Below the pieces are notes generated by a model. The model was not told where the DNA came from and did not search any database. It saw only the letters and a list, made by a program, of their open reading frames with translations. Shown piece by piece: positions 1 to 64,000 of a DNA stretch of 64,000 nt (the first letter of the stretch is position 1; each line of letters opens with the position of its first letter). Where the stretch lies: contig NZ_JAULBL010000002.1 in the NCBI RefSeq assembly GCF_030512175.1, forward strand, positions 1,734,149 to 1,798,148, written 5' to 3'. The DNA is from Paeniglutamicibacter sulfureus (lineage in GTDB: Bacteria; Actinomycetota; Actinomycetes; Actinomycetales; Micrococcaceae). The position numbers and the translations under genes are program-made.

Positions 1-577
1 TCACGATGGAAATGCGCTCGGCGAAGAGCGGGAAGGGGTACTTCAGGGTGAAGGAGACGGTGTCCTCGCCCTTGGCGGAGACCTTGTCAATGAAGGGAAT
101 GAACTGGGCGAAGAGCGAGGCGTTCTTGGCATCCAGCACGCGGTCGAAGGAGTAGACGACGTCCTCGACGGTGACCGGGTCACCGTTGTGGAAGGTGGCG
201 CCGGAGCGGAGCTTGATCTCGTAGCCCAGTTCGCCGACCTTGACGGGTTCGGCGGCGGCCAGGGCCAGGTAGCGTTCGCGGGTGGAGGGGTGCAGCTCGG
301 TCAGGCCCTCGAAGATGTGCAGGTTTGCTGCCATCGGGGTGGCGCCCGAAGAGGTCATCGGATCGAACCCGGTGGACAGGGCGTAGGACATGCCTGCCTC
401 GATCGGCTTGGTCCCTGCGGCACCTGCCGCCCCGGTGGTCGCGGTGCCGGTGGCACCGCTGGGTCCGCAGGCCGAGAGAGTCGCGGCAAAGGCGCCGGCA
501 ACGCCCATGGCCCCGGCGATCTTGAGGAAATTGCGGCGGGAGCTGGCCATGTTCATTACTTCGTTGTGTTGCTTCAT
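1..577 (-). CDS. ABC transporter substrate-binding lipoprotein, family 5 (C-terminus cut by window edge)
   Basis: The N-terminal 192 residues of an extracellular solute-binding protein (SBP_bac_5, the peptide/nickel/sugar-acid type). Residues 1-35 form a Tat-type lipoprotein signal: a twin arginine in SRRNFLK, a hydrophobic stretch and the lipobox LSAC, so the mature protein should be lipid-anchored outside the membrane. Family features follow: [39 protein letters not shown] 577 is chosen because GAGGTGA lies 6 bases upstream. The gene diverges from a FadR-type regulator, and a palindrome between them is repeated in front of the sialidase at 5.1 kb. Family-5 SBPs include the SatA sialic-acid receptors, so sialic-acid or a related sugar uptake is the preferred inference; peptide uptake is the alternative. 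Permease and ATPase genes would lie left of the window. Confidence 0.85.
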
Positions 578-617
578 GGTGGGTCACCTCGAGTGGAATG
601 TGAGTGGAGATCGGATG

Positions 618-629
618 TAGGATGTCCTA
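618..629. promoter_or_regulatory. Palindromic operator between SBP gene and FadR-type regulator
   Basis: TAGGATGTCCTA is a perfect inverted repeat (5-bp arms TAGGA/TCCTA, 2-bp centre) in the divergent intergenic region. A good -10 for the regulator, TACAAT, lies at 639-644, so the palindrome covers its spacer/-35 region. Eleven of the 12 bases recur at 5047-5058 in front of the sialidase. Size and symmetry fit a FadR-family GntR operator. That the adjacent regulator is the binder is inferred. Confidence 0.55.
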
Positions 630-731
630 TGCCTGAAGTACAATGTATGCGAAGTCACATTGAACGTCAACCATGGCCCCGCACCCGGCGGGACCGGCAG
701 GCACCACGCGGCAGATGAAAGGGAATCCCCG

Positions 732-1466
732 ATGAGCGCAGCACAGCCAAGCGGCCGGCAGGCACGGGCCAACGCGGCTAACCGGTTGCAGGCCCTGCAG
801 CAGGAAATCATGGAATTGATCCTTGAACGCGGGCTCGTTCCGGGCGATCCGCTGCCCACCGAGCATGAGCTCGTCGAGGTGCTTGGCGTGGGACGCAACA
901 CCGTGCGCGAATCTCTCAAAGTGCTCCAAGCCCTGGGCATCGTGGATGTGCGCCACGGCTACGGAATGTTCGTGGCCACCAAGCAGCTCGGCGCGCTCGC
1001 CGCTACCCTCGAGTTCCACTCGCGGCTCTCGCTGCGCAACGGCGGACACGAGGCAATGGAACTTGTCGAGGTCCGCCAAGCCCTCGAGTCCGGGCTGATC
1101 GGCGCCGCCATTGACGCGATGACGGCGCCCGCGCTGGAGGTCGTGCGCGCCGCGGTGGAGGACATGGAGGCCAGAGCCGAGGCCGGCCTGCCACTGAGCG
1201 AGGCGGACAAGCGTTTCCACCGCGGGCTCTTTGAGCCGCTGGAAAACGGGATGCTCACCAACCTGCTGGGGGTCTTCTGGTCCGCCTATTCCAAGCTGCA
1301 CGAGCAAATGGACCCGACCGACGACCTGCTCGTCGAGACCGCCCGCAACCACCGGGAAATCTACGAGGCAGTGGCGGCGGGCGACAAGGCGAAAGCGGGG
1401 GAACTCATGGCAGGTCACTTTGACGGGATCCGCGGACTGATCCACACTACCGTCGGCGGCGAATGA
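732..1466 (+). CDS. FadR-family (FCD) GntR transcriptional regulator, NanR-like candidate
   Basis: A 244-residue one-component regulator. Residues ~18-80 form a GntR winged helix-turn-helix (GDPLPTEHELVEVLGVGRNT, then VDVRHGYGMFV). Residues ~100-235 form an all-helical FCD ligand-binding domain with the expected helix signatures (VEVRQALESGLIGAAI, DKRFHRGLF, NHREIYEAV). ATG 732 is chosen over the longer frame from 660 because GAAAGGGA precedes it at 8-10 bases and the extra N-terminus has no family match. It diverges from the family-5 SBP gene. With the shared palindrome before the sialidase it is the best candidate for a sialic-acid-responsive repressor. The ligand is inferred, not shown. 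Confidence 0.85.
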   Translation: MSAAQPSGRQARANAANRLQALQQEIMELILERGLVPGDPLPTEHELVEVLGVGRNTVRESLKVLQALGIVDVRHGYGMFVATKQLGALAATLEFHSRLSLRNGGHEAMELVEVRQALESGLIGAAIDAMTAPALEVVRAAVEDMEARAEAGLPLSEADKRFHRGLFEPLENGMLTNLLGVFWSAYSKLHEQMDPTDDLLVETARNHREIYEAVAAGDKAKAGELMAGHFDGIRGLIHTTVGGE

Positions 1467-1669
1467 GCAGTCCCTCGGGAAAGCGACCTTGAGGGTAAAC
1501 AGCACCAAATTGCTCAAGTGAGATATTGGCGGCAGACAGCCATTGGTCTAAGGGTGTGGTGCGGTGACGGGACGTAAATATTTGTCCGGTATGCAAATCT
1601 AACATTAGATACATATGATAGAAGATGTCGTCGAAAATCAATGCAGCTATTTTTTTGGGGGAATCCGCT

Positions 1670-3295
1670 GTGACTAAAAGTCGATCTTTTTCTGTGTATC
1701 TTCTGAAAAAGGGATTTAATGCATCAAGTGCGTTGAAAGATGATCATTCATTGACACCGGTCGGTAAAAGTTCGGGACTCCCTGTCGGCTGGAAGATGTA
1801 TCTCTTCGATCCGCAGCAGCGTCAACCGTGGTGGCGGGACTATTTCGGCCTAAGTCAAGACCTTAGTCAGAGCGTAAAAGGCGCCCTTGTATTCCTCTCT
1901 GCGGAAGGACGTAACTTCGCCATTTCTTTGGGGCCGGCTCACTTTAGCCTCAAGGATGAGAGCTACGAGTACGATTTCGGACTCCTGGTGACGCTAAATT
2001 GTGTTGATCCGACGTTGATTAGAAATACCGATGTTCTTGAGCCTGGTTCAGCGAGGCGGCAGAGAACCCAGCTTGCATCACGTTCAGATCTGACCTACTT
2101 CGATTTCGACGGTGACAACTCGATCCTCAGGACGCTAACTGGGAATATTCGGACGGAGTATGAACACCTTTTCAAATTTGCCACGGGAGCCAGCAACCTG
2201 AGGATCAGTTCCAGCGCGAGCGTTGATGAGCTCGAAGCCCTGTGTGGTCAAATTCTAGATATTTATAAGATGGAAACCTACAAATCTGCTTTCCCTGGGA
2301 TCCGAAACATCACTCCGGTACGGGATCCCGACGAAATCACCAGACTTGACGTCGCGCTGATCCAAGCCATTCGAATACGCGATGACCATGTTGCTCTCGC
2401 GGTCCCCGCGATTGTTGATTATCAAGACAACTTCTGGGTGCGATTTGGTGGCCTCGGCGCGAGCTTGCTGCATCCGGATGTGGATATTAGCGACTATTAC
2501 AAATACGTCAGCAGCAATGGATTAGAAGTCGAAACGCTCAATGTGGTTGACCTCAAGCATCATGAATTGAGGCTTGCCAATGATGACGGGGCAACTCGCG
2601 ATAAGTATTCGATTTACAAGTCGCTTGTTTTTGATACCAAGCTCGCTAGTTCGGCAGGCACCTACTATCTGAGCGAGGCAAGCTGGTATCAAGTCGAAGA
2701 CGACTTTATTGCGGACCTCAGGAACCATCTGGATGCGCGCTATGAGGATCTGTGGTTACCGGATTGTTCGAAAAAACCAGAAGCGGCCTATAACCAGATA
2801 GCTGCCGATTCCGCAGCCAGAGCTATTTGCCTGGACAAAACAAACATGAGTCCAAAGGGACAGACGGCTCTCGAACCGTGCGATATTTACTCCGTCAGGG
2901 ATGGTCGAGCCGTGCTAAGCCATATTAAGATCGGCACCAGTTCTGGTGACTTGAGTCATCTGTTCAATCAAGGTGCGAATGCTGTGCAACTTTTGCGTTC
3001 GAGCGAGCCCGCGCGGGAACGTCTGGTGAAACTGATCCAAGAAAATGGCGGTAGCAACGAAGACGCAAAGCCTGTAGAGAATCGAGATTTTTTGGTTGAG
3101 TACGGAATTATTAGTCGCAAAAATCCGACGAACAAGTCAGATAATCTGCCGCTGTTCTCTAGGATCAGCCTCAAACGTGCCCTCGAAGATCTAGAGCTGA
3201 TGGGTGCCCCCGCATCGTTTGGCTTTATTTCTGATAAAACGCCACGGGATCAACCAAAGGTCAAAAAACGACAGCCGAGGCAAAAGACCGGGTGA
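1670..3295 (+). CDS. TIGR04141/DUF6119 family sporadically distributed protein
   Basis: A 541-residue protein recognised as the TIGR04141/DUF6119 type from its opening FSVYLLKKG, the C-terminal EPCDIYSV and the block HIKIGTSSGDLSHLFNQG. GTG 1670 is preferred because GGGGGAA sits 6 bases upstream, and family members begin just before the SxYLLK strand; ATG 1625 is the alternative. Codon use is clearly more AT-rich than the flanks, with many third-position A/T, which suggests recent transfer. It stands alone between two GntR regulators and splits the amino-sugar region. No signal peptide or membrane segment is seen. The biochemical function is unknown; scattered distribution is a family trait, and a defence or selfish-element role is only inferred. 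Confidence 0.75.
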   Translation: MTKSRSFSVYLLKKGFNASSALKDDHSLTPVGKSSGLPVGWKMYLFDPQQRQPWWRDYFGLSQDLSQSVKGALVFLSAEGRNFAISLGPAHFSLKDESYEYDFGLLVTLNCVDPTLIRNTDVLEPGSARRQRTQLASRSDLTYFDFDGDNSILRTLTGNIRTEYEHLFKFATGASNLRISSSASVDELEALCGQILDIYKMETYKSAFPGIRNITPVRDPDEITRLDVALIQAIRIRDDHVALAVPAIVDYQDNFWVRFGGLGASLLHPDVDISDYYKYVSSNGLEVETLNVVDLKHHELRLANDDGATRDKYSIYKSLVFDTKLASSAGTYYLSEASWYQVEDDFIADLRNHLDARYEDLWLPDCSKKPEAAYNQIAADSAARAICLDKTNMSPKGQTALEPCDIYSVRDGRAVLSHIKIGTSSGDLSHLFNQGANAVQLLRSSEPARERLVKLIQENGGSNEDAKPVENRDFLVEYGIISRKNPTNKSDNLPLFSRISLKRALEDLELMGAPASFGFISDKTPRDQPKVKKRQPRQKTG

Positions 3296-3400
3296 TGCGT
3301 ACTGATCGGCGAAGGTGGTAAGCATGCACCTTGAATGCGCTATTAGCGTGGCCTCTTAGTCGCTGGCGGAGAACGTTCGTTGTTGGCACTGCTTGAGGAG

Positions 3401-4135
3401 TCAGGCGGGACCCCGCTCCACGGTGGTTTCGTAGCCATAGCGGTCCCCGCGGTACAAGGTCTCGGTGGCCTCGATGGCCCGGCCTTGGTCGGTGAAGCCC
3501 ACGCGGTCCACCCGCAGGGCCGCGGCACCCACGGGCTGGTCAAGGAGGTGCGCTTCGGTGACCGAGAGGTTGGTTGCCGTGATGCTCTGGCCGGCCCGCA
3601 CGATGCGCTGGCCGTGTTCGGCCAGCTGTGCATCCAGCGAACCCTCCGGATCGGGAAGTGCCTCGCCGAACAGGCCGGGCAACAGCCGCGCGGTTTCCAG
3701 CGCCATGGGTGCACCGTCGGCCAACCGCAGCCTGCGCAGCAGCAGCACCTCGGAACCCTCCTCCACGCCGAGCGCCCTGGCGGTCTCGGCCGGGCACGGC
3801 TCGATCCGGCAGTCCAGGGTGCGGGAGGATGCCTTGAATCCGCGCTCGGCCATGTCCTGGCTGAAGCCGGTCAGTCGCGTGCCCTTGCGGATCTGCGAGG
3901 GATCCGCGACATAGGTTCCCGACCCCTGCACGTTGTAGACAAGCCCCGCCGCCGCCAGCCTGGCGATGGCCCGCCGCACGGTGTCGCGGCTGACGCGGTA
4001 GCTCACCTGCAGCTCCCGTTCGGTCGGCAACGGCTCGCCGATGGCAAGATCCGTGCGGATCTGCTCGGCCAGGACCTTGGCCAAAACCACGTATTTCGGC
4101 GATCCGGTCCGAACCAATTCGAGTGAAGTCTCCAT
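3401..4135 (-). CDS. GntR-family regulator with UTRA domain (HutC/DasR/NagR type)
   Basis: A 244-residue regulator. Residues ~10-72 form a GntR winged helix (LPTERELQVSYRVSRDTVRR, VQGSGTYVA). Residues ~90-235 form a UTRA ligand-binding domain (LTGFSQDMAERGF, EVLLLRRLRLADGAPMALE, TATNLSVTEAHLLDQPVG). It is divergent from nagB across 55 bases. DasR/NagR homologues respond to GlcN-6-P or GlcNAc-6-P, so control of nagB is the natural inference. ATG 4135 is chosen over 4159 because the longer form would place its start inside the putative operator at 4152-4174. Confidence 0.85.
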   Translation of the reverse strand: METSLELVRTGSPKYVVLAKVLAEQIRTDLAIGEPLPTERELQVSYRVSRDTVRRAIARLAAAGLVYNVQGSGTYVADPSQIRKGTRLTGFSQDMAERGFKASSRTLDCRIEPCPAETARALGVEEGSEVLLLRRLRLADGAPMALETARLLPGLFGEALPDPEGSLDAQLAEHGQRIVRAGQSITATNLSVTEAHLLDQPVGAAALRVDRVGFTDQGRAIEATETLYRGDRYGYETTVERGPA

Positions 4136-4151
4136 ATTCCCGAGTATAGAT

Positions 4152-4174
4152 CGAACCATTTTGATATTGGTACG
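4152..4174. promoter_or_regulatory. Inverted repeat between GntR/UTRA regulator and nagB
   Basis: CGAACCA (4152-4158), 9 bases, then TGGTACG (4168-4174): six of seven positions are symmetric. It lies in the only non-coding stretch between the two divergent genes and has ACCA/TGGT half-sites like those of GntR-HutC operators. Binding is inferred. Confidence 0.4.
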
Positions 4175-4190
4175 GACAAATCATTGATTC

Positions 4191-4997
4191 ATGGGTACTC
4201 TGGGCAAGGTGGAAATCATCGTGCTCTCAGACCCCGCGGCCGTGGGCCGCCACGCCGCCCGCCTCATCGCCGACACCCTTGCCGGGAAACCCGACCCCGT
4301 GCTCGGCGTGGCTACAGGCTCCAGCCCGCTGGCCACCTATGCCGAACTTGCAGCCCTGGTGCACGGCGGACTGGATCTTTCCCGCGCCAGTGCCTTTGCG
4401 CTGGATGAATATGTGGGACTGGACGCTGCGCATCCCGAGGCCTACCACTCGGTCATCCACCGGACCGTGACCGTCCCCTTGGGGTTGGATCCCGTCCGGG
4501 TCCACGTGCCGAACGGCGCGGCCGCAGACCTGCGGGCAGCCTGCGCGGACTATGAAGCGGCCATCGAGGCTGCCGGTGGGATTGACGTACAGCTGCTGGG
4601 TATCGGTGCCAACGGGCATATCGGCTTCAATGAACCCGGCTCCTCGCTGGGCAGCAGAACCCGCGTGAAGACGCTGGCCCCGCGGACCCGGCGCGACAAC
4701 GCGCGGTTCTTCGGGGGAGAGGCCGAGGCTGTTCCGGTGCATTGCCTGACCCAAGGCATTGGCACCATCCTGCGTGCGCACTCCGTGTTGCTGGTGGCCA
4801 CCGGAGAATCCAAGGCGGCCGCCGTGGCTGCCATGGCGGAGGGCCCGCTCGGGGCCTTCTGTCCGGCGAGCGCGCTGCAGCTCCATGAGCGGGCGACCGT
4901 GGTGGTGGACGAGGCCGCAGCCTCGTTGCTGCGGGACCGCGAGTACTACGATTTTGCCCGCGACAACGCGCCCGAAGGTGCCTTCGACCTCGACTGA
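4191..4997 (+). CDS. nagB: Glucosamine-6-phosphate deaminase
   Basis: Converts glucosamine-6-phosphate to fructose-6-phosphate and ammonia, the last step that feeds GlcNAc and sialic-acid amino sugars into glycolysis. The 268-residue frame has the family landmarks: VATGSSPL (phosphate loop), FALDEYVGL (catalytic Asp), and GIGANGHIGFNEPGSS with the active-site His, in the form seen in Gram-positive NagB. There is no Shine-Dalgarno before ATG 4191, so the mRNA may be leaderless, or translation may begin at GTG 4209 (VEIIVLSDP), which fits the usual NagB N-terminus. It lies just upstream of the sialidase. Confidence 0.93.
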   Translation: MGTLGKVEIIVLSDPAAVGRHAARLIADTLAGKPDPVLGVATGSSPLATYAELAALVHGGLDLSRASAFALDEYVGLDAAHPEAYHSVIHRTVTVPLGLDPVRVHVPNGAAADLRAACADYEAAIEAAGGIDVQLLGIGANGHIGFNEPGSSLGSRTRVKTLAPRTRRDNARFFGGEAEAVPVHCLTQGIGTILRAHSVLLVATGESKAAAVAAMAEGPLGAFCPASALQLHERATVVVDEAAASLLRDREYYDFARDNAPEGAFDLD

Positions 4998-5012
4998 TCC
5001 ACTCTCCGACGC

Positions 5013-5058
5013 TTGACATCTGTGGCACGCATCACGTATCCATAGATCGGATGTCCTA
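5013..5058 (+). promoter_or_regulatory. Sialidase promoter with FadR-type operator
   Basis: A perfect -35 TTGACA at 5013-5018 is followed, 18 bases on, by a weak -10 (TATCCA, 5037-5042). Immediately downstream, TCGGATGTCCTA (5047-5058) matches the palindrome at 618-629 in 11 of 12 bases and would cover the transcription start. This argues for repression by the regulator at 732-1466. Confidence 0.5.
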
Positions 5059-5113
5059 CCTCTTAGCTCGACCTCACCGACCCTCCCCACGCCGGAAAGG
5101 CACTTCCCAAGAG

Positions 5114-7750
5114 ATGACCGCACACCACAAGCCCCGACTCTCCCGCGCCGCACGCCCCTTGGCGACAGCCGCCATGATCGCAATGCTGGCACCTGTCGCA
5201 TTGGCCGGATCCGCTTCCGCGGCCCTACCGGTGCCCGGCAACGACCCGTTCGCCGCCCCGGGCAGCTACAGCGAAGAAAACCTCGCCGCCGACCGGACCG
5301 GCGAAAACTACTTCTACCGCATCCCCGCCCTTGCCCACCTGGGCAACGGCGTAGTGCTCTCCTCCTGGGACGCCCGTCCTAACTCCGCTGCCGACGCACC
5401 CAACGCCAACAGCATTGTGATGCGCCGCAGCACGGACAACGGCAAGACGTTCGGGCCCATGACCACCATCGCTGCAGGACACCTGGGCGATGCCGAAGAA
5501 CCAAAGTACGGCTATAGCGATCCCAGCTTCGTGGTTGACGAGCAAACCAACACCGTCTTTGCCTTCTTTGTCTATTCCAAGGACCAGGGCTTCCATGGAA
5601 GCACCTGGGGCAATGACGATGCCGACCGCAATGTCATCAGCGCCGCCGTGGTTTCCTCCATCGACGGCGGAGTGACCTGGAGCGAACCGCGCCTGATCAC
5701 CGATGTGGCCAAGCCCGGTGCCGACTCGACCCCGGAGCCCGGGGACGTGAAGACCACGTTCGCCACCTCCGGGGCCGGGATCCAGCTGCGCTACGGGCCC
5801 CACGCCGGGAGGTTGATCCAGCAATACGCCGGCCGGGTCCTGCAGGAGGACGGGAGCACGCCGATCCAGGCCTACTCGCTCTACTCCGATGACCACGGAC
5901 AGACCTGGGAGCGCGGGGAATTCCTTGGCACCGGGATGGATGAAAACAAGGTCGTGGAACTCTCCGACGGACGCGTGATGCTCAACTCCCGCGACTCGAA
6001 CAACGGCGGCTTCCGCAAGGTGGCCATCTCCACCGACGGCGGACACAGCTACTCACCGGTCGAAGCGGACACCGAGCTCGTGGATCCGACCAACAACGCC
6101 CATGTGACCCGGATGTATCCCGAAGCGGCAGAGGGAAGCCAAGATGCGAAGATGCTGCTCTACACCGGGGCCAACCACCCCACCGAGCGCCGCAACGTCT
6201 CGGCCCGGGTCTCCTGCGATGACGGGGAGACCTGGCCGGGGCTGCGCACCATCCGCTCCGGCTTCTCCGCCTACTCGGTGGCCACCGCGCTGGATGCCGG
6301 TATGTACGGGGTCTTCTATGAGGGCAGCTACACCAACGACCTCCCCCTTGCCACCTTTGACCGCGACTGGCTGAACGTGGCCTGCGCCCCGCTGGCAGCC
6401 GAGGCCCTGGCACTGGATGCGGGGGCCAGCGCCGAGGCGAGCCTGGTCATCACCAACCAGGAAGAGGCGGCGCTGTCCGGAACACTGACGCTGACCGGAC
6501 CGGCGGGGTGGAGCGCCGGCACCGCCGAGGTCTCTGCACTGGCGGCCGGGGTGAAGACAACGCTCAGCCTGCCGGTCACGGCACCCAGCACCGCCAACGG
6601 GGCAGTGAAGCTGCAGGCACGGTTCACCGCCGCCGACGGACGCACCTCGCACAGCACCGTGACCGCCCAGGTGAAGGGTCAATCAATCATCTCGCTCGAG
6701 GTGTCGGGCAAGCGCTCGGACGCCGGCCGCGACCTCGCCGCGTTGCCCTACACGGCGGGGGAGAAGTTGCCATACACCTTCCACGTGGCAAACACCGGAA
6801 ACACCAATGCCTGGGTGGTCCCGACAGCGGGCAACTTCGCCCCGCTGGTTGCAGCACCGGTGGGACAGCCGAGCCCGGCGGGCAATTGCCGCTACTCCTC
6901 ACTTGCGGCAGGTGCATCCTATGACTGCACCACTCCTCGCCACACCGTGACCGAAGCCGAAGTGGCCGACGGCTTCTTCAAGCCCTCCAGCACCTGGACC
7001 ACCGGCAGGATCCCTTACTACGCCACGGTGGTGAAGGAATATTCCATTGACGGAGGCGAGGTCGACCTGGTCGTTCGCGCGCCGGGCCTCTCGGCCACTG
7101 CCGCGGCCGGCACCTTCACCGACGTGGACGGCAACGGACATGCCTCCGCCGGGGACACCGTCAAGCACGCGGTGGCCCTGGGCAACACGGGCAACGTCCG
7201 GCTCACCGGGATCCACGCCGGGGACCAAGCGCTCGCCGAGGAACTCACTCCCGGAGCCACCCTGGAAACCGAGATCGTCCACGAACTGACGGCCGAAGAG
7301 GCCGCCGCCGGCGAACTGGCCGGGCGCACCATGGAATTCGAAGCAGCCAACGGCTCCAAGCGGGCGGTTGCGCAGCTCGAACTTTCGGCCGTCCCGCTGC
7401 CGCGGGACCCCGCGGCCTGGGAGCCAAACGACGCTGAAACGCAGTCCCCGGCAGACAGCCGGCTTTCATTCGTGCCGGAGGCGGGAGCCGCCCGCTGGGA
7501 CGGAAACTACTCCGTGGCCCTGGACCTTGCCCGGGGGACCAATGCAAGTGTCTTCCGTCTCTTTGAGGATGGGAAGCTGATCCACGGCCAGCAACTCGAG
7601 GCCAACAGCCCGCAGTCGCAGCGCGCCGTGGTCCAGCTGCGCGGCCGCGCCGACGGAACCCGCGTCTACACCGCGGAACTGGAAAACGCCGCAGGCATCG
7701 CAAAATCCCTTCCGTTGCGGGTCACCGTGGATTCCGTGAGGGCCGAGTAA
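5114..7750 (+). CDS. nanH: Secreted exo-alpha-sialidase (GH33) with C-terminal beta domains
   Basis: Releases terminal sialic acid from glycoconjugates outside the cell. An 878-residue protein with a Sec signal (residues 1-36, cleavage after GSASA). The six-bladed propeller spans ~45-430, with the FRIP motif as FYRIPAL and Asp-boxes STDNGKTF, SIDGGVTW, SDDHGQTW, STDGGHSY and CDDGETW, ending with GMYGVFYEGS around the catalytic Tyr/Glu. Then come a NEW3-like domain (~445-540), DUF11/DUF7507-like repeats (~550-770, GNTGNVRLTGI) and a final beta domain. No LPXTG or membrane anchor is seen, so it is probably released. ATG 5114 opens the signal peptide; the longer frame from 5051 would start inside the operator. 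Related secreted sialidases are known from Arthrobacter ureafaciens. Confidence 0.92.
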   Translation: MTAHHKPRLSRAARPLATAAMIAMLAPVALAGSASAALPVPGNDPFAAPGSYSEENLAADRTGENYFYRIPALAHLGNGVVLSSWDARPNSAADAPNANSIVMRRSTDNGKTFGPMTTIAAGHLGDAEEPKYGYSDPSFVVDEQTNTVFAFFVYSKDQGFHGSTWGNDDADRNVISAAVVSSIDGGVTWSEPRLITDVAKPGADSTPEPGDVKTTFATSGAGIQLRYGPHAGRLIQQYAGRVLQEDGSTPIQAYSLYSDDHGQTWERGEFLGTGMDENKVVELSDGRVMLNSRDSNNGGFRKVAISTDGGHSYSPVEADTELVDPTNNAHVTRMYPEAAEGSQDAKMLLYTGANHPTERRNVSARVSCDDGETWPGLRTIRSGFSAYSVATALDAGMYGVFYEGSYTNDLPLATFDRDWLNVACAPLAAEALALDAGASAEASLVITNQEEAALSGTLTLTGPAGWSAGTAEVSALAAGVKTTLSLPVTAPSTANGAVKLQARFTAADGRTSHSTVTAQVKGQSIISLEVSGKRSDAGRDLAALPYTAGEKLPYTFHVANTGNTNAWVVPTAGNFAPLVAAPVGQPSPAGNCRYSSLAAGASYDCTTPRHTVTEAEVADGFFKPSSTWTTGRIPYYATVVKEYSIDGGEVDLVVRAPGLSATAAAGTFTDVDGNGHASAGDTVKHAVALGNTGNVRLTGIHAGDQALAEELTPGATLETEIVHELTAEEAAAGELAGRTMEFEAANGSKRAVAQLELSAVPLPRDPAAWEPNDAETQSPADSRLSFVPEAGAARWDGNYSVALDLARGTNASVFRLFEDGKLIHGQQLEANSPQSQRAVVQLRGRADGTRVYTAELENAAGIAKSLPLRVTVDSVRAE

Positions 7751-7779
7751 CCCCCGCCCGCAAGGGATTGAACGGCAGG

Positions 7780-7819
7780 TGACGGGGGTCAGCGGCCACC
7801 GGGTCGCGGACCCCCGTCA
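7780..7819 (+). terminator. Stem-loop terminator after sialidase
   Basis: Perfect 11-bp arms TGACGGGGGTC (7780-7790) and GACCCCCGTCA (7809-7819) with an 18-base loop, 30 bases after the sialidase stop. There is no long U-tract, as is common in actinobacteria. Confidence 0.65.
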
Positions 7820-7938
7820 TGCGGTCTTTCGGAGACCGCCAAACGTTTTTTCCCCGCCCGGGTTTCGTGGACATACAAAAGAATGCTGAGTAGTGAAATA
7901 ACAGGGATTGAACCGGGACAGGGTTATGATGAGTCGCG

Positions 7939-9285
7939 ATGGCAAGGTTATTTGGGACCGATGGTGTCCGCGGAAAAGCAAACGAACTTCTGACCCCAGA
8001 ACTGGCAATGGCGATTTCACAAGCCGCCGCCATGGTGTTGGGGCACGAACAAATACATGACGGGCGACGTCCCGTGGCGGTGGTGGCCAAGGATCCCCGG
8101 ATCAGCGGCGACTTCCTCTCGGCTGCGATCGAGGCGGGCCTCGCGGCCACCGGCGTCGACGTGCACGATGCGGGGACCCTGCCCACTCCGGCGGCGGCTT
8201 ACCTGGTAGCGGACCTTGATGCCGACTTCGGCGTCATGATCTCTGCCTCGCACAACGCTGCCCCGGACAACGGAATCAAGTTCCTGGCCCGCGGCGGCAA
8301 GAAGCTCGACGACGCCCTCGAGGACGCCATCGAGGCGGCCATGGAGAAGCCCAAGTACCGCCCGGTCGGTGCCGACGTGGGACGCATTTCGCGCTTCGCC
8401 GATGCCGAGGACCGCTACGTCATGCACCTGTTGCAGACGCTGCCCAACCGCCTGGACGGGCTCAAGATCGTCCTTGATTGCGCCCACGGCGCGGCCAGCG
8501 GATGCTCGCCTGAGGTCTTCAACGCCGCCGGTGCCGAGGTCCTGGTCATTGGCGCGGAGCCGGACGGCATCAACATCAACGACGGCTACGGCTCCACGCA
8601 CCTGGAACGCCTGCAGGCGGCAGTGGTGGACAACGGAGCGGATCTGGGCATTGCCCACGACGGCGACGCCGACCGCTGCCTGGCCGTTGACCATGAGGGA
8701 ACCGTAGTGGACGGGGACCAGATCATGGCGATCATGGCCACCGCATTGAAGGACCGCGGGGAACTGAAGGACAACACCCTGGTCGCCACCGTGATGAGCA
8801 ACCTCGGGTTGAAGATCGCGATGCGCGAAGCCGGCATCACCGTCAAGGAAACCGGCGTGGGGGACCGCTACGTGCTCGAGGGCATGCGCGAGGGCGGCTA
8901 CAACCTGGGCGGCGAACAGTCCGGCCACGTGATCTTCGCAGACCACGCCACCACCGGGGACGGGGTGTTGACCGGCCTGCACATCGCAGCGCGCGTCAAC
9001 TCCACCGGCAAGACCCTGAAGGAACTCTCCGGCGCCATGACGGTACTGCCGCAGGTGCTGATCAACGTCAAGGGCGTGGACAAGCTCGCTGCTCCCGCGA
9101 ACAAGATGCTGATCGCCGCGATCGTTGCCGCCGAGGCCGAATTGGGCCACAACGGCCGGGTGCTGTTGCGCCCCTCGGGTACCGAGCCGGTGGTTCGCGT
9201 GATGGTGGAAGCCACCTCGCAGGACATGGCACATTCCCTGGCCACTTCGCTGGCCGCAGTCGTTTCGCGCGAACTGGCACTATAG
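7939..9285 (+). CDS. glmM: Phosphoglucosamine mutase
   Basis: Interconverts glucosamine-6-phosphate and glucosamine-1-phosphate for UDP-GlcNAc and peptidoglycan synthesis in the cytoplasm. The 448-residue length is standard. Seen: the opening [13 protein letters not shown], the phosphoserine loop [16 protein letters not shown], the Mg-binding DGDADR, the sugar-binding GGEQSGH, and the C-terminal phosphate loop [13 protein letters not shown]. The substrate connects it to glmS (14.7-16.5 kb) and nagB in this window. Confidence 0.97.
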
Positions 9286-9308
9286 ATTCTCCTTGCAACA
9301 TTGAGACC

Positions 9309-9352
9309 GTGGCCGAGTGTTCCGGCACCTACGGTGTCAGGCGCTCGGCCAC
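9309..9352 (+). terminator. Hairpin after glmM
   Basis: GTGGCCGAG (9309-9317) pairs with CTCGGCCAC (9344-9352) around a 26-base loop that itself contains GGCACC/GGTGTC complementarity. It is placed between glmM and ugd and is a probable terminator. Confidence 0.4.
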
Positions 9353-9414
9353 ACGCATTTGAGGTGTGCAGCACTTCGCTGCAGCCGTGACTGTCGAAAG
9401 GGTGTGCCAGAGGC

Positions 9415-10758
9415 ATGAGCATGAAGATATCGGTGATTGGCACAGGATACCTGGGCGCGACACACGCGGCCTGCATGGCCGAGCTTGGCTTTGAGGTGAT
9501 CGGCGTGGATGTCGATCCGGCCAAGATCGAGGCGTTGTCCGAAGGCAAGCTGCCCTTCCACGAACCGGGCCTGGGAGAGCTGCTGCGCAAGCACGTGGCC
9601 TCCGGACGGCTGCGCTTCACCACCGACTACGAGGAAGTGGCCACTTGGGCCGATGTGCATTTCATCGGCGTCGGCACCCCGCAGCGCGCCGACGGCCACG
9701 GGGCGGACATGCGGTTCGTCGATGCCTCGGTGGCGGAACTTGCCACGCGCATTCGCGGCACCGCGCTGATCGTGGGCAAGTCCACGGTTCCGGTGGGCAC
9801 CGCACGCCGGCTGCGCGGGCTCATTGCCGCCAACGCCCATCCGGATGCACAGATCTCCCTGGCCTGGAACCCCGAGTTCCTGCGCGAGGGCTTCGCCGTG
9901 GCAGACACCATGTCACCTGACCGGCTGGTGCTGGGAGTCGAGGACGCAACCTCCGAGGAGATCCTGCGCCGGGTCTATGCCCAGGCGCTGGAGGCAAACA
10001 CCCCGCTGATCGTCACCGACTTCGAGACCGCGGAACTGGTCAAGGTGGCCGCCAACGCGTTCCTGGCCACCAAGATTTCCTTCATCAATTCCTTTGCCGA
10101 GGTCACCGAGACCATCGGCGGGGACATCGCGGTGCTGGCCGATGCGCTGGGCCATGATGCAAGGATCGGGCGCAAGTTCCTCAACGCCGGAGTGGGCTTC
10201 GGCGGAGGTTGCCTGCCCAAGGACATCCGGGCATTGCAGGCCCGCACGAGCGAGCTGGGACTGACCCACACCATGGGTTTCCTGGCCGAGGTCGACGAGA
10301 TCAACCTGCGCCGGCGCGAACGCGTGGTCCGACTGGCCCAGACGATGCTCAACGACAAACTGGTGGGCGCCCGCATTGCGGTTCTTGGAGTCACCTTCAA
10401 GCCCGACTCCGATGACGTGCGCGATTCCCCGGCGTTGGATATCGCCGTTCGGCTGTTCAACGCAGGTGCTGACGTTTTGGTCTATGACCCCAAGGGGAAC
10501 AAGAACGCGGCCGATCGTTTCCCGCGGCTGCAGTACGCCAACGACCTGCCCGAGGCCGTGAAGGATGCCGACCTGGTGCTGCTGCTCACCGAGTGGGCCG
10601 AATTCAAGGCGCTTGTCCCGACGGACCTCGAGGAATTGGTCGCCACGAAGCGCATCATCGACGGACGCAATGTGCTGGACCGTGCGCCGTGGCGGGACGC
10701 CGGATGGGAAATCGTGCGGATGGGCCAGCACTACGCACCGCTGGATGGAGAACTTTAG
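9415..10758 (+). CDS. ugd: UDP-glucose 6-dehydrogenase
   Basis: Oxidises UDP-glucose to UDP-glucuronate with NAD+, a precursor for surface polysaccharide. The 447-residue protein has the N-terminal Rossmann motif GTGYLGATHA, the substrate loop VGTPQ, the conserved NPEFLREG, a Lys/Asn active-site helix (ELVKVAANAFLATKISF) and the catalytic cysteine in GFGGGCLPKD. The C-terminal domain has LGVTFKPDSDDVRDSPA. ATG 9415 follows AGAGG; ATG 9421 is an equally conserved alternative. It stands as a single gene bounded by hairpins. Confidence 0.96.
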   Translation: MSMKISVIGTGYLGATHAACMAELGFEVIGVDVDPAKIEALSEGKLPFHEPGLGELLRKHVASGRLRFTTDYEEVATWADVHFIGVGTPQRADGHGADMRFVDASVAELATRIRGTALIVGKSTVPVGTARRLRGLIAANAHPDAQISLAWNPEFLREGFAVADTMSPDRLVLGVEDATSEEILRRVYAQALEANTPLIVTDFETAELVKVAANAFLATKISFINSFAEVTETIGGDIAVLADALGHDARIGRKFLNAGVGFGGGCLPKDIRALQARTSELGLTHTMGFLAEVDEINLRRRERVVRLAQTMLNDKLVGARIAVLGVTFKPDSDDVRDSPALDIAVRLFNAGADVLVYDPKGNKNAADRFPRLQYANDLPEAVKDADLVLLLTEWAEFKALVPTDLEELVATKRIIDGRNVLDRAPWRDAGWEIVRMGQHYAPLDGEL

Positions 10759-10832
10759 GTCGCGCTGACGGCTTTCCGAAGTTCACACAAAGAAGCTGAG
10801 CTCAGCCGACCCTGAAGCGGACGGCGCCACAG

Positions 10833-10875
10833 GACGGTGGCCACATACTGGTTTGACCAGCATGTGGCCACCGTC
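10833..10875 (+). terminator. Strong hairpin downstream of ugd
   Basis: Perfect 14-bp arms GACGGTGGCCACAT (10833-10846) and ATGTGGCCACCGTC (10862-10875). The loop carries a further CTGGT/ACCAG pairing, and TTGTG follows. It probably terminates ugd and faces the minus-strand small gene at 10935. Confidence 0.75.
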
Positions 10876-10934
10876 TTGTGCGTAGTCATCGAAGCGTCCC
10901 TGCGGACTGCCCATGGCACCTGCCGGCCCCTGCG

Positions 10935-11075
10935 TTAGGTGAAGACGATGTATGCGCCAACGCCGCACACGATGGCGATAAGCAGACCAAGTCCAATGTT
11001 TTGCCAGACATAGGGCACGCGAGGTCCCTGCCGGTAAAAGCGGTCGTGATTGCGACTACGCGTTCTGCGTCCCAA
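10935..11075 (-). CDS. Tiny single-pass membrane protein, WQNIGL family (copy A)
   Basis: Not a recognised family. A 46-residue peptide starting at TTG 11075 with GGGGAGAG 4 bases upstream. A basic N-terminus (GRRTRSRNHDRFYRQGPR) is followed by VPYVWQNIGLGLLIAIV and about 20 hydrophobic residues ending AYIVFT. The core FYxQGPRxPxxWQNIGLG is shared with copies C and D, and WQNIGLGLL with copy B, although their DNA has diverged. That implies selection on the protein. The basic head suggests an N-in orientation. Translation from TTG is inferred from the Shine-Dalgarno and the homology. Confidence 0.6.
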   Translation of the reverse strand: MGRRTRSRNHDRFYRQGPRVPYVWQNIGLGLLIAIVCGVGAYIVFT

Positions 11076-11319
11076 GATTCTCTCCCCAAGTTTCGTGCGC
11101 CCCCCCAGGACGCGATTAAGGTCGATCCTAGCAGGCAGAAGCGATTCGACCATTAATGTGACCAATCAGGAACTGCCCGTTCCCAGCCGAACCGCCTTGG
11201 GTCTACAGACCGTCAAAGCGATCGATTCTGGACAGTACCGGATAGGGGTCCTGGCCCTCCAATTGCGTTCGAATATCGGACCGGGCTTGGAACCCAAACG
11301 GCTAGGCGGAGGCGGGTCT

Positions 11320-11442
11320 CTAAGTGAGTACTGAGTATCCGACTATGCCCAGGACAACCAAGGTGAGCAGCCCCAATCCGATGTTTTGCCAGATCACCAG
11401 AACACGTGACTTCTTGCGGTAGTAGATTCGATTCCAAGACAA
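11320..11442 (-). CDS. Tiny single-pass membrane protein, WQNIGL family (copy B)
   Basis: A 40-residue peptide from TTG 11442, with GGGGG 7-8 bases upstream: MSWNRIYYRKKSRVLVIWQN, then IGLGLLTLVVLGIVGYSVLT. It keeps the YY and WQNIGLG core of the family but has KKSRVLV where the others have QGPRIP. Same strand as copy A, 244 bases upstream of it in gene direction. Function unknown; one transmembrane helix is predicted by eye. Confidence 0.55.
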   Translation of the reverse strand: MSWNRIYYRKKSRVLVIWQNIGLGLLTLVVLGIVGYSVLT

Positions 11443-11843
11443 AACAGTCGCCCCCAAACTTAAGACTTCCCCCAATTGGAGCCTTGTTGCACCAGCCTAA
11501 ACCATGGCGCAGCGGAAAGGACCAAGATGACTATGGCTGATTGCGGGATGTTTCTCAGGCAGCTGGAGACTGGCCTTGGAAGCAGGGCGAAACGCTGCTG
11601 GGCGATTGGCACGGAACCCCGGCACCAAGTCCTAAGGGTTGTGGGAGAGCGACAAGAGTATGGCCCGGTAACCAAGACCACAACCAGGCCACGTCGTTCA
11701 ACTACCGCCGGGGCCGGCGAGCAACTCTTTGGGTGATCGCCAAAGGGGTTTGCCCGGACTATGTGCAAGAACGTACATGCTGATGGCGTCCGGGGAGCCG
11801 TTGTCACGACGCCGGTATCAAAACCTGTCCGGCTCGGCTCGTG

Positions 11844-13379
11844 TTAGAGCCCCAGGTCCCGGCCCGCACGTGGAAGTTCCTGCAAGACATCAACGGCGCT
11901 GACGGTGCCCTTGTGGGCCGCGAGGGCACCCGCGTGCGCATGGATCAGTGCTCCGGCAGCAGCAAGGTCCGTCAGGCGATGGCCAAGGGCCACGACGTCC
12001 TTGTTCGTGGGCGTGGCCGGGAGGTTGGCTGCGGCCAAGACCGTGCCCAGGATGCCGGTCAGCACGTCGCCGCTTCCGGCGGTTGCAAGGTCAGGCGTGG
12101 AAGCATGCACGATCAATGTGTAGCCGTCCGGAGCCGTACAGATAGTTGACGGTCCCTTGAGTAGGACGACACTGTCGTAGGCAACGGCGGCCCAGCGGGC
12201 CCAGCGGATCGGGTCGGCCGCGATGTCCCGGGAACTGACGCGTACGCCGGCTTTTGCCAATAGGGCGTGGAGTTCCCCGGCATGCGGGGTGAGGATACGC
12301 AACTGGTGGTGCTCGCCCGGTTCCAGCATGGAAAAGGCGCCGGCATCAATGACGCAGGGCGTGTTCGCCGCTAATATTTGCGCCAGGTGCTTGCGGGTGT
12401 CTTCGGTGTCGTCCAACCCCGGGCCGATGGCCCAGGCGCCAATGCGTGTTGCACCCTCGCGTTCGTTTCGGCGATTGCGTGCAAGCAATGCCGTGAGCTC
12501 GGGGGTAGCCAGGGGAACGGACTCCGGTACCTGGGTAGTCAAGGCGGTTGCCACGGCATCCGGGACAAGGGTGCGCAGAAGGCCCAACCCGCTGGCCACT
12601 GCGGCACGAGCCGTGAGCACCGCGGCACCCGGGTACTTCGCGGAGCCGGCCAACAGCCCCAGCACTCCGCGCTGGTACTTGTGGCGCCCGGCGGTGCTCC
12701 AGTCTCCGTCACGGCCCAGCAACAGCTCGAGATCGTCTCCCTGCACCACCCAGGCCTCGGGCTCCGGCAAGGCCGCGCCGAGTCCCAGATCCGTAACGCG
12801 AATGCTTCCCGAGACCAGATGGCCCGAGCCAACCACGAGCCCCGTCTTCAGCGCGCCGAAGCTCACCGTGCGGTCCGCCGGGATGACGCTATCGACCGTA
12901 GCCCCGGTGTCGGAATCGACGCCGCTGGGCAAGTCGCACGCCAGGACTGGAATGTCCCGGGGGATGGCTGGCAACTCAAGACCGGGACGTGCGCCGGTGC
13001 CGTAGCCGGCATCGATCAACAGGTCGCAATCCTCGAGCAGTTCGTCCAGGTCCGCTACGGCGGCTGTGCGCCCGCCCGCACGCGACAGGGCGGCCAATCC
13101 CTCCTGGTGGGGCTGGGAGCCCAAAAGCACCGCGGTGGCGTGAACCCCGCGCTTGGCCAGCGATGCCAAGGCAAAGAGTCCGTCTCCGCCATTGTTCCCC
13201 GGTCCTACCAGCGCCACGGCGCGTGATCCGTAAAGACGCCCGGTATCTTCCTTGAGCATCACCACGGCCTGGTGGGCCAACGCGTCGGCGGCACGGCGCA
13301 TCAAGGTCAGGTCGTTGGCATCGCGTAGCAGCTTAGCTTCGGCATCTCGAACGTGGGTACCTGCGTAGACGGGGATCAT
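11844..13379 (-). CDS. nnr: Bifunctional NAD(P)H-hydrate epimerase / ADP-dependent dehydratase
   Basis: Repairs hydrated NAD(P)H: the N-terminal YjeF_N domain (~1-215) epimerises NAD(P)HX and the C-terminal carbohydrate-kinase-like domain (~225-505) dehydrates the S form using ADP or ATP. Seen: VGPGNNGGDGLFALA and DAGYGTGA with DLPSGVDSDTG in the epimerase half; AGSAKYPGAAVLTARAA, LTPHAGELHALL, VVLLKGPSTI and the signature TAGSGDVLTGILG in the dehydratase half. The length (511) is typical of the fused protein. It is followed on the same strand by acpS upstream at 13.8 kb, a common actinobacterial neighbour. Confidence 0.95.
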   Translation of the reverse strand: MIPVYAGTHVRDAEAKLLRDANDLTLMRRAADALAHQAVVMLKEDTGRLYGSRAVALVGPGNNGGDGLFALASLAKRGVHATAVLLGSQPHQEGLAALSRAGGRTAAVADLDELLEDCDLLIDAGYGTGARPGLELPAIPRDIPVLACDLPSGVDSDTGATVDSVIPADRTVSFGALKTGLVVGSGHLVSGSIRVTDLGLGAALPEPEAWVVQGDDLELLLGRDGDWSTAGRHKYQRGVLGLLAGSAKYPGAAVLTARAAVASGLGLLRTLVPDAVATALTTQVPESVPLATPELTALLARNRRNEREGATRIGAWAIGPGLDDTEDTRKHLAQILAANTPCVIDAGAFSMLEPGEHHQLRILTPHAGELHALLAKAGVRVSSRDIAADPIRWARWAAVAYDSVVLLKGPSTICTAPDGYTLIVHASTPDLATAGSGDVLTGILGTVLAAANLPATPTNKDVVALGHRLTDLAAAGALIHAHAGALAAHKGTVSAVDVLQELPRAGRDLGL

Positions 13380-13485
13380 TAGTTCAGAATACCCAACTCC
13401 GGAGGGGATTTGCCGCAGAATCGATGCGGTGGCGCAATGGCCCGAGCAAACATGTCGTTGGTGTGGACAATTGCCGGGGACCGGG

Positions 13486-13836
13486 CTAACGTTCGGCGAC
13501 TACCATGGCCGTGGCAAGGTCGCCGTCGTGGCTCATGGACAGGTGCCAATGCACCACGCCCTTTCGCTCGGCTGCTTCGGCGACGGATCCGTCAAGCACC
13601 ACATAGGGATCGCCCGCGCTGTCCTTTTCAATCCAGCAATGCTGCCAGTTCATGCCCGCCGGGGCTCCAAGCGCTTTGGCAATGGCTTCCTTCGCGGCAA
13701 AGCGTGCGGCCAGCGACCGAACGTGCAGCTCGCGTTCCGCAGGCACGAAGAGGCGCTCGCGCAGGGCGGGGGTCCGCGCCAACTGCGCCTTGAAACGCGA
13801 GACCTCAACAACATCAACACCAATTCCCACGATCAT
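13486..13836 (-). CDS. acpS: Holo-[acyl-carrier-protein] synthase
   Basis: Transfers 4'-phosphopantetheine from CoA to apo-ACP. A 116-residue AcpS-type protein with the metal-binding Asp in [12 protein letters not shown] and the catalytic Glu in [13 protein letters not shown], then [15 protein letters not shown]. It lies directly upstream of nnr on the same strand, and coaA (CoA synthesis) is 2.8 kb away. Confidence 0.95.
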
Positions 13837-13989
13837 GCCTTCGAGTTTATCTGTCGGGGCACCCAGTCAATGCCACGCAACTGCTCCCCGCCGGGGTCAT
13901 GGAATGTGCACCCCTATTCCGGAGAGAGGGGAAGTCGTAGGCTTCAAGGCACCGTGGGCAAGGAGCAGACGGAACCGAGGAGTCTGGCA

Positions 13990-14559
13990 ATGACGACAAA
14001 AGATCGCGCAAGTGAAGTGGAACCGGCCGCAGTAATGCTATTGCGGGACGGCTTCGGTCGGGTTCGGGAAGGCATCCAGCGGCTTCTGGAAGAAGCCGAA
14101 CCACGGATGCTGCGCTTCAGGGCGAGCAGCCACTCGAATTCGATGGCTTGGCTTCTTTGGCACCTGACCCGGATCCAGGACGACCACTTCACACACCTGG
14201 CCAAGGCACTGGATGAGAGATCTGCGCCGGAGCAATGCTGGATTTCCCGGGGGTGGGTGTTGCGTTTCAACTTGCCCTATGGCCAGTTGGATACCGGATT
14301 CGGGCACAGCAGTGACCACGTAGCTGACTTTGGGATGTATGACGGCGAGTACCTGCTGGGCTATTACCGGGACGTGCATGAACAAGCCATGGGTATCTTG
14401 GCTACTTTGCGCGAGCCTGACCTGTCGGCCGTTATTGACAGGCGCTGGAATCCTCCGGTCACGGCGGGGGTCAGGCTCATCAGCGTCCTCAACGAAACCG
14501 CCTCGCATCTGGGGCAGGCTGAATTCCTCAAGGGCATCTACGCCGACCAATCCGACTGA
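13990..14559 (+). CDS. DinB-like (DUF664/DinB_2) metalloenzyme-fold protein
   Basis: A 189-residue protein of the DinB/YfiT-like four-helix fold, which in actinobacteria includes mycothiol-dependent transferases. Metal-site histidines are suggested by SMAWLLWHLTRIQDDH and by the C-terminal ETASHLGQAEFLKG. ATG 13990 is preferred because GAGGAG lies 8 bases before it; the longer frame from 13429 overlaps acpS antisense. A single-gene unit closed by the terminator at 14578. Substrate unknown. Confidence 0.8.
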   Translation: MTTKDRASEVEPAAVMLLRDGFGRVREGIQRLLEEAEPRMLRFRASSHSNSMAWLLWHLTRIQDDHFTHLAKALDERSAPEQCWISRGWVLRFNLPYGQLDTGFGHSSDHVADFGMYDGEYLLGYYRDVHEQAMGILATLREPDLSAVIDRRWNPPVTAGVRLISVLNETASHLGQAEFLKGIYADQSD

Positions 14560-14577
14560 GGCAGCATTCATTGCTTA

Positions 14578-14600
14578 AAACACCGGCGGTGCCGGTGTTT
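14578..14600. terminator. Bidirectional terminator between DinB-like gene and glmS
   Basis: Perfect 10-bp arms AAACACCGGC (14578-14587) and GCCGGTGTTT (14591-14600) with a 3-base loop GGT. A-tract on one side and T-tract on the other suit both convergent genes. Confidence 0.8.
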
Positions 14601-14658
14601 CCCCTCTCAGGGAAGCTCCGGCACCGCTGGGTGTGTGAAACCTAAATAGGTCTGAGAC

Positions 14659-16530
14659 CTACTCGACCGTGACTGACTTTGCCAGATTGCGCGGCTGGTC
14701 CACGTCCAGGCCCTTGGCGGAGGCCAATTCGCAGGCGAAGAGCTGCAGTGGCACGGTGGCCAGCAGCGGCATCAGCAGCACCGGGGTCTCCGGAAGGTAG
14801 AACACGAACTCGGCGTAGTCACGAACCGCCTCGTCGCCTTCCTCGGCGATGACCAGGGTCTTGGCGCCCCGGGCGCGCACTTCCTGGATGTTGGAGACGA
14901 CCTTGGAGTGCAGCGAATCGCGGCCACGTGGGGACGGAACCACAACGAAGACCGGCTTGTCCTGCTCGATCAGCGCGATCGGGCCGTGCTTGAGCTCGCC
15001 TGCGGCGAAGCCCTCTGCGTGGATGTAGGCGATTTCCTTGAGCTTCAGGGCGCCTTCCATGGCTACCGGGTAGCCCACGTGGCGGCCCAGGAAGAGCACC
15101 GATTCGGTGTCCTGCATAGAGCGGGCCAGCGACTTGATTTCCTCGCTGCGGTCCAGGATGTCCTGGATCTTGGCCGGGATCTTACCCAGGTCGGCAAGGA
15201 TGTCCTTGATCTGTCCGGAGAACAGGTTGCCGCGCAACTGGGCTAGGTAGAGGCCGAGCAGGTAGGTGGCGGTGATCTGCGCAAGGAAGGCCTTGGTGGA
15301 GGCAACGGCGATTTCCGGTCCGGCGTGCGTGTACAGCACTGCATCGGATTCACGCGGGATGGTGGAACCGTTGGTGTTGCAGATGGCCAGGGTCTTGGCG
15401 CCCTGTTCCTTGGCGTAGCGCACGGCCATGAGCGTATCCATGGTCTCGCCGGACTGCGAGATGGAAACGACCAGGGTGTTCTCGTTCACGATCGGGTCGC
15501 GGTAGCGGAACTCGTGGCTCAGCTCGACCTCGACCGGGATCCGGCACCAGTTTTCGATCGCGTACTTGGCAACGGAACCCGCATAGGCGGAGGTTCCGCA
15601 GGCGAGCACGATGATCTTGGAAACGGCCGCAAGTTCCTCGGGGGAAATGCGCAGCTCGTCAAGGGTCAGTCGACCAAAGGCGTCCGAGCGGCCCAGCAGG
15701 GTGTCTGCCACCGCTGCGGGCTGGTCGAAGATCTCCTTCTCCATGAAGGAGCCGAAGCCACCCTTTTCGGCGCTGGCGGCATCCCAGTCAACGTGGAATT
15801 CCTTGCCCTCGGCGGGGTTGCCCGAAAAATCGGTGATGCTGTGGGAATCGGGGGTGATCGTGACGATCTGGTCCTGGCCCAGCTCCACCGCGCGGCGGGT
15901 GAAGTCAATGAAGCCCGAAACGTCCGAGCCCAGGAAGTTCTCGCCGTCGCCCAGGCCAAGGACCAGGGGGGAGTTGCGGCGGGCGGCAACGACAACGCCG
16001 GGGTGCTCGGTGTGCACGGCCAGCAGGGTGAACGCACCCTCGAGCTGGCGGGCGGTCAGCTCCATTGAACGGGTGAGGTTTCCTTCGCCGGCGCCGCGGT
16101 AGACCGAGCCCAGCAGCGCCGCTGCGACCTCGGTGTCGGTCTCGGAAAGGAACTCGACGCCTTCGGCGACAAGCTTGGCCTTCAACTCGGCGAAGTTCTC
16201 GATGATGCCGTTGTGGATCATGGCGAGGTTGCCGTTATCGGCAAGGTGGGGGTGGGCATTTCCGTCAGTGGGTCCGCCGTGGGTCGCCCAGCGGGTGTGG
16301 CCGATACCGGTCAGCGAGGCCGGCAGCGGGTCGGCTTCAAGGGAGTCCACGAGGTTGACGAGCTTTCCCGACTTCTTGCGCGAGTCAATGCCCGCGTCGG
16401 TGACCACGGCGAGTCCGGCCGAGTCATAACCGCGATACTCAAGGCGCCGAAGACCCTCGAGAATCACATCGAGCGCCCCGTGATTGGCTGCGCGTCCAGC
16501 ATTACCTACGTATCCAACGATTCCACACAT
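14659..16530 (-). CDS. glmS: Glutamine--fructose-6-phosphate aminotransferase (isomerizing)
   Basis: Makes glucosamine-6-phosphate from fructose-6-phosphate and glutamine, the entry to UDP-GlcNAc. It is 623 residues. The N-terminal class-II glutaminase starts MCGIVGYVG with nucleophile Cys2 (after Met removal, Cys1) and has GHTRWATHG. Two SIS domains follow, with [31 protein letters not shown] and [18 protein letters not shown]. The C-terminus [13 protein letters not shown] is canonical. Divergent from coaA. The reaction opposes that of NagB in this window, so the two must be oppositely regulated. Confidence 0.98.
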
Positions 16531-16678
16531 GCAAAAAAGATTACCGTGCCGCGCAGGTCCCTCGGTTCATTTGCGCTGTCGGCTGGTCTTAAAAATATGT
16601 GTGCATGCCCACGCGTCCAAACTATGGCCAAAAGGTGAAGTTTGGGAATACGGGAGGATTGTTGGCACAATTCAAGGC

Positions 16679-17638
16679 GTGAATGGACAGCGTGCGGTCG
16701 ACTACAGTGCTACACCCTTCGTCGAATTGGACCGCCAAACCTGGGCAAGACTGTCCAATGAACTCAAGCAACCACTGGATGAAGCGGACCTGCGCCGCCT
16801 CAGCGGCCTGGGCGAGCAGCTAAACCTCGCCGAGGTGCGTGAGGTCTATCTTCCGCTCTCGCGCCTTCTCAACCTCTACGTCCAGGGCTCGGCCTCGCTG
16901 CACCAGGCCACCAACACCTTCCTGGGGGAGAGTACCCGGCGCACTCCCTTTGTTATTGGCGTAGCCGGTTCCGTGGCCGTGGGAAAGTCCACGACTGCCA
17001 GAGTTTTGCAGGAATTGTTGCGTCGCTGGCCGGACACCCCCGATGTGCAGCTGATTACGACCGACGGCTTCCTGTATCCAAACGCGGATCTGGAAAATCG
17101 CGGCATCATGCATCGCAAGGGATTTCCGGAATCCTATGACCGTCGTCGCCTGTTGCGATTTGTTTCCGAAGTGAAGTCCGGTGCACCGGAGGTGCGCGCC
17201 CCGTGGTATTCGCACCTTACCTATGACATCGTGCCGGGCAAGGAAGTCGTGGTGCGCTCTCCCCAGGTGCTGATCGTGGAAGGGCTGAACGTGTTGCAGC
17301 CTGCCCGGGCCCGCACTGACGGCACCGCCGGCCTGGCACTGAGTGATTTCTTTGATTTCTCCGTTTACGTTGACGCGAGAACTTCCGATATCGAAGAGTG
17401 GTACATCCGTCGCTTCATGAAGCTGCGTTCCGGAGCGTTCTCGGACCCCGCTTCCTACTTCCACCGTTATGCATCGCTGAGCGACGAGGAAGCCAGGGAA
17501 ACCGCGCACGGAATCTGGAAACGAATCAACGAACCGAACCTGCGGGAAAATGTCATTCCCACGCGTGGCCGCGCACAGCTGGTGTTGAGCAAATCGGCGG
17601 ACCATTCGATCCGCAGGATGCTGCTTCGCAAAATCTGA
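16679..17638 (+). CDS. coaA: Pantothenate kinase type I
   Basis: ATP-dependent phosphorylation of pantothenate, the first step of CoA synthesis. From GTG 16679 it is 319 residues, close to E. coli CoaA (316). Seen: the P-loop [26 protein letters not shown], the [11 protein letters not shown] region, YDIVPGKEV and VEGLNVLQ. The frame is open back to 16484, but the extra 65 residues have no family match and would overlap the glmS start. The start is not fixed by a clear Shine-Dalgarno. Confidence 0.95.
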
Positions 17639-17731
17639 GACTCGAATTCTTGGGTGAACGTATCGAGAATTTCCCAAAAAGTTTCCGCGTCGTGCCTTTT
17701 GACCACCGTGATTGTGTGTAAAGCTGGGCAC

Positions 17732-18133
17732 ATGCTCAAGGGATTCAAAGAATTTATCATGAAGGGCAATGTCGTTGACCTTGCCGTAGCCGTTGTCATC
17801 GGTGCTGCTTTTGGCGCCGTAGTCACAGCATTGGTTGAGTTCATTCTCATGCCATTGATCGCAGCATTGGTCGGATCGCCGAACTTCGATGACTTCCTGG
17901 TTATCACGCTCGGTGCCGGTGTGGCCATCAAGATCGGTGCGTTCCTGACCGTTCTGGTGAACTTCATCCTCATTGCTGCAGCCATTTACTTCTTCGTCGT
18001 GGTGCCGATGAAGCACCTCGAGGAACGGCGCCAGGCTCGCCTTGGCGTTGAAGAACCCGCCGAAGAGCTCGATCCGCAGCTTGCGCTGCTGGCCGAGATC
18101 CGCGACGAGCTCCGCACCAACCGAACCCTGTAA
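17732..18133 (+). CDS. mscL: Large-conductance mechanosensitive channel
   Basis: A membrane pore that opens under osmotic downshock. 133 residues: the N-terminal helix MLKGFKEFIMKGNVVDLAV, TM1 (VAVVIGAAFGAVVTALV), a periplasmic-type loop, TM2 (FLTVLVNFILIAAAIYFFVV) and a charged C-terminal helix (LLAEIRDELRTNRTL). ATG 17732 matches the conserved N-terminus; upstream in-frame ATG 17654 does not. Confidence 0.96.
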   Translation: MLKGFKEFIMKGNVVDLAVAVVIGAAFGAVVTALVEFILMPLIAALVGSPNFDDFLVITLGAGVAIKIGAFLTVLVNFILIAAAIYFFVVVPMKHLEERRQARLGVEEPAEELDPQLALLAEIRDELRTNRTL

Positions 18134-18140
18134 ATCCACT

Positions 18141-18211
18141 GCGGACCCTTTCGGTCCGCCCATCACGAAGCACCGGTGGCCCGATCCCATGATCAAGCCA
18201 CCGGTGCTTCG
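18141..18211 (+). terminator. Tandem hairpins after mscL
   Basis: A short hairpin GCGGACC/GGTCCGC (18141-18147 and 18153-18159) is followed by a strong one with perfect 15-bp arms CGAAGCACCGGTGGC (18166-18180) and GCCACCGGTGCTTCG (18197-18211), then TCATTT. Confidence 0.8.
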
Positions 18212-18305
18212 TCATTTCCGCCAAAGGGCGGCAGGAGTGGTGGCGTAGGGCGTAGGTGGGCGTGGCCTTGAGCGGGCGCCAAGGGGAAAGTGGGATGATG
18301 GATGG

Positions 18306-19508
18306 GTGAGTGCACAATCAACCGAACAGACCGAAAAGCCGACCCACGCCCAGGATGAGACAACGACGTCCACCTGGGAACGGAGAGCCATCATCGATCT
18401 GGCCAACATCCGTGAAAACGTCAAGCGAGTCGCCGAGCTCGTGGCCCCTGCCGAGGTCATGGCAGTCGTCAAGGCAGACGGCTACGGACATGGAGCGGTG
18501 GCCGTGGGACGCGCGGCTGTGCAGGCCGGAGCCACATGGCTGGGATGCGCTCATGTCACCGAGGCACTGAAATTGCGCGAGGCGGGGCTGGACTCCCAGT
18601 TGATGGCTTGGCTGCACACCGAGGGAACACCGTTCGAGGCGGCCATTGCGGCAAATATTGACTTGGCCGTATCCGGTTGGGAATTGGAACATGTGGCCCA
18701 GGCAGCACAGGCTGCCGCGCAGCCCGCACGCGTGCACCTCAAAATCGATACCGGCCTTGGCCGCAACGGTTGCACGCCCGACCAATGGGAGCAGCTGTTG
18801 GGGCGGGCCGCCAGCTTCCAGGATGAAGGCTTGATGCGCGTTGTGGGTGTCTTCTCCCACCTGGCGGTGGCCGACGAACCCGAACGCCCGGAAACCGACG
18901 AACAATTGGAAGCCTTCAACCAGGCGGTGGCCCTGGCCGAGGATGCAGGCTTTGACCTTGAGGTGCGGCACATTGCCAACACACCGGCAATCCTGACGCG
19001 TCCCGACGCGCATTACGACATGGTCAGACTTGGACTGGGCCTGTACGGGCTCAGCCCCTTCGCCGGTGAAGAACCTGCGCGGTACGGGCTGCGCCCGGCA
19101 ATGACCTTGGTCAGCCGGATCGCGAACGTGAAGAAGGTGCCGGCCGGGCAGGGCGTGGGCTATGGATTGCGGTACCACACAGACAGGGAAACCTATCTGG
19201 GCCTGGTCCCGATGGGCTACGCAGACGGCATTCCGCGTTCGGCCTCCAACGCACCGGTCAGCATCAACGGCAAGACCTATCTGGTGCGTGGGACCATTGC
19301 CATGGACCAATTCGTAGTCGATCTGGGCCCGGATATCGACGTTGCCGAAATCCTTGGTTCCGAGGTCATTCTCTTTGGCGAGGGGGGCCCGAACGCGACA
19401 GATTGGGCAGACGCAGCCGGGACCATCAACTATGAAATCGTCACCCGTATCTCGCCCCGCGTTCCGCGCCGGCTGGTGGAGGGAAGCTGGGGGGAATCCG
19501 GTGAATGA
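18306..19508 (+). CDS. alr: Alanine racemase
   Basis: PLP-dependent racemase supplying D-alanine for peptidoglycan. 400 residues from GTG 18306. The N-terminal barrel has the PLP-lysine in MAVVKADGYGHG; HLKIDTGLGRNG and the C-terminal beta domain follow, with GYGLRYHTDRETYLGLVPMG and the active-site Met-Asp in RGTIAMDQFVVD. First gene of alr-tsaE-tsaB-rimI-tsaD, overlapping tsaE by 8 bases. Confidence 0.96.
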   Translation: MSAQSTEQTEKPTHAQDETTTSTWERRAIIDLANIRENVKRVAELVAPAEVMAVVKADGYGHGAVAVGRAAVQAGATWLGCAHVTEALKLREAGLDSQLMAWLHTEGTPFEAAIAANIDLAVSGWELEHVAQAAQAAAQPARVHLKIDTGLGRNGCTPDQWEQLLGRAASFQDEGLMRVVGVFSHLAVADEPERPETDEQLEAFNQAVALAEDAGFDLEVRHIANTPAILTRPDAHYDMVRLGLGLYGLSPFAGEEPARYGLRPAMTLVSRIANVKKVPAGQGVGYGLRYHTDRETYLGLVPMGYADGIPRSASNAPVSINGKTYLVRGTIAMDQFVVDLGPDIDVAEILGSEVILFGEGGPNATDWADAAGTINYEIVTRISPRVPRRLVEGSWGESGE

Positions 19509-20049
19509 GGCATCGATTGCCGCAGAGCTTGAGGTCAGCGGCATTGACGAGACCCGCGACTTCGCACATCGCCTCGGAGAGATCATGCACGCCGGGGATC
19601 TGGTGATCCTCACCGGAGAGCTGGGTGCAGGTAAGACCACCTTCACCCAGGGACTAGGCCTGGGAATGGGGGTACGTGAGGGAATCATCTCGCCAACCTT
19701 CGTGATTTCCCGCATCCACCCCGCTTTGGGCCATGGCCCGGATCTGGTGCATGTTGATGCCTATCGGCTGGACAGTGCCGCCGAACTAGATGACCTGGAC
19801 CTGGAAGCGAGCATGGGCCAATCCGTCACGGTGGTCGAATGGGGTGCAGGCAAGGTTGAACAGCTCAGCGACTCTCGGCTGGAAATAGTCCTACTGCGTC
19901 CGGGATCAGCCGAAATCCACGAAGACCTGGTCTTTGATTTCAACGAGGGCGAGGATGACGAGCCGCGCACCATCCGGATCGCGGCCTTTGGCCCTCGCTG
20001 GGAGAACGATCCCGGGCTTGCCGCGCTATTAACCGACTTCGAACGCTAG
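19501..20049 (+). CDS. tsaE: tRNA t6A biosynthesis ATPase TsaE
   Basis: The ATPase partner of TsaB/TsaD in N6-threonylcarbamoyladenosine formation on tRNA. 182 residues with the Walker A TGELGAGKTTFTQG, ISPTFVISRIHPAL, VHVDAYRLDS and the Walker B-like VTVVEWGAGK. GTG 19501 is chosen because GGGGGAATCC precedes it and it overlaps the alr stop; the frame is open further back without homology. Confidence 0.93.
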   Translation: MNEASIAAELEVSGIDETRDFAHRLGEIMHAGDLVILTGELGAGKTTFTQGLGLGMGVREGIISPTFVISRIHPALGHGPDLVHVDAYRLDSAAELDDLDLEASMGQSVTVVEWGAGKVEQLSDSRLEIVLLRPGSAEIHEDLVFDFNEGEDDEPRTIRIAAFGPRWENDPGLAALLTDFER

Positions 20050-20070
20050 AACAACAGGGGAACCGCACAC

Positions 20071-20742
20071 ATGCTTCTATTGGCCATTGACACTTCGGCG
20101 AACGCCTCCGCAGCCTTGCTGGAATCAGAGGGCAACACGGTAAAGGTGTTGGGCTCCTTCACCTCGAACGTGGGCAACGACCACTCCGAGGTATTGGCCC
20201 CCGCCATCGAGTCCCTGCTCGGGCAAGCAGATGGCCGGACACCGGAAGCCATCGCCGTCGGTGTTGGACCCGGCCCCTTCACCGGGCTGCGCGTGGGGCT
20301 GGCCACCGCACGGACCCTTGGCTTTGTATGGGGGATCCCAGTCCACGGGGTGATGAGCCTGGACGCCATTGCCCTGGACGCCGTGGCACATGAGCCGTCA
20401 GGCGATTTCACCATTGCCATCGATGCTCGGCGCAAGGAACTCTACTGGGCGCGCTATGACAAGACCGGGGTTCTGCTTGAAGGACCGCACGTGACCGTAG
20501 CCGAGGAACTTCCTGCTGGTCCTGTTTATGGGGCCGGCGGAGGACTTTATGCCGATCGCCTGACAACCGTGGGAGCGGATGTCGTCCCCGGATTCGAGCA
20601 CGCCCACCCCGGAGCGGTGTCACTGGGAACCCGTGCCGTCCGCGCCCTGGCCGCCGGTGAACCGCTGTTGGGGACCGAACCGCTCTACCTGCGCGAGTCC
20701 GATGCCAAGGTCCCCGCGGTCATGAAGGGAAAGCTGCTGTGA
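20071..20742 (+). CDS. tsaB: tRNA threonylcarbamoyladenosine biosynthesis protein TsaB
   Basis: An ASKHA-fold partner of TsaD in the t6A complex. 223 residues beginning LLLAIDTSANASAALLE, with GVGPGPFTGLRVGLATARTLG and IDARRKELYWARYD. Lies 21 bases after tsaE and overlaps rimI by 4 bases. Confidence 0.94.
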   Translation: MLLLAIDTSANASAALLESEGNTVKVLGSFTSNVGNDHSEVLAPAIESLLGQADGRTPEAIAVGVGPGPFTGLRVGLATARTLGFVWGIPVHGVMSLDAIALDAVAHEPSGDFTIAIDARRKELYWARYDKTGVLLEGPHVTVAEELPAGPVYGAGGGLYADRLTTVGADVVPGFEHAHPGAVSLGTRAVRALAAGEPLLGTEPLYLRESDAKVPAVMKGKLL

Positions 20743-21224
20743 ACGCGCACGACGCATTTCCTCCTCCCGCGGGTCTGGAGACCAGAGCCATGATCATGGA
20801 GGATGTGGCAGAGGTCTGGGAAATGGAGAAGGCACTTTTCCCGACCGACGCCTGGCCGCAGGACATGTTTGTCGGCGAGCTGGAGCAGACAGAAACCCGG
20901 AAATATTGGGTGGTGCAGGATGCAGGGAAGGTCGTTGCCTATTGCGGACTGATGTGCGTCCTGCCGCTGGCCGATGTGCAGACCATTGCGGTGGCCCCGG
21001 AATATGAGGGTCGGGGGATCGGCACGTACCTCTTGCGCCTGATGATCGACACGGCGATCGAACGCAGTGCCACCGATCTCTTGTTGGAGGTCCGTGCGGA
21101 CAACCCCCGAGCCCGTGGCCTCTACGAGCGACACGGCTTCGATGCCATCCACCGCAGGCCCCGTTACTACCGCGACGGCGTCGATGCAGTGATCATGCGC
21201 AAGGTGCTGATCCTGGCCAATTGA
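20739..21224 (+). CDS. rimI: Ribosomal protein S18-alanine N-acetyltransferase
   Basis: A GNAT acetyltransferase. Seen: [20 protein letters not shown] (acetyl-CoA binding R/Q-x-x-G-x-G/A) and [20 protein letters not shown]. 161 residues from GTG 20739, overlapping tsaB. The operon position between tsaB and tsaD is the usual actinobacterial one. S18 acetylation is inferred from orthology. Confidence 0.9.
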
Positions 21225-21325
21225 ACGGGCCTGAACAGAGCGCTTGCTTGGCCAAACCGACTGCCTGCCACCCATCCCACGGGCCACTTCGTCCAAACCG
21301 CGGTGGGCCACCTAAAATTGATTTC

Positions 21326-22399
21326 ATGTCCCTTTCTGCACCGCTTGTTCTTGGCATTGAATCCTCCTGTGATGAAACCGGGGTGGGTATCGTGCGTGGA
21401 ACCGACCTACTCGTCAACGCCGTGGCTTCCTCCATGGAGGACCACGTGCGCTTCGGTGGTGTTATCCCGGAGATTGCTTCCCGGGCCCACCTTGATGCAT
21501 TCGTCCCGACGCTTGAATCCGCGCTCAAGGACGCCGGTGTGACGCTGGCTGAGATCGACGCCATTGCGGTGACCAGCGGACCTGGGCTCTCCGGCGCATT
21601 GATGGTGGGAGTGTCGGCGGCCAAGGCACTGGCCCTGGCCACAGGCAAGCCCCTCTATGGAATCAACCATCTGGTCGCGCACGTGGGGGTTGGCATTCTT
21701 GATGGGGGAAAGCTGCCCGAAAACCTCGGTGCGCTGCTGGTGTCCGGCGGCCATACCGAAATCCTGCAGGTCAATTCACTGACTTCCGACGTGCGCTTGC
21801 TGGGTGCAACCATCGACGACGCGGCAGGGGAGGCCTACGACAAGGTAGCCCGGCTGCTGGGTCTGGGATACCCGGGTGGACCCGTTATTGACAGGATTGC
21901 CAAGGAAGGCGACCCGAAGGCCATCCGCTTCCCGCGCGGGCTGACGTTGCCCAAGTTCATTGGAACGGAAGAAGAGCCGGGAAAGCATCGCCATGATTTT
22001 TCCTTCTCTGGTCTGAAGACAGCTATAGCGCGCTGTGTCGAGCAGTACCAGAAGCGCGGGGAAGAGGTACCGGTCGCCGACATAGCAGCGAGCTTCCAAG
22101 AAGCAGTCGTCGACGTGATTACCTCCAAGGCAGTGCGTGCCTGTCGGGAACACGGTTTGACGAACCTTTTGCTGGGGGGCGGGGTGGCTGCCAACTCGCG
22201 CCTCCGCGAGCTGTTGGCCGCGCGTTGTGCCTCGGCAGGGATCACACTGCGTGTGCCCCCGCGTAATCTGTGTACCGACAACGGCGCCATGGTTGCAGCT
22301 CTCGGTGCACAGCTGGTGGCAGACAACGTCCTGCCCACGGGACTCGGTTTCTCCACAGACTCCGGGCAACCCGTGAGTTTGATTTCATTGGCCGTCTAG
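21326..22399 (+). CDS. tsaD: tRNA N6-adenosine threonylcarbamoyltransferase
   Basis: The catalytic ASKHA subunit of t6A synthesis. 357 residues from ATG 21326: [31 protein letters not shown], the metal site NHLVAHV, the ATP site [41 protein letters not shown] and [12 protein letters not shown]. The frame extends back to 21221 (overlapping rimI), but the extra residues are unconserved. Confidence 0.96.
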
Positions 22400-22413
22400 A
22401 GATCGCCGGTAAT

Positions 22414-22453
22414 GCGAAAGGGTGGATGGGAATGGTCCCATCCACCCTTTCGC
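22414..22453 (+). terminator. Terminator of the alr-tsaD operon
   Basis: Perfect 18-bp arms (22414-22431 and 22436-22453) around a 4-base loop ATGG; the stem begins GCGAAAGGGTGG. It probably also serves the convergent gene ending at 22477. Confidence 0.9.
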
Positions 22454-22476
22454 TTAGGTGCCGTATTGCTTTTGCC

Positions 22477-23619
22477 TTAAGCCAAATGCATTCGGCGTAC
22501 GTTGTCTTTGACGACTTCACGCAGGTTGCCGTTGTGGGCCGATGCAATCTTGTGCTGCCACTGGTAGCCGGCTCCGCCCTTGATGATGCGTTCAACATCC
22601 GCGAGCTCGGCACTGCAGCCAAGCTTTTCCGCAACGGGCGCCAGCCGGACGAGCTCCTGGAGTAAATGCTCGGTGACGAGCATTTCATCCCCGGCGGCGT
22701 TGAGGATGATGATGGCTTCCATGCCGTAGCGGGCAGCGCGCCACTTGTTTTCAACCCGGTACCAAGGAGGCATGACGGGGATGGTGCCGCCATTGTCCAG
22801 AGTCGTGGACATGTCATCCACGAGGCATTGCGTCAGCGCGGCTATGGCACCGATGTCCTGTAGCGAGGAGAGCCCATCGGAGATGCGCATTTCGACGGTC
22901 CCGAAGCGGGGGACCGGTCGCACATCCCAGCGGATTTCCGAGATGTCATCAATGACGCCGGTGTGCAGCATGTCGGCAACGTAGGACTCGTATTGGTCCC
23001 AGGACGGGAAATGGTAGGGGATGCCGGCGGTGGGAAGCTGCTGGAACATCAGGGCACGGTGCGATGCGTAGCCGGTGTCTTCCCCGCCCCAGAACGGGCT
23101 GGAAGCCGATAAGGCTTGGAAATGCGCCTGATAGTTGATTAGCCCGTCAACGATGGGTAAGGCCTTGGCCCGGGAGTCCAGGCCGACATGCACGTGCACC
23201 CCGTAGATCACCATCTGCTGGCCCCACCACTGGGTGCGGTCGATCATCTTGGCGTAGCGGTCCTTGTCTGTGACCGGCTGTAGCTTGGGAGGTGCGAACG
23301 GGTGGGAACCTGCGCAGTACAGGTCGACATCCATAGGGTCGGTAACCTCGCGAACCGCCACCAGGTTCTCGTGCAGTTGGGCTTTGGCCTCGGCCACGGT
23401 TTCGCACACACCGGTGACGATCTCCACGGTGTTCAGCAGCAATTCCTGCTTCACGTGGGGATGTTCCTCGTCGATGGCAAGTGAACCGTGGCGGAGGTTC
23501 AATTCGGCCAGCACTTCCTCGGCTACCGACCGCAGATCGGAGGTATGCCGATCCACCAATGCAACTTCCCATTCCACACCGAGTGTGGACTGGCGTGATG
23601 ATGCGAAATCTATCTGCAT
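22477..23619 (-). CDS. Carboxylate-amine ligase / glutamate-cysteine ligase family 2 (YbdK type)
   Basis: An ATP-dependent ligase of the GCS2 family joining a glutamate side carboxylate to an amine. 380 residues from ATG 23619, which follows GGAGG. Seen: STLGVEWEVALVD, HPHVKQELLLNTVEI, DLYCAGSHPFAPP, QQMVIYGVHVHVGLDSR, ALSASSPFWGGEDTGYAS and RFGTVEMRISDG. Actinobacteria use mycothiol, so a classical glutathione role is unlikely; the true product is not known from sequence. Confidence 0.88.
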   Translation of the reverse strand: MQIDFASSRQSTLGVEWEVALVDRHTSDLRSVAEEVLAELNLRHGSLAIDEEHPHVKQELLLNTVEIVTGVCETVAEAKAQLHENLVAVREVTDPMDVDLYCAGSHPFAPPKLQPVTDKDRYAKMIDRTQWWGQQMVIYGVHVHVGLDSRAKALPIVDGLINYQAHFQALSASSPFWGGEDTGYASHRALMFQQLPTAGIPYHFPSWDQYESYVADMLHTGVIDDISEIRWDVRPVPRFGTVEMRISDGLSSLQDIGAIAALTQCLVDDMSTTLDNGGTIPVMPPWYRVENKWRAARYGMEAIIILNAAGDEMLVTEHLLQELVRLAPVAEKLGCSAELADVERIIKGGAGYQWQHKIASAHNGNLREVVKDNVRRMHLA

Positions 23620-23761
23620 CGGGCCTCCATGTCTTATGCGGCGAATCACGCCAATATGTTGTTACTGCTCAGTCTATCGACCGTAATAGCGCGTTTGATG
23701 CGACCGTCGGGGTTCGCCGGTGATTTTGTGGATCAACAGGGTGCTCGTGCGCACACACCAC

Positions 23762-25024
23762 CTACACGGGCTCGACCTCAATGGCGTAACGCTGATCGCC
23801 GACCCGGGTGAGGATAAGTGTCGCCTTGTTCTTGGCATCGCGCCCCGTACCTGCCAGCAGAATCTTGCGCAGTTCCTCCGGCGTGACATCCATGCCGCGT
23901 TTCTTGATGTCCAGCACGCCGATCTTTTCGGCCTTGACCCAGGCACGGAGATTCTTCACATGGTAGGGCCGGACGGCAAGAACCTTGTATGCCTTGGCGA
24001 GGGGGGTTTCAACGGACTCTGCGGTGCTGAAATAAGCGATGCGCGGATCGATCAGGTGCCCGCCGGTGGTCTTGAGTAATTCGTCAATAAGTCCGGCGCG
24101 GATCACGGCGCCGTCGGGTTCATAGATGTAGGAATCGATTTCGCCCACCGGCACATCGCCGCGCATCGCCGCGTCCGGATCGAAGTCCACGGGGCTGGTC
24201 AGCTCGGTGGCGCCGTGCGCGGCAATGACCAGGGCAGCGCGGCGGATACCGGGGCGGGCGAGCGGACCGAACCAGAGCGCTGCCTCCGTGACGTCCCCGT
24301 TGATCGAGATCCACTGGACTTCGCAATTGGCCGGCACCGCGTCGTGTGGCAGTCCCGGGCCCATCTTCACGCCCACGGCCAGTCCGCGGCCGGCGAGCGA
24401 CTCGACGAAGGATAGAGGAGGGCTGAAGGCTTCTGGGTCGAAGATCCGCGATGTGCCGGACGTATCGGTGGTTCGGCGAGCCGGGTCGAGCCACACCCCG
24501 TCGAAACCGGCCAGATCGAAGGTGGTCGCGTCGGCGTTGACCACGGTTGCGGTGGGCCACGGCATGAGGTTGAGGGTAGCGGCCGCGGCGGTGGTTTCGT
24601 CCATCTCCACGGCGGTCACCTCGAGTTCGGCGCTGGCAAGCGCGAGCGAATCAGCGCCGATCCCGCAACCCAGGTCGGCCACCTTCTTGATCCCGGCGCG
24701 GGTGAAGCGTTGGGCGTGGAGTCCTGCGAGCTTGAGCCGCGTTGCCTGTTCCAGGCCTGCAGGGGTGAAAACCATGGTGTCGGCAAATGGGCCGAACTTG
24801 GTCCTCGCCTTAAATCGGAGCTGGCTTTGCTGCACCACTGACGTTACCAAAGCAATCGGATGGTTCGCCTTGCGAAGACTCAAATTCAGTTGGAAGGCAG
24901 CTTCCTTGGTGCCCGCGGATGAAGGATCTACAGAGTTCAAAAGTGCCCATCCCTCGGGGGAGAGGATCTGGGAAAGATTGAAAGTTGCGGCTGTACTGCC
25001 AGAATCGGTTGGGTAAGAAGCCAT
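23762..25024 (-). CDS. Class I SAM-dependent methyltransferase, THUMP-like C-terminal domain
   Basis: A 420-residue methyltransferase from ATG 25024. The SAM site is VADLGCGIGADSLALA, followed by VTAVEMDETTAAAA, VVNADATTFD and WLDPARRT. The C-terminal ~90 residues (VRPYHVKNLRAWVKAEKIGV, LDIKKRGMDVTPEELRK) match the THUMP-like domain seen in actinobacterial homologues. An RNA substrate is likely by family but not proven. The frame extends 36 residues upstream without a ribosome-binding site. Confidence 0.88.
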   Translation of the reverse strand: MASYPTDSGSTAATFNLSQILSPEGWALLNSVDPSSAGTKEAAFQLNLSLRKANHPIALVTSVVQQSQLRFKARTKFGPFADTMVFTPAGLEQATRLKLAGLHAQRFTRAGIKKVADLGCGIGADSLALASAELEVTAVEMDETTAAAATLNLMPWPTATVVNADATTFDLAGFDGVWLDPARRTTDTSGTSRIFDPEAFSPPLSFVESLAGRGLAVGVKMGPGLPHDAVPANCEVQWISINGDVTEAALWFGPLARPGIRRAALVIAAHGATELTSPVDFDPDAAMRGDVPVGEIDSYIYEPDGAVIRAGLIDELLKTTGGHLIDPRIAYFSTAESVETPLAKAYKVLAVRPYHVKNLRAWVKAEKIGVLDIKKRGMDVTPEELRKILLAGTGRDAKNKATLILTRVGDQRYAIEVEPV

Positions 25025-25689
25025 GGAATCAAGCCTAACGGTAAATGAGTAGTCGTTCTCGTCGAACGTGCTCAGGAAGGCTTGAATCTCGGTTCTAGCG
25101 CGAGCAACTTCTGAGGCAGCTCGCCGTGGCACTTCCTAATGTAACCGCCGAGATCCGATTGAGTCTCACCGATATAGATCCCGCCATGGCGCCAAAGTTT
25201 GCGAACACCCGGATGGATACTCATGCCGAACAGGTCACGGAGATAGAATGCGGCTGTGCGAAAGGATCAACGATGACCGAATCAATCCTTCAATTTGTTC
25301 CAATGTGGATGCCGAAGTTCTTACACTCCCGGTATCAATCAGCACGAAGTTTGGCATTGCGCACGAAGCTGCTCGCCTTGGCACTCGGTATCGGGCATGC
25401 CTTGCGTCGCTAGTGGACCCTACGTGTGCTGCTCACCATTTATACGTATGTTGATGTCGACAAGCCTGCGCGGGAAATTCTTGTGACTTCCCCAGTCCCC
25501 GACGAAGGTAATTCCTCCGGCGCGGAGAACTTCGCGATCGCCATAGCGTCCACCGAAAGCCCAGTGATTCTTGTTTTGCAGAATTCTCCCGTCCCGTCGT
25601 CGCCGACGTCTTTGGGTGTCCCGAGGGGAGCAGGTCTTACGGGTTTATTCAGCCATCATGCAACACGTCAATGACGTCCTACGTCCCTA

Positions 25690-26012
25690 TGAATCTATCC
25701 CTACGATGTCGCTTCGAACAGCCGACCGGATTTCACCGAATCCTTCGCCACTCCTGGGAACCGAGGCCATGCTCTCACTGCTTGCAAACAGGAGCCGCGA
25801 TGCGCACGAAAACTCGACGATAAAAGCCAAGCCGAGCCGCCCTCTGAAGAATGCAGTTCCGGGTGCAGACACCTACTGCGCATTGTAGAACCACAGACCG
25901 CGGCTGTTGTCCAAGTGGACGGGAATGCTTTTGGGGCAATTTACATCCCGGCGGATGCTGAATTCGACGATGTGCTTACTACGCGAGCAGGTATGCGGCA
26001 CATGAGACGCTA
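25690..26012 (+). pseudogene. Probable 3' remnant of an unknown gene
   Basis: A stop-free frame of about 107 codons that begins right after a TGA, has no usable start, and ends with a coding-like C-terminus (VVQVDGNAFGAIYIPADAEF, then DDVLTTRAGMRHMRR). A strong terminator follows 13 bases later. The upstream part seems to continue in other frames, so it is probably frameshifted. Family not recognised. Confidence 0.3.
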
Positions 26013-26025
26013 ATCCTTGCAAACT

Positions 26026-26068
26026 AAACCGCTCGTATCCGGCTACAACGGCCGGATACGAGCGGTTT
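26026..26068. terminator. Strong terminator before SGNH hydrolase
   Basis: Arms AAACCGCTCGTATCCGGC (26026-26043) and GCCGGATACGAGCGGTTT (26051-26068), 18 bp and perfect, followed by CTTGTTTC. It marks the end of the decayed plus-strand gene and can also stop the minus-strand hydrolase. Confidence 0.85.
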
Positions 26069-26188
26069 CTTGTTTCATCAATAGTTCATTGCGTGATTCC
26101 AAGGGTGGGCCGGTTCGAGACCCCTTCGATCGAGCTCCCCATGAAGGGATTCTTGGACTCAGAGTACGCTGGTGCGCGATTGCGCCTC

Positions 26189-27040
26189 TCAGAGGTGGCG
26201 TTTCACTGCCGGGTAGTAGCCCTTGAGATATCCGTCGGTGGTGGGGTGAAGATTGAAGGGATCAGCCAGATCCACCTGGTTGAAGTAGATCCAAGGCTTG
26301 TTCGCGCCGAGACCGTGGTTGTTGAATGCCCCAGTGACCGAAACGAACTTGGCACTGGTACGCTTCGTGGCATTCTTGATGGCCAGGTTGAGTGCATCTC
26401 CCAAGCGATTAAGTTGTTTGGCGCGCTCGGCGGTGATGAGCTGCTGGTCCCCGTTTGAGGTGGTGAACAGTCGCGGGTAGCCAAGAACCAGGATCTTGCC
26501 GCGGGTGGCGGCGTCAAGCGTGCGCAGGGTCTGGTGCGCGGATGCCCCGATCGTTGGGACGGCCAGATTTCCCATGCGCAAGGCACCATCGCAGGCAGTA
26601 TCGCTTCCCAGAGTGCTGCAGGCCGTGACGAGCCCCCTGATATCGAGGTCGTTGGCGCCCAGGGTGAGGGTCACCAATTCGGCACCGGCCAGGTAGGGCG
26701 TCAGCAGCGGCACAGCACCGGCGATTTGGGCCGTGGTGAAGCCGGCGCAGGCGGCATTGGCGGTGAGGTTGACCTTGGGCCGCGCGTCCAACGCCGTGAC
26801 GTGCGTTGGTCCGCTTCCCTGGAAGCAGCCGGGCGGCATCATCGGGTTTTGGGTCAGGATCCCTGAACCGAAGCCGGCGGAATATGAATCGCCGAGATTG
26901 ACGTAATCAGTGACCTTGGACTGGGTCTTGGTTGGGGAGGCCGTGGCGGTGGCCGGGGCGATGCCGGTGAACGTGAGGGCAAGCGCTGCGGCACCGATGC
27001 CCAACGGGGTGAGGAAACGAAATTGTCTTCTGCGAGCCAT
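26189..27040 (-). CDS. Secreted SGNH/GDSL-type hydrolase
   Basis: An extracellular esterase/lipase-like enzyme. 283 residues from ATG 27040 with a basic N-terminus (MARRRQFRF) and hydrophobic core (GIGAAALALTFTGIAPATA) as a secretion signal. Block I nucleophile is NLGDSYSAGFGSG, block III LTLGANDL, and the catalytic His is in LHPTTDGYLKGYY. The arrangement is like Streptomyces-type secreted lipases. An upstream extension to 27187 is possible but carries no signal-like sequence. No operon partner. Confidence 0.85.
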   Translation of the reverse strand: MARRRQFRFLTPLGIGAAALALTFTGIAPATATASPTKTQSKVTDYVNLGDSYSAGFGSGILTQNPMMPPGCFQGSGPTHVTALDARPKVNLTANAACAGFTTAQIAGAVPLLTPYLAGAELVTLTLGANDLDIRGLVTACSTLGSDTACDGALRMGNLAVPTIGASAHQTLRTLDAATRGKILVLGYPRLFTTSNGDQQLITAERAKQLNRLGDALNLAIKNATKRTSAKFVSVTGAFNNHGLGANKPWIYFNQVDLADPFNLHPTTDGYLKGYYPAVKRHL

Positions 27041-27388
27041 GAGGATTGAACCTGTCTCAAGATGGCGGTGCGCGTTGGGGCACACCGGATCAAGCCCGAA
27101 TGCACGGGCGGCAAGTGACGCACACGTGTGTCCCCGTGCACGTGGGTGGCCCAACCCCAAGGTCTCGCCACAATCCGACCCCCCCAAGCGAGGATTGGTT
27201 CAGCTGCCGGCGGCCAGAAAGGACTGATCCGCGCGTATTGCCAATCGTAAGCGCCGTGGTTCACGGAGAACAGGCTTGCGGGGGAGTCAGGTACCCCGGC
27301 ATTGAGCAATGCCGGCCATTGCCCGCCCCGGGTGAGTCCGCATCAGAGTGAACGGCGTGTGGCGGGAAGCCTGTCCGGAATCGAAACC
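27041..27388. other. 348-base spacer between fliW and the SGNH hydrolase
   Basis: No gene is seen. It contains a perfect 9-bp inverted repeat CCGGCATTG (27296-27304) / CAATGCCGG (27307-27315), probably part of the terminator of the leftward flagellar operon. No convincing promoter was identified for the hydrolase. Confidence 0.4.
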
Positions 27389-27763
27389 TTAGAGGGGCAG
27401 TGCCGAGCGGATGGGCCAGTCCTGGCCCTCGAGGATGACCTGCGCACAGCTGCCGGTGTCGGCGTTGAACACCAGGGGAGCAAAGAGGTTGACGCTCGCT
27501 TGGTGGTCGGAGGTATTCACAATTACCAGGACGCCTCGGGAGCCAGGCTCCGGGTCTCCGACCAGCGCCATTTGTTCGTTGGTGAAGACGGGCTTGTAGT
27601 CGGTCAGGTGCAGGGCCGCATCCAACACGAAGAGCCGAAGCCCGGCTGCTTGGGGAGAGGCCAACGCGTACAAGCCAAGTGCTCCCTCCACCGGTTCCAG
27701 GGACAACGTGGTGGCTTCGGGGAAGCCGGGCAGGGCCGCTGCAGGAACCAAAACGCGGCTCAT
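27389..27763 (-). CDS. fliW: Flagellar assembly factor FliW
   Basis: In other bacteria FliW binds flagellin and the translational repressor CsrA, coupling flagellin synthesis to export. The 124-residue protein has the usual length and motifs: LPGFPEATTLSLEPVEG, ALASPQAAGLRLFVLD, and the C-terminal SVNLFAPLVFNADTGSCAQV. Overlaps the flgL stop by 4 bases (ATGA), the last gene of flgN-flgK-flgL-fliW. No csrA is visible anywhere in the window. Confidence 0.92.
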   Translation of the reverse strand: MSRVLVPAAALPGFPEATTLSLEPVEGALGLYALASPQAAGLRLFVLDAALHLTDYKPVFTNEQMALVGDPEPGSRGVLVIVNTSDHQASVNLFAPLVFNADTGSCAQVILEGQDWPIRSALPL

Positions 27764-28635
27764 CGCAGGAAATCCATCAACGAGGGCTGCAAGGTGCGCG
27801 AAGCTGCGGACAGTGCCGCCTGGTAGGCAACCTCTTGGGTCTTGAGTTCCAGAATGACCGAACCCAGATCGATGTCCTCGATGCCGCTGCGCCGTGCTTC
27901 CAATGAAACCGAATCCGAGAGCAACGCATCTTCGGCGGCCAGGACTGAAGCGTGGCTTGCGCCAATGGTGGCCTGGGATCCCAGGACCTTTTGCAAGCTC
28001 ACATCGACCTCGCCGATGCGGGAGGAAATATTAGTTCCGGCGCGCAGATCAGCGACGATGTTCTTGATCAGTTGAAACACGCTCGTGTTGCCCTCTCCAA
28101 ATACCTGGGCTCCGTCGGCATCCACTCGGACGCTCGAGTTCGTTCCGATGCGGCGTTCCACACCGCTGGTGCCCGAGAATCCATAGGCACTATCCACTGC
28201 ACTGGCTTGGTCGGATGTCCCGGCAAAGACGTGGCGCCCCATGAACTTGGTGTTTGCCGCGTTCAAGAGCGAGTCATGCAGTTGGTCAAGTTCCAGTGCG
28301 ATGGCTTCCTTGGCATCCGGAGCCAACGCGCCGTCGTTGGCGCCCTTGACCGTGAGGTCGCGAACCTGCTGGAGGATGTCGGTGGCGGATGTCAGCGCCT
28401 GGTCCGTGGTGGAGAGCCAGCCATTGGCATCCTGCACGTTGCGGGAGAACTGCTCGTTCTGGCGTTGCTGCGCACGAAGTGCCATGACGTTGGCGGTGCC
28501 GGCGGGATCATCGCTGGGCCGGCCGATTTCCTTGTGGGTGCCGGCCTTGTTCTGGATGGTGGCGAGCCGGTTCATGGCCGCCTGCAGGTTGCGCTCGGTG
28601 TTGGTGGTCAGCGATGCGGTGGTGATTCGAGTCAT
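27760..28635 (-). CDS. flgL: Flagellar hook-associated protein 3
   Basis: A hook-filament junction protein exported by the flagellar apparatus. 291 residues; the flagellin-like N-terminal helix has MTRITTASLTTNTERNLQAA and GRPSDDPAGTANVMALR, with the C-terminal helix LDLGSVILELKTQEVAYQAALSAAS (positions ~255-280, partly quoted). Twelve bases after flgK. Same operon as flgN and fliW. Confidence 0.94.
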   Translation of the reverse strand: MTRITTASLTTNTERNLQAAMNRLATIQNKAGTHKEIGRPSDDPAGTANVMALRAQQRQNEQFSRNVQDANGWLSTTDQALTSATDILQQVRDLTVKGANDGALAPDAKEAIALELDQLHDSLLNAANTKFMGRHVFAGTSDQASAVDSAYGFSGTSGVERRIGTNSSVRVDADGAQVFGEGNTSVFQLIKNIVADLRAGTNISSRIGEVDVSLQKVLGSQATIGASHASVLAAEDALLSDSVSLEARRSGIEDIDLGSVILELKTQEVAYQAALSAASRTLQPSLMDFLR

Positions 28636-28647
28636 GGGCCTTCTCCT

Positions 28648-30066
28648 TTATCGTCCAACGAGCCCGGTGCGGTTGATGAGGGTGTCGAGCATTTCATCAA
28701 TGGCGGTCATGACCCGTGCGGCGCCCTGGAAGGCGTGTTGGTTGGCGATGAGGGCTACGTTTTCCTCATCGATGGAAACAGCGGAGACCGATTGCTGGGC
28801 GTTGACGGCACCGGCAGCGGCAACGGCCGTCGAGACTGCCTGCTGGGCTTCGGACTTGGTCGCGGTTCCGATCTTGATGACCATATTGGCCCAGAGTGCG
28901 TCGGGACCGTCGGGGGAGCCGCCCAGCTTGGACATTTCCGTTGCGTTGGAGCCGTCGAGCGCGCCACCGTTGGTGCCGGCGGTGGCAAGGTCCTTGGCCC
29001 CTGTGGCCAACACCCTCAGCGAGCGTGCCGGATTGTTGGAATCGGTGATTCCAAAGAACGGGGGACCGGGGGTGCCGTCCACCGTCTTGCCGTTCGCTTG
29101 CGCCGCGTTGACTGTGGTGGCCAGCTTCTCTGCAATGACGTCCAGCGACTTGGCTGCCTCGGCCAGCGGTCCACCGGTTCCAGCATCATCGGCCGGTGCG
29201 AGCAGGGAAACAGTGCCGGCGATGCGGCCTGCCTGCAGAGCCACGGGCTGTCCCGGGCGGTGGGTCCACTGCAGCGCCCGGGCCGTGCCGCCATCGAACG
29301 TAGCCGACCCGGTGACCTCCAAAGGACGCACCGTTGAGCCGGTGACCAAGGCGTTGCCATCGATCAACACGTCCACGGTGCCGTCGGGCAGTTCGCGAAC
29401 CGTCGCGCCGGAGAGTTCCGAGATGGTTTGCGTGAGCACGGCACGCTGGTCCAGCAAGGCGTTTGGCGCCCCACCGGCCGCGACCGCGGAACGAATCTGG
29501 GCATTGAGCCCGGCGACGGTGTTTGCCGCGCTGTTGACGTCATTGACCATGGTGTCCAGGGACTGGCGTTGGGCAGACCACTGGTCGGTTACTTCGGTGT
29601 GGGACTGGTCGATGCGGTTCACCACCGCCTTGGCCCGTTCCAGCAGGACGGCTGCCGGGGAAGATTCGCCTGGCTGGTTGGCCACATCTTCCCAGCCGGC
29701 CCAGAAGTCATTGAGCAATGAGGACAGGCCGTTCTCGCCTGGTTCCCGCAGGATCCCCTCGAGGTTTGTCAGGCCCTCGGCACGGGTGTCTGACTGCGCG
29801 GCCAAGGCCACGGTCCCGCGCACGCGGGCATCCAGGTGCGCATCGGCGAGCCGGGCGATTCCGGTGAGAACCACTCCCTGGCCAACGCCGGGGCGCGAAG
29901 CGAGCATACCGGTGGAAGCGACGGAACCTGCAGAGACGAAGTCGGCCCGCTGCCGTGTGTAACCCGCGGTGCCCACATTGGCCAGGTTGTTTCCGGCAGT
30001 CTCCATGGCGAGGCGCGCCGCGTTGAGGCCGGACATGGCCGTATTCAGTCCGCTGAACGTACTCAT
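28648..30066 (-). CDS. flgK: Flagellar hook-associated protein 1
   Basis: The first hook-filament junction protein. 472 residues: the N-terminal rod/hook motif FSGLNTAMSGLNAARLAMET then AGNNLANVGTAGYTRQ, a long coiled region (~90-200), and the C-terminal motif VSIDEENVALIANQHAFQGA followed by ARVMTAIDEMLDTLINRTG. Second gene of the leftward sigma-28 operon; 9 bases after flgN. Confidence 0.95.
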   Translation of the reverse strand: MSTFSGLNTAMSGLNAARLAMETAGNNLANVGTAGYTRQRADFVSAGSVASTGMLASRPGVGQGVVLTGIARLADAHLDARVRGTVALAAQSDTRAEGLTNLEGILREPGENGLSSLLNDFWAGWEDVANQPGESSPAAVLLERAKAVVNRIDQSHTEVTDQWSAQRQSLDTMVNDVNSAANTVAGLNAQIRSAVAAGGAPNALLDQRAVLTQTISELSGATVRELPDGTVDVLIDGNALVTGSTVRPLEVTGSATFDGGTARALQWTHRPGQPVALQAGRIAGTVSLLAPADDAGTGGPLAEAAKSLDVIAEKLATTVNAAQANGKTVDGTPGPPFFGITDSNNPARSLRVLATGAKDLATAGTNGGALDGSNATEMSKLGGSPDGPDALWANMVIKIGTATKSEAQQAVSTAVAAAGAVNAQQSVSAVSIDEENVALIANQHAFQGAARVMTAIDEMLDTLINRTGLVGR

Positions 30067-30075
30067 GTCAGTTCC

Positions 30076-30561
30076 CTATAGATTCGTGTCGATGATGTGT
30101 GCACCGGAATTGTGTGCCGCCGATGTTCCGGAAGGACCGTATAGCGAGGTGTCCTCACCCAGGTTCGCCAGCGTTTCCTGGGTGGAGCGGTAGGCCGCCC
30201 GCAGATACTGTTCATTGGCGTCCCGTAGTCGGGTGATTTCAGCCGTGGTGTTCCGCAGCGCAGTCAGGTGTGCGGTGAGGATTTCATTCCACGGACCAGG
30301 AGGCGCCGCCTCAATGATCCGGGTCAAGGGTGAAGCCGCGTCAATTCCCCAAGTGGATGCCAGCTGTGACGCTTCCAAGGCGCGCGCAAGACCGGCGGCG
30401 TGGACCTTCTCGAGAATGTTCTCGATTTCCCGCGTCGCCAGCGGAATCCATTGCGACTTCCCGGAGACCAGCAACAAGTGCTCTTCCTCCAACTTGAAGT
30501 GAAGCAACTCGAGTAGTTCCCGTTCTTTCCACAACAGGGCCGAAAGCTCATTGGTTCCCAT
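30076..30561 (-). CDS. flgN: FlgN-type export chaperone
   Basis: FlgN chaperones FlgK and FlgL before export. 161 residues, mostly helical, opening ELSALLWKERELLELLHFKL and containing TAEITRLRDANEQYLRAAYR. GGAGAG lies 7 bases before ATG 30561. First gene of the leftward operon, about 46 bases downstream of the start expected from the sigma-28 promoter at 30614-30640. Confidence 0.85.
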   Translation of the reverse strand: MGTNELSALLWKERELLELLHFKLEEEHLLLVSGKSQWIPLATREIENILEKVHAAGLARALEASQLASTWGIDAASPLTRIIEAAPPGPWNEILTAHLTALRNTTAEITRLRDANEQYLRAAYRSTQETLANLGEDTSLYGPSGTSAAHNSGAHIIDTNL

Positions 30562-30588
30562 GTATCCATCTCTCCAGACTGTTGTGCC

Positions 30589-30695
30589 CCCAAATATCCC
30601 CAGTTATTTCAGTCTATCGGCCGGTCCAAAGTGAACGTTAGTTGTACAACTTCAAATTGGGGTGCTTTCAAGTCCGCTTTTTGGGGATATTCGGG
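30589..30695. repeat. Inverted pair of TGGGGATATT[T/C]GGG boxes in the flgN/sigma-28 divergent region
   Basis: The minus strand reads TGGGGATATTTGGG at 30602-30589 and the plus strand TGGGGATATTCGGG at 30682-30695: 13 of 14 bases match. They flank the divergent promoters, and further TTGGGG boxes occur on the plus strand at 30657, 30708 and 30725. Candidate binding sites for a flagellar regulator; no binder is known. Confidence 0.4.
30614..30640 (-). promoter_or_regulatory. Sigma-28 promoter of flgN-flgK-flgL-fliW
   Basis: On the minus strand TAAC (30640-30637), exactly 15 bases, then GCCGATAG (30621-30614): a close match to the sigma-28 consensus TAAA-N15-GCCGATAA. The transcript would begin near 30607. 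Confidence 0.75.
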
Positions 30696-30798
30696 CTAGT
30701 ATCTTCGTTGGGGAAATTGTTTTTTTGGGGAAAACAGACGTGGCCACTAGCAATAGCTCTTGGCTTGATCATCACTCAAATTGACAAGGACGATCCGG

Positions 30799-31611
30799 GT
30801 GGAGCGACAGGCACGCAACCAGTTGGTTATAGAGAACCTTCCCTTGGTCGGATATCTTGCGGCAGAATTATGTGCCAAGGCGACCCACCTTTCCCGTGAA
30901 GACCTCGCTTCGGTGGGTGCCATAGCACTCATTACTGCCGCGGGTGCCTTTGACGATTCGCTGGGCGTCCCCTTCGGAGCCTACGCGCGCCGGCGCATCC
31001 TCGGGGCATTCGCGGACGACATGCGATCCAACGACTGGGCCACCCGGGGTGCGCGGAAGAAGATCACCGAAACCCGTACGGTCCAGGAATCCCTGACCGC
31101 AGCATTGGGGCGAACCCCCACCGTTTCCGAGCTCTGCGACGCCCTCGGCATGGACCAGGCGTCAACCCTTGCGATCTTGAGCGATTCTGCCCGCACGGTC
31201 GTATCGATCGACGACACCATGAACGACTACCTCGTCTCCGGCACCGAGACCCCTGAAGAGGCGTTGCTCGAGACCGAGCACACCAAGGTGATCCGGGATG
31301 CCGTTGCCGCGTTGCCGGAGAACCTGCGTGTCATCATTGAGCGCATCTACTTCCAGGGCTCGACAGTGAAGGAACTTGCTGCCGAAATGGGTGTCACCCA
31401 TTCGGCGATCTCCCAGCGCCGCACCTCCGCCATGAAGCTGCTTCACGAGGGACTGCAAACGCGCTATGTGCCGGAGCAGCCACCCGCACCGGAAACCGCC
31501 ATGACCCGGGCCGCGACCCGGCGACGCGAGCTTTACCTGGAGGAATTTGGCCAGCGGGTGTCCGGCGGGATCGTGCGCATCGCCGGCGGCGCGGTGTCGC
31601 CAACGGCCTAG
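30799..31611 (+). CDS. fliA: Flagellar sigma factor of the FliA/WhiG (sigma-28) type
   Basis: Directs RNA polymerase to late flagellar promoters. 270 residues from GTG 30799, which has AAGGA 8 bases upstream; TTG 30781 is the longer alternative. Region 2 spans ~5-80 (NLPLVGYLAAELC, LSREDLASVGAIALITAAGA, VPFGAYARRRILGAFADDMR); region 3 ~85-135 (GRTPTVSELCDALGM); region 4 ~180-230 (LPENLRVIIERIYFQGSTVK, AAEMGVTHSAISQRR). It sits between the two transcription units whose promoters best match sigma-28, so it probably drives them. No anti-sigma FlgM is recognised nearby. Confidence 0.92.
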   Translation: MERQARNQLVIENLPLVGYLAAELCAKATHLSREDLASVGAIALITAAGAFDDSLGVPFGAYARRRILGAFADDMRSNDWATRGARKKITETRTVQESLTAALGRTPTVSELCDALGMDQASTLAILSDSARTVVSIDDTMNDYLVSGTETPEEALLETEHTKVIRDAVAALPENLRVIIERIYFQGSTVKELAAEMGVTHSAISQRRTSAMKLLHEGLQTRYVPEQPPAPETAMTRAATRRRELYLEEFGQRVSGGIVRIAGGAVSPTA

Positions 31612-31644
31612 CCGGGTCCGAGCGAAATTTTTTCTCCGGTCTGC

Positions 31645-31671
31645 TAACAAACCCTGGTGGGTGGCCGATAG
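31645..31671 (+). promoter_or_regulatory. Sigma-28 promoter of flagellin gene
   Basis: TAAC at 31645-31648, 15 bases, GCCGATAG at 31664-31671. Predicted start near 31678, leaving a ~56-base leader with GGAGG before ATG 31734. Confidence 0.8.
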
Positions 31672-31733
31672 TCGGTGATTGAGGTCCACGGACGGACCTC
31701 GTTACAGACACCCGTCTCACGGAGGAATTCACC

Positions 31734-32606
31734 ATGGGTATGCAGATCAATACCAACATCGCGGCGCTTAACGCTCACCGCAACCTGACCAGCACGCAGA
31801 ACGACCTTTCCAAGTCGCTGGAGAAGCTCTCCTCCGGCCTGCGCATCAACCGCGCAGCCGACGATGCAGCAGGTCTGGCAATCTCCGAGGGCCTGCGCTC
31901 GCAGGTTAACGGCCTCACCGTTGCAGCCCGCAACGCCCAGGACGGCATCTCGGTCATCCAGACCGCTGAAGGCGCCCTGACCGAGGTCCACTCCATCCTG
32001 CAGCGCATGCGTGACCTTGCTGTCCAGGGTGGTAACGACTCGAACAACGCCGATTCACGTGCAGCCATCAAGGGGGAAGCGGATGCGCTCGGCTCCGAGC
32101 TTTCGCGTATCTCGGAATCCACGAACTTCAATGGCATCAACCTGTTCCAGGGTGGCGCAACCGCCGGACCGGCTTCTCTCGCCTTCCAGGTAGGCGCCGA
32201 AGGTGATGCAGCATCGCAGATCTCGGTTTCACTCGACAGCCTGGCAACTTCGCTCTCGGGCGTCGTGACCATGACCGGTGGCACTGTCTCGACCGCGGCC
32301 GCCGGATTCCTCGTCACCGATGCCACCGCGGCACAGACGACCATCGAAGCGATCGACGTGGCAATCAAGAACGTATCCACCTCGCGTGCCGATCTTGGTG
32401 CCAACCAGAACCGCTTCGAGTCGGCCATCAACACCCTCAATGTTTCCCGCGAGAACCTGCAAGCTGCAGAGTCCCGCATCCGCGACGTTGACATGGCTTC
32501 CGAAATGGTTAGCTTCACCCGCTCGAACATCCTGTCCCAGGCCGGAACCGCCATGCTCGCGCAGGCCAACCAGGCCAACCAGGGCGTGCTGCAGCTTCTC
32601 GGCTAA
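31734..32606 (+). CDS. fliC: Flagellin
   Basis: The filament subunit. 290 residues: the conserved N-terminal D0/D1 segment (QINTNIAALNAHRNL, LEKLSSGLRINRAADDAAG, ISEGLRSQVNGL) and C-terminal D1/D0 segment (NQNRFESAINTLNVSRENLQ, IRDVDMASEMV, ILSQAGTAMLAQANQ, VLQLLG) leave only ~100 residues between them, so the exposed D2/D3 part is small. Codon use is strongly biased, as expected for a highly expressed gene. Strong GGAGG and its own sigma-28 promoter; terminated by the hairpin at 32680. Confidence 0.97.
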   Translation: MGMQINTNIAALNAHRNLTSTQNDLSKSLEKLSSGLRINRAADDAAGLAISEGLRSQVNGLTVAARNAQDGISVIQTAEGALTEVHSILQRMRDLAVQGGNDSNNADSRAAIKGEADALGSELSRISESTNFNGINLFQGGATAGPASLAFQVGAEGDAASQISVSLDSLATSLSGVVTMTGGTVSTAAAGFLVTDATAAQTTIEAIDVAIKNVSTSRADLGANQNRFESAINTLNVSRENLQAAESRIRDVDMASEMVSFTRSNILSQAGTAMLAQANQANQGVLQLLG

Positions 32607-32679
32607 GCTTTCAGGGCGTTTTTGGCAACTGGCTTTCCCGGGCAGTGAAGATGTCCGGGAACGCGCCAAGCCGCAAACG

Positions 32680-32731
32680 ATCTCCCGTGGCAGGCATCGG
32701 CTCTCCGAGTCAATTGCCTGCCGCGGGAGAT
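32680..32731 (+). terminator. Long stem-loop between fliC and fliD
   Basis: Arms ATCTCCCGTGGCAGGCA (32680-32696) and TGCCTGCCGCGGGAGAT (32715-32731) pair over 17 positions with one G-U. CCGCAAA/TTTGCGG just outside could extend the stem past a small bulge. It can uncouple abundant fliC mRNA from fliD. Confidence 0.75.
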
Positions 32732-32768
32732 TTGCGGTATCCACACCATAGGTAGAAGCGGAGAAAAC

Positions 32769-34094
32769 ATGGGCCTGGCACTCGACGGACTCGCCAGCGG
32801 GCTGGACACCACGGCATTGATCAAATCCCTCATGCAGGTGGAGGCGATCCCGCAGAACATCCTGAAAAACAAGGTCAGCGCGACCCAGACCATGGTGTCG
32901 GCCCTACAGGCGCTCAACACCCGCGTCGCGGACCTCGCAACTCTGACCACGAAACTGGCCAAGCCTGAATCGCTGCAGCTTTTCAGCACCTCGGGAAGCT
33001 CCGAGGGACTGACCGTAACGACCACCGCCGGCGCAAGCGCGGGATCCCTGGACCTTACGGTGACCAAGCTGGCCCAAAGTCAGCTCCAGGTCTCCGATCC
33101 GGTCACCGAATGGACCGAATCCAGCTTCTCCATCATCGCCGCCGACGGCACCGAAACGCTCATAACGGCACCATCGAATTCACTCGATGACATCGTCACT
33201 GCTGTCAATGCCTCCGATAGCGGCGTGCAAGCGGTCAAGGTTTCCGCCGGCAAGGACGCGAACGGTGTGGACCAATACCGGGTCCAATTCTCCTCCGGCG
33301 ACTCAGGTGCCGCGAACTCCTTTACCATTTCCGGGACCGCGGTTCCGATGACGGAAATCCGCGCGGCACAGGACGCCGAGCTCAAGCTCTGGGCCGGAAC
33401 CGCCGCAGAGCAATCTGTTAGCTCCACGACCAACACGTTCGCCTCCCTCTTGCCGGGAGTCGATGTCACAGTCTCCAAGGTTTCCACCGAACCAGTCACC
33501 GTGTCCGTGGAGCGCGACGGCGAAGCCACCTCCAAGATCGCCTCGAACCTGGTGGATTCCCTCAACGGTCTCTTCAATTTCATTGCCACAAACTCCTCGG
33601 TCACTTCCGGAACCGGCGGTGCCACGAAGGGCATGATCTTCACCGGTGACAGCACGGCGCGGATGGTGAAGCAGCGGGTGATGGACGCGGCGATCTCGCC
33701 GATTGACGGCAAGTCGCCTTCCGAGATCGGCATCTCCATCACCAAGGACGGCAAGCTCGAATTCGATTCCGAAAAGTTCTCCCAGGCCCTGGCCGAAGAT
33801 CCAGCCCGGGTCGAAACGGTGCTGCAGACCATCTCTTCCCGGGTCTCCGCGGTGTCGACGGACATGTCCGACAAATACGACGGGGTCATCACCTCCCGGA
33901 TCAAAGGCCAGGAATCGGTCGTGACCCGTCTTGATGACCAGATCTCGGACTGGGACCGGCGCCTGGACAGTCGGGAAGCCACGCTCAAGCGGATCTACTC
34001 GGCTCTCGAAGTTCAAATGAGCAATCTCAATTCACAATCGTCGTATCTTGCCTCTCAATTGGCCTCGCTCCCGACAACGCAGAAGCAGTCATGA
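32769..34094 (+). CDS. fliD: Flagellar filament cap protein
   Basis: Caps the growing filament and promotes flagellin polymerisation. 441 residues: the N-terminal MGLALDGLASGLDTTALIKS and LMQVEAIPQNILKN, a middle with FliD_C features (LVDSLNGLFNFIATN, SPSEIGISITKDGKLEFD), and the C-terminal coiled coil RLDSREATLKRIYSALEVQM. ATG 32769 follows GGAG. Stop overlaps fliS. Confidence 0.95.
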   Translation: MGLALDGLASGLDTTALIKSLMQVEAIPQNILKNKVSATQTMVSALQALNTRVADLATLTTKLAKPESLQLFSTSGSSEGLTVTTTAGASAGSLDLTVTKLAQSQLQVSDPVTEWTESSFSIIAADGTETLITAPSNSLDDIVTAVNASDSGVQAVKVSAGKDANGVDQYRVQFSSGDSGAANSFTISGTAVPMTEIRAAQDAELKLWAGTAAEQSVSSTTNTFASLLPGVDVTVSKVSTEPVTVSVERDGEATSKIASNLVDSLNGLFNFIATNSSVTSGTGGATKGMIFTGDSTARMVKQRVMDAAISPIDGKSPSEIGISITKDGKLEFDSEKFSQALAEDPARVETVLQTISSRVSAVSTDMSDKYDGVITSRIKGQESVVTRLDDQISDWDRRLDSREATLKRIYSALEVQMSNLNSQSSYLASQLASLPTTQKQS

Positions 34095-34498
34095 TGAACC
34101 CCGCCCAGAAACTTGCCCAACTCAATCGCGAAGCAATCCTTTCGGCCAGCCCGGCGCGCCTTCTCACCATGCTCTACGACCGCCTGTTGGTGGACCTGAA
34201 CCGTGCCGAAGCAGCGCAACTCGCAGCGGACTGGGCAGTGTCCTCGGAAAACCTGGTGCATGCCCAGGCCATCATTTCCGAACTGGTCTCAAGCCTGGAC
34301 TCCGAGGCCTGGTCGGGGGCAACCGCGCTCCACAGCATCTACGCCTTCGCCACCCAGCTGCTCATTGATGCGAACGTCAAGCGCGACCCGGCGTTGACGC
34401 GACAGGCCATCGGCATCATGGAGCCACTGCGGCAAACCTGGCACGAGGCAGCTTCCGCCCCGGCTGCCCCCAGCACCGGTGGCGTCCACATTGGCTAA
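34091..34498 (+). CDS. fliS: Flagellin export chaperone
   Basis: Binds the flagellin C-terminus to prevent early polymerisation. 135 residues, helical, with ILSASPARLLTMLYDRLLVD, LVHAQAIISELVSSLD and LLIDANVKRDPALTRQA. Overlaps fliD by 4 bases (ATGA). Confidence 0.94.
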   Translation: MMNPAQKLAQLNREAILSASPARLLTMLYDRLLVDLNRAEAAQLAADWAVSSENLVHAQAIISELVSSLDSEAWSGATALHSIYAFATQLLIDANVKRDPALTRQAIGIMEPLRQTWHEAASAPAAPSTGGVHIG

Positions 34499-34820
34499 TC
34501 AGCCCGAATCCGCCGGGCACTCGGTCCCATGGGAACGCTTCCTCGCCGATTTGGAGGACCAGGTGGCCCAACTGCGCGAATCTTGCGCGGATGACACCTC
34601 CTTGTTCGAGCTGCCCGACACTTCATGGAGCCCGCCGGCCGGCCTCGGCGAATTGCCACCGGAACTTGCCCCACGGGCGCGAGCGCTACTCGAGGAAATG
34701 GATTCGCTCACCCCGGTCCTGGGGGAACGGCGCGACGAAGCCGCACGGCAGCTCCGTGCCGTGTCATCGGTTCCACGGGATTCGTCAGCGACCTCCGTTT
34801 ACCTGGATTCGGTCGGATAG
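34479..34820 (+). CDS. FliT-like small flagellar protein
   Basis: A 113-residue acidic, helical protein at the position where fliT usually follows fliS. It has ERFLADLEDQVAQLRESCAD and LLEEMDSLTPVLGERRDEAA, resembling the helical hairpin of FliT chaperones, but similarity is too low to be certain. GTG 34479 lies inside fliS; TTG 34491, with GGTGG 8 bases upstream, is an equally good start. Last gene before the flgB promoter. Confidence 0.65.
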   Translation: MASTLANQPESAGHSVPWERFLADLEDQVAQLRESCADDTSLFELPDTSWSPPAGLGELPPELAPRARALLEEMDSLTPVLGERRDEAARQLRAVSSVPRDSSATSVYLDSVG

Positions 34821-34830
34821 CCCAAACAGC

Positions 34831-34857
34831 TAACGGCCAACGCCCGGTAACCGATTG
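34831..34857 (+). promoter_or_regulatory. Sigma-28-like promoter of the flgB operon
   Basis: TAAC at 34831-34834, 15 bases, ACCGATTG at 34850-34857. Placed between the fliT-like gene and flgB. Confidence 0.6.
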
Positions 34858-34933
34858 TCTAGTTTGAGCACGGATAGCTCACTTCCTTTTGAGCCCACGG
34901 ATGGGCCACGAAACGACCTTGGAGCGATTCGTC

Positions 34934-35275
34934 GTGTTCAATTCCGTCACGTCCATGGCGATCGAAAGTGCCCTGGATGGCCTGGCACTGCGCCAGCGAG
35001 CCATCGCCAACAACATCGCCAACGTCAACACCCCCGGCTACCACGCCCGCCGTGTTGAGTTTGAATCGGCCCTGTCAAAGTCGGTGGCCGAAGGCAACGG
35101 CCTAGCGGCTGCGACCACTTCGGCCTCCTTGGAGCCCACACGTCTCGACGGATCCAACGTCAATCTGGACACCGAGACGCTCTCGAACATCGATACCGTG
35201 TTGCGCTACCAATTCGCCACGCAGGCCGCCTCCGGGCCGTTCAACTCCATCCGCACCGCCCTTCGGAGCAACTAA
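34934..35275 (+). CDS. flgB: Flagellar basal-body rod protein FlgB
   Basis: A proximal rod subunit. 113 residues from GTG 34934 (GGAG 9 bases upstream); ATG 34889 is in frame but lacks a ribosome-binding site. Rod signature: LRQRAIANNIANVNTPGYHA then RRVEFESAL. C-terminal part DTVLRYQFATQAASGPFNSI. Overlaps flgC by one base. Confidence 0.93.
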   Translation: MFNSVTSMAIESALDGLALRQRAIANNIANVNTPGYHARRVEFESALSKSVAEGNGLAAATTSASLEPTRLDGSNVNLDTETLSNIDTVLRYQFATQAASGPFNSIRTALRSN

Positions 35276-35667
35276 TGCTTGACGCCATCGGAATCGCCGG
35301 CAGCGCACTGACCGTGCACCGCAAATGGCTTGACGCCGTCTCCGACAACCTGGCCAATGCGAACACCGCCACTGCCACCGACGGCGAAGCCTTCCGGGCC
35401 CGCTACGTCTTGGCCCAGGCCGGTGCCGAGAACACCGGCGTGTATGTCGCGGGTGCGGAGTTCGGGGACGCCGAGGGGCGCATCGTGCACGAACCGGACC
35501 ACCCCTTGGCGGACGAGGAAGGCAATGTCCGCTACCCGGATATCGACATGTCCGAGCAAATGGGATCCCTGATCATGGCCCAGCGTGGCTACCAGGTCAA
35601 CGCCGCGGTTGTGGACCGCGCCAAGGAAACATACCAGGCAGCACTGCAGATCGGACGCAACCAGTAA
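35275..35667 (+). CDS. flgC: Flagellar basal-body rod protein FlgC
   Basis: A rod subunit. 130 residues: IGIAGSALTVHRKWLDAVSD then NLANANTA at the N-terminus; YPDIDMSEQMGSLIMAQRGY and QVNAAVVDRAKETYQAAL at the C-terminus. Tightly coupled to flgB and fliE by one-base overlaps. Confidence 0.94.
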   Translation: MLDAIGIAGSALTVHRKWLDAVSDNLANANTATATDGEAFRARYVLAQAGAENTGVYVAGAEFGDAEGRIVHEPDHPLADEEGNVRYPDIDMSEQMGSLIMAQRGYQVNAAVVDRAKETYQAALQIGRNQ

Positions 35668-35975
35668 TGGCCTTCGAAATCGGCCCCGTCGCGGGCGTCA
35701 GCCCCACCCTGCCCACCGGATACCTGAAGCCGGCCGGTGCATCCGCCACCGACGGCTCGGCTTTTGCCAATGCCCTGGGAGGAGCCGTGGACCAGGTCCA
35801 GTCCCTGCAGGCCACCTCCAATGATCTTTCCATCAAGGCCGTGACCGGGGACCTGACGGATATCCATGCCGCCACCCTCGCCTCGACTCGTTCTGCAGTA
35901 GCCCTGGAGATGGTTTCCACCTTCCGCAACCGTGGAGTTGAGGCCTTCAACGAGATCATGAGGATGCAAGCCTAG
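35667..35975 (+). CDS. fliE: Hook-basal body complex protein FliE
   Basis: Joins the MS ring to the rod. 102 residues, with the conserved C-terminal half (LTDIHAATLASTRSAVALEM, VSTFRNRGVEAFNEIMRMQA). Between flgC and fliF, as usual. Confidence 0.92.
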   Translation: MAFEIGPVAGVSPTLPTGYLKPAGASATDGSAFANALGGAVDQVQSLQATSNDLSIKAVTGDLTDIHAATLASTRSAVALEMVSTFRNRGVEAFNEIMRMQA

Positions 35976-37573
35976 TGGCTAACGTTCCAGCCCCGCTGGC
36001 GAAGGCCGCGGATGCCGTGCGCGGCTTCAGCCTGGCACAACGCACCATTGCCTTGATCGGCATCGCCGTCCTGGCCTTGGGAACCATTGCCTTGGTTTCC
36101 TTCATGAGCCAGCCCAAGCTCACACCGTTGTTCACGGGCCTTGCCCCGGAAGACGCCGCCGGTGTCGTAGAACAATTGAAGGCCGATTCGGTTCCCTATG
36201 AACTTACCGGGGGAGGGGGCACCATACTGGTGCCCGAGGCCAATGTCTACGACTCGCGTCTCAAGGCCGCAGCTGCCGGGCTGCCCACAGCCGGCACCAG
36301 TGGATACTCCCTGCTCGATGACATGGGCGTGACTTCCAGCGAATTCCAGCAGTCCGTCACCTACAAGCGGGCGCTCGAAGGCGAACTGGCCAGCACCATC
36401 CAGGCCATGGACGGGGTCAACCTTGCCTCGGTCAAGCTTGCCATTCCGGAGCAAACCGTTTTCGTGGATTCCAAGACCAACCCCACCGCCTCGATCTTTG
36501 TCGAAACCAAGCCCAACGTGACCTTGGGCAACGACCAGGTCCAGGCCATCGTGCACTTGACCTCCGCGGCCGTTGACGGGCTCAAGGCCGAGGACATCTC
36601 CGTCGTGGATTCGACGGGCAAATTGCTTTCCGCCGCAGGTGTCGGGTTGACCGGCGGCGCCGAAAAGCAAGCTGCCGACTACGAAACCCGCGTAGCCGGA
36701 GTCATCCAGGCCATGCTCGACCGCGTGGTCGGCCCGGGCAACGCCACGGTCGCCGTGGCAGCCGACCTGTCCCTGGAATCGGCGGAACGCACCGAGGAAT
36801 CCTTCACCAACCCCGAGGGCAACCCTGCGCTGACCGAATCCGTCAAGGAAGAGGAATATGAGGGCAGCGGTGGGGCCGGCGCAGGAGTGCTGGGCCCGGA
36901 CAACATTGCGGTGCCCGGCGGCGAGAACGGCGAGGGAACCTTTACCTCCACCGACAACCAACGCACCAATGCGGTGAACAAGGTGACCGAGAACCGCTTG
37001 ATCCCCTCCGGCAACCTGAACCGGCAGAGCGTCTCGGTGGCCCTGAACTCGGCAGCCACCCAGGGCCTGAGCATCCCCGACATCACCCAGATGGTCAGCA
37101 CTGCGGCAGGTATCGACGAGGCACGCAACGACACCGTCAATGTCTCGGTCGTGCCCTTCAACGCCGACGGCGCCGCAGCCGCGGAGGAAGCGCTCGCCGC
37201 CGCAGCCGCCGCGGAGGAGGCAGCCCGCACCGCGGAGCTCCAGCGCACCTTGATCATTGCCGGGGTCATTGGCCTGGCACTGATCCTTGCGGTGGTTTAC
37301 GCACTCTATGTGAGGCGCAACAAGCAAAACCGCGAACCGGTGGACCTGGGCGAGTTCCGCGAATTCACGTCGCTGCCACCGGCACCGGCAGCAGCCGAGG
37401 TCGCGTCCCTTAACACCATGGCCATTAGCCAGGTTCCGACCCCCGAGCCCGTGGCTCCGTTGGTAACCCCACAACACATCAAACGTGAGCAACTGGCGGC
37501 ACTTGCCGCCAGCGATCCAGCCGCGATGGCTGATTACCTGCGCACCGTGATGGACGATCGGAGCACCGAATGA
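35975..37573 (+). CDS. fliF: Flagellar MS-ring protein FliF
   Basis: Forms the membrane MS ring on which the motor is built. 532 residues from GTG 35975. The N-terminal TM is TIALIGIAVLALGTIALVSF (~25-45). The ring-building domain has LFTGLAPEDAAGVVEQL, FQQSVTYKRALEGELASTIQ and MDGVNLASVKLAIPE; a second TM near 425-450 (LIIAGVIGLALILAVVYALY) precedes the FliG-binding tail. Overlaps fliG by 4 bases. Confidence 0.95.
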   Translation: MANVPAPLAKAADAVRGFSLAQRTIALIGIAVLALGTIALVSFMSQPKLTPLFTGLAPEDAAGVVEQLKADSVPYELTGGGGTILVPEANVYDSRLKAAAAGLPTAGTSGYSLLDDMGVTSSEFQQSVTYKRALEGELASTIQAMDGVNLASVKLAIPEQTVFVDSKTNPTASIFVETKPNVTLGNDQVQAIVHLTSAAVDGLKAEDISVVDSTGKLLSAAGVGLTGGAEKQAADYETRVAGVIQAMLDRVVGPGNATVAVAADLSLESAERTEESFTNPEGNPALTESVKEEEYEGSGGAGAGVLGPDNIAVPGGENGEGTFTSTDNQRTNAVNKVTENRLIPSGNLNRQSVSVALNSAATQGLSIPDITQMVSTAAGIDEARNDTVNVSVVPFNADGAAAAEEALAAAAAAEEAARTAELQRTLIIAGVIGLALILAVVYALYVRRNKQNREPVDLGEFREFTSLPPAPAAAEVASLNTMAISQVPTPEPVAPLVTPQHIKREQLAALAASDPAAMADYLRTVMDDRSTE

Positions 37574-38595
37574 AGCAGCCCCCAGCAACCGGGAATCTGA
37601 CAGGCATACAGAAGGTTGCAGTATTGCTGATGCAACTCGAAACGCGCCAAGCGGCGGAAGTCATGCGACAGTTCTCTGAGTTCGAGGCAGATGAGATCGC
37701 TGCGGAAATCGTGCGCCTGAGCCGTGTTGAAGCCCAACAAGTCGAACATGCCATCAACGAGCTTCACGACCTGGCTACGGCCGGGAAACCGAATGCTCGT
37801 GGGGGTCGTGACACGGCCGCTAGCCTGTTGGAAGCATCTTTCGGGGCCGAGAAGGCCATGACCGTGATGAACCGTCTTTCCTCCACGATGGCGGGGATGA
37901 CTTTTGAATTCCTTGAATCCACCGAACCAGCGCACATAGCCTCACTTCTCGACGGCGAACTGCCGCAAACCATCGCCTTGGTTTTGGCCCACTTGCGCCC
38001 CGAGGTGGCTTCCTCGGTGCTGGCAGGATTCGACTCTTCCCAACGCCCTGCCGTTGTCGTGGCTCTGGCCGCCATGGGTACCGCCGTGCCCGAAGCCGTG
38101 CGCGTGGTGGCCGAGGAACTGAAGAAGCGTACCGGATCCGTTATGGCCAGTCACGAACCCCTTCAGGCCGTCGGAGGCATCCAGCCGTTGGTGGACATTT
38201 TGAACCGCTCGAACATCGCGGTGGAAAAGGAAGTGCTCTCCTCGCTAGACGAGAGCGATCCCGAATTGGCCGAGGAAGTGCGCTCACGCATGCTGTCCTT
38301 CGCTGACCTTGTCAAGTTCGATCGCATCGACGTCCAGCGCGTTCTGCGCGGAGTCGACCCCACAACGTTGGCCCTTGCGCTCAAGGGTGTGTCGACCGAC
38401 GTCGAAGATACCGTCCGGGGAAATATCTCGGAACGCACCAGAAGCATCCTAGATGCCGAAATATCTTCAATGGGAAAGGTGCGCATTTCGCTGGTGGAAG
38501 AGGCCCGCGCCGATATAGTTCAGACCATCCGGGCACTGGAATCCAGCGGGGAAATAACGATCAAGCGTGCCGACAAGGACGACTATGTCCTATGA
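37570..38595 (+). CDS. fliG: Flagellar motor switch protein FliG
   Basis: The rotor protein that takes torque from MotA. 341 residues with FliG_N (AVLLMQLETRQAAEVMRQFS), FliG_M (EFLESTEPAHIASLLDGELP, IALVLAHLRPEVASSVLAGF) and FliG_C (VQRVLRGVDPTTLALALKGV, GNISERTRSILDAEISSMGK). The charged C-terminal helix needed for torque is present. Overlaps fliH by 11 bases. Confidence 0.95.
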   Translation: MKQPPATGNLTGIQKVAVLLMQLETRQAAEVMRQFSEFEADEIAAEIVRLSRVEAQQVEHAINELHDLATAGKPNARGGRDTAASLLEASFGAEKAMTVMNRLSSTMAGMTFEFLESTEPAHIASLLDGELPQTIALVLAHLRPEVASSVLAGFDSSQRPAVVVALAAMGTAVPEAVRVVAEELKKRTGSVMASHEPLQAVGGIQPLVDILNRSNIAVEKEVLSSLDESDPELAEEVRSRMLSFADLVKFDRIDVQRVLRGVDPTTLALALKGVSTDVEDTVRGNISERTRSILDAEISSMGKVRISLVEEARADIVQTIRALESSGEITIKRADKDDYVL

Positions 38596-39199
38596 GCCAG
38601 TCACTTTCGAAACAGTGAAGTTCGGTGTACTGAATCCCTTATCTGACACCAGTAGCGACAGACTCAACTCGCAGGCTCACGGATACGCTACTGGTTACGC
38701 TCAGGGCATCCGAGCCGCCGAGGCCGTAGCGCGTACCCAGCGCGAAGTCTTGGCTCGCGCTGCCGCTGTAGTCCAATCTGCCCGGGACGAAGAACACGCC
38801 GCGGCTATCGCAGCGTTGCATGCCGCGGCCGCCGCCTTACATGCTTGCACGGTCCCTGTGCTGGAGCAGGCTTCCACCGTGATGGTGGAATCGGCGCTGC
38901 TGCTGGCCGAAAAAATCGTGGGTGCCGAATTGTCGAATCATCGCTTCGGGGCCAAGGCGGCACTCGATCGCGCCATGGACGGCGTTGATGCCCCCACCGT
39001 GCGTCAGGTTCGCATGAACCCGGAAGACTTGGAGCTGCTGGGCTTGGAAACCTTGCCGGGCACCGACATAGCTTTGATTCCCGACCCCTCGTTAATCCGT
39101 GGCGACGCGCTGACAGCCTTCGACGAGGGCTTCCTTGATGCACGCATTGCAACCGCGCTTGAGCGGGCCCAAATCGCCCTGCGAAGGGCTGGCACATGA
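38585..39199 (+). CDS. fliH: Flagellar export ATPase regulator FliH
   Basis: A stator-like partner of the FliI ATPase. 204 residues from ATG 38585, inside the end of fliG with AAGGACG upstream. Seen: HGYATGYAQGIRAAEAVART (GxxxG-rich helix typical of FliH), an Ala-rich coiled coil (~45-100), and the C-terminal LLAEKIVGAELSNH with ALIPDPSLIRGDALTAFDEG. Overlaps fliI by 4 bases. Confidence 0.88.
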   Translation: MSYEPVTFETVKFGVLNPLSDTSSDRLNSQAHGYATGYAQGIRAAEAVARTQREVLARAAAVVQSARDEEHAAAIAALHAAAAALHACTVPVLEQASTVMVESALLLAEKIVGAELSNHRFGAKAALDRAMDGVDAPTVRQVRMNPEDLELLGLETLPGTDIALIPDPSLIRGDALTAFDEGFLDARIATALERAQIALRRAGT

Positions 39200-40515
39200 G
39201 CCTAGAAACGCAAACCTGGACCGGCCTTGACGCAGCACTCCTCGCGGCCGAGCCTGTGCGAATGGGAGTGGTGAGTTCGGTGGTCGGGTTGGGGCTTGAG
39301 GTTGCGGGCCTGAATGCGCCCTTGGGCACGGTGCTGGAGATCGGCGACGACAAGGTTGCCGCCGAAGTGGTTGCCGCGCGCCGGGACACGCTTCACTGCA
39401 TGCCGCTGGGGCCGATGGATGACATCCGGGTCGGCGATTTCGTGCACAGCAGCGGATCGGCCGCCTACATTCCCGTCGGCACGGGACTGCTCGGCCGGGT
39501 GCTGGACGGATTGGGCCAGCCCATTGACGGGCGCGGCCCGCTGGGGGAGCACACCCTGGTTCCCATGGAGCACCATGCGCCTGCGGCACTGGAACGCAGC
39601 CGGATCACCACCCCGCTGCAGCTGGGTGTTCGCGCCATGGACACCCTCACCGCGGTGGGTGCCGGCCAGCGCATCGGGCTTTTCGCCGGATCCGGAGTCG
39701 GCAAGTCCTCGCTGCTGTCCATGATTGCCCGTGGCACCTCGGCCCAGATCAATGTCATTGCCCTGGTGGGCGAGCGGGGGCGCGAGGTCAGGGAATTCCT
39801 TGAAGAGGATTTGGGTGCCGAGGGCCTGGCCCGCTCGATCGTCGTGGTGTCCACCGCCGACGAACCGGCACGCATGCGCCTGCGGGCGGCCTTCGTGGCC
39901 ACCCGCATTGCCGAGTCCTTCCGTGAATCCGGTGCCCAAGTCTTGCTCATGATGGACTCGCTTACCCGTGTGGCCATGGCCCAACGTGAAATCGGGCTCT
40001 CCGCGGGCGAGCCTCCGGCAACCCGCGGCTACCCGCCCTCCACCTTCTCCCTGCTGGCCCGGCTGCTTGAGCGTGCAGGTACGTCCGCGACCGGTTCCAT
40101 CACCGGGATCTACACCGTGCTGGTGGACGGGGACGACCACAACGAACCCATCGCCGACGCGACCCGTTCGCTGCTGGACGGGCACATCGTCCTGGATCGG
40201 AAACTGGCCATCTCCGGCCACTTCCCGTCCATTGACGCACTGGCCTCGGTTTCGCGCGTCGCCTCCCGGGTGACCAGCCGTGAACAGGCCACCGCGGCGG
40301 GAGCCCTGCGCAAGGTCATGGCCGCACGCCGTGCCGTGCAGGACCTTCTGGATGTCGGTGCCTACCAGCGCGGAAGCAACGCGCTGGCGGATGCGGCCGT
40401 CGATCACGAGGCTGCGATCAATCGATTTCTGCAGCAACGGCTCGAGGAGCCGGTGCCCAGCGGCCAGTCCTGGGCCGAACTTCAATCATTGCTACGAACC
40501 ATGGGGGTGTCCTGA
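39196..40515 (+). CDS. fliI: Flagellum-specific ATP synthase-like export ATPase FliI
   Basis: Energises delivery of substrates to the flagellar type III export gate. 439 residues: Walker A LFAGSGVGKSSLLS, Walker B VLLMMDSLTRVAMA, the catalytic loop VALVGERGREVREFLEEDLG, and the FliI/YscN signature PPATRGYPPSTFSLLARLLE. Between fliH and fliJ, as expected. Confidence 0.96.
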   Translation: MSLETQTWTGLDAALLAAEPVRMGVVSSVVGLGLEVAGLNAPLGTVLEIGDDKVAAEVVAARRDTLHCMPLGPMDDIRVGDFVHSSGSAAYIPVGTGLLGRVLDGLGQPIDGRGPLGEHTLVPMEHHAPAALERSRITTPLQLGVRAMDTLTAVGAGQRIGLFAGSGVGKSSLLSMIARGTSAQINVIALVGERGREVREFLEEDLGAEGLARSIVVVSTADEPARMRLRAAFVATRIAESFRESGAQVLLMMDSLTRVAMAQREIGLSAGEPPATRGYPPSTFSLLARLLERAGTSATGSITGIYTVLVDGDDHNEPIADATRSLLDGHIVLDRKLAISGHFPSIDALASVSRVASRVTSREQATAAGALRKVMAARRAVQDLLDVGAYQRGSNALADAAVDHEAAINRFLQQRLEEPVPSGQSWAELQSLLRTMGVS

Positions 40516-40940
40516 TGTCCAGGGGATTTGCACTTTCGGGCCTGCTGCGCCTGCGCGGACTGCAGGAAACCAAGGCGGCGGGAGACCTCGCGGCGGCCAA
40601 CCGCAGCCTGCGCCAGCGGACCATGGAGCGGAACGCCATGCGCGATGCCATGGCCGCTCCCGAGCGGGCACCGGTGGACAGCGAGACGCTAATGGCCTTG
40701 GTTGCCTCGCGTGCCTCCACGCGCGGCATACTGCTGGAACTGGACACGCTGGTTTCCAGCTTGGACGGGAAAGCTGAAGAAGCCCGGGAAACCCATGACC
40801 AGGCCCGCAAGGAGCTCAAGGCCCTGGAAAAGCTGGCCGACCGCCATGAGGTGAGGGTGCGTACCGAAGCCCTCTCCCGTGAACAATTGCTCCTTGACGA
40901 CCTGGGTGCCACCAGCGCCTTTGAAGGGAAGACACCGTGA
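40515..40940 (+). CDS. fliJ: Flagellar export protein FliJ
   Basis: A coiled-coil stalk of the export ATPase. 141 residues, nearly all helical: LLRLRGLQETKAAGDLAAAN at the N-terminus and a second long helix LEKLADRHEVRVRTEALSRE. Similarity is weak, as is normal for FliJ; position immediately after fliI fixes the call. Confidence 0.8.
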   Translation: MSRGFALSGLLRLRGLQETKAAGDLAAANRSLRQRTMERNAMRDAMAAPERAPVDSETLMALVASRASTRGILLELDTLVSSLDGKAEEARETHDQARKELKALEKLADRHEVRVRTEALSREQLLLDDLGATSAFEGKTP

Positions 40941-41764
40941 GCTTTGATGGCATGGCAACACGTATTGGCGCTATCCAATCAACACTGGCGCGCGTCAGCG
41001 GAACCCCGGCACCTGCGAAGGCCGAGGCATCGTCCGCCGGTTCCGCGAGTGCTGCTGCCTTGGCCGGCACCGTCCCGGGGCTCGGTGCAACTCCGGGTGC
41101 ACTGCCCACGACTCCGGCCGCGTTCACCCAGGCACTGCATCAGGCCATGGCACCGTCAGTGGCCGCAAGCCCCGTCACCGCATCACCGGCACCTACGCCC
41201 ACCGTGGCGTCGGGGTCCGGTTCAGCAGTCGAAAAATCCAGGTCGGTGGGCAATGAGCCTCCGGCAACGGCCGACGGCGTGGATGGCTCCGACGTGGTGC
41301 AGAATGCGAAGAAGTACCTCGGCATTCCATACGTTTGGGGCGGAAACAACCCCAAGATCGGCCTGGACTGCTCGTCCTTCGTGCAGCACACCTTCAGGGA
41401 CCTGGGCGTGGAACTTCCCCGGGTAGCCCGGCAACAGGCCAAGGAAGGAACCGAGGTTCCCTCACTTGCCCAGGCCAAGCCCGGCGACCTGATCGTCACC
41501 CGTGGAGGTGGCCATATTGGCATTTACCTGGGAGACAACAAGATGATCCATGCCCCGCGTCCGGGGGAAAGCGTGAGCATCCGGAAACTCTTTGAAACCG
41601 ATGCCACGATCATGACCATTCGCCGCATTGTGCCGTCCGCAACCGCCGGGGCGTCCGAGGCCAAGACCCCTGCCGCCGCCACGGCCTCTGCCGCGACCCA
41701 GCAGGCCGAGCTCACTGCGGCAGCGCAGCGCGCTCTCTTCTCGACTGCGGTGAGTGGCGCATGA
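40937..41764 (+). CDS. NlpC/P60 peptidoglycan hydrolase of the flagellar cluster
   Basis: Probably a gamma-D-glutamyl-diaminopimelate endopeptidase that opens the wall for the rod or hook. 275 residues: a low-complexity Ala/Pro/Thr N-terminus (~1-115), then the NlpC/P60 domain (~118-232) with catalytic Cys in GLDCSSFVQHTF, His in TRGGGHIGIYLGDNKMIHAP, and IPYVWGGNNP. No Sec signal is seen, so export through the flagellar apparatus is possible. The fliJ-to-fliK position, with 4-base overlaps on both sides, makes it an integral operon member replacing FlgJ. Confidence 0.88.
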   Translation: MSFDGMATRIGAIQSTLARVSGTPAPAKAEASSAGSASAAALAGTVPGLGATPGALPTTPAAFTQALHQAMAPSVAASPVTASPAPTPTVASGSGSAVEKSRSVGNEPPATADGVDGSDVVQNAKKYLGIPYVWGGNNPKIGLDCSSFVQHTFRDLGVELPRVARQQAKEGTEVPSLAQAKPGDLIVTRGGGHIGIYLGDNKMIHAPRPGESVSIRKLFETDATIMTIRRIVPSATAGASEAKTPAAATASAATQQAELTAAAQRALFSTAVSGA

Positions 41765-43311
41765 TTCACTTCCCGTCCCCCCACTCCACACTGCCGGTTG
41801 CCTCGGCGTCCTCGGCTTCCGCGAAATCCGGGGACCTGGGTGCCTCTCCTTCGGATCAGTTCGCCGAGGTCTTTGCCTCCATGATTCCCACCGCACCTGT
41901 ACCCGGTAACCCGGGTGCACCTGGGACAACCGGCATGGGGGCAACAGATGTCGAACCGGCGAATCCAGCAAATGGAAAACTCGCAATCGACACCCCGGAA
42001 GCATCCCTCGTTGGCTCGCAGTCCTTGGAAACCGCCGCACCTGCTGCACGGACATCCAATAACTTAGCAGCGGATGCAGTGGCCGTGATGAACCAGCGGG
42101 CGCAGCACCCGGCGCTATCGGCTCCTGCCGCACTGCCCACGGGATCCACAACGGTCACCAAAACCGGCAACGAGCAGGCGGCCGGTTCCACCGAGCCCGT
42201 TTCCGCCGAACAGGTCGCTGGTTCGCCGGCAGGCTCGCCATTGCCGGTGGCCGTCGCGCCGTGGCTGGTTGTGCCGAGTCCCAGGGCCGTTGCTCCTCCG
42301 GAAGCTGCGCAACTGCCTGTCGCGGAGGCACCCTTGTTGGTTCTCCCGTTGCCCGAAGGCGGGTCGCCCCTGCATGTGGCGCCCATTCCTGGGACCACCG
42401 TCGCCGGGTCCATGGTCGCCGATTCCCGCGCTGCCGTGACGCCGCCCCCGCAAGCACTCGCGGTGTCCGCCAATTCCGAACCCACTGGAACCAAGGATGC
42501 ATTGGCTCCAGTCATGAAAGCGGCTGCAACACCCATCGCGGAATCCGCAGCTGCCGTGTCGAACGCAGAAATCCACGGCCTGGTAACCGCACCGGATGTC
42601 AACTCGGTTCACACGCAGCAGGAACCGGACGCAGGCCAAACTCAGGCCGGCAGTGCCGCCACGGCGCCGGCCGGAACGCAAGAGGTACAGGCTGTATCCA
42701 ACTCCGGCTCCCAGCCGATTCCTGTTGTCGTCGGCCAGGGCGATGTCCGGATGGCCGCTACTGGAGCGACGGCGGCGGCCGGTGTCGTCGGCGATGCAAG
42801 CATCTCGGCAGTGGACCCGCTCGAGTCTTCCGCCGCAGAGACCCCGTTGTTGCGGTCCCAGACACCGGCCCCGTTGCACCGGCAATTGCTCGGGCCCATC
42901 GCCAGCCTTGCCGCCGGACCGAACGGGGAACGAACACTGAGTGTCAACATCGCCCCCGAGGCGTTGGGCCCCATCACTGTCAAGGCGCTCCTGGGCGGTG
43001 AAGGCATCCGAATGGAGCTCTCTGCGCCCACTGACGCCGGGCGCGAGGCGTTGCGAGCCATGCTGCCGGAGCTGCGGCGTGAACTGGCCGCCACGGGCTC
43101 AGGAACCATCATGTTGTCCAGCGGAACGGATTCCTCCTCCACTCCTGGCGGCCACACCGGCAGCCAGAACGCGGGCGGCGGGGACGCACGTCCCTTCACC
43201 GGTGCCCCTTCTCCGGGATTGCGCACCCGCGGCGAACCGGCACCCCAAACAGCGGGGCGGGAAACCACCCTTGCCCTGCACGATACTTCCCATCTCGACG
43301 TGATGGCTTAG
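41761..43311 (+). CDS. fliK: Flagellar hook-length control protein FliK
   Basis: The molecular ruler for hook length and the switch of export specificity. 516 residues: a long disordered Ala/Pro/Ser/Thr-rich N-terminal part (~1-370), then the conserved Flg_hook domain (~385-450) with GERTLSVNIAPEALGPITVK and REALRAMLPELRRELAATG. The length of the disordered ruler is consistent with FliK. Overlaps the NlpC/P60 gene by 4 bases and precedes flgD. Confidence 0.88.
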   Translation: MIHFPSPHSTLPVASASSASAKSGDLGASPSDQFAEVFASMIPTAPVPGNPGAPGTTGMGATDVEPANPANGKLAIDTPEASLVGSQSLETAAPAARTSNNLAADAVAVMNQRAQHPALSAPAALPTGSTTVTKTGNEQAAGSTEPVSAEQVAGSPAGSPLPVAVAPWLVVPSPRAVAPPEAAQLPVAEAPLLVLPLPEGGSPLHVAPIPGTTVAGSMVADSRAAVTPPPQALAVSANSEPTGTKDALAPVMKAAATPIAESAAAVSNAEIHGLVTAPDVNSVHTQQEPDAGQTQAGSAATAPAGTQEVQAVSNSGSQPIPVVVGQGDVRMAATGATAAAGVVGDASISAVDPLESSAAETPLLRSQTPAPLHRQLLGPIASLAAGPNGERTLSVNIAPEALGPITVKALLGGEGIRMELSAPTDAGREALRAMLPELRRELAATGSGTIMLSSGTDSSSTPGGHTGSQNAGGGDARPFTGAPSPGLRTRGEPAPQTAGRETTLALHDTSHLDVMA

Positions 43312-43326
43312 GAAGGACAACCCCCC

Positions 43327-43833
43327 ATGACAGTGCCACCCATCGAAGCGACGCAATTCGGGGCAACAGCCGCGCCCGTTCGTGCCCCCAAACAGGCCAT
43401 GGACGGGGAAGTGTTCCTGCACCTGCTGGTCACCCAGCTGGCAAACCAGGACCCGAGTTCGCCCATGGACACCAACCAGATGATTTCCCAGACCACCCAA
43501 CTGGCCTCCATGGAACGCATGAACACCCTCAGCGCCACCCAGGAAGCCTCGTTGGACATCCAGCAGCGCCTGGCGGCATCCTCGCTGATCGGTCAGGAAA
43601 TCACCACCGCCGGGGAGCCGCCGATCACCGGGGTGGTCACCGCGGTGTCCTTTTCACAGGGTGCCCCGGTGGTCACGGTGGGGGAGCAGCAGATCCCTTA
43701 CGCGCAGATCATCGGCATCGCGGCACCCGCCGCGCCGGTTCCCGATCCGGAGCAGGACACGACCCCGGAAGCCTTGCCTGAGGGCGGGGACACGGTGCCT
43801 GAAACCGCCGAACCGGGTGCCCTGGGCGCCTAG
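43327..43833 (+). CDS. flgD: Flagellar hook assembly scaffold FlgD
   Basis: Caps the growing hook. 168 residues with the FlgD signature EVFLHLLVTQLANQDPSSPM then DTNQMISQTTQLASMERMNT, and a short C-terminal beta domain (LIGQEITTAGEPPITGVVTA). GGAAGG precedes ATG 43327. Confidence 0.93.
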   Translation: MTVPPIEATQFGATAAPVRAPKQAMDGEVFLHLLVTQLANQDPSSPMDTNQMISQTTQLASMERMNTLSATQEASLDIQQRLAASSLIGQEITTAGEPPITGVVTAVSFSQGAPVVTVGEQQIPYAQIIGIAAPAAPVPDPEQDTTPEALPEGGDTVPETAEPGALGA

Positions 43834-43893
43834 GCGTCCGCCCCACGTTTTCTTGTTCCACCCAATTTCCTTCAACGCAGAAAGACATCCACC

Positions 43894-45066
43894 ATGCTTC
43901 GTTCACTGTATTCAGGAATTTCCGGTCTTCGCGCCCACCAGACCATGCTTGACACCACCGGCAACAACATTGCCAACGTCAACACGTCGGGCTTCAAGTC
44001 TTCCTCCGTCCAGTTCCAGGACACCCTGTCCCAAATGACCCAGGGCGCCACCACCCCGGGCGAGAACGCCGGCGGACGCAACCCCGCCCAGGTCGGTCTC
44101 GGCGTGCAGGTCGCGGGCATCTCGACCAACTTCGGCCAGGGATCCGCCCAGAGCACCGGACGTTCCTCGGACATGATGATCGCCGGTGAAGGATTCTTCG
44201 CCACGCGCTCGGGGAATGCCACCTCGCTCACCCGCTCCGGTGCCTTCGAATTTGACGCCAACGGCAGGCTGACCAGCGCCGACGGCGGCATCGTGCAGGG
44301 CTGGATGGCCCAGGGCGGGCAGCTGGCCACTGGCGGCGCCCTGACCGACGTCGCCCTGCCGCGGGACCTGCTCGCACCGGGTGTCGGCACCAGCACCGCC
44401 GGACTCTCCGGCAACCTGCCCAAGGAAACCGCCACCGGCGAATCCATCGTGCAGGACAAGGAGATCTTCGCTGCGGACGGCACGAGCCGCACCATGACCA
44501 TGACGTTCACGCGCACCGCGAACGGCTGGAATGTCGCGGGCAACGACGGCGCCGGGGCCACCGGCACCGCAACGCTGGCCCTCGCCAACGACGGAACCCT
44601 CAACGGCGGCACCATGAACCTCGGCGGCATCGCCGTGGACCTGTCCGCGGTTACCGGCTATGCAGGGCTCAAGACCGTGTCGATCGCCGAGCAGAACGGC
44701 CGCTCCGCCGGAACCCTCGAGTCCTACACGCTGGGCTCGGACGGCACGCTGACGGGAACCTTCTCCAACGGCGCGCAGCAGGCCATCGCGCAGATCGCCC
44801 TTGGCTCCGTGGCCAACCCCGGCGGCCTGCAGAAGACCGGAGGATCGGGCTACACCGTCACCGCCAACTCGGGCGCCATCGAATACGGCGTACCGGGGGA
44901 CCCGGGCATGGGCACCATCTCCGGCGGCATGCTGGAAATGTCCAACGTTGACCTCTCCCAGGAATTCACCAACCTGATCGTTGCCCAGCGCGGCTTCCAG
45001 GCCAACGCCCGCATCATCACCACCAGCGACGAGGTTCTCCAGGAACTGGCCAACCTCAAGCGCTAA
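43894..45066 (+). CDS. flgE: Flagellar hook protein FlgE
   Basis: The hook subunit. 390 residues: MLRSLYSGISGLRAHQTMLD then TTGNNIANVNTSGFKSS, the hook core GEGFFATRSGNATSLTRSGA, and the C-terminal MSNVDLSQEFTNLIVAQRGF then QANARIITTSDEVLQEL. This is the only FlgE/F/G family gene visible in the window. The downstream inverted repeat GGGTGGTCCC/GGGGGCCACCC near 45075-45104 may terminate the transcript. Confidence 0.94.
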   Translation: MLRSLYSGISGLRAHQTMLDTTGNNIANVNTSGFKSSSVQFQDTLSQMTQGATTPGENAGGRNPAQVGLGVQVAGISTNFGQGSAQSTGRSSDMMIAGEGFFATRSGNATSLTRSGAFEFDANGRLTSADGGIVQGWMAQGGQLATGGALTDVALPRDLLAPGVGTSTAGLSGNLPKETATGESIVQDKEIFAADGTSRTMTMTFTRTANGWNVAGNDGAGATGTATLALANDGTLNGGTMNLGGIAVDLSAVTGYAGLKTVSIAEQNGRSAGTLESYTLGSDGTLTGTFSNGAQQAIAQIALGSVANPGGLQKTGGSGYTVTANSGAIEYGVPGDPGMGTISGGMLEMSNVDLSQEFTNLIVAQRGFQANARIITTSDEVLQELANLKR

Positions 45067-45240
45067 CCCGCGTATGGGTGGTCCCGTTAGCTAAGGGGGC
45101 CACCCACGCAATCCACCATCGGCTTCTCCGTCTGACGCCGGGGCGGGTCAGAGTTGATCGGCGCATCAGTCCACGGTTGGTTCCATGGCAACTGCGGCCC
45201 CTTAGAGTCACCTTCATCTACGACAAAGTAGGATTACGCC

Positions 45241-45690
45241 ATGAAAAAGACCACTGCAGGACTGGCCGCACTCGCCCTCACCGCCGCCGGAATCATCGGC
45301 ACCACAACCGCTCTGGCCGCTGACGGCACCTGCCAGGTCTATTCGGGTGGCGGATGGCTCGTTGGGGCTTGCCCCGAACCGGCGGTGGTTCCCGTTGAGC
45401 GAATCGGCGGGGCGAACAAGTACGAGACCGCCGTGCTCATCTCGCAGATCAACGCCGAGCCGGGCGTCCCCGCCGTATACCTGGCCAACGCCGCCAGCAT
45501 GGTTGACGCCCTGTCCATCTCGCCGTACACGGATGGGCCCATCCTGCTGGTGCCGGCCACCGGCGCCCTTCCAACCACGGTGGCAGATGAGCTCGCCCGC
45601 TTGAACCCGGGAAAGCTGGTGGTGCTCGGCGGGACGACCGCTGTCAGCAACGACATGCTCGGCCAGGCACAGCTCGCCGCAGCGAACTAA
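45241..45690 (+). CDS. Secreted protein with one cell-wall-binding repeat 2 domain
   Basis: 149 residues: a signal peptide (~1-27, MKKTTAGLAALALTAAGIIG, cleavage near ALAA) and a single CW_binding_2-like module (~55-145) with VERIGGANKYETAVLISQIN, VPAVYLANAASMVDALSISP, GPILLVPATGALP and LNPGKLVVLGGTTAVSNDML. The family normally occurs as three repeats that fold together, so one repeat is unusual. It lies between flgE and flbD, but no sigma-28 site precedes it; a flagellar role is only suggested by position. Confidence 0.8.
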   Translation: MKKTTAGLAALALTAAGIIGTTTALAADGTCQVYSGGGWLVGACPEPAVVPVERIGGANKYETAVLISQINAEPGVPAVYLANAASMVDALSISPYTDGPILLVPATGALPTTVADELARLNPGKLVVLGGTTAVSNDMLGQAQLAAAN

Positions 45691-45748
45691 TCAGATCCCG
45701 GCCTGCCGTAAACGGTAAGCCGGAGGGTAGGCGGGCGGCGTCGTTGGC

Positions 45749-45775
45749 TAACGGCGCCGCCCTTTCTGCCGAGAG
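45749..45775 (+). promoter_or_regulatory. Sigma-28-like promoter of flbD-motA-motB
   Basis: TAAC at 45749-45752, 15 bases, GCCGAGAG at 45768-45775. Start expected near 45782, with flbD at 45804. Confidence 0.6.
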
Positions 45776-45803
45776 TGCTCCTCTGAAAGGACGGGGTGCT
45801 TCA

Positions 45804-46040
45804 ATGATCGTTGTAACCAGGCTCAACGCCACACGCTTTGCGATCAACGCCGACCTCATCGAGCGGATCCAGGAAAACCCCGACACCGTTGTGTTCATGG
45901 TCAACGGCGCGAAGTACGTGGTCACGGAGACCATGGAAGAAGTCATCGCCCTGGTGGCGGGACATCGTGCCCGGGTGGTTTCACTGGCGCGGAACTACGA
46001 GCCGCCGCAACCATCCGTTCCGCCCCTGACGCATCGATAA
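45804..46040 (+). CDS. flbD: FlbD family flagellar protein
   Basis: A small protein that commonly accompanies motA/motB in Gram-positives and spirochaetes; function not established. 78 residues with MIVVTRLNATRFAINADLIE, VVFMVNGAKYVVTETMEEVI. ATG 45804 has AAAGGA upstream; the longer frame from 45744 would start inside the promoter. 15 bases before motA. Confidence 0.88.
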   Translation: MIVVTRLNATRFAINADLIERIQENPDTVVFMVNGAKYVVTETMEEVIALVAGHRARVVSLARNYEPPQPSVPPLTHR

Positions 46041-46055
46041 AGAGGACGCCCCCAA

Positions 46056-46889
46056 GTGGATCCAGCAACAATCATTGGCCTCCTGCTGGCCTTCGGCGCC
46101 ATGTTCACCATGCTTTTCATGGAGGGCGCCAACGTCTCGTCGATTCTGCTGCCGGCCCCCATGATCATCGTGTTCCTCGGAACCATCGCCGTGGGCATCG
46201 CCAGCGGCACCATCAGTGACACGATCATTGCCTTCAAGTCCCTCCCCTCGGCTTTCCGGGGCAAGATCGCCCCGGTGGGGGAGCTGATCACCCGCCTGGT
46301 CGAATTGGCGGACCTTGCACGCAAGGAGGGTCTGCTGGCGCTGGAGTCCGAGGCCAGGGAAACCAAGGACCCGTTCCTGGGCCGGGCCCTGCAGTCCATG
46401 GCCGACGGCATGGACGGGGACGAGCTGCGCGACCAGCTCGAGGATGAGATCTCCACCCGCGAGCGCACCGATGCGATTGCGCACAAGTATTTTTCCACCC
46501 TGGGCGGTTATGCCCCCACCGTGGGCATCATCGGCACCGTGGTCTCGCTGACCCACGTGCTGGAAAACCTCTCCAAGCCCGACGAGCTCGGGCACATGAT
46601 TGCCGCTGCCTTCGTGGCCACGCTGTGGGGACTGGTCTCGGCCAACTTCATCTGGCTTCCCATCGGCGCGCGGCTGCGCCGGCTTTCGGAACTCGAAATC
46701 GACAGCATGACCCTGGCCATGGAGGGCGTGCTGGCGATCCAAGGCGGCAGCCAGTCGATCCTGCTGGAAGAGAAGCTGAGGGCCATGGTCCCGTCGTACG
46801 CATTGGGCACGAAGAACGACAAGAAGAATGGCAAGAAGTCCAACTTCGGGGCCGCATCCGTGCTCGATGACTTCAAGGAAGCCGCGTGA
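46056..46889 (+). CDS. motA: Flagellar motor stator protein MotA
   Basis: A stator channel subunit. 277 residues from GTG 46056, with four membrane segments: ATIIGLLLAFGAMFTMLF, SSILLPAPMIIVFLGTIAVG, then the large cytoplasmic loop (LLALESEARETKDPFLGRAL, DAIAHKYFSTLGGYAPTVGI) and IGTVVSLTHVLENL / IAAAFVATLWGLVSANFIWL. Overlaps motB by 4 bases. Confidence 0.95.
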   Translation: MDPATIIGLLLAFGAMFTMLFMEGANVSSILLPAPMIIVFLGTIAVGIASGTISDTIIAFKSLPSAFRGKIAPVGELITRLVELADLARKEGLLALESEARETKDPFLGRALQSMADGMDGDELRDQLEDEISTRERTDAIAHKYFSTLGGYAPTVGIIGTVVSLTHVLENLSKPDELGHMIAAAFVATLWGLVSANFIWLPIGARLRRLSELEIDSMTLAMEGVLAIQGGSQSILLEEKLRAMVPSYALGTKNDKKNGKKSNFGAASVLDDFKEAA

Positions 46890-47719
46890 GTGGCGGCCGC
46901 AGCAGTAGCCGGCGCGGGGGCCGGAAGGGCCGCAAGCCGGCAGAGTCCGGGCACGACGGTCCGGACGAGCGCTGGATGGCCTCCTACATGGACATGGTCA
47001 CGGTGCTGATGTGCCTGTTTATCGTTCTTTTTGCGATGTCCACTGTCGACCAGGACAAGTACACGAAACTGAAGAATTCCCTTGCCACCGGCTTCGGCAC
47101 CGAACAAAGCATCACCGCGGACACCGCTGAGGGCGTCGTGGTCCCGCCCGAGCTGGTGGGCACCGAGGGATTGCTGGCCAGCAGCCAGATTGACGGCCAG
47201 ACCAAGGAAGCCCTGCTGGCCCTGGCCCAGGACGAACAGTCCGAACTGATTGAGCTCAAGGAACGCATCCAGAAGCGGCTGAAGGATTCCGGGCACGCCG
47301 GCGCGGCCGATTTCTCCATCGACAACCGGGGCCTCACCGTGCGCTTGGTCAGCGCGGAGACCTTCTTTGTGCCCAACAGTGCCGAGCTCACCGACAATGC
47401 CCGCGAGATCATCGACGCCATCGCCCCGGTGTTGGCCCCCACCAAGCGCTACTTCGAGGTGGAGGGATTCGCGGACGAGCGCCGCCCGGTCAAGCCGTAC
47501 CCCACCAACTGGGAGCTCTCGGCTTCCCGAGCCACCGGAGTGCTGCGCTCGCTGGTCGAGGACGGTGGCGTGAAGGCCTCGCGGATTTCCTCGGTCGGCT
47601 ACGGGGACGCCCGTCCGGTCCCAGGCAACAAGGACCTGTCGCTGAACCGCCGTGTCGACATCGTGGTGCTGTCCAACCAGCCCGAGTCGGTCAGAAGCCT
47701 GCTGAAGCAGAACCCGTAG
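46886..47719 (+). CDS. motB: Flagellar motor stator protein MotB
   Basis: A proton-conducting stator subunit anchored to peptidoglycan. 277 residues: a basic N-terminus, a single TM with the ion-binding Asp36 in MASYMDMVTVLMCLFIVLFA, and an OmpA-like domain (~150-265) with VPNSAELTDNAREIIDAIAP, NWELSASRATGVLRSL and NRRVDIVVLSNQ. The Tyr-Met-Asp-Met context resembles H+-type MotB. Confidence 0.95.
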   Translation: MSGGRSSSRRGGRKGRKPAESGHDGPDERWMASYMDMVTVLMCLFIVLFAMSTVDQDKYTKLKNSLATGFGTEQSITADTAEGVVVPPELVGTEGLLASSQIDGQTKEALLALAQDEQSELIELKERIQKRLKDSGHAGAADFSIDNRGLTVRLVSAETFFVPNSAELTDNAREIIDAIAPVLAPTKRYFEVEGFADERRPVKPYPTNWELSASRATGVLRSLVEDGGVKASRISSVGYGDARPVPGNKDLSLNRRVDIVVLSNQPESVRSLLKQNP

Positions 47720-48017
47720 TCACCTAGCGTGCCTGCGACAATGCCGGGTCGGAAGCCTTCCAAAGCGGTACGACCTTGGAAGAACCCTGCGCCGGCACGT
47801 TTCTCTCTTCTACTTCCCCTCATGGTGTCGTAGGGTGATGCCAAGGGAGCGGAATCGCGTCGCTTGGGGAATTCGCGCGGGGCTGCTCTGAGATCACTTT
47901 TGGGGAAGTGGCTGGTGGCCAATGCTGAGACACCGTGGAAACAAAGTGCATTCAGGTCAAATGGAAGAGCGTGTCCTGGCGCCATCCAGAAGGCCTCGGC
48001 GAACGACTCTGGCAGCC

Positions 48018-48212
48018 ATGTTCATCGACGTCTTCCATCTGGACGATGAACCGCAGACCGTGCGAAGAACCGGGAATCAGGCCACCGGCATGGTGATGCT
48101 CGGCGGTGAATATGCCCGGACGCCAGGTCGCGCAGTGGTCTGCACCTGTATCCGGGCTGGCGACGTTCGCGTAATTTCCGTCCCAGATCCGGAGTGCAGG
48201 GGTCACGCCTAA
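48018..48212 (+). CDS. Doubtful small ORF
   Basis: A 64-codon frame (longer from 47922) with reasonable third-position GC and a sequence such as MFIDVFHLDDEPQTVRRTGN, but no Shine-Dalgarno and no family resemblance. It may be a remnant or spurious. Confidence 0.2.
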   Translation: MFIDVFHLDDEPQTVRRTGNQATGMVMLGGEYARTPGRAVVCTCIRAGDVRVISVPDPECRGHA

Positions 48213-48360
48213 CTGCCGGGATATTTCATGCTGGCCAGCCCTACAGGAGCGCATTATTGGATAACGACGACCAGTTGCGTTGCGATTGGAAGGCACTCTC
48301 CCCGCAGCCCGTGCAGATGGTGCTGACGATCAGTCCGTATTACACATTGATGGTCCGCAT

Positions 48361-48480
48361 TTACGAAGAGAAAACGTATGCGCCCAATCCGATTACGACG
48401 GCAATGAGTGCCGCAAGGCCGATGTTCTGCCATAACACCGGAATGCGTGGCCCCTGATCGTAATAACGACGATTTCCCAA
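48361..48480 (-). CDS. Tiny single-pass membrane protein, WQNIGL family (copy C)
   Basis: 39 residues from TTG 48480, with GGGAG 6 bases upstream: MGNRRYYDQGPRIPVLWQNI, then GLAALIAVVIGLGAYVFSS. RRYYxQGPRIPxLWQNIGL is shared with copy D; copy A differs slightly. The frame is open further upstream to 48546, but the homology begins at this start. A short positive head and one hydrophobic helix; function unknown. Confidence 0.65.
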   Translation of the reverse strand: MGNRRYYDQGPRIPVLWQNIGLAALIAVVIGLGAYVFSS

Positions 48481-48832
48481 AGTTAGCTCCCAAGCTGGTG
48501 ATTGAAACTCCAACAGTATGTGAGCTGCGGTACACCGGATTGCCATTCACGTGGCTTTCACCTCGCGGTTCACCCTGTGCAGGCCACGTAGCGACATATG
48601 GTCCATCAGAACCCTTGGCGTGAGCCGCGCCCAGGCAACAATCTGCCGGGATTGTTCACTCGCGGCGCGGTCCAGCGGGGTCGCATGTCCGCAAGACCGG
48701 CGACACATTGCCTGCTACCCGGGAGGACTTCGTCCTGCCCGATAGGAGGGTTTCACTGCACTATCCGTCGCGATTGTTCAGTTCTCGTGCCCGCCAAAAG
48801 CCGTTGTGAAAACTCTGCTCTTGCTCTTGCCG

Positions 48833-48952
48833 TCACCGAACGATCAGGTAGGCAGCAATCCCAATAACCGCTAAAACCAAAATACCCAAACCAATGTTCT
48901 GCCACAGAAGCGGAATGCGTGGACCTTGGCTGTAATAACGACGCTTGCTCAT
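48833..48952 (-). CDS. Tiny single-pass membrane protein, WQNIGL family (copy D)
   Basis: 39 residues from a true ATG at 48952 with an excellent GGAGG 6-7 bases upstream: MSKRRYYSQGPRIPLLWQNI, then GLGILVLAVIGIAAYLIVR. This copy fixes the start and shape of the family: basic head with RRYY, QGPRIP, WQNIGLG, one transmembrane helix and a short tail. It lies 352 bases upstream (in gene direction) of copy C. Not recognised as a known family. Confidence 0.7.
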   Translation of the reverse strand: MSKRRYYSQGPRIPLLWQNIGLGILVLAVIGIAAYLIVR

Positions 48953-49258
48953 GATCAGCCTCCAAGTCTTTGAAATGTGATTCCCGTACAGGACCCACAG
49001 TCCAAGCTACCTGCCGTTCCTGATAGCTCGCTCAGTTCGTCGCAACCCACGGCGGGCTTTGCCAAGCTCGCGAATCCGACTATCTGCCGTTTAGGTGAGG
49101 GTGTGCTGGTTGTTTGAGCGGAGAATCCGCCGCCAATCGGCGCCCGTCACTGTTCTGCGGGCACGCTCACTGCTCGTGACACGGGAAGCCGCGTGTACGC
49201 AATCCGTAAGCGGTGAGTCATATGGGCAGGGCCAATCGGTGCGGTCTTCCGCACGCTG

Positions 49259-49483
49259 TTAGGCCGTGATGACCTTGCCTGCGTTCGTGTTGACAGCCTG
49301 CTCGATACGTCCCAAGGCCCGAATCATCTCGAGGTGGTGATCCTTGAGTTCATTGACGGCCTCCGCCAGATCGACCTCAGGAAGATTCTTGAGATCCGCC
49401 ACGCGTGAGTTCCAAGACTCCACGAGGGCGAACGCCTGCGGGGTCGTTTCTTGGACGATAAATCCCTCGTAAATGTTGGTCAT
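49259..49483 (-). CDS. Small helical protein of unknown function in the flagellar cluster
   Basis: Not recognised. 74 residues, soluble, mostly helical: MTNIYEGFIVQETTPQAFAL, VESWNSRVADLKNLPE, DLAEAVNELKDHHLEMIRAL. GAGGAGAGG lies 6-7 bases before ATG 49483. On its own strand TGAA-N15-GCCGAGAG (49569-49543) resembles the sigma-28 sites of the cluster, so co-regulation with flagella is possible. It is the only ordinary-sized gene in the 2.2-kb gap between motB and fliM. Confidence 0.7.
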   Translation of the reverse strand: MTNIYEGFIVQETTPQAFALVESWNSRVADLKNLPEVDLAEAVNELKDHHLEMIRALGRIEQAVNTNAGKVITA

Positions 49484-49927
49484 TATGGACCTCTCCTCTT
49501 CGATGCGCTGGAATCCGCTACGTGAACACTGTTGAGCTTAGACTCTCGGCCGACTACGGCTCCACTTCATCCCTGGCCAACAACCCTACGTCGCCCGAAA
49601 GGCAGCCATGCCCGAATCCAAGGCGGTGACGCGGTGTTCGATGATATCCCCCGCGGCCAGTAGACCGGATCCAGCGCACTCAACAGAGCTCCCGGGTCAG
49701 CTGTTTCAACACCCGACTTCATCGAAATGGTTGGGCCGAGAATCTGCAAACGTGGGCGTGACAGGGGCGGTGACAAACCAGCCTGAGTCGATCGGTTATC
49801 GGCGAGCAGCGATCAGTTCGCGCAAAATCCCTAGTCAATCTGCTACTGACGATTCCAAGGAATCGCGGGACGAATATTTGCCCCAACCGACTAACCAACC
49901 AGCCACTGTCTGCCGATAGTGGTGCCA
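49484..49927. other. 444-base spacer with divergent promoters
   Basis: No gene is seen. It holds the sigma-28-like site of the 74-aa gene (minus strand, 49543-49569) and the fliM promoter at 49892-49919. Frames at 49567-49979 on both strands have no ribosome-binding site. Confidence 0.5.
49892..49919 (+). promoter_or_regulatory. Sigma-28-like promoter of the fliM operon
   Basis: TAAC at 49892-49895, 16 bases, perfect GCCGATAG at 49912-49919. A start near 49926 would leave almost no leader before GTG 49928. Confidence 0.65.
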
Positions 49928-50851
49928 GTGACGATCTTGCCTGCGGGACGCCCCGATGCGGGTGGGCCCAATCCAACACCCCCTGACCCGGTCGCCGCCG
50001 TTGTCTATGACTTCCGCCGCCCCACCACCCTGGCCCGGGAACACGCGCGCGTGCTCGAACTTGCCTTCGAGACCTTTGCCCGTCAATGGGGCACCCAGCT
50101 GACGGCCAAGATCCGTGTCATGTCCCAGGTAACCCTCGAATCGGTCCAGATGCAGTCCTACGACGACTACGTCGCGGGCCTGCCGCCGGCCACCACCATG
50201 GTCCTTTGTGAGGCCGAGGGGCACGGCGCGCGCGCCGTCATCCAGTTCCCGGCCGCGGACGCGCTGAACTGGGTCTCGCACATGCTCGGCAGTCCCATCG
50301 CCACCGAGGTTCCCGAACGCAAGTACACGCGCATCGAGCAAACACTGGTGCGCGGCCTGATGGACGAGGCGCTCGAGGACCTGCACTACTCACTCGGTGC
50401 CCTGCTGCAGCAACAGCTCGCGGTGGTCGGAATCCACCACAATTCGCAGTTCGCGCAGGCCGCCACGAAGTCGGAGATCGTCATCGCCGCCTGGCTGCGG
50501 GTGCGCGTGGGGGAGCGCAGCACGCTGGCCTCGGTCGCGGTGCCGGCCGACATGCTGCTGCCGCAACTGGGGGAAACCAATCCGCGCACGCCGGTGGAGA
50601 ACGCCGCCGAGCTGCTCACCGAGGCCATCGCCGGGGTCCCGGTGGACGTGGCCCTGGCACTCGGTCCCAGTTTCGTCACCCCCGGCACCATCCTGAATCT
50701 TGCCGTGGGAGATGTGCTGCCCCTGCCGCACCCCGTCCACCGGCCCTTCGAGCTGTCTGTTGACGGGCGCCGCCTGGGCACCGCCGCAGCCGGCACCCGC
50801 AGCGGCCGGATCGCCGCAGTCGTCGTTTCTACCGAGGAGAGCCTCTCTTGA
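49928..50851 (+). CDS. fliM: Flagellar motor switch protein FliM
   Basis: The middle C-ring protein. 307 residues from GTG 49928. The FliM fold spans ~20-215 (VVYDFRRPTTLAREHARVLE, FARQWGTQLTAKIRV, ERKYTRIEQTLVRGLMDEAL, FVTPGTILNLAVGDVLPLPH), ending in a short SpoA-like domain. The frame also allows GTG 49919 or 49922, but these fall within or at the edge of the -10 hexamer. The N-terminus (TILPAGRPDAGGPNPTPPDP) lacks the usual LSQxEIDALL motif that binds CheY-P. Overlaps fliN by 4 bases. Confidence 0.9.
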   Translation: MTILPAGRPDAGGPNPTPPDPVAAVVYDFRRPTTLAREHARVLELAFETFARQWGTQLTAKIRVMSQVTLESVQMQSYDDYVAGLPPATTMVLCEAEGHGARAVIQFPAADALNWVSHMLGSPIATEVPERKYTRIEQTLVRGLMDEALEDLHYSLGALLQQQLAVVGIHHNSQFAQAATKSEIVIAAWLRVRVGERSTLASVAVPADMLLPQLGETNPRTPVENAAELLTEAIAGVPVDVALALGPSFVTPGTILNLAVGDVLPLPHPVHRPFELSVDGRRLGTAAAGTRSGRIAAVVVSTEESLS

Positions 50852-51594
50852 GCCCCGAACCAACTTCCATCCCGGTCCTGCACTCGACAGCGCTGTATTC
50901 GGCGGCCGCCGAGGCACTGGCCGGCATGCTTCCCACAACCTCGCCGGTCACCGCCGTGCTGCACTCCGGCACCCGCGATGCCGCCATGCTGAAGGGATCC
51001 GGCGAGCTGGTGGCCGCCGGCTTCGTCGGCCAGCACTCCGCCGACGTGCTGCTCTCGGTGGCTGCCCCGATGCTGGGAGGAGCCCCGGGCGGACCCGGCT
51101 CGCTGGTGTCCGCAGCAGACATCCTGCGACCTGCGCTCGAAGCCGCCACCGGCGTGCTGGGAGCCGGCGTGCTCTCCACCGATTCGGCGGTGCACGCCGA
51201 TGCGATGCTCGGGGACGCCGAGACCGTGTGCTTTGAACTGCACAGCGCCGGGAAGGAAATCGGCTTCTTTGCCATCCGCATCCGCAACAACGAACCCACG
51301 CAGCTGCCCGCAGGATCCGCCCTCGAGGGACGCGAAGACGTGGCAAGCCGACTGGGCCGCATCAACAACGTGGAAATGGCGTTGACCGTGGAAATCGGGC
51401 GCACACGCATGTCGGTGCGCGATGTGCTGGGCCTGGAACCCGGTGCCGTGGTGGAACTCGACCGCTCCGCCGGGGCTCCGGCGGACATCCTGCTCAACGG
51501 CAGGCTCATCGCACTGGGCGAAGTCGTGGTCATGGACCAGGACTACGGCGTGCGCATCACCCAGATCCTTGATGTGAACGAGGGCCTGGCGTAG
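50848..51594 (+). CDS. fliN: Flagellar motor switch protein FliN/FliY type
   Basis: The C-ring base protein. 248 residues, longer than a minimal FliN. The C-terminal SpoA/FliN domain (~170-245) is clear: INNVEMALTVEIGRTRMSVR, DVLGLEPGAVVELDRSAGAP, ILLNGRLIALGEVVVMDQDY. The N-terminal ~160 residues resemble a CheX/CheC-like fold by pattern (ALYSAAAEALAGMLPTTSPV) but lack a clear phosphatase motif. Overlaps fliM. Confidence 0.9.
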   Translation: MSPEPTSIPVLHSTALYSAAAEALAGMLPTTSPVTAVLHSGTRDAAMLKGSGELVAAGFVGQHSADVLLSVAAPMLGGAPGGPGSLVSAADILRPALEAATGVLGAGVLSTDSAVHADAMLGDAETVCFELHSAGKEIGFFAIRIRNNEPTQLPAGSALEGREDVASRLGRINNVEMALTVEIGRTRMSVRDVLGLEPGAVVELDRSAGAPADILLNGRLIALGEVVVMDQDYGVRITQILDVNEGLA

Positions 51595-51596
51595 TT

Positions 51597-52109
51597 TTGG
51601 AAAGTTTCTTCTTGGTGTTGCGGGTGATCGTCTCGCTCGCGGCGGTCTTCGGATTGTTGTTTTACCTGCGCAAGCGCGTGCTGACGCGCTTTGGTTCCCC
51701 GCGTGCCTCGCAGCTTTCCGTGGTTGAGCGCCAAGGCCTGGGCCCGAAGTCCTCCGTGGTGCTGCTTGACGTCCAGGGACGGCGCTACCTGCTGGGCGTG
51801 GCCGAGTCCTCGATCAGCGTGCTGGATTCCTTCGAGGCACCCGAGCCAGTGGAAACAGATGCCCTGGAACAGGTCAACGTTCAGCCCACCATGGCCGAGC
51901 GCTCGCGCGCCTTCGCAGCGAGCCTGAGCACCGTGCGGCAGGGCAGCGTGCCCGCCAACGAACCCGGCGCGGACGGGCCGGCTGTGAATGACCAAGGTAC
52001 GCCGGCGGTGCTTTCATCCACGCCTTCGGGAGCGCTTGCCGGATCGATCCTGTCGCCTGACACCTGGCGCCGGGCCGTGGCCGCCGTCCGGACTGGCCGC
52101 GGCGCATGA
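51597..52109 (+). CDS. fliO: Flagellar biosynthetic protein FliO
   Basis: An accessory membrane protein for FliP assembly. 170 residues from TTG 51597, just after the fliN stop. One N-terminal TM (FFLVLRVIVSLAAVFGLLFY), then SVVERQGLGPKSSVVLLDVQ and RRYLLGVAESSISVLDSF, typical of FliO, with a disordered tail. Overlaps fliP by 4 bases. Confidence 0.82.
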   Translation: MESFFLVLRVIVSLAAVFGLLFYLRKRVLTRFGSPRASQLSVVERQGLGPKSSVVLLDVQGRRYLLGVAESSISVLDSFEAPEPVETDALEQVNVQPTMAERSRAFAASLSTVRQGSVPANEPGADGPAVNDQGTPAVLSSTPSGALAGSILSPDTWRRAVAAVRTGRGA

Positions 52110-52927
52110 GAGCGCTTCGCCCTTCCTTGCCCTCCCGCGCCCGGATGGCACTGCTGGCCGGGTTGCTGCTGGCGCTGCTGGTTGCCCTTTCCTGGTTCAA
52201 TGCCTCCGCCGCCCTTGCCGCGCCCGTTGAGCCTGGTGCCCCGGGGGACAACGGCGGGCTGTCCGTGGAAATCAACGGACCCAACGGCACCCCCAGCTCC
52301 GCCATCGTCACCCTCATTGCCATCACCATGCTTTCGGTGGCCCCGGCCCTGCTGCTGATGATGAGCTCGTTCACCAAGATCTTCGTGGTCCTGGCCTTCA
52401 CCCGCAACGCCCTGGCGCTGCCCACCATCCCGCCCAACCAGGTGCTCGCCGGCCTGGCGCTCTTCCTCTCCCTGTTCATCATGGCGCCTGTGCTCACCGC
52501 CATGAACGAGACAGGCGTCCAGCCCTACCTGGACGGGTCCATCGACCTCACCCAGGCCCTCGAGGTCGGGGTGGTGCCGCTGCGCGAATTCATGCTCGCC
52601 CACACCCGCGAGGCCGACATCGCGCTGATGACCCGCGCCGCGGAAATGCCCAACCCGGCCACGCCCGCCGACGTCCCGCTGACCACCCTGATCCCCGCCT
52701 TCATGATCTCCGAGCTGCGCGCAGCCTTCATCATCGGTTTTGTGATCTTCGTGCCCTTCCTGGTCATCGACCTGGTGGTCTCCTCCGCACTGATGTCCAT
52801 GGGCATGATGATGCTCCCGCCGGTGATGATTTCCCTTCCCTTCAAGATCCTGCTCTTCGTCCTAGTGGACGGCTGGGGCCTGGTCATCACCGCGCTCATC
52901 GGGTCCTACAGGATCGGTGGTGGCTAA
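52106..52927 (+). CDS. fliP: Flagellar export gate protein FliP
   Basis: A core pore subunit of the flagellar type III export gate. 273 residues with a cleavable N-terminal signal (to ~38, MALLAGLLLALLVALSWFNA), then MLSVAPALLLMMSSFTKIFV, NQVLAGLALFLSLFIMAP, TLIPAFMISELRAAFIIGFV and MMMLPPVMISLPFKILLFVL (FliP signatures). One-base overlap with fliQ. Confidence 0.96.
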   Translation: MRALRPSLPSRARMALLAGLLLALLVALSWFNASAALAAPVEPGAPGDNGGLSVEINGPNGTPSSAIVTLIAITMLSVAPALLLMMSSFTKIFVVLAFTRNALALPTIPPNQVLAGLALFLSLFIMAPVLTAMNETGVQPYLDGSIDLTQALEVGVVPLREFMLAHTREADIALMTRAAEMPNPATPADVPLTTLIPAFMISELRAAFIIGFVIFVPFLVIDLVVSSALMSMGMMMLPPVMISLPFKILLFVLVDGWGLVITALIGSYRIGGG

Positions 52928-53202
52928 TGGATCCCAACGCCGTCTTGGACATCGGGTTCTCCGGGCTGCTGGTGGCAGCAAAACTTTCCGCCCCGGTGCT
53001 CATCACCTCGCTGGTGGTGGGCTTCGCCATCTCCCTGTTCCAGTCAATGACGCAAATCCAGGAAATCACCCTCTCCTTCGTCCCCAAGGCCGCCGCCGTC
53101 GCCATCGCGCTGCTGGTCTGCGGGCACTGGATGATCTCCGAAATGGTGCTCTTCACCCACGAGCTCTTCGAGAAGATCCCGGCCCTGCTGGGAGGCGGCT
53201 AG
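52927..53202 (+). CDS. fliQ: Flagellar export gate protein FliQ
   Basis: 91 residues, two TM helices: LLVAAKLSAPVLITSLVVGF and KAAAVAIALLVCGHWMISEM, with the signature FQSMTQIQEITLSFVPK. Between fliP and fliR. Confidence 0.95.
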   Translation: MDPNAVLDIGFSGLLVAAKLSAPVLITSLVVGFAISLFQSMTQIQEITLSFVPKAAAVAIALLVCGHWMISEMVLFTHELFEKIPALLGGG

Positions 53203-53204
53203 GC

Positions 53205-53969
53205 ATGCTGGCCACCGTGCCGCTGGCCTGGCTGGAGGTCATGATGCTCGCCGCGGTGCGCGTCACCGCGTTCCTGGTCATCGCCCCGCCGTTCTCGCAC
53301 AACGCCATTCCGCTGCGGATCAAGGGCATGCTCGGCATCGGGCTGGCCCTGGCCGTCACCCCGCGACTGGGCGCGGGCTACGAATCCCTGGACACCGGCC
53401 CGTTCCTGGGCGCCATCGTCGCCGAACTGGTGGCCGGGGCGGCCATGGGCTTCATGGTCATGGTCGTGTTTTCCGCCATCCAGTCCGCGGGCAGCCTTAT
53501 CGACCTCTTCGGCGGCTTCGCCATGGCCCAGGGCTTCGACCCCCAGTCCATGATCAACGGCGCCCAGTTCACCCGCTTCTTCCACTTCGCCGCCCTGGCC
53601 CTGCTGGTGGCCTCCGACGGCTATCAGCTGGTGCTCGCCGGACTCTTCCGTTCCTTTGCCGTCATCCCGCTGGGCGGCGGGATCGGGCTGCCGTACGTGG
53701 CCGAATCCCTGGTCGGCGCGGTGGGGGAGATGTTCGTGGCGGCCGTCCAGATCGCCGGCCCGCTGCTGGTGGTGCTGGTGCTTGCAGACATTGGCCTGGG
53801 CCTGCTGACGCGCGCCGCCCCGGCACTGAACGCCTTTGCCATGGGCTTCCCGCTGAAGATCATGCTGACCCTCGCACTGGTCGGCACCGTGTTCGTGGTG
53901 CTGCCCGCTCTGGTTTCCTCGCTGGTGCGGGCAGCCCTGTCCCTGCTTTCGGGGGTGTCGGGCCCATGA
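53205..53969 (+). CDS. fliR: Flagellar export gate protein FliR
   Basis: 254 residues from ATG 53205, two bases after the fliQ stop; the frame is open further back only as an overlap with fliP and fliQ. Several TM helices, with VRVTAFLVIAPPFSHNAIPL, SAGSLIDLFGGFAMAQGFDP and ADIGLGLLTRAAPALNAFAM. Overlaps flhB by 4 bases. Confidence 0.95.
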   Translation: MLATVPLAWLEVMMLAAVRVTAFLVIAPPFSHNAIPLRIKGMLGIGLALAVTPRLGAGYESLDTGPFLGAIVAELVAGAAMGFMVMVVFSAIQSAGSLIDLFGGFAMAQGFDPQSMINGAQFTRFFHFAALALLVASDGYQLVLAGLFRSFAVIPLGGGIGLPYVAESLVGAVGEMFVAAVQIAGPLLVVLVLADIGLGLLTRAAPALNAFAMGFPLKIMLTLALVGTVFVVLPALVSSLVRAALSLLSGVSGP

Positions 53970-55090
53970 GCCAGGATTCGGGGGAACGCAGCGAGAAGGC
54001 CACCGCCCAGCGCATGAAGGAGGTGCACGAGAAGGGCAAGATGACCCGCTCGCAGGACCTTGCCGCGTGGCTGGGCATCGGGGCCGCTGCCCTGATGCTG
54101 CCCGGCGTGCTCGTGGCCGCCGAGACGGCCGGACGTGCCCAGCTGGAGGCGGTGCGCGGCATCATTGCGGCCCCCGATCCCGAGGCCGCCGTCGACGCGC
54201 TGGGCACCGGACTGGGTTCGCTGTCCGGCACGCTGCTGCCTCTCTTCGTGGTGGTGCTGGTGGTTGTTGTGGTCATCGCCGCGCTGCAGGGCGGGATCAA
54301 CTTCAAGAAGTTCAAGCTGGATCCCGCCAACCTGAACCTGGTCACCGGCGTCCAGCGGGTCTTCGGGCTCCAGGCGCTCTGGCAGGGACTTAAGGCCCTG
54401 CTGAAGGTCGCCGTCATCGGCCTGGTGCTCTGGTTCGTCGTCGCCTCGCTCATGCCGCTGCTCCTGCAATCGGGCTCCCTGTCGCTGTCCTCGCTGCTGG
54501 CCGCCGGATCGGACGGCGCCTCCTCGCTGATCCGCGCCTCGGTCATCGCCGGGCTGGTGTTGGCTGCCATCGACGTGCTGGTGGTCATGCGCCGGAACCG
54601 CAAGCACACCCGGATGACGCGCAAGGAAGTCACCGACGAGAACAAGCGCACCGACGGGGACCCGCTGATCAAGTCCCAGCGAAGATCCCGGCAGATGGCC
54701 ATGAGCCGCAACCGCATGATCGCGGCCATCGCCGACGCGGACGTGGTGGTTGTGAACCCGACCCACGTCGCCGTTGCGTTGCGCTACGAACCGGGCAAGT
54801 CAGCACCTCGCCTCGTGGCCAAGGGCGCGGGCAACATCGCCACACGCATCCGCGAGGAAGCTGCCGAGAAGTCAGTGCCCATGGTGCGCGACATTCCGTT
54901 GGCGCGTTCCCTGCACGAGGTGTGCGAGATCGGGGACGAGATCCCCGCCGATTCCTACAATGACGTGGCGCGTGTGCTGGCCTTCGTCATGGCGCTCAAG
55001 GCCCGCGGCAACGCCGCCGGCGTCCACACCGTGCCGGTGGCGGCGACAGCGAGCGCCAACCCCGGCCCCGGACGAAGGGCCGGCACCTGA
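53966..55090 (+). CDS. flhB: Flagellar export switch protein FlhB
   Basis: Switches export from rod/hook to filament substrates. 374 residues: SGERSEKATAQRMKEVHEKG at the N-terminus, four TM helices, a linker RMTRKEVTDENKRTDGDP, and the self-cleavage site Asn264-Pro-Thr-His in VVVNPTHVAVALRYEPG. C-terminal KSVPMVRDIPLARSLHEVCE. 91 bases before flhA. Confidence 0.95.
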   Translation: MSQDSGERSEKATAQRMKEVHEKGKMTRSQDLAAWLGIGAAALMLPGVLVAAETAGRAQLEAVRGIIAAPDPEAAVDALGTGLGSLSGTLLPLFVVVLVVVVVIAALQGGINFKKFKLDPANLNLVTGVQRVFGLQALWQGLKALLKVAVIGLVLWFVVASLMPLLLQSGSLSLSSLLAAGSDGASSLIRASVIAGLVLAAIDVLVVMRRNRKHTRMTRKEVTDENKRTDGDPLIKSQRRSRQMAMSRNRMIAAIADADVVVVNPTHVAVALRYEPGKSAPRLVAKGAGNIATRIREEAAEKSVPMVRDIPLARSLHEVCEIGDEIPADSYNDVARVLAFVMALKARGNAAGVHTVPVAATASANPGPGRRAGT

Positions 55091-55181
55091 TGACGCCCGG
55101 CCCCTTCCGCCTTTCCAAGAATTCATCCCCGGCCACCACCAATCGCAGGCCAACCGCCCAGTCCCAAGGAGCAAGACCTCA

Positions 55182-57236
55182 ATGAAATTTGCTTCACTCT
55201 CCAAGATCGCCGTGCCGCTGGGCGTGGTGGGCATCATCATGCTGCTGGTGGTCCCGGTCCCGGCCGCATTGCTGGACGTGCTGATCGCCGTGTCCATCCT
55301 GCTGGCCCTGGTGATCCTGCTGACCACCATGTTCGTCAAGCGTCCGCTGGACTTCTCGGTCTTCCCCTCGTTGCTGCTGGTCGCCACGCTGTTGCGCCTG
55401 GGCCTGAACGTCGCCTCCACCCGTCTGGTGTTGGGCAACGGGTACGCCGGGGAAGTCATTGCCGCCTTCGGCTCCATCGCGGTGGGCGGTTCGCTGATCA
55501 TCGGCTGCGTGATCTTCCTGATCCTGATCGTCATCCAGTTCGTCGTGGTCACCAAGGGTGCCGAGCGCGTTGCCGAGGTCGGGGCCCGCTTCACCCTTGA
55601 CGCCATGCCCGGCAAGCAAATGGCCATTGACGCGGATTTGAACGCCGGGCTGATCACCGACTCCCAGGCGCGCGAGCGCCGCGCCGAGGTCGCCGCGGAA
55701 GCCGACTTCTACGGCGCCATGGATGGTGCCTCCAAGTTCGTCAAGGGCGATGCGATCGCCGGGCTGATCATCATCATCATCAACCTCGTCGGCGGCATCG
55801 CCATCGGCATGCTGCAGCGCGGCATGGGCATTTCCGAGGCACTGAACACCTACGCACTGCTGACCATCGGTGACGGCCTGGCCACGCAGATCCCGGCCCT
55901 GCTCATGGCCGTGTCCACCGGCATGATCGTCACCCGCTCCAACGCCTCCTCGGACATGGGTTCCACCGCCTCTAAGCAGCTGGCCCAGTCGCGCACCGCG
56001 CTGCTAATTTCCGGCTCCGCGGCCATCGCCCTGGCCCTGGTGCCGGGGATGCCGAAGCTTCCCTTCATCCTCATCGGCGCCCTGCTGATCCTCACCGCCC
56101 AGCGCATCAAGTCCAACCTGGCCAAGTCCGAATCCCTGGCGGAAGTGGCGCGGCAAAACGAGGCCGCCGTGGTCCCCACCGAAACCACCGAGGACCTGAT
56201 CGAGAAGATGCGGGTGCACGCCCTGGAGATCCAGCTGGCCCCGGACCTGGTGGACGTGGTCAACGGGGGAGGGGACGACCTGCTGGCCCGCGTCCGCGCC
56301 CTGCGCCGCCGCGTGGCGATGGAGATGGGCATTGTGCTGCCGCCGGTGCGCACCCGCGACTCGGTGGACCTGCCCCCTGCCACCTACACCATCAGGATCG
56401 CCGGGGTGGAGGCCGGGCGCGGCACCGCTCCGCGCGGGAAGGTGCTGGCCCTGGGCGAGCACCTGGATTCGCTGCCCGGTGCCTCGGTCGTGGAGCCGGT
56501 CTTCGGGTTGGCCGGCAAGTGGGTGCCGGCCGAGCTGCGGCACAATGCCGAGATGGCAGGGGCCACCACCATCGACCGGGTCTCGGTGATCGTCACCCAC
56601 CTTTCCTCGATCGTCCAGGCGCAGGCAGCCCGGCTGCTGACCCGCGAGGACGTGCGGGTGCTCACCGACGCGGTGCGCGAAACCAACCCCTCGGCCGTGG
56701 AGGAATTGGTGCCTTCCCCGCTGTCCCTGGCCGAGGTCCAGCGCGTGCTGCAGGGCCTGCTGATCGAGTCCGTGCCCATCAACGACCTGGGACGCATTTA
56801 CGAGGCCCTGGCCCTGCGCGCCAAGGCCAGCACCGATCCCGAAGGCCTCATCGAGGCGGCCCGCACGGCACTGGGCCCGGCCATCGCCGCCGGCTACCTG
56901 GAGGGCAACACGCTGCGCGTGGTCATGATCGATCCCGTCCTGGAACAGGGCATGCTCGAGGGGTTGCGCCCCTCCGAGGCAGGAAGCCAGATCATGCTGG
57001 ATGCGGCCCGGTTGGAAGCGGTGCTGGCCTCGGTCAAGCAGATCGCCGGCGAGCTGGAAACCCGCGGGCTCTCCGCGGTGCTGGTCTGCGCCCCGGCGCT
57101 GCGCCCGGCGGTGCGCCGCCTGCTGGGCGCAGCCCCCGGTTCCATTCCGGTGCTCTCCTACCAGGAGGCCACCGCCGGCGGGGCAGAGATCGAGACCGTG
57201 GGGGTGGTGCGCGGTGCCGATGCGATTTCGGCTTGA
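55182..57236 (+). CDS. flhA: Flagellar export gate protein FlhA
   Basis: Forms the cytosolic docking ring for export substrates. 684 residues from ATG 55182, with AAGGAG 10 bases upstream; the frame is open back to 54774 only over flhB. Eight TM helices (~1-310) with LLVATLLRLGLNVASTRLVL and GARFTLDAMPGKQMAIDADL (FHIPEP signature), then the cytoplasmic domain ending LVCAPALRPAVRRLLGAAPG. Confidence 0.96.
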   Translation: MKFASLSKIAVPLGVVGIIMLLVVPVPAALLDVLIAVSILLALVILLTTMFVKRPLDFSVFPSLLLVATLLRLGLNVASTRLVLGNGYAGEVIAAFGSIAVGGSLIIGCVIFLILIVIQFVVVTKGAERVAEVGARFTLDAMPGKQMAIDADLNAGLITDSQARERRAEVAAEADFYGAMDGASKFVKGDAIAGLIIIIINLVGGIAIGMLQRGMGISEALNTYALLTIGDGLATQIPALLMAVSTGMIVTRSNASSDMGSTASKQLAQSRTALLISGSAAIALALVPGMPKLPFILIGALLILTAQRIKSNLAKSESLAEVARQNEAAVVPTETTEDLIEKMRVHALEIQLAPDLVDVVNGGGDDLLARVRALRRRVAMEMGIVLPPVRTRDSVDLPPATYTIRIAGVEAGRGTAPRGKVLALGEHLDSLPGASVVEPVFGLAGKWVPAELRHNAEMAGATTIDRVSVIVTHLSSIVQAQAARLLTREDVRVLTDAVRETNPSAVEELVPSPLSLAEVQRVLQGLLIESVPINDLGRIYEALALRAKASTDPEGLIEAARTALGPAIAAGYLEGNTLRVVMIDPVLEQGMLEGLRPSEAGSQIMLDAARLEAVLASVKQIAGELETRGLSAVLVCAPALRPAVRRLLGAAPGSIPVLSYQEATAGGAEIETVGVVRGADAISA

Positions 57237-58350
57237 GGGTGCCAGCCTGCCCGAGATCCACGAGCAGGCCATGGCCGAATACGGGCCCCATGCCCGCATC
57301 GTCTCCGCCGAACGCGTCACCATCGGCGGCATCGGCGGGTTCCTGGCCAAGTCGCACCTCGAGGCCATCATTGAGGTGCCTGACGAACACGCACCCGACG
57401 GTCACGTGCTGGAACCCGGGGACGAACCGGCGCCGCAGCGCGACCTCGAGCCCGCTCCCAAACCCCGGTCCCCGAAGCCCGGGTTGTCGAAACCAGGGTC
57501 ATCGAAAGCATCCATTTCATCTCCACCCATTGCGGAACAGGTAGCCGGTAAGCCCACGTCCCCGGCACCACGTTCTCTCACTGCCCCCGCCTTGACGCCC
57601 GATTCCCCGGCCGTGGCCGGCGGCATCGACGGGTTGCTGGCGCGGGCGGACGAGGCCGAGCTGCGCCTGGCGCCGCAGGTGCCGGTGTTCGTGGACCGGG
57701 ACAGGCTGACGCCGCTGCCCGGCCGCCCCGACTTCGACCGCCTGCTGGACAGCGAGGCCTTCGCCCTGGAACCGGCCACCGGCACCCGCGCCGCCGGCGG
57801 ACCAACGCACCCGTCCGGTGCGCCGAAGACTCCGGCCGGGCAGGCTGCGGGGCCGGGGCCTGACATCGTTCCCTCTCCGCTGGCCGGACCCGGGGACCTG
57901 GTCGTGGTCATCGGACTCTGGGGAGATGCCGGGATGGCAGCCGGGGAACTCGACGAGGGCACTGCGCTGCGGCGCAACGCGGGGGAGCTGGCCCAGAAGT
58001 TCGACACCCATGCCTTGGCCCGCAGACCAATCCTTGACCGGCGCGGCATCCTGCGGGCGCGCGCCAACGCCGTGGCCGACGGCGTCCCGCTGCTGGTTTC
58101 CGTTGCCATCAATCCGCTGCTGGCCTTGCCAAAGCAATTGCAGCTGCTGGAGGTGCTGGCGCCGGACCAGCTCTGGGTGGCGGTGGATGCCGGGCGGAAG
58201 GCGGAGGACAGCGCCGCCTGGGTCAAGGCCGTCGCCAAGGCCTGCGGGATCTACGCGGTGGTCTCCCTGCATGCCGAGGAGACCCTGTCCCCGGAATCTG
58301 TCTGGGAGCTGGGGTTCCCGGTGCTCGAGGCCAGGGGCGCCGGCACGTAG
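57220..58350 (+). CDS. FlhF-like protein lacking a GTPase P-loop
   Basis: 376 residues from ATG 57220, overlapping the end of flhA by 17 bases. The N-terminal ~50 residues match the FlhF B domain (RFRLEGASLPEIHEQAMAEY, GPHARIVSAERVTIGGIGGF, LAKSHLEAIIEVPD). A Pro/Ser/Thr-rich linker (~60-175) follows. Where FlhF has GPTGVGKTTT the protein reads VVVIGLWGDAGMAAGELDEG, with no GKT, and no DTAG-like motif follows. The C-terminus (CGIYAVVSLHAEETLSPESV, WELGFPVLEARG) keeps the outline of the SRP-GTPase end. It should not hydrolyse GTP like true FlhF. No flhG partner is present. Confidence 0.7.
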   Translation: MRFRLEGASLPEIHEQAMAEYGPHARIVSAERVTIGGIGGFLAKSHLEAIIEVPDEHAPDGHVLEPGDEPAPQRDLEPAPKPRSPKPGLSKPGSSKASISSPPIAEQVAGKPTSPAPRSLTAPALTPDSPAVAGGIDGLLARADEAELRLAPQVPVFVDRDRLTPLPGRPDFDRLLDSEAFALEPATGTRAAGGPTHPSGAPKTPAGQAAGPGPDIVPSPLAGPGDLVVVIGLWGDAGMAAGELDEGTALRRNAGELAQKFDTHALARRPILDRRGILRARANAVADGVPLLVSVAINPLLALPKQLQLLEVLAPDQLWVAVDAGRKAEDSAAWVKAVAKACGIYAVVSLHAEETLSPESVWELGFPVLEARGAGT

Positions 58351-58383
58351 GCACTGTCTGCACTCTCGGTCCGGCAGTCGAAT

Positions 58384-58447
58384 CGTCCAGGATCCCCGAC
58401 CCTGGACGTGGCGGGTCCCCGGGAAACAAGAATCCCGGGGACCCGCC
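58384..58447. terminator. Tandem hairpins ending the flagellar cluster
   Basis: First hairpin CGTCCAGG (58384-58391) / CCTGGACG (58401-58408). Second, stronger, has 15-bp arms GGCGGGTCCCCGGGA (58410-58424) and TCCCGGGGACCCGCC (58433-58447). Between convergent genes, so it may serve both. Confidence 0.85.
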
Positions 58448-58497
58448 GACGTTCCATCCTTGATTTTATTGGCCAGTCATTCTATTGACCTGCCGTC

Positions 58498-58725
58498 TTA
58501 GTCATCCCCGGATGCGGCGTTGTGCGGCTTGGGGGAGTCCGAGGCGAGGTCGTCGCGCTCCGTGGCCTCCTGTACTTGAGCCGGATCGGTCTCGTCGGTG
58601 AAGGGCTCGGTCTGGCGGAACTCCTCCCGGTGGCTGGGCTTGACGCCCTTGAGGCCGCCCTCGGCTTCCTGTTTCATCTGCTCGTCGAGCTCCGCACTGT
58701 GCTTATCGCTTCCACGTTCAGCCAT
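58498..58725 (-). CDS. Small hydrophilic actinobacterial protein
   Basis: 75 residues, highly charged, from ATG 58725 with GGAGAA 6 bases upstream. The opening GSDKHSAELDEQMKQEAEGG resembles a widespread small actinobacterial protein (GSDKHxPxLDExLKxExEG) often found beside DUF2795 proteins; function unknown. It overlaps the upstream gene by 8 bases, so the two are co-translated. Confidence 0.75.
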   Translation of the reverse strand: MAERGSDKHSAELDEQMKQEAEGGLKGVKPSHREEFRQTEPFTDETDPAQVQEATERDDLASDSPKPHNAASGDD

Positions 58726-59023
58726 GTGGATTCTCCTTTTCACTCGTGTCGTTCAGTCCGCGTTGGGCGCGTTCGGCTTCCTCCGAGGAGCCGGCCGGGA
58801 CCGGGTCGGCGGCCGGTGGCACATCTGCCGGGTTGTAGTCCTCCAGTCCGGCTGCCACCCGCTCTTGCTGCTCGGCTGCCGCGAAGTCATCGTCATCCAA
58901 GCCCTCCGGGACCTTGGCATGGCCGCGTCGGGACGATGGCGGCAAGGCAGAGCTTTCCGGATCAATGACGTCATCAAGGCCGGAAGTTCCGTCCTCGGCG
59001 TTTTCGGGGTTCACGTTTGTCAT
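58718..59023 (-). CDS. Small acidic hydrophilic protein
   Basis: 101 residues from ATG 59023 with GGAGGAG 6 bases upstream; the longer frame to 59269 lacks such a site. Acidic and disordered in appearance (MTNVNPENAEDGTSGLDDVI, VPEGLDDDDFAAAEQQERVA). No family recognised. First gene of a two-gene unit. Confidence 0.7.
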   Translation of the reverse strand: MTNVNPENAEDGTSGLDDVIDPESSALPPSSRRGHAKVPEGLDDDDFAAAEQQERVAAGLEDYNPADVPPAADPVPAGSSEEAERAQRGLNDTSEKENPHG

Positions 59024-59354
59024 GCGTTCTCCTCCAGTTGGGGGCGTCGGACCGGACATCACACGCCCCGGCCCACCGCCTTCGTCCGGCCAGTCTAAAA
59101 CCGCGGCCCCAGGGGTGCATAGGCTTTTGCGGGTCGGCGGGCCACCGGTGTCCCATGCCGGTCGGCACGGCCGATCAACCGTGCCGACGGGAACGCGGGA
59201 TTCGGCACGAATCCCTATTGCCCCGGGATCGCCGTGACCGCTAACCACGTATTTCACTTGTAGTTTCACAGAACGGCTGGTAATTATTTAGGGGGTAGCC
59301 CGTGGGGAGGTGTCTTTCGTATTCAGCATTCACCAAGGGCGGAGGAAGCGGACC

Positions 59355-60125
59355 ATGAATCAAGGGACCGTCGTGGTCATTGAGGATGATGCCGACTTAC
59401 GCAACCTCGTGGTGGCGGTGCTGCAACAAGCCGGGTTCGAGGTGAGGGCGGCGACGACGGGGCTCGAAGGCGTTGCACTGGTCCGGGAACAAAACCCCGT
59501 CGTCGTGACCGTGGATATTGGCCTGCCGGACATCGACGGCCATGAAGTGCTCCGCCGCATCCGCCAGGCCAGCGACTGCTATGTCATCATGTTGACGGGC
59601 AGGGATGATGAGGCGGACACACTGACCGCGTTGCAGGCCGGCGCCGATGATTACATGACGAAGCCGTTTCGCCCCCGGGAATTACGTGCCCGCGTGGCGG
59701 CGATGCTGCGACGTCCGCGTGCCGGCACCCAGGAGCCCGAGACACAAAGCCCGGCGGCGCATACCCCGGTGAGGAAGCGTTCAACACTTCACCACGGTGC
59801 GCTGGTCCTGGACAGCGAAGCGCGGACGGCACGCCTGTCCGACGCAGAGCTGTCACTGACCAGAAGCGAGTTCGACCTGCTGCAGGACCTCATGAGAAAC
59901 ATCGGCACGGTTCGGACGAAATCCGATTTGGTCCAGGTGGTTCGCGGTGAGACGCCACGCGGGGGCGGACGCGGATACGTCAGCGATGTCGATGAACGCG
60001 CCATCGAGGTGCATATCGGGAACCTGCGCCGAAAACTCGGCGGGAACGCCCGCCACCAGCCATGGCTCTTGACGGTGCGCGGAGTGGGATACCGGCTGGC
60101 GGCACCCCATCCGGACCAGGAATGA
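59355..60125 (+). CDS. OmpR/PhoB-family response regulator (no adjacent kinase)
   Basis: 256 residues from ATG 59355 (GGAGGAAG upstream). The receiver domain (~5-118) has VVVIEDDADLRNLV, the phospho-acceptor Asp in VDIGLPDIDGHEVL, MLTGRDD and the switch Lys in YMTKPFRPREL. The winged-helix output (~150-250) has LTRSEFDLLQDLMRNIGTV, RAIEVHIGNLRRKLGG and LLTVRGVGYRL. No histidine kinase is in the window; the neighbouring Hpt-like protein lacks its histidine. Confidence 0.92.
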   Translation: MNQGTVVVIEDDADLRNLVVAVLQQAGFEVRAATTGLEGVALVREQNPVVVTVDIGLPDIDGHEVLRRIRQASDCYVIMLTGRDDEADTLTALQAGADDYMTKPFRPRELRARVAAMLRRPRAGTQEPETQSPAAHTPVRKRSTLHHGALVLDSEARTARLSDAELSLTRSEFDLLQDLMRNIGTVRTKSDLVQVVRGETPRGGGRGYVSDVDERAIEVHIGNLRRKLGGNARHQPWLLTVRGVGYRLAAPHPDQE

Positions 60126-60132
60126 TTCGCCC

Positions 60133-60522
60133 CTAGACCTGTTCCTTTTTCGGCTTGGGGTAATGCTCCTGCAATTCGAGCAGGGTCTGCCGACCGCAAA
60201 CCTCGAGGCCAGGCAATAAGCCGACGGCTTCCGCTTCATCGCCGCGTTTGACCGCTTCCCCCAGTTCCCGCGCATCCCCAGCGAGGCGCACGGCTCCCGC
60301 CATGGCAGCGGCAGTCCTGATGCTGATCAAAGCGTCCAGCGCAGTATCCGGATCAAGCGGCTCCAGTGCCTGGGCCAACCGTTCATAACGCGATTTCCAC
60401 AGATCCACGAAGTCGTGGACGAAGTCCACGACGATCGACGGGTCGTCGACTTGCTGCTCGAGCTCCCGGAGCACCGCAAAATCCACCAGGGGCTGGCCGT
60501 TGGGTGATGGCAAGGTGGACAT
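60133..60522 (-). CDS. Hpt-domain-like protein without the phospho-histidine
   Basis: 129 residues from ATG 60522 (ATG 60570 and 60597 are alternatives, all with weak ribosome-binding sites). The helical Hpt pattern is clear: FAVLRELEQQVDDPSIVVDF, VHDFVDLWKSRYERLAQALE, then SIRTAAAMAGAVRLAGDARE. Against the Hpt consensus HTLKGSAANLGAERLA, the invariant His is replaced by Ile66 and the Gly by Thr. It cannot accept phosphate in the usual way and may act as a binding partner. Convergent with the response regulator gene. Confidence 0.65.
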   Translation of the reverse strand: MSTLPSPNGQPLVDFAVLRELEQQVDDPSIVVDFVHDFVDLWKSRYERLAQALEPLDPDTALDALISIRTAAAMAGAVRLAGDARELGEAVKRGDEAEAVGLLPGLEVCGRQTLLELQEHYPKPKKEQV

Positions 60523-60810
60523 TGGCGAGTCTTCTCTGGCGACCCCTGCCATGGTGTCGGTTAGGCCCATGAGCGGGGCGGTGGGCGGAGTGTGCATTGC
60601 CTTAGGATATCCGCTGGGACTGGGCAAGATAAGGGCAAATCCGGAGAACCGGGACAATCTGCGTGAATCCTGCGTTTGGCAACTGGCCAGGACGTCGTAA
60701 ACGCCGTTAAAGACCGCCTGATCAGTGCTTGGAGCCAATGGCAGTTGGCCCGCGGGAGCGTTAGCGCGGCCTACTCTGGGTGACGATGTCATGAGGTTCC
60801 TTCCGTGGGG

Positions 60811-61692
60811 TCATTGACCGCTGAACGTTGCGATGGCATTGATCACCGCCGGTCCAAGGATGGCGATGAAGAGAACGGGAAAGATGAAGAACAGGAGCGG
60901 GAACAGGATCTTGACCGGCAACTTCATGGCCTTCTCCTCGGCACGTTGCCTCCGCTTCACGCGCATGACCTTGGCTTGTACCCGCAGGACCTGGCTGATG
61001 GCTATGCCGTAGGCATCGGCCTGGACGACGGCCTGGACAAAGCTGCGCAATTCGGGGACGTTGGTTCGCTGGGCCAGGGCTGAGTACGCCTCCCGGCGGG
61101 AACGGCCGACCTGCATGTCCTGCAGCGTACGGATCAATTCCTGCGCCAGGGGTCCCCGGCCGTTTTCACCGGCCCGCGACACGGCACCCTCGAATCCGAG
61201 GCCCGCCTCAACACTGATCAGCATCTGGTCGAGCGTATTGGGCAGTTCAAGCTGCAATTCCTGTTGCCGTTTCTGGCCGTTGCTGATCAACAGCAGGTCG
61301 GGGATGAAGTAGGCAGCGACGAAGACCCCAAGGCCCATGATCTTCATGATCGGGTGCGGATCCAGGCCGAAAAGGAACCCCAGGACCGCCCCGGCCAACC
61401 CGAGTGCGGGTTTAACCGCCAGGAGGCGGTCCAGTGGCATGGAGGTCGGGCGCCCGGCCAGGGAGAGGAGCTTGTCGAGTCGGCGAACATACGCCTCGGG
61501 GGTCAGGCGCCTGCCGATCCGCACCAGCAGGCCGGTATCGGGCCGGGCAGCGGTTTCCTCCGGGTCGTGGCCGCGGCGCAGGTTCTCCCTGCTGGCGGCC
61601 TGGCCCTTGCGGTCGACCGAGAAGAACGCGAGACCGAGGTAGAGCACGGCGAAGCCGACCAGCAACGCGCCGGCGGTGACGATAAGTGGCAT
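60811..61692 (-). CDS. tadC: Tad pilus assembly protein TadC (T2SS F family)
   Basis: An inner-membrane platform protein for the Flp/Tad pilus. 293 residues: TM helices at ~4-24, ~100-150 and the C-terminus (LPVKILFPLLFFIFPVLFIA). The T2SSF domain has LELPNTLDQMLISVEAGLGF, RTLQDMQVGRSRREAYSALA and ELRSFVQAVVQADAYGIAIS. Ten bases after tadB. Confidence 0.9.
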   Translation of the reverse strand: MPLIVTAGALLVGFAVLYLGLAFFSVDRKGQAASRENLRRGHDPEETAARPDTGLLVRIGRRLTPEAYVRRLDKLLSLAGRPTSMPLDRLLAVKPALGLAGAVLGFLFGLDPHPIMKIMGLGVFVAAYFIPDLLLISNGQKRQQELQLELPNTLDQMLISVEAGLGFEGAVSRAGENGRGPLAQELIRTLQDMQVGRSRREAYSALAQRTNVPELRSFVQAVVQADAYGIAISQVLRVQAKVMRVKRRQRAEEKAMKLPVKILFPLLFFIFPVLFIAILGPAVINAIATFSGQ

Positions 61693-61702
61693 TTTCCGGT
61701 CC

Positions 61703-62629
61703 TCAGAACTTCAAGTCGATGATCTTGCGCATCCACAGCCCGCCGACGGTCATGAGGACGACGGAGGCTCCCATCATGACCCAGCCCAGGGGCTGGGTGA
61801 ACAGCGGGGTCATGTAGCCGGGGCTGATGACCATGAGCATGGCAATGATGCCCACGGGCATGGCCATTAGGATGTAGGCCGAGAACTTGCCCTCGGCGGC
61901 AAGGGACGCGATCTGTCCCTTGATTTCACTGCGTTCGCGGATGGTTTCATTGACCTGGTCCAGCACCGCGGCCAGGTTTCCGCCGACCTCGCGGTTGATT
62001 TGTACGGCCTGGGCGATCCAGCGGAAGTCCTCGCTCTGCATCCGGGTGGCGGTGTCGTTCAGCGAGGCCAGCAGGTCCCTGCCCAGGCTGGTTTCCGAGA
62101 CGATGCGCCGCATCTCCTCGGACGTCGGGGCCGGGGACTCCAGGGCTGCCGCATCCATGGCGCGCAGGATGCTGTGCCCCGCACGCAGGCTGCCGGAGAG
62201 CAGTTGCAGGGTATCCACCAATTGCTCGCCGAATCCGTGGCGGCACTTGGCGGTGCGACGCTGCAGGTACAGGTGCCCTACCGCCGGGACCAGCAGGAAA
62301 AAGAGCACGCCTAGGCCGGGCCCGGCCAGCAGCATGCCCAGCACCATGGCGACGAGCGCGGCGGAGGCCATGAGCACCAGGAACTCGCTCTGGCGCAAAC
62401 GCAGCCCGGCGCTTTCCAGCGCCTCGCTGCTGAAGAACCGCAGCTTACGCCGGGCGAGCAGGGTTTCGAGGAATCCGGTGGTTCCGCCGGCAAGCCGGGA
62501 AAGCCCGGTGGTGGGCGAGACGTCCACGGGGGCGCGGCGATCCACGGCAACCCGTGCCGGCCGAAAGACGATACCCAGTGCCAGGCCCAGGGCCAGCAGC
62601 ACGAAGGCCAATCCAATCATGAGTTCCAT
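61703..62629 (-). CDS. tadB: Tad pilus assembly protein TadB (T2SS F family)
   Basis: The second platform protein. 308 residues: an N-terminal TM (LMIGLAFVLLALGLALGIVF), two further TMs near 105-145, the T2SSF core (FGEQLVDTLQLLSGSLRAGH, ILRAMDAAALESPAPTSEEM, WIAQAVQINREVGGNLAAVL) and C-terminal TM pairs. Between tadA and tadC. Confidence 0.9.
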   Translation of the reverse strand: MELMIGLAFVLLALGLALGIVFRPARVAVDRRAPVDVSPTTGLSRLAGGTTGFLETLLARRKLRFFSSEALESAGLRLRQSEFLVLMASAALVAMVLGMLLAGPGLGVLFFLLVPAVGHLYLQRRTAKCRHGFGEQLVDTLQLLSGSLRAGHSILRAMDAAALESPAPTSEEMRRIVSETSLGRDLLASLNDTATRMQSEDFRWIAQAVQINREVGGNLAAVLDQVNETIRERSEIKGQIASLAAEGKFSAYILMAMPVGIIAMLMVISPGYMTPLFTQPLGWVMMGASVVLMTVGGLWMRKIIDLKF

Positions 62630-62638
62630 CTCGCCCTC

Positions 62639-64000
62639 CTAGGCGTTGGCGACGGCGTGTTGCCGGCCGGCAAAGACGGCGGGCGAAACCTGGATGCCCA
62701 TGTCCTGGAACCTGTCCATGAACGTGGGCCGGATGCCGGTGGGGATCGGCGTGCCGCGGAAGCGCCCGTCATCGTCAACGCCGGCGGCGAAGTCGAACAC
62801 GAAGGCATCCTGCAGGGTGACGATCTCTCCCTCCATGCCCTGGACCTCGGTCACGTGCGTGATGCGCCGCGTGCCGTCGCGCAGCCGGGAGATCTGGATG
62901 ATCAGGTGCACGGCGGAGGCGATCTGTTCGCGGATGGCGCGCAGCGGAAGGTCCATGCCTGCCATCAGGACCAGGGTTTCCAGTCGGGCGATGGCGTCGC
63001 GGGGCGAGTTCGAGTGCACCGTGGAGAGCGAGCCGTCGTGGCCGGTGTTCATGGCCTGGAGCATGTCCAGGGATTCGCCGCCGCGGACCTCGCCCACCAC
63101 GATCCGGTCCGGGCGCATGCGCAGGGAGTTGCGCAGCAGTTCGCGGATGGTCACTTCGCCTTTTCCTTCCGTGTTGGGCGGGCGGCTTTCCAGGCGCACC
63201 ACGTGGTCCTGCTGGATCTGGAGTTCGACGGCATCCTCGATGGTGACAATGCGATCGGTGTCTGGCAGGAAGGAGGACAGCACGTTGAGCAGCGTGGTCT
63301 TGCCCGTGCCGGTGCCTCCGGAGACGATGATGTTCAGTTTCGCCTTGACGCAGGCATTGAGCAGTTCCGCCATCGCCGGGGTCAGCGTCCCGAAGCGGAT
63401 CAGGTCCTGCACCGTCAGCGGGATCTTGCTGAACTTTCGGATGGTCAGGGAGGAACCGCCCACCGCCAGCGGCGGAATGATCGCGTTGACGCGCGACCCG
63501 TCCTCCAGGCGGGCATCGACCAGCGGGGAGGACTCGTCGATGCGGCGGCCCACCTTGGCCACGATGCGCTCGATCACCTTGCGCAGGTGCTCCTCTGAGC
63601 TGAAGCGCGAGTCGCTGAGGACCAGCTTGCCCTTGCGCTCCACGTAGATCCTGTCCATGCGGTTGACCATGATCTCGGTGACGTCCTCGTCCTCCAGGTA
63701 CTGCTGCAGCGGACCGTAGCCCAGCACGTCGTTGGCCACGTCGTTGATCAGGCGTGAGCGTTCGGCGGGGGAGAGCGGGACCTTCTCGGCGTCGATGACC
63801 TGGACCAGTTCCTCGCGGGCGCTGGCGCGCAGGTCCTCCTCGGTCAGGGTGGAATCGTTGAAGCGGCTTCCCATGCGTTCGAACAGTGCCTTGGCGGCAC
63901 GCTGCTTCAGTCCTGCATAGGCATCCACCGGGTGGGAGATCGAGGCCTTCGCGCTCGCCGAACCCGCGGCCGGTGCCTGCACGGCCGGCTTGTAGATGTC
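62639..64000 (-). CDS. tadA: Tad pilus assembly ATPase TadA/CpaF (N-terminus beyond window)
   Basis: A secretion ATPase powering Flp pilus assembly. The frame is open to the right edge (454 codons seen); the true start is probably outside, though GTG 63982 is in frame. Seen: LQQYLEDEDVTEIMVNRMDR, INAIIPPLAVGGSSLTIRKF, Walker A IVSGGTGTGKTTLLNVLS, the Asp box TIEDAVELQI, Walker B MRPDRIVVGEVRGGESLDML and the His box STVHSNSPRDAIARLE. First visible gene of tadA-tadB-tadC. Confidence 0.94.
   Translation of the reverse strand, partial: DIYKPAVQAPAAGSASAKASISHPVDAYAGLKQRAAKALFERMGSRFNDSTLTEEDLRASAREELVQVIDAEKVPLSPAERSRLINDVANDVLGYGPLQQYLEDEDVTEIMVNRMDRIYVERKGKLVLSDSRFSSEEHLRKVIERIVAKVGRRIDESSPLVDARLEDGSRVNAIIPPLAVGGSSLTIRKFSKIPLTVQDLIRFGTLTPAMAELLNACVKAKLNIIVSGGTGTGKTTLLNVLSSFLPDTDRIVTIEDAVELQIQQDHVVRLESRPPNTEGKGEVTIRELLRNSLRMRPDRIVVGEVRGGESLDMLQAMNTGHDGSLSTVHSNSPRDAIARLETLVLMAGMDLPLRAIREQIASAVHLIIQISRLRDGTRRITHVTEVQGMEGEIVTLQDAFVFDFAAGVDDDGRFRGTPIPTGIRPTFMDRFQDMGIQVSPAVFAGRQHAVANA

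Follow-up and report, generated by a model that had tools for sequence, protein, structure and literature searches.

In a 64,000-nt window of the Paeniglutamicibacter sulfureus genome (the window being the whole stretch of DNA analysed), four genes of about 40 codons are predicted, from comparison with related species, to encode short one-helix proteins that are kept there by selection and that match none of the catalogued families tested. The four copies, here called A to D (Table 1), have the core W-Q-N-I-G-L and a hydrophobic helix in common when aligned. Copies A and B lie in the spacer between UGDH (9415-10758, plus strand) and nnrD (11844-13379, minus strand), and C and D in that between motB (46886-47719, plus strand) and fliM (49919-50851, plus strand), the four gene names having been given from a reading of the translations. 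The original prediction had described two minus-strand frames of the first spacer, both of which were located, and a recurrence of the core at 48.4-48.95 kb, where C and D indeed carry WQNIGL; its size range of 39-46 aa agrees with lengths of 46, 40, 39 and 39 aa for A to D.

Table 1. Positions in the window of the gene copies, the sequences ahead of them and the spacers in which they lie
Feature	Position	Strand	Remarks
UGDH-nnrD spacer with A and B	10759..11843		Exceeds by about 0.7-1 kb the spacer of ten genomes that lack the gene here; lower G+C than flanks
Large palindrome between UGDH and A	10828..10880		Perhaps a shared terminator
Copy A	10935..11075	-	TTG start at 11075, stop ends at 10935; 46 aa
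Leader of A	11076..11121	-	Hairpin, then ACTTGGGGAGAG ribosome-binding region
Extended -10-like TGCTAGGAT ahead of A leader	11125..11133	-	Seen by eye; consensus scan found no promoter
Copy B	11320..11442	-	TTG start in line with the family, giving 40 aa; 45 or 51 aa from TTGs further up
motB-fliM insertion with C and D	47720..49918
Copy C	48361..48480	-	39 aa from TTG (probable start); 61 aa from upstream ATG
Direct repeat GGTGAA-N6-GGTGAA	48557..48574	-	77-94 bases ahead of C
Copy D	48833..48952	-	39 aa; ATG start, GGAGG ahead

TTG starts had been proposed for both A and B. The TTG of A, with GGGGAGAG four bases ahead, was found as described, and a TTG with GGGGG eight bases ahead was likewise found for B, but B has several TTG candidates, of which alignment with C and D favours the one at 11442. 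For C, the frame is longest from an ATG, but the start that fits the family is a TTG at 48480, preceded at six bases by GGGAG. A four-row profile of A to D searched against the organism's own genome (4.55 Mb) matched exactly these four copies at E<=10. Comparison of the DNA of the two loci at E<0.1 gave only two short matches, both within the coding cores (31 nt at 81% identity, E 0.002, and 57 nt at 70% identity, E 0.024), in keeping with the earlier claim that the protein is conserved while the surrounding DNA differs.

Selection, distribution and likeness to known families

Codon comparisons indicate that the frame is under purifying selection and that A to D are conserved as proteins. By Nei-Gojobori counts, made with our own script on comparisons that share sequences and are therefore not independent, pN was lower than pS at z>=2 in 11 of 14 comparisons. 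For instance, A and its counterpart in G059, a genome of the same species, differ by 16.5 synonymous changes on 35.8 sites and 13.5 non-synonymous changes on 102.2 (dN/dS 0.20); the ratio is 0.39 for A/G010A, 0.26 for G013/G009, 0.05 for D/G059D and 0.19 for both A/B and C/D, these last two being, with A/G001A, among the comparisons near saturation at synonymous sites. Synonymous changes thus exceed non-synonymous ones per site, rather than the two being equally frequent, as expected of the conserved protein originally predicted. Three comparisons gave z<2: G005a/G005b (1.22), A/G005a (1.56) and C/G059C (0.29). In the G059 counterpart of C the conserved W is replaced by R, and frames that look transposase-like by eye lie between the C and D copies of that genome (L109:3441-4867), so this copy may be decaying. 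Between the own genome and G059, identity is 98% for UGDH and 78% for the A peptides.

A profile of the A to D rows alone, searched in 13 other genomes of the genus Paeniglutamicibacter, matched an intact homologous frame in seven (G001, G005, G006, G008, G009, G010 and G013) at E<=1.2e-5, so that homologues with a conserved reading frame, on which the original prediction depended, do exist in related genomes. The best match was a near-identical copy in G008 (2.4e-23), and more distant ones include those of G010 (1.7e-17) and G001 (6.5e-16). After the profile was widened by adding these hits, whose genomes then match by construction, nine of 15 genus genomes, the own included, matched at E<=0.001, with four copies in the own genome, three in G059, two each in G008 and G010, and one each in G001, G005, G006, G009 and G013. 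The three copies of G059 were matched even though that genome is absent from the widened profile. G005 has, in tandem with its first frame, a diverged second one (E 0.015 in a scan of fetched stretches).

Beyond the genus, with at most the best 24 candidates per genome scored, such that short relatives may be missed, the widened profile matched at least 26 of 295 genomes sampled across the family at E<=0.01: the nine genus members, G035 of another genus, six genomes through GDSL hydrolases, and ten weak matches. The G035 copy is free-standing and scored 1.4e-6 before its inclusion in any profile. Across the order, with at most the best 18 candidates scored and the same proviso, at least five of 396 genomes matched at E<=0.001, namely the own genome, G035, which had meanwhile entered the profile, and three weak matches that fall inside frames of 255-396 aa. 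A further genome, G019, matched the window-only profile at 7.5e-6 but gave no match at 0.01 in the family or 0.001 in the order, and was left uncounted. Judged by these profile matches, the gene family appears to be close to genus-restricted among the genomes sampled.

Each of the 13 members tested contains a hydrophobic 19-mer, with means of 2.27-2.87, and carries a charge of +2 to +8 on its head; the part that begins with the W has a charge of 0 in 11 members and of +1 in the other two (D and G035). The family core is mostly WQN, around the conserved W. AlphaFold2, run on the four-row alignment, predicts a helix at residues 19-45, with pLDDT >90 in the core, and a low-confidence head with a short helix at 10-15. 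According to the positive-inside rule the basic end of a membrane protein stays cytoplasmic; given the basic head and the near-neutral rest, the N-terminus should therefore stay in the cytoplasm.

The earlier statement that no described family has this core held for every collection consulted. Pfam gave nothing above the gathering cut-off for the four window members (best E 0.44), NCBIfam no family above cut-off for 14 members, PADLOC (14 members) and PHROGs (A and D only) no match above cut-off, and the PDB no convincing relative, the best match, to MHC class I chains at E 0.026, being taken as chance. The string WQNIGL was absent from the literature searched, where small membrane proteins and type I toxins in Arthrobacter or Micrococcaceae gave nothing relevant. 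A defence protein was rejected on the PADLOC result, and a known RNA because Rfam had no family at gathering score in 16 loci. The helix bears a weak likeness to SecE (NCBIfam NF006906; best E 0.00098, three of 14 members at E<=0.1), far below the cut-off of 95 bits, copy A reaching only 12.5 bits, and two of 14 members weakly match the CoaP anchor signal of NCBIfam (E 0.0025); such helices therefore match easily.

Another likeness is to the N-terminal anchor of GDSL hydrolases, which the widened profile matches in G118 (9.0e-7) and G166 (8.4e-7) and, more weakly, in G203, G191, G153 and G096 of the same genus (5e-4 to 6e-3). Conversely, tblastn of the GDSL hydrolase hits the C-type copy of G010 at about 4e-5 in a small database of fetched loci. 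The anchor of the GDSL-like (SGNH) hydrolase of G118, RFYQKK-AWQNIGVAVLALLTLGAIVYAFV, aligns with the family core and helix, but some five residues that precede the W in the profile (PRVPV) are missing from it, and its helix leads into a domain of about 165 aa (PF13472), whereas the window protein ends with the helix. No hydrolase domain was found by Pfam in the four window proteins, nor by eye in one frame of the 700 bases after the stops of the copies. The link covers some 30 residues, largely of the helix, and may reflect convergence.

Insertion sites and upstream sequences

In ten genomes without the gene at this position (G002, G003, G004, G006, G007, G008, G009, G011, G012 and G013), the UGDH-nnrD spacer measures about 55-360 bp. 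In genomes that have it, the length is 0.99 kb (G005), 1.09 kb (own genome) and 2.3 kb (G059); no nnrD was found within 1.4 kb in G010, and the contig of G001 stops short of that gene. Between motB and fliM, six genomes that lack the gene at this site (G002, G003, G004, G006, G007 and G012) have a spacer of about 80-100 bp, as compared with 0.68 kb (G010), 2.2 kb (own genome) and 3.7 kb (G059) where it is present; fliM of G011 lay beyond reach, and four genomes had no motB match. Because the spacers are short without the gene and long with it, both loci are read as insertions, and the G+C of the A/B spacer (0.55-0.58 versus 0.62-0.70 in the flanks) agrees with this. G008 has the same arrangement as the own genome at the two copies. 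No end repeats were established at the insertions. Prophage or plasmid cargo was rejected, as copy D used as query gave no phage match and two partial Streptomyces plasmid hits at E 4-5, and alignment A1 gave none in IMG/VR.

Other frames accompany the copies. A 74-aa frame of the motB-fliM insertion (49259-49483, minus strand) is 98.6-100% identical in G059 and G008 and has no NCBIfam match. Beside C, a 96-aa frame (MLRHRGNK...) in 47808-48212 (plus strand) has a leader hairpin, CACTT-TTGGGG-AAGTG, and this hairpin and a similar start also precede a frame in G010 (L036, near 10603) and the gene of a 459-aa, apparently exported protein of G059 (L108:7195-8574), which lies divergent from the A copy of that genome and has no Pfam, PHROG or NCBIfam match.

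The A-type copies (A, G059A, G010A, G001A and two of G005) share a leader, in which a hairpin is moderately supported. By eye, the order is a -10 sequence, the hairpin, ACTTGGG(G)AG, and then TTG or ATG, with a TGxTA-type -10 sequence in five of the six; sigma-70 consensus scans gave no promoter on either strand and are hence silent on antisense RNA. The hairpin has seven pairs, three with changes on both sides, and 92.3% of its 39 cells are paired versus 26-60% in slid versions, the three unpaired cells falling one each in A, G059A and G010A. The structure was named by eye on a sequence-only alignment, and RNAalifold returned the same seven pairs. Among 500 shuffled controls, 10 reach the covariation score and 10 the percentage paired, while 150 reach the number of both-side pair changes and 126 the further pair types; folding z-scores fall below -2 for only two of seven leaders. 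In the predicted fold of A, and partly in that of G010A, the TTGGGG of the ribosome-binding region is paired. Searched in 15 genomes, a covariance model of the leader recovers its six source rows; the next-best match (E 0.0017, G010), ahead of what by eye is a CDP-alcohol phosphatidyltransferase gene, was taken as chance. G035 has a similar-looking hairpin, but its leader-model E is only 4.5. In L135 (G002), CTTGGGGAGAAAATC stands ahead of the gene for an apparently exported protein, with a leader-model E of 0.06 that may be chance.

The GGTGAA direct repeat ahead of C, with a period of 12, also occurs roughly 75-110 bases ahead of the G010 (C-type), G013 and G009 copies. GGTGAA-N6-GGTGAA has one exact match in the window and 22 matches with at most two mismatches, versus 4.8 expected, and is a possible regulator site. 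The repeat resembles the PHO-box heptamer GTTCACC of Streptomyces, the period of which is, however, 11.

In L077, L078, L079, L080 and L081 the spacer after UGDH contains an RNA-like element that has a terminator-like palindrome and two ACCCCAA stretches. Its pattern occurs in five of 15 genus genomes, once each, and not in the own genome, and Rfam gave no match in the loci scanned. As antitoxin of the TTGGGG leader it was rejected as a general partner, because three of the five genomes (G003, G004 and G007) lack the gene at 0.001. csrA, sought because the leaders have GGA-like motifs, was not found by motif in the 64-kb window, where a fliW-like gene, so named by eye, lies in the flagellar cluster (27389-27763, minus strand).

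Possible functions

We tentatively favour, at rather less than even confidence, the reading that A to D are accessory single-pass membrane partners of surface or export enzymes. Made as single-gene mRNAs and inserted with the basic head in the cytoplasm, they would serve enzymes of the cell surface or of export, concerned with polysaccharide or with secreted or anchored proteins, as small partners or docking helices embedded in the membrane. They would have arrived, at both window sites, with accessory DNA entering intergenic spacers, and the short hairpin leader of the A-type copies, together with the TTG starts, would hold expression at a low or conditional level. In its action the helix would probably resemble the N-terminal anchor seen on GDSL hydrolases of another genus, except that it would work in trans. 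Several neighbours have surface links: UGDH, a GDSL-VanZ protein beside the G006 copy, and a Wzz-type protein 0.7 kb from the G035 copy. In addition, a particular signal peptidase I gene, present in two of 15 genomes at E<=1e-30 (G006 and G013), lies 0.4 and 1.5 kb from the family gene. However, this pairing is confined to those two genomes, in one of which other frames lie between, and G009 has the gene without the peptidase; neighbours vary between loci, UGDH and nnrD are present with or without the gene, and no partner is conserved with all copies. Other copies adjoin tex, a signal peptidase gene or a Wzz-type gene. The neighbours at other sites fit no single theme, and the GDSL anchor and the surface-related neighbours are hints and not proof.

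The main rival is that the proteins resemble type I toxins, the leader hairpin or an unseen antisense RNA holding translation down and overproduction damaging the membrane; we consider this unlikely. Ldr and Ibs occur in tandem and in multiple intergenic copies, and the arrangement of A to D at variable intergenic loci is alike, while the pairing of TTGGGG in the predicted folds of A and, partly, G010A would suit such control. According to PMC8309996, type I toxins are under 60 aa, hydrophobic and of one helix, and the present proteins share with TisB, Ldr, Ibs and Fst both size and a single hydrophobic helix. The review also names cationic residues, generally in the C-terminal domain, as a common feature (PMC8309996), whereas the charge here sits at the N-terminus. 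Rfam scans gave no antisense RNA, a point on which the promoter scans are silent. PADLOC, a library not made for type I toxins, had no match, and the conserved W core probably exceeds what a pore-forming helix needs. That the genes are relics, N-terminal anchors left by decayed GDSL hydrolases or other anchored proteins, is more doubtful still. The similarity to the GDSL anchor, the 96-aa frame beside C (47922-48212), which looks like a shortened copy of the 459-aa gene, and the G035 frame, which stays open for >120 codons after the stop and is at first linker-like, could be so explained, but purifying selection on codons, the leader and start region common to the A-type copies, and the lack of any hydrolase remnant by eye in one frame of the 700 bases after the stops argue against decay.

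Two further readings have very little in their favour. The positions of the copies in the window, at motB-fliM and UGDH-glmM, would suit a local partner of flagellar or cell-wall precursor genes, a reading that is largely refuted and that we hold to be most improbable: both sites are insertions, other copies stand beside tex, signal peptidase or Wzz-type genes, and all four of the 15 genomes without a motB match at 1e-40 (G001, G005, G009 and G013, of which G005 is 88% complete) carry the gene. The flagellar site is therefore no functional evidence, and a flagellar component was rejected. Scarcely credible, too, is the reading of the copies as conserved RNA elements or chance frames and not proteins. 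Short frames and TTG starts would suit it, and the leader of A may form a conserved hairpin; chance frames and RNA only were rejected on the codon comparisons, with their pattern of purifying selection. Amino acids are, moreover, conserved across the two loci although the similarity of their DNA is confined to the cores, and Rfam had no match.

A broader and rather unlikely reading is that these are nearly genus-restricted, insertion-borne membrane micro-proteins that spread into intergenic spacers with their own promoter and hairpin leader and are interchangeable, over evolution, with the N-terminal anchors of surface hydrolases; they would be either free docking helices or an actinobacterial RNA-controlled membrane toxin. 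Genes that start with TTG and code for such short proteins are probably under-represented in annotations. The comparative evidence for coding is strong enough to justify a bench test, for which presence and absence at fixed chromosomal sites between related species provide natural controls. Should the helix prove to be a docking or anchor module that stands on its own, it would be an example of how an anchored enzyme can be split into a small membrane protein and its partner.
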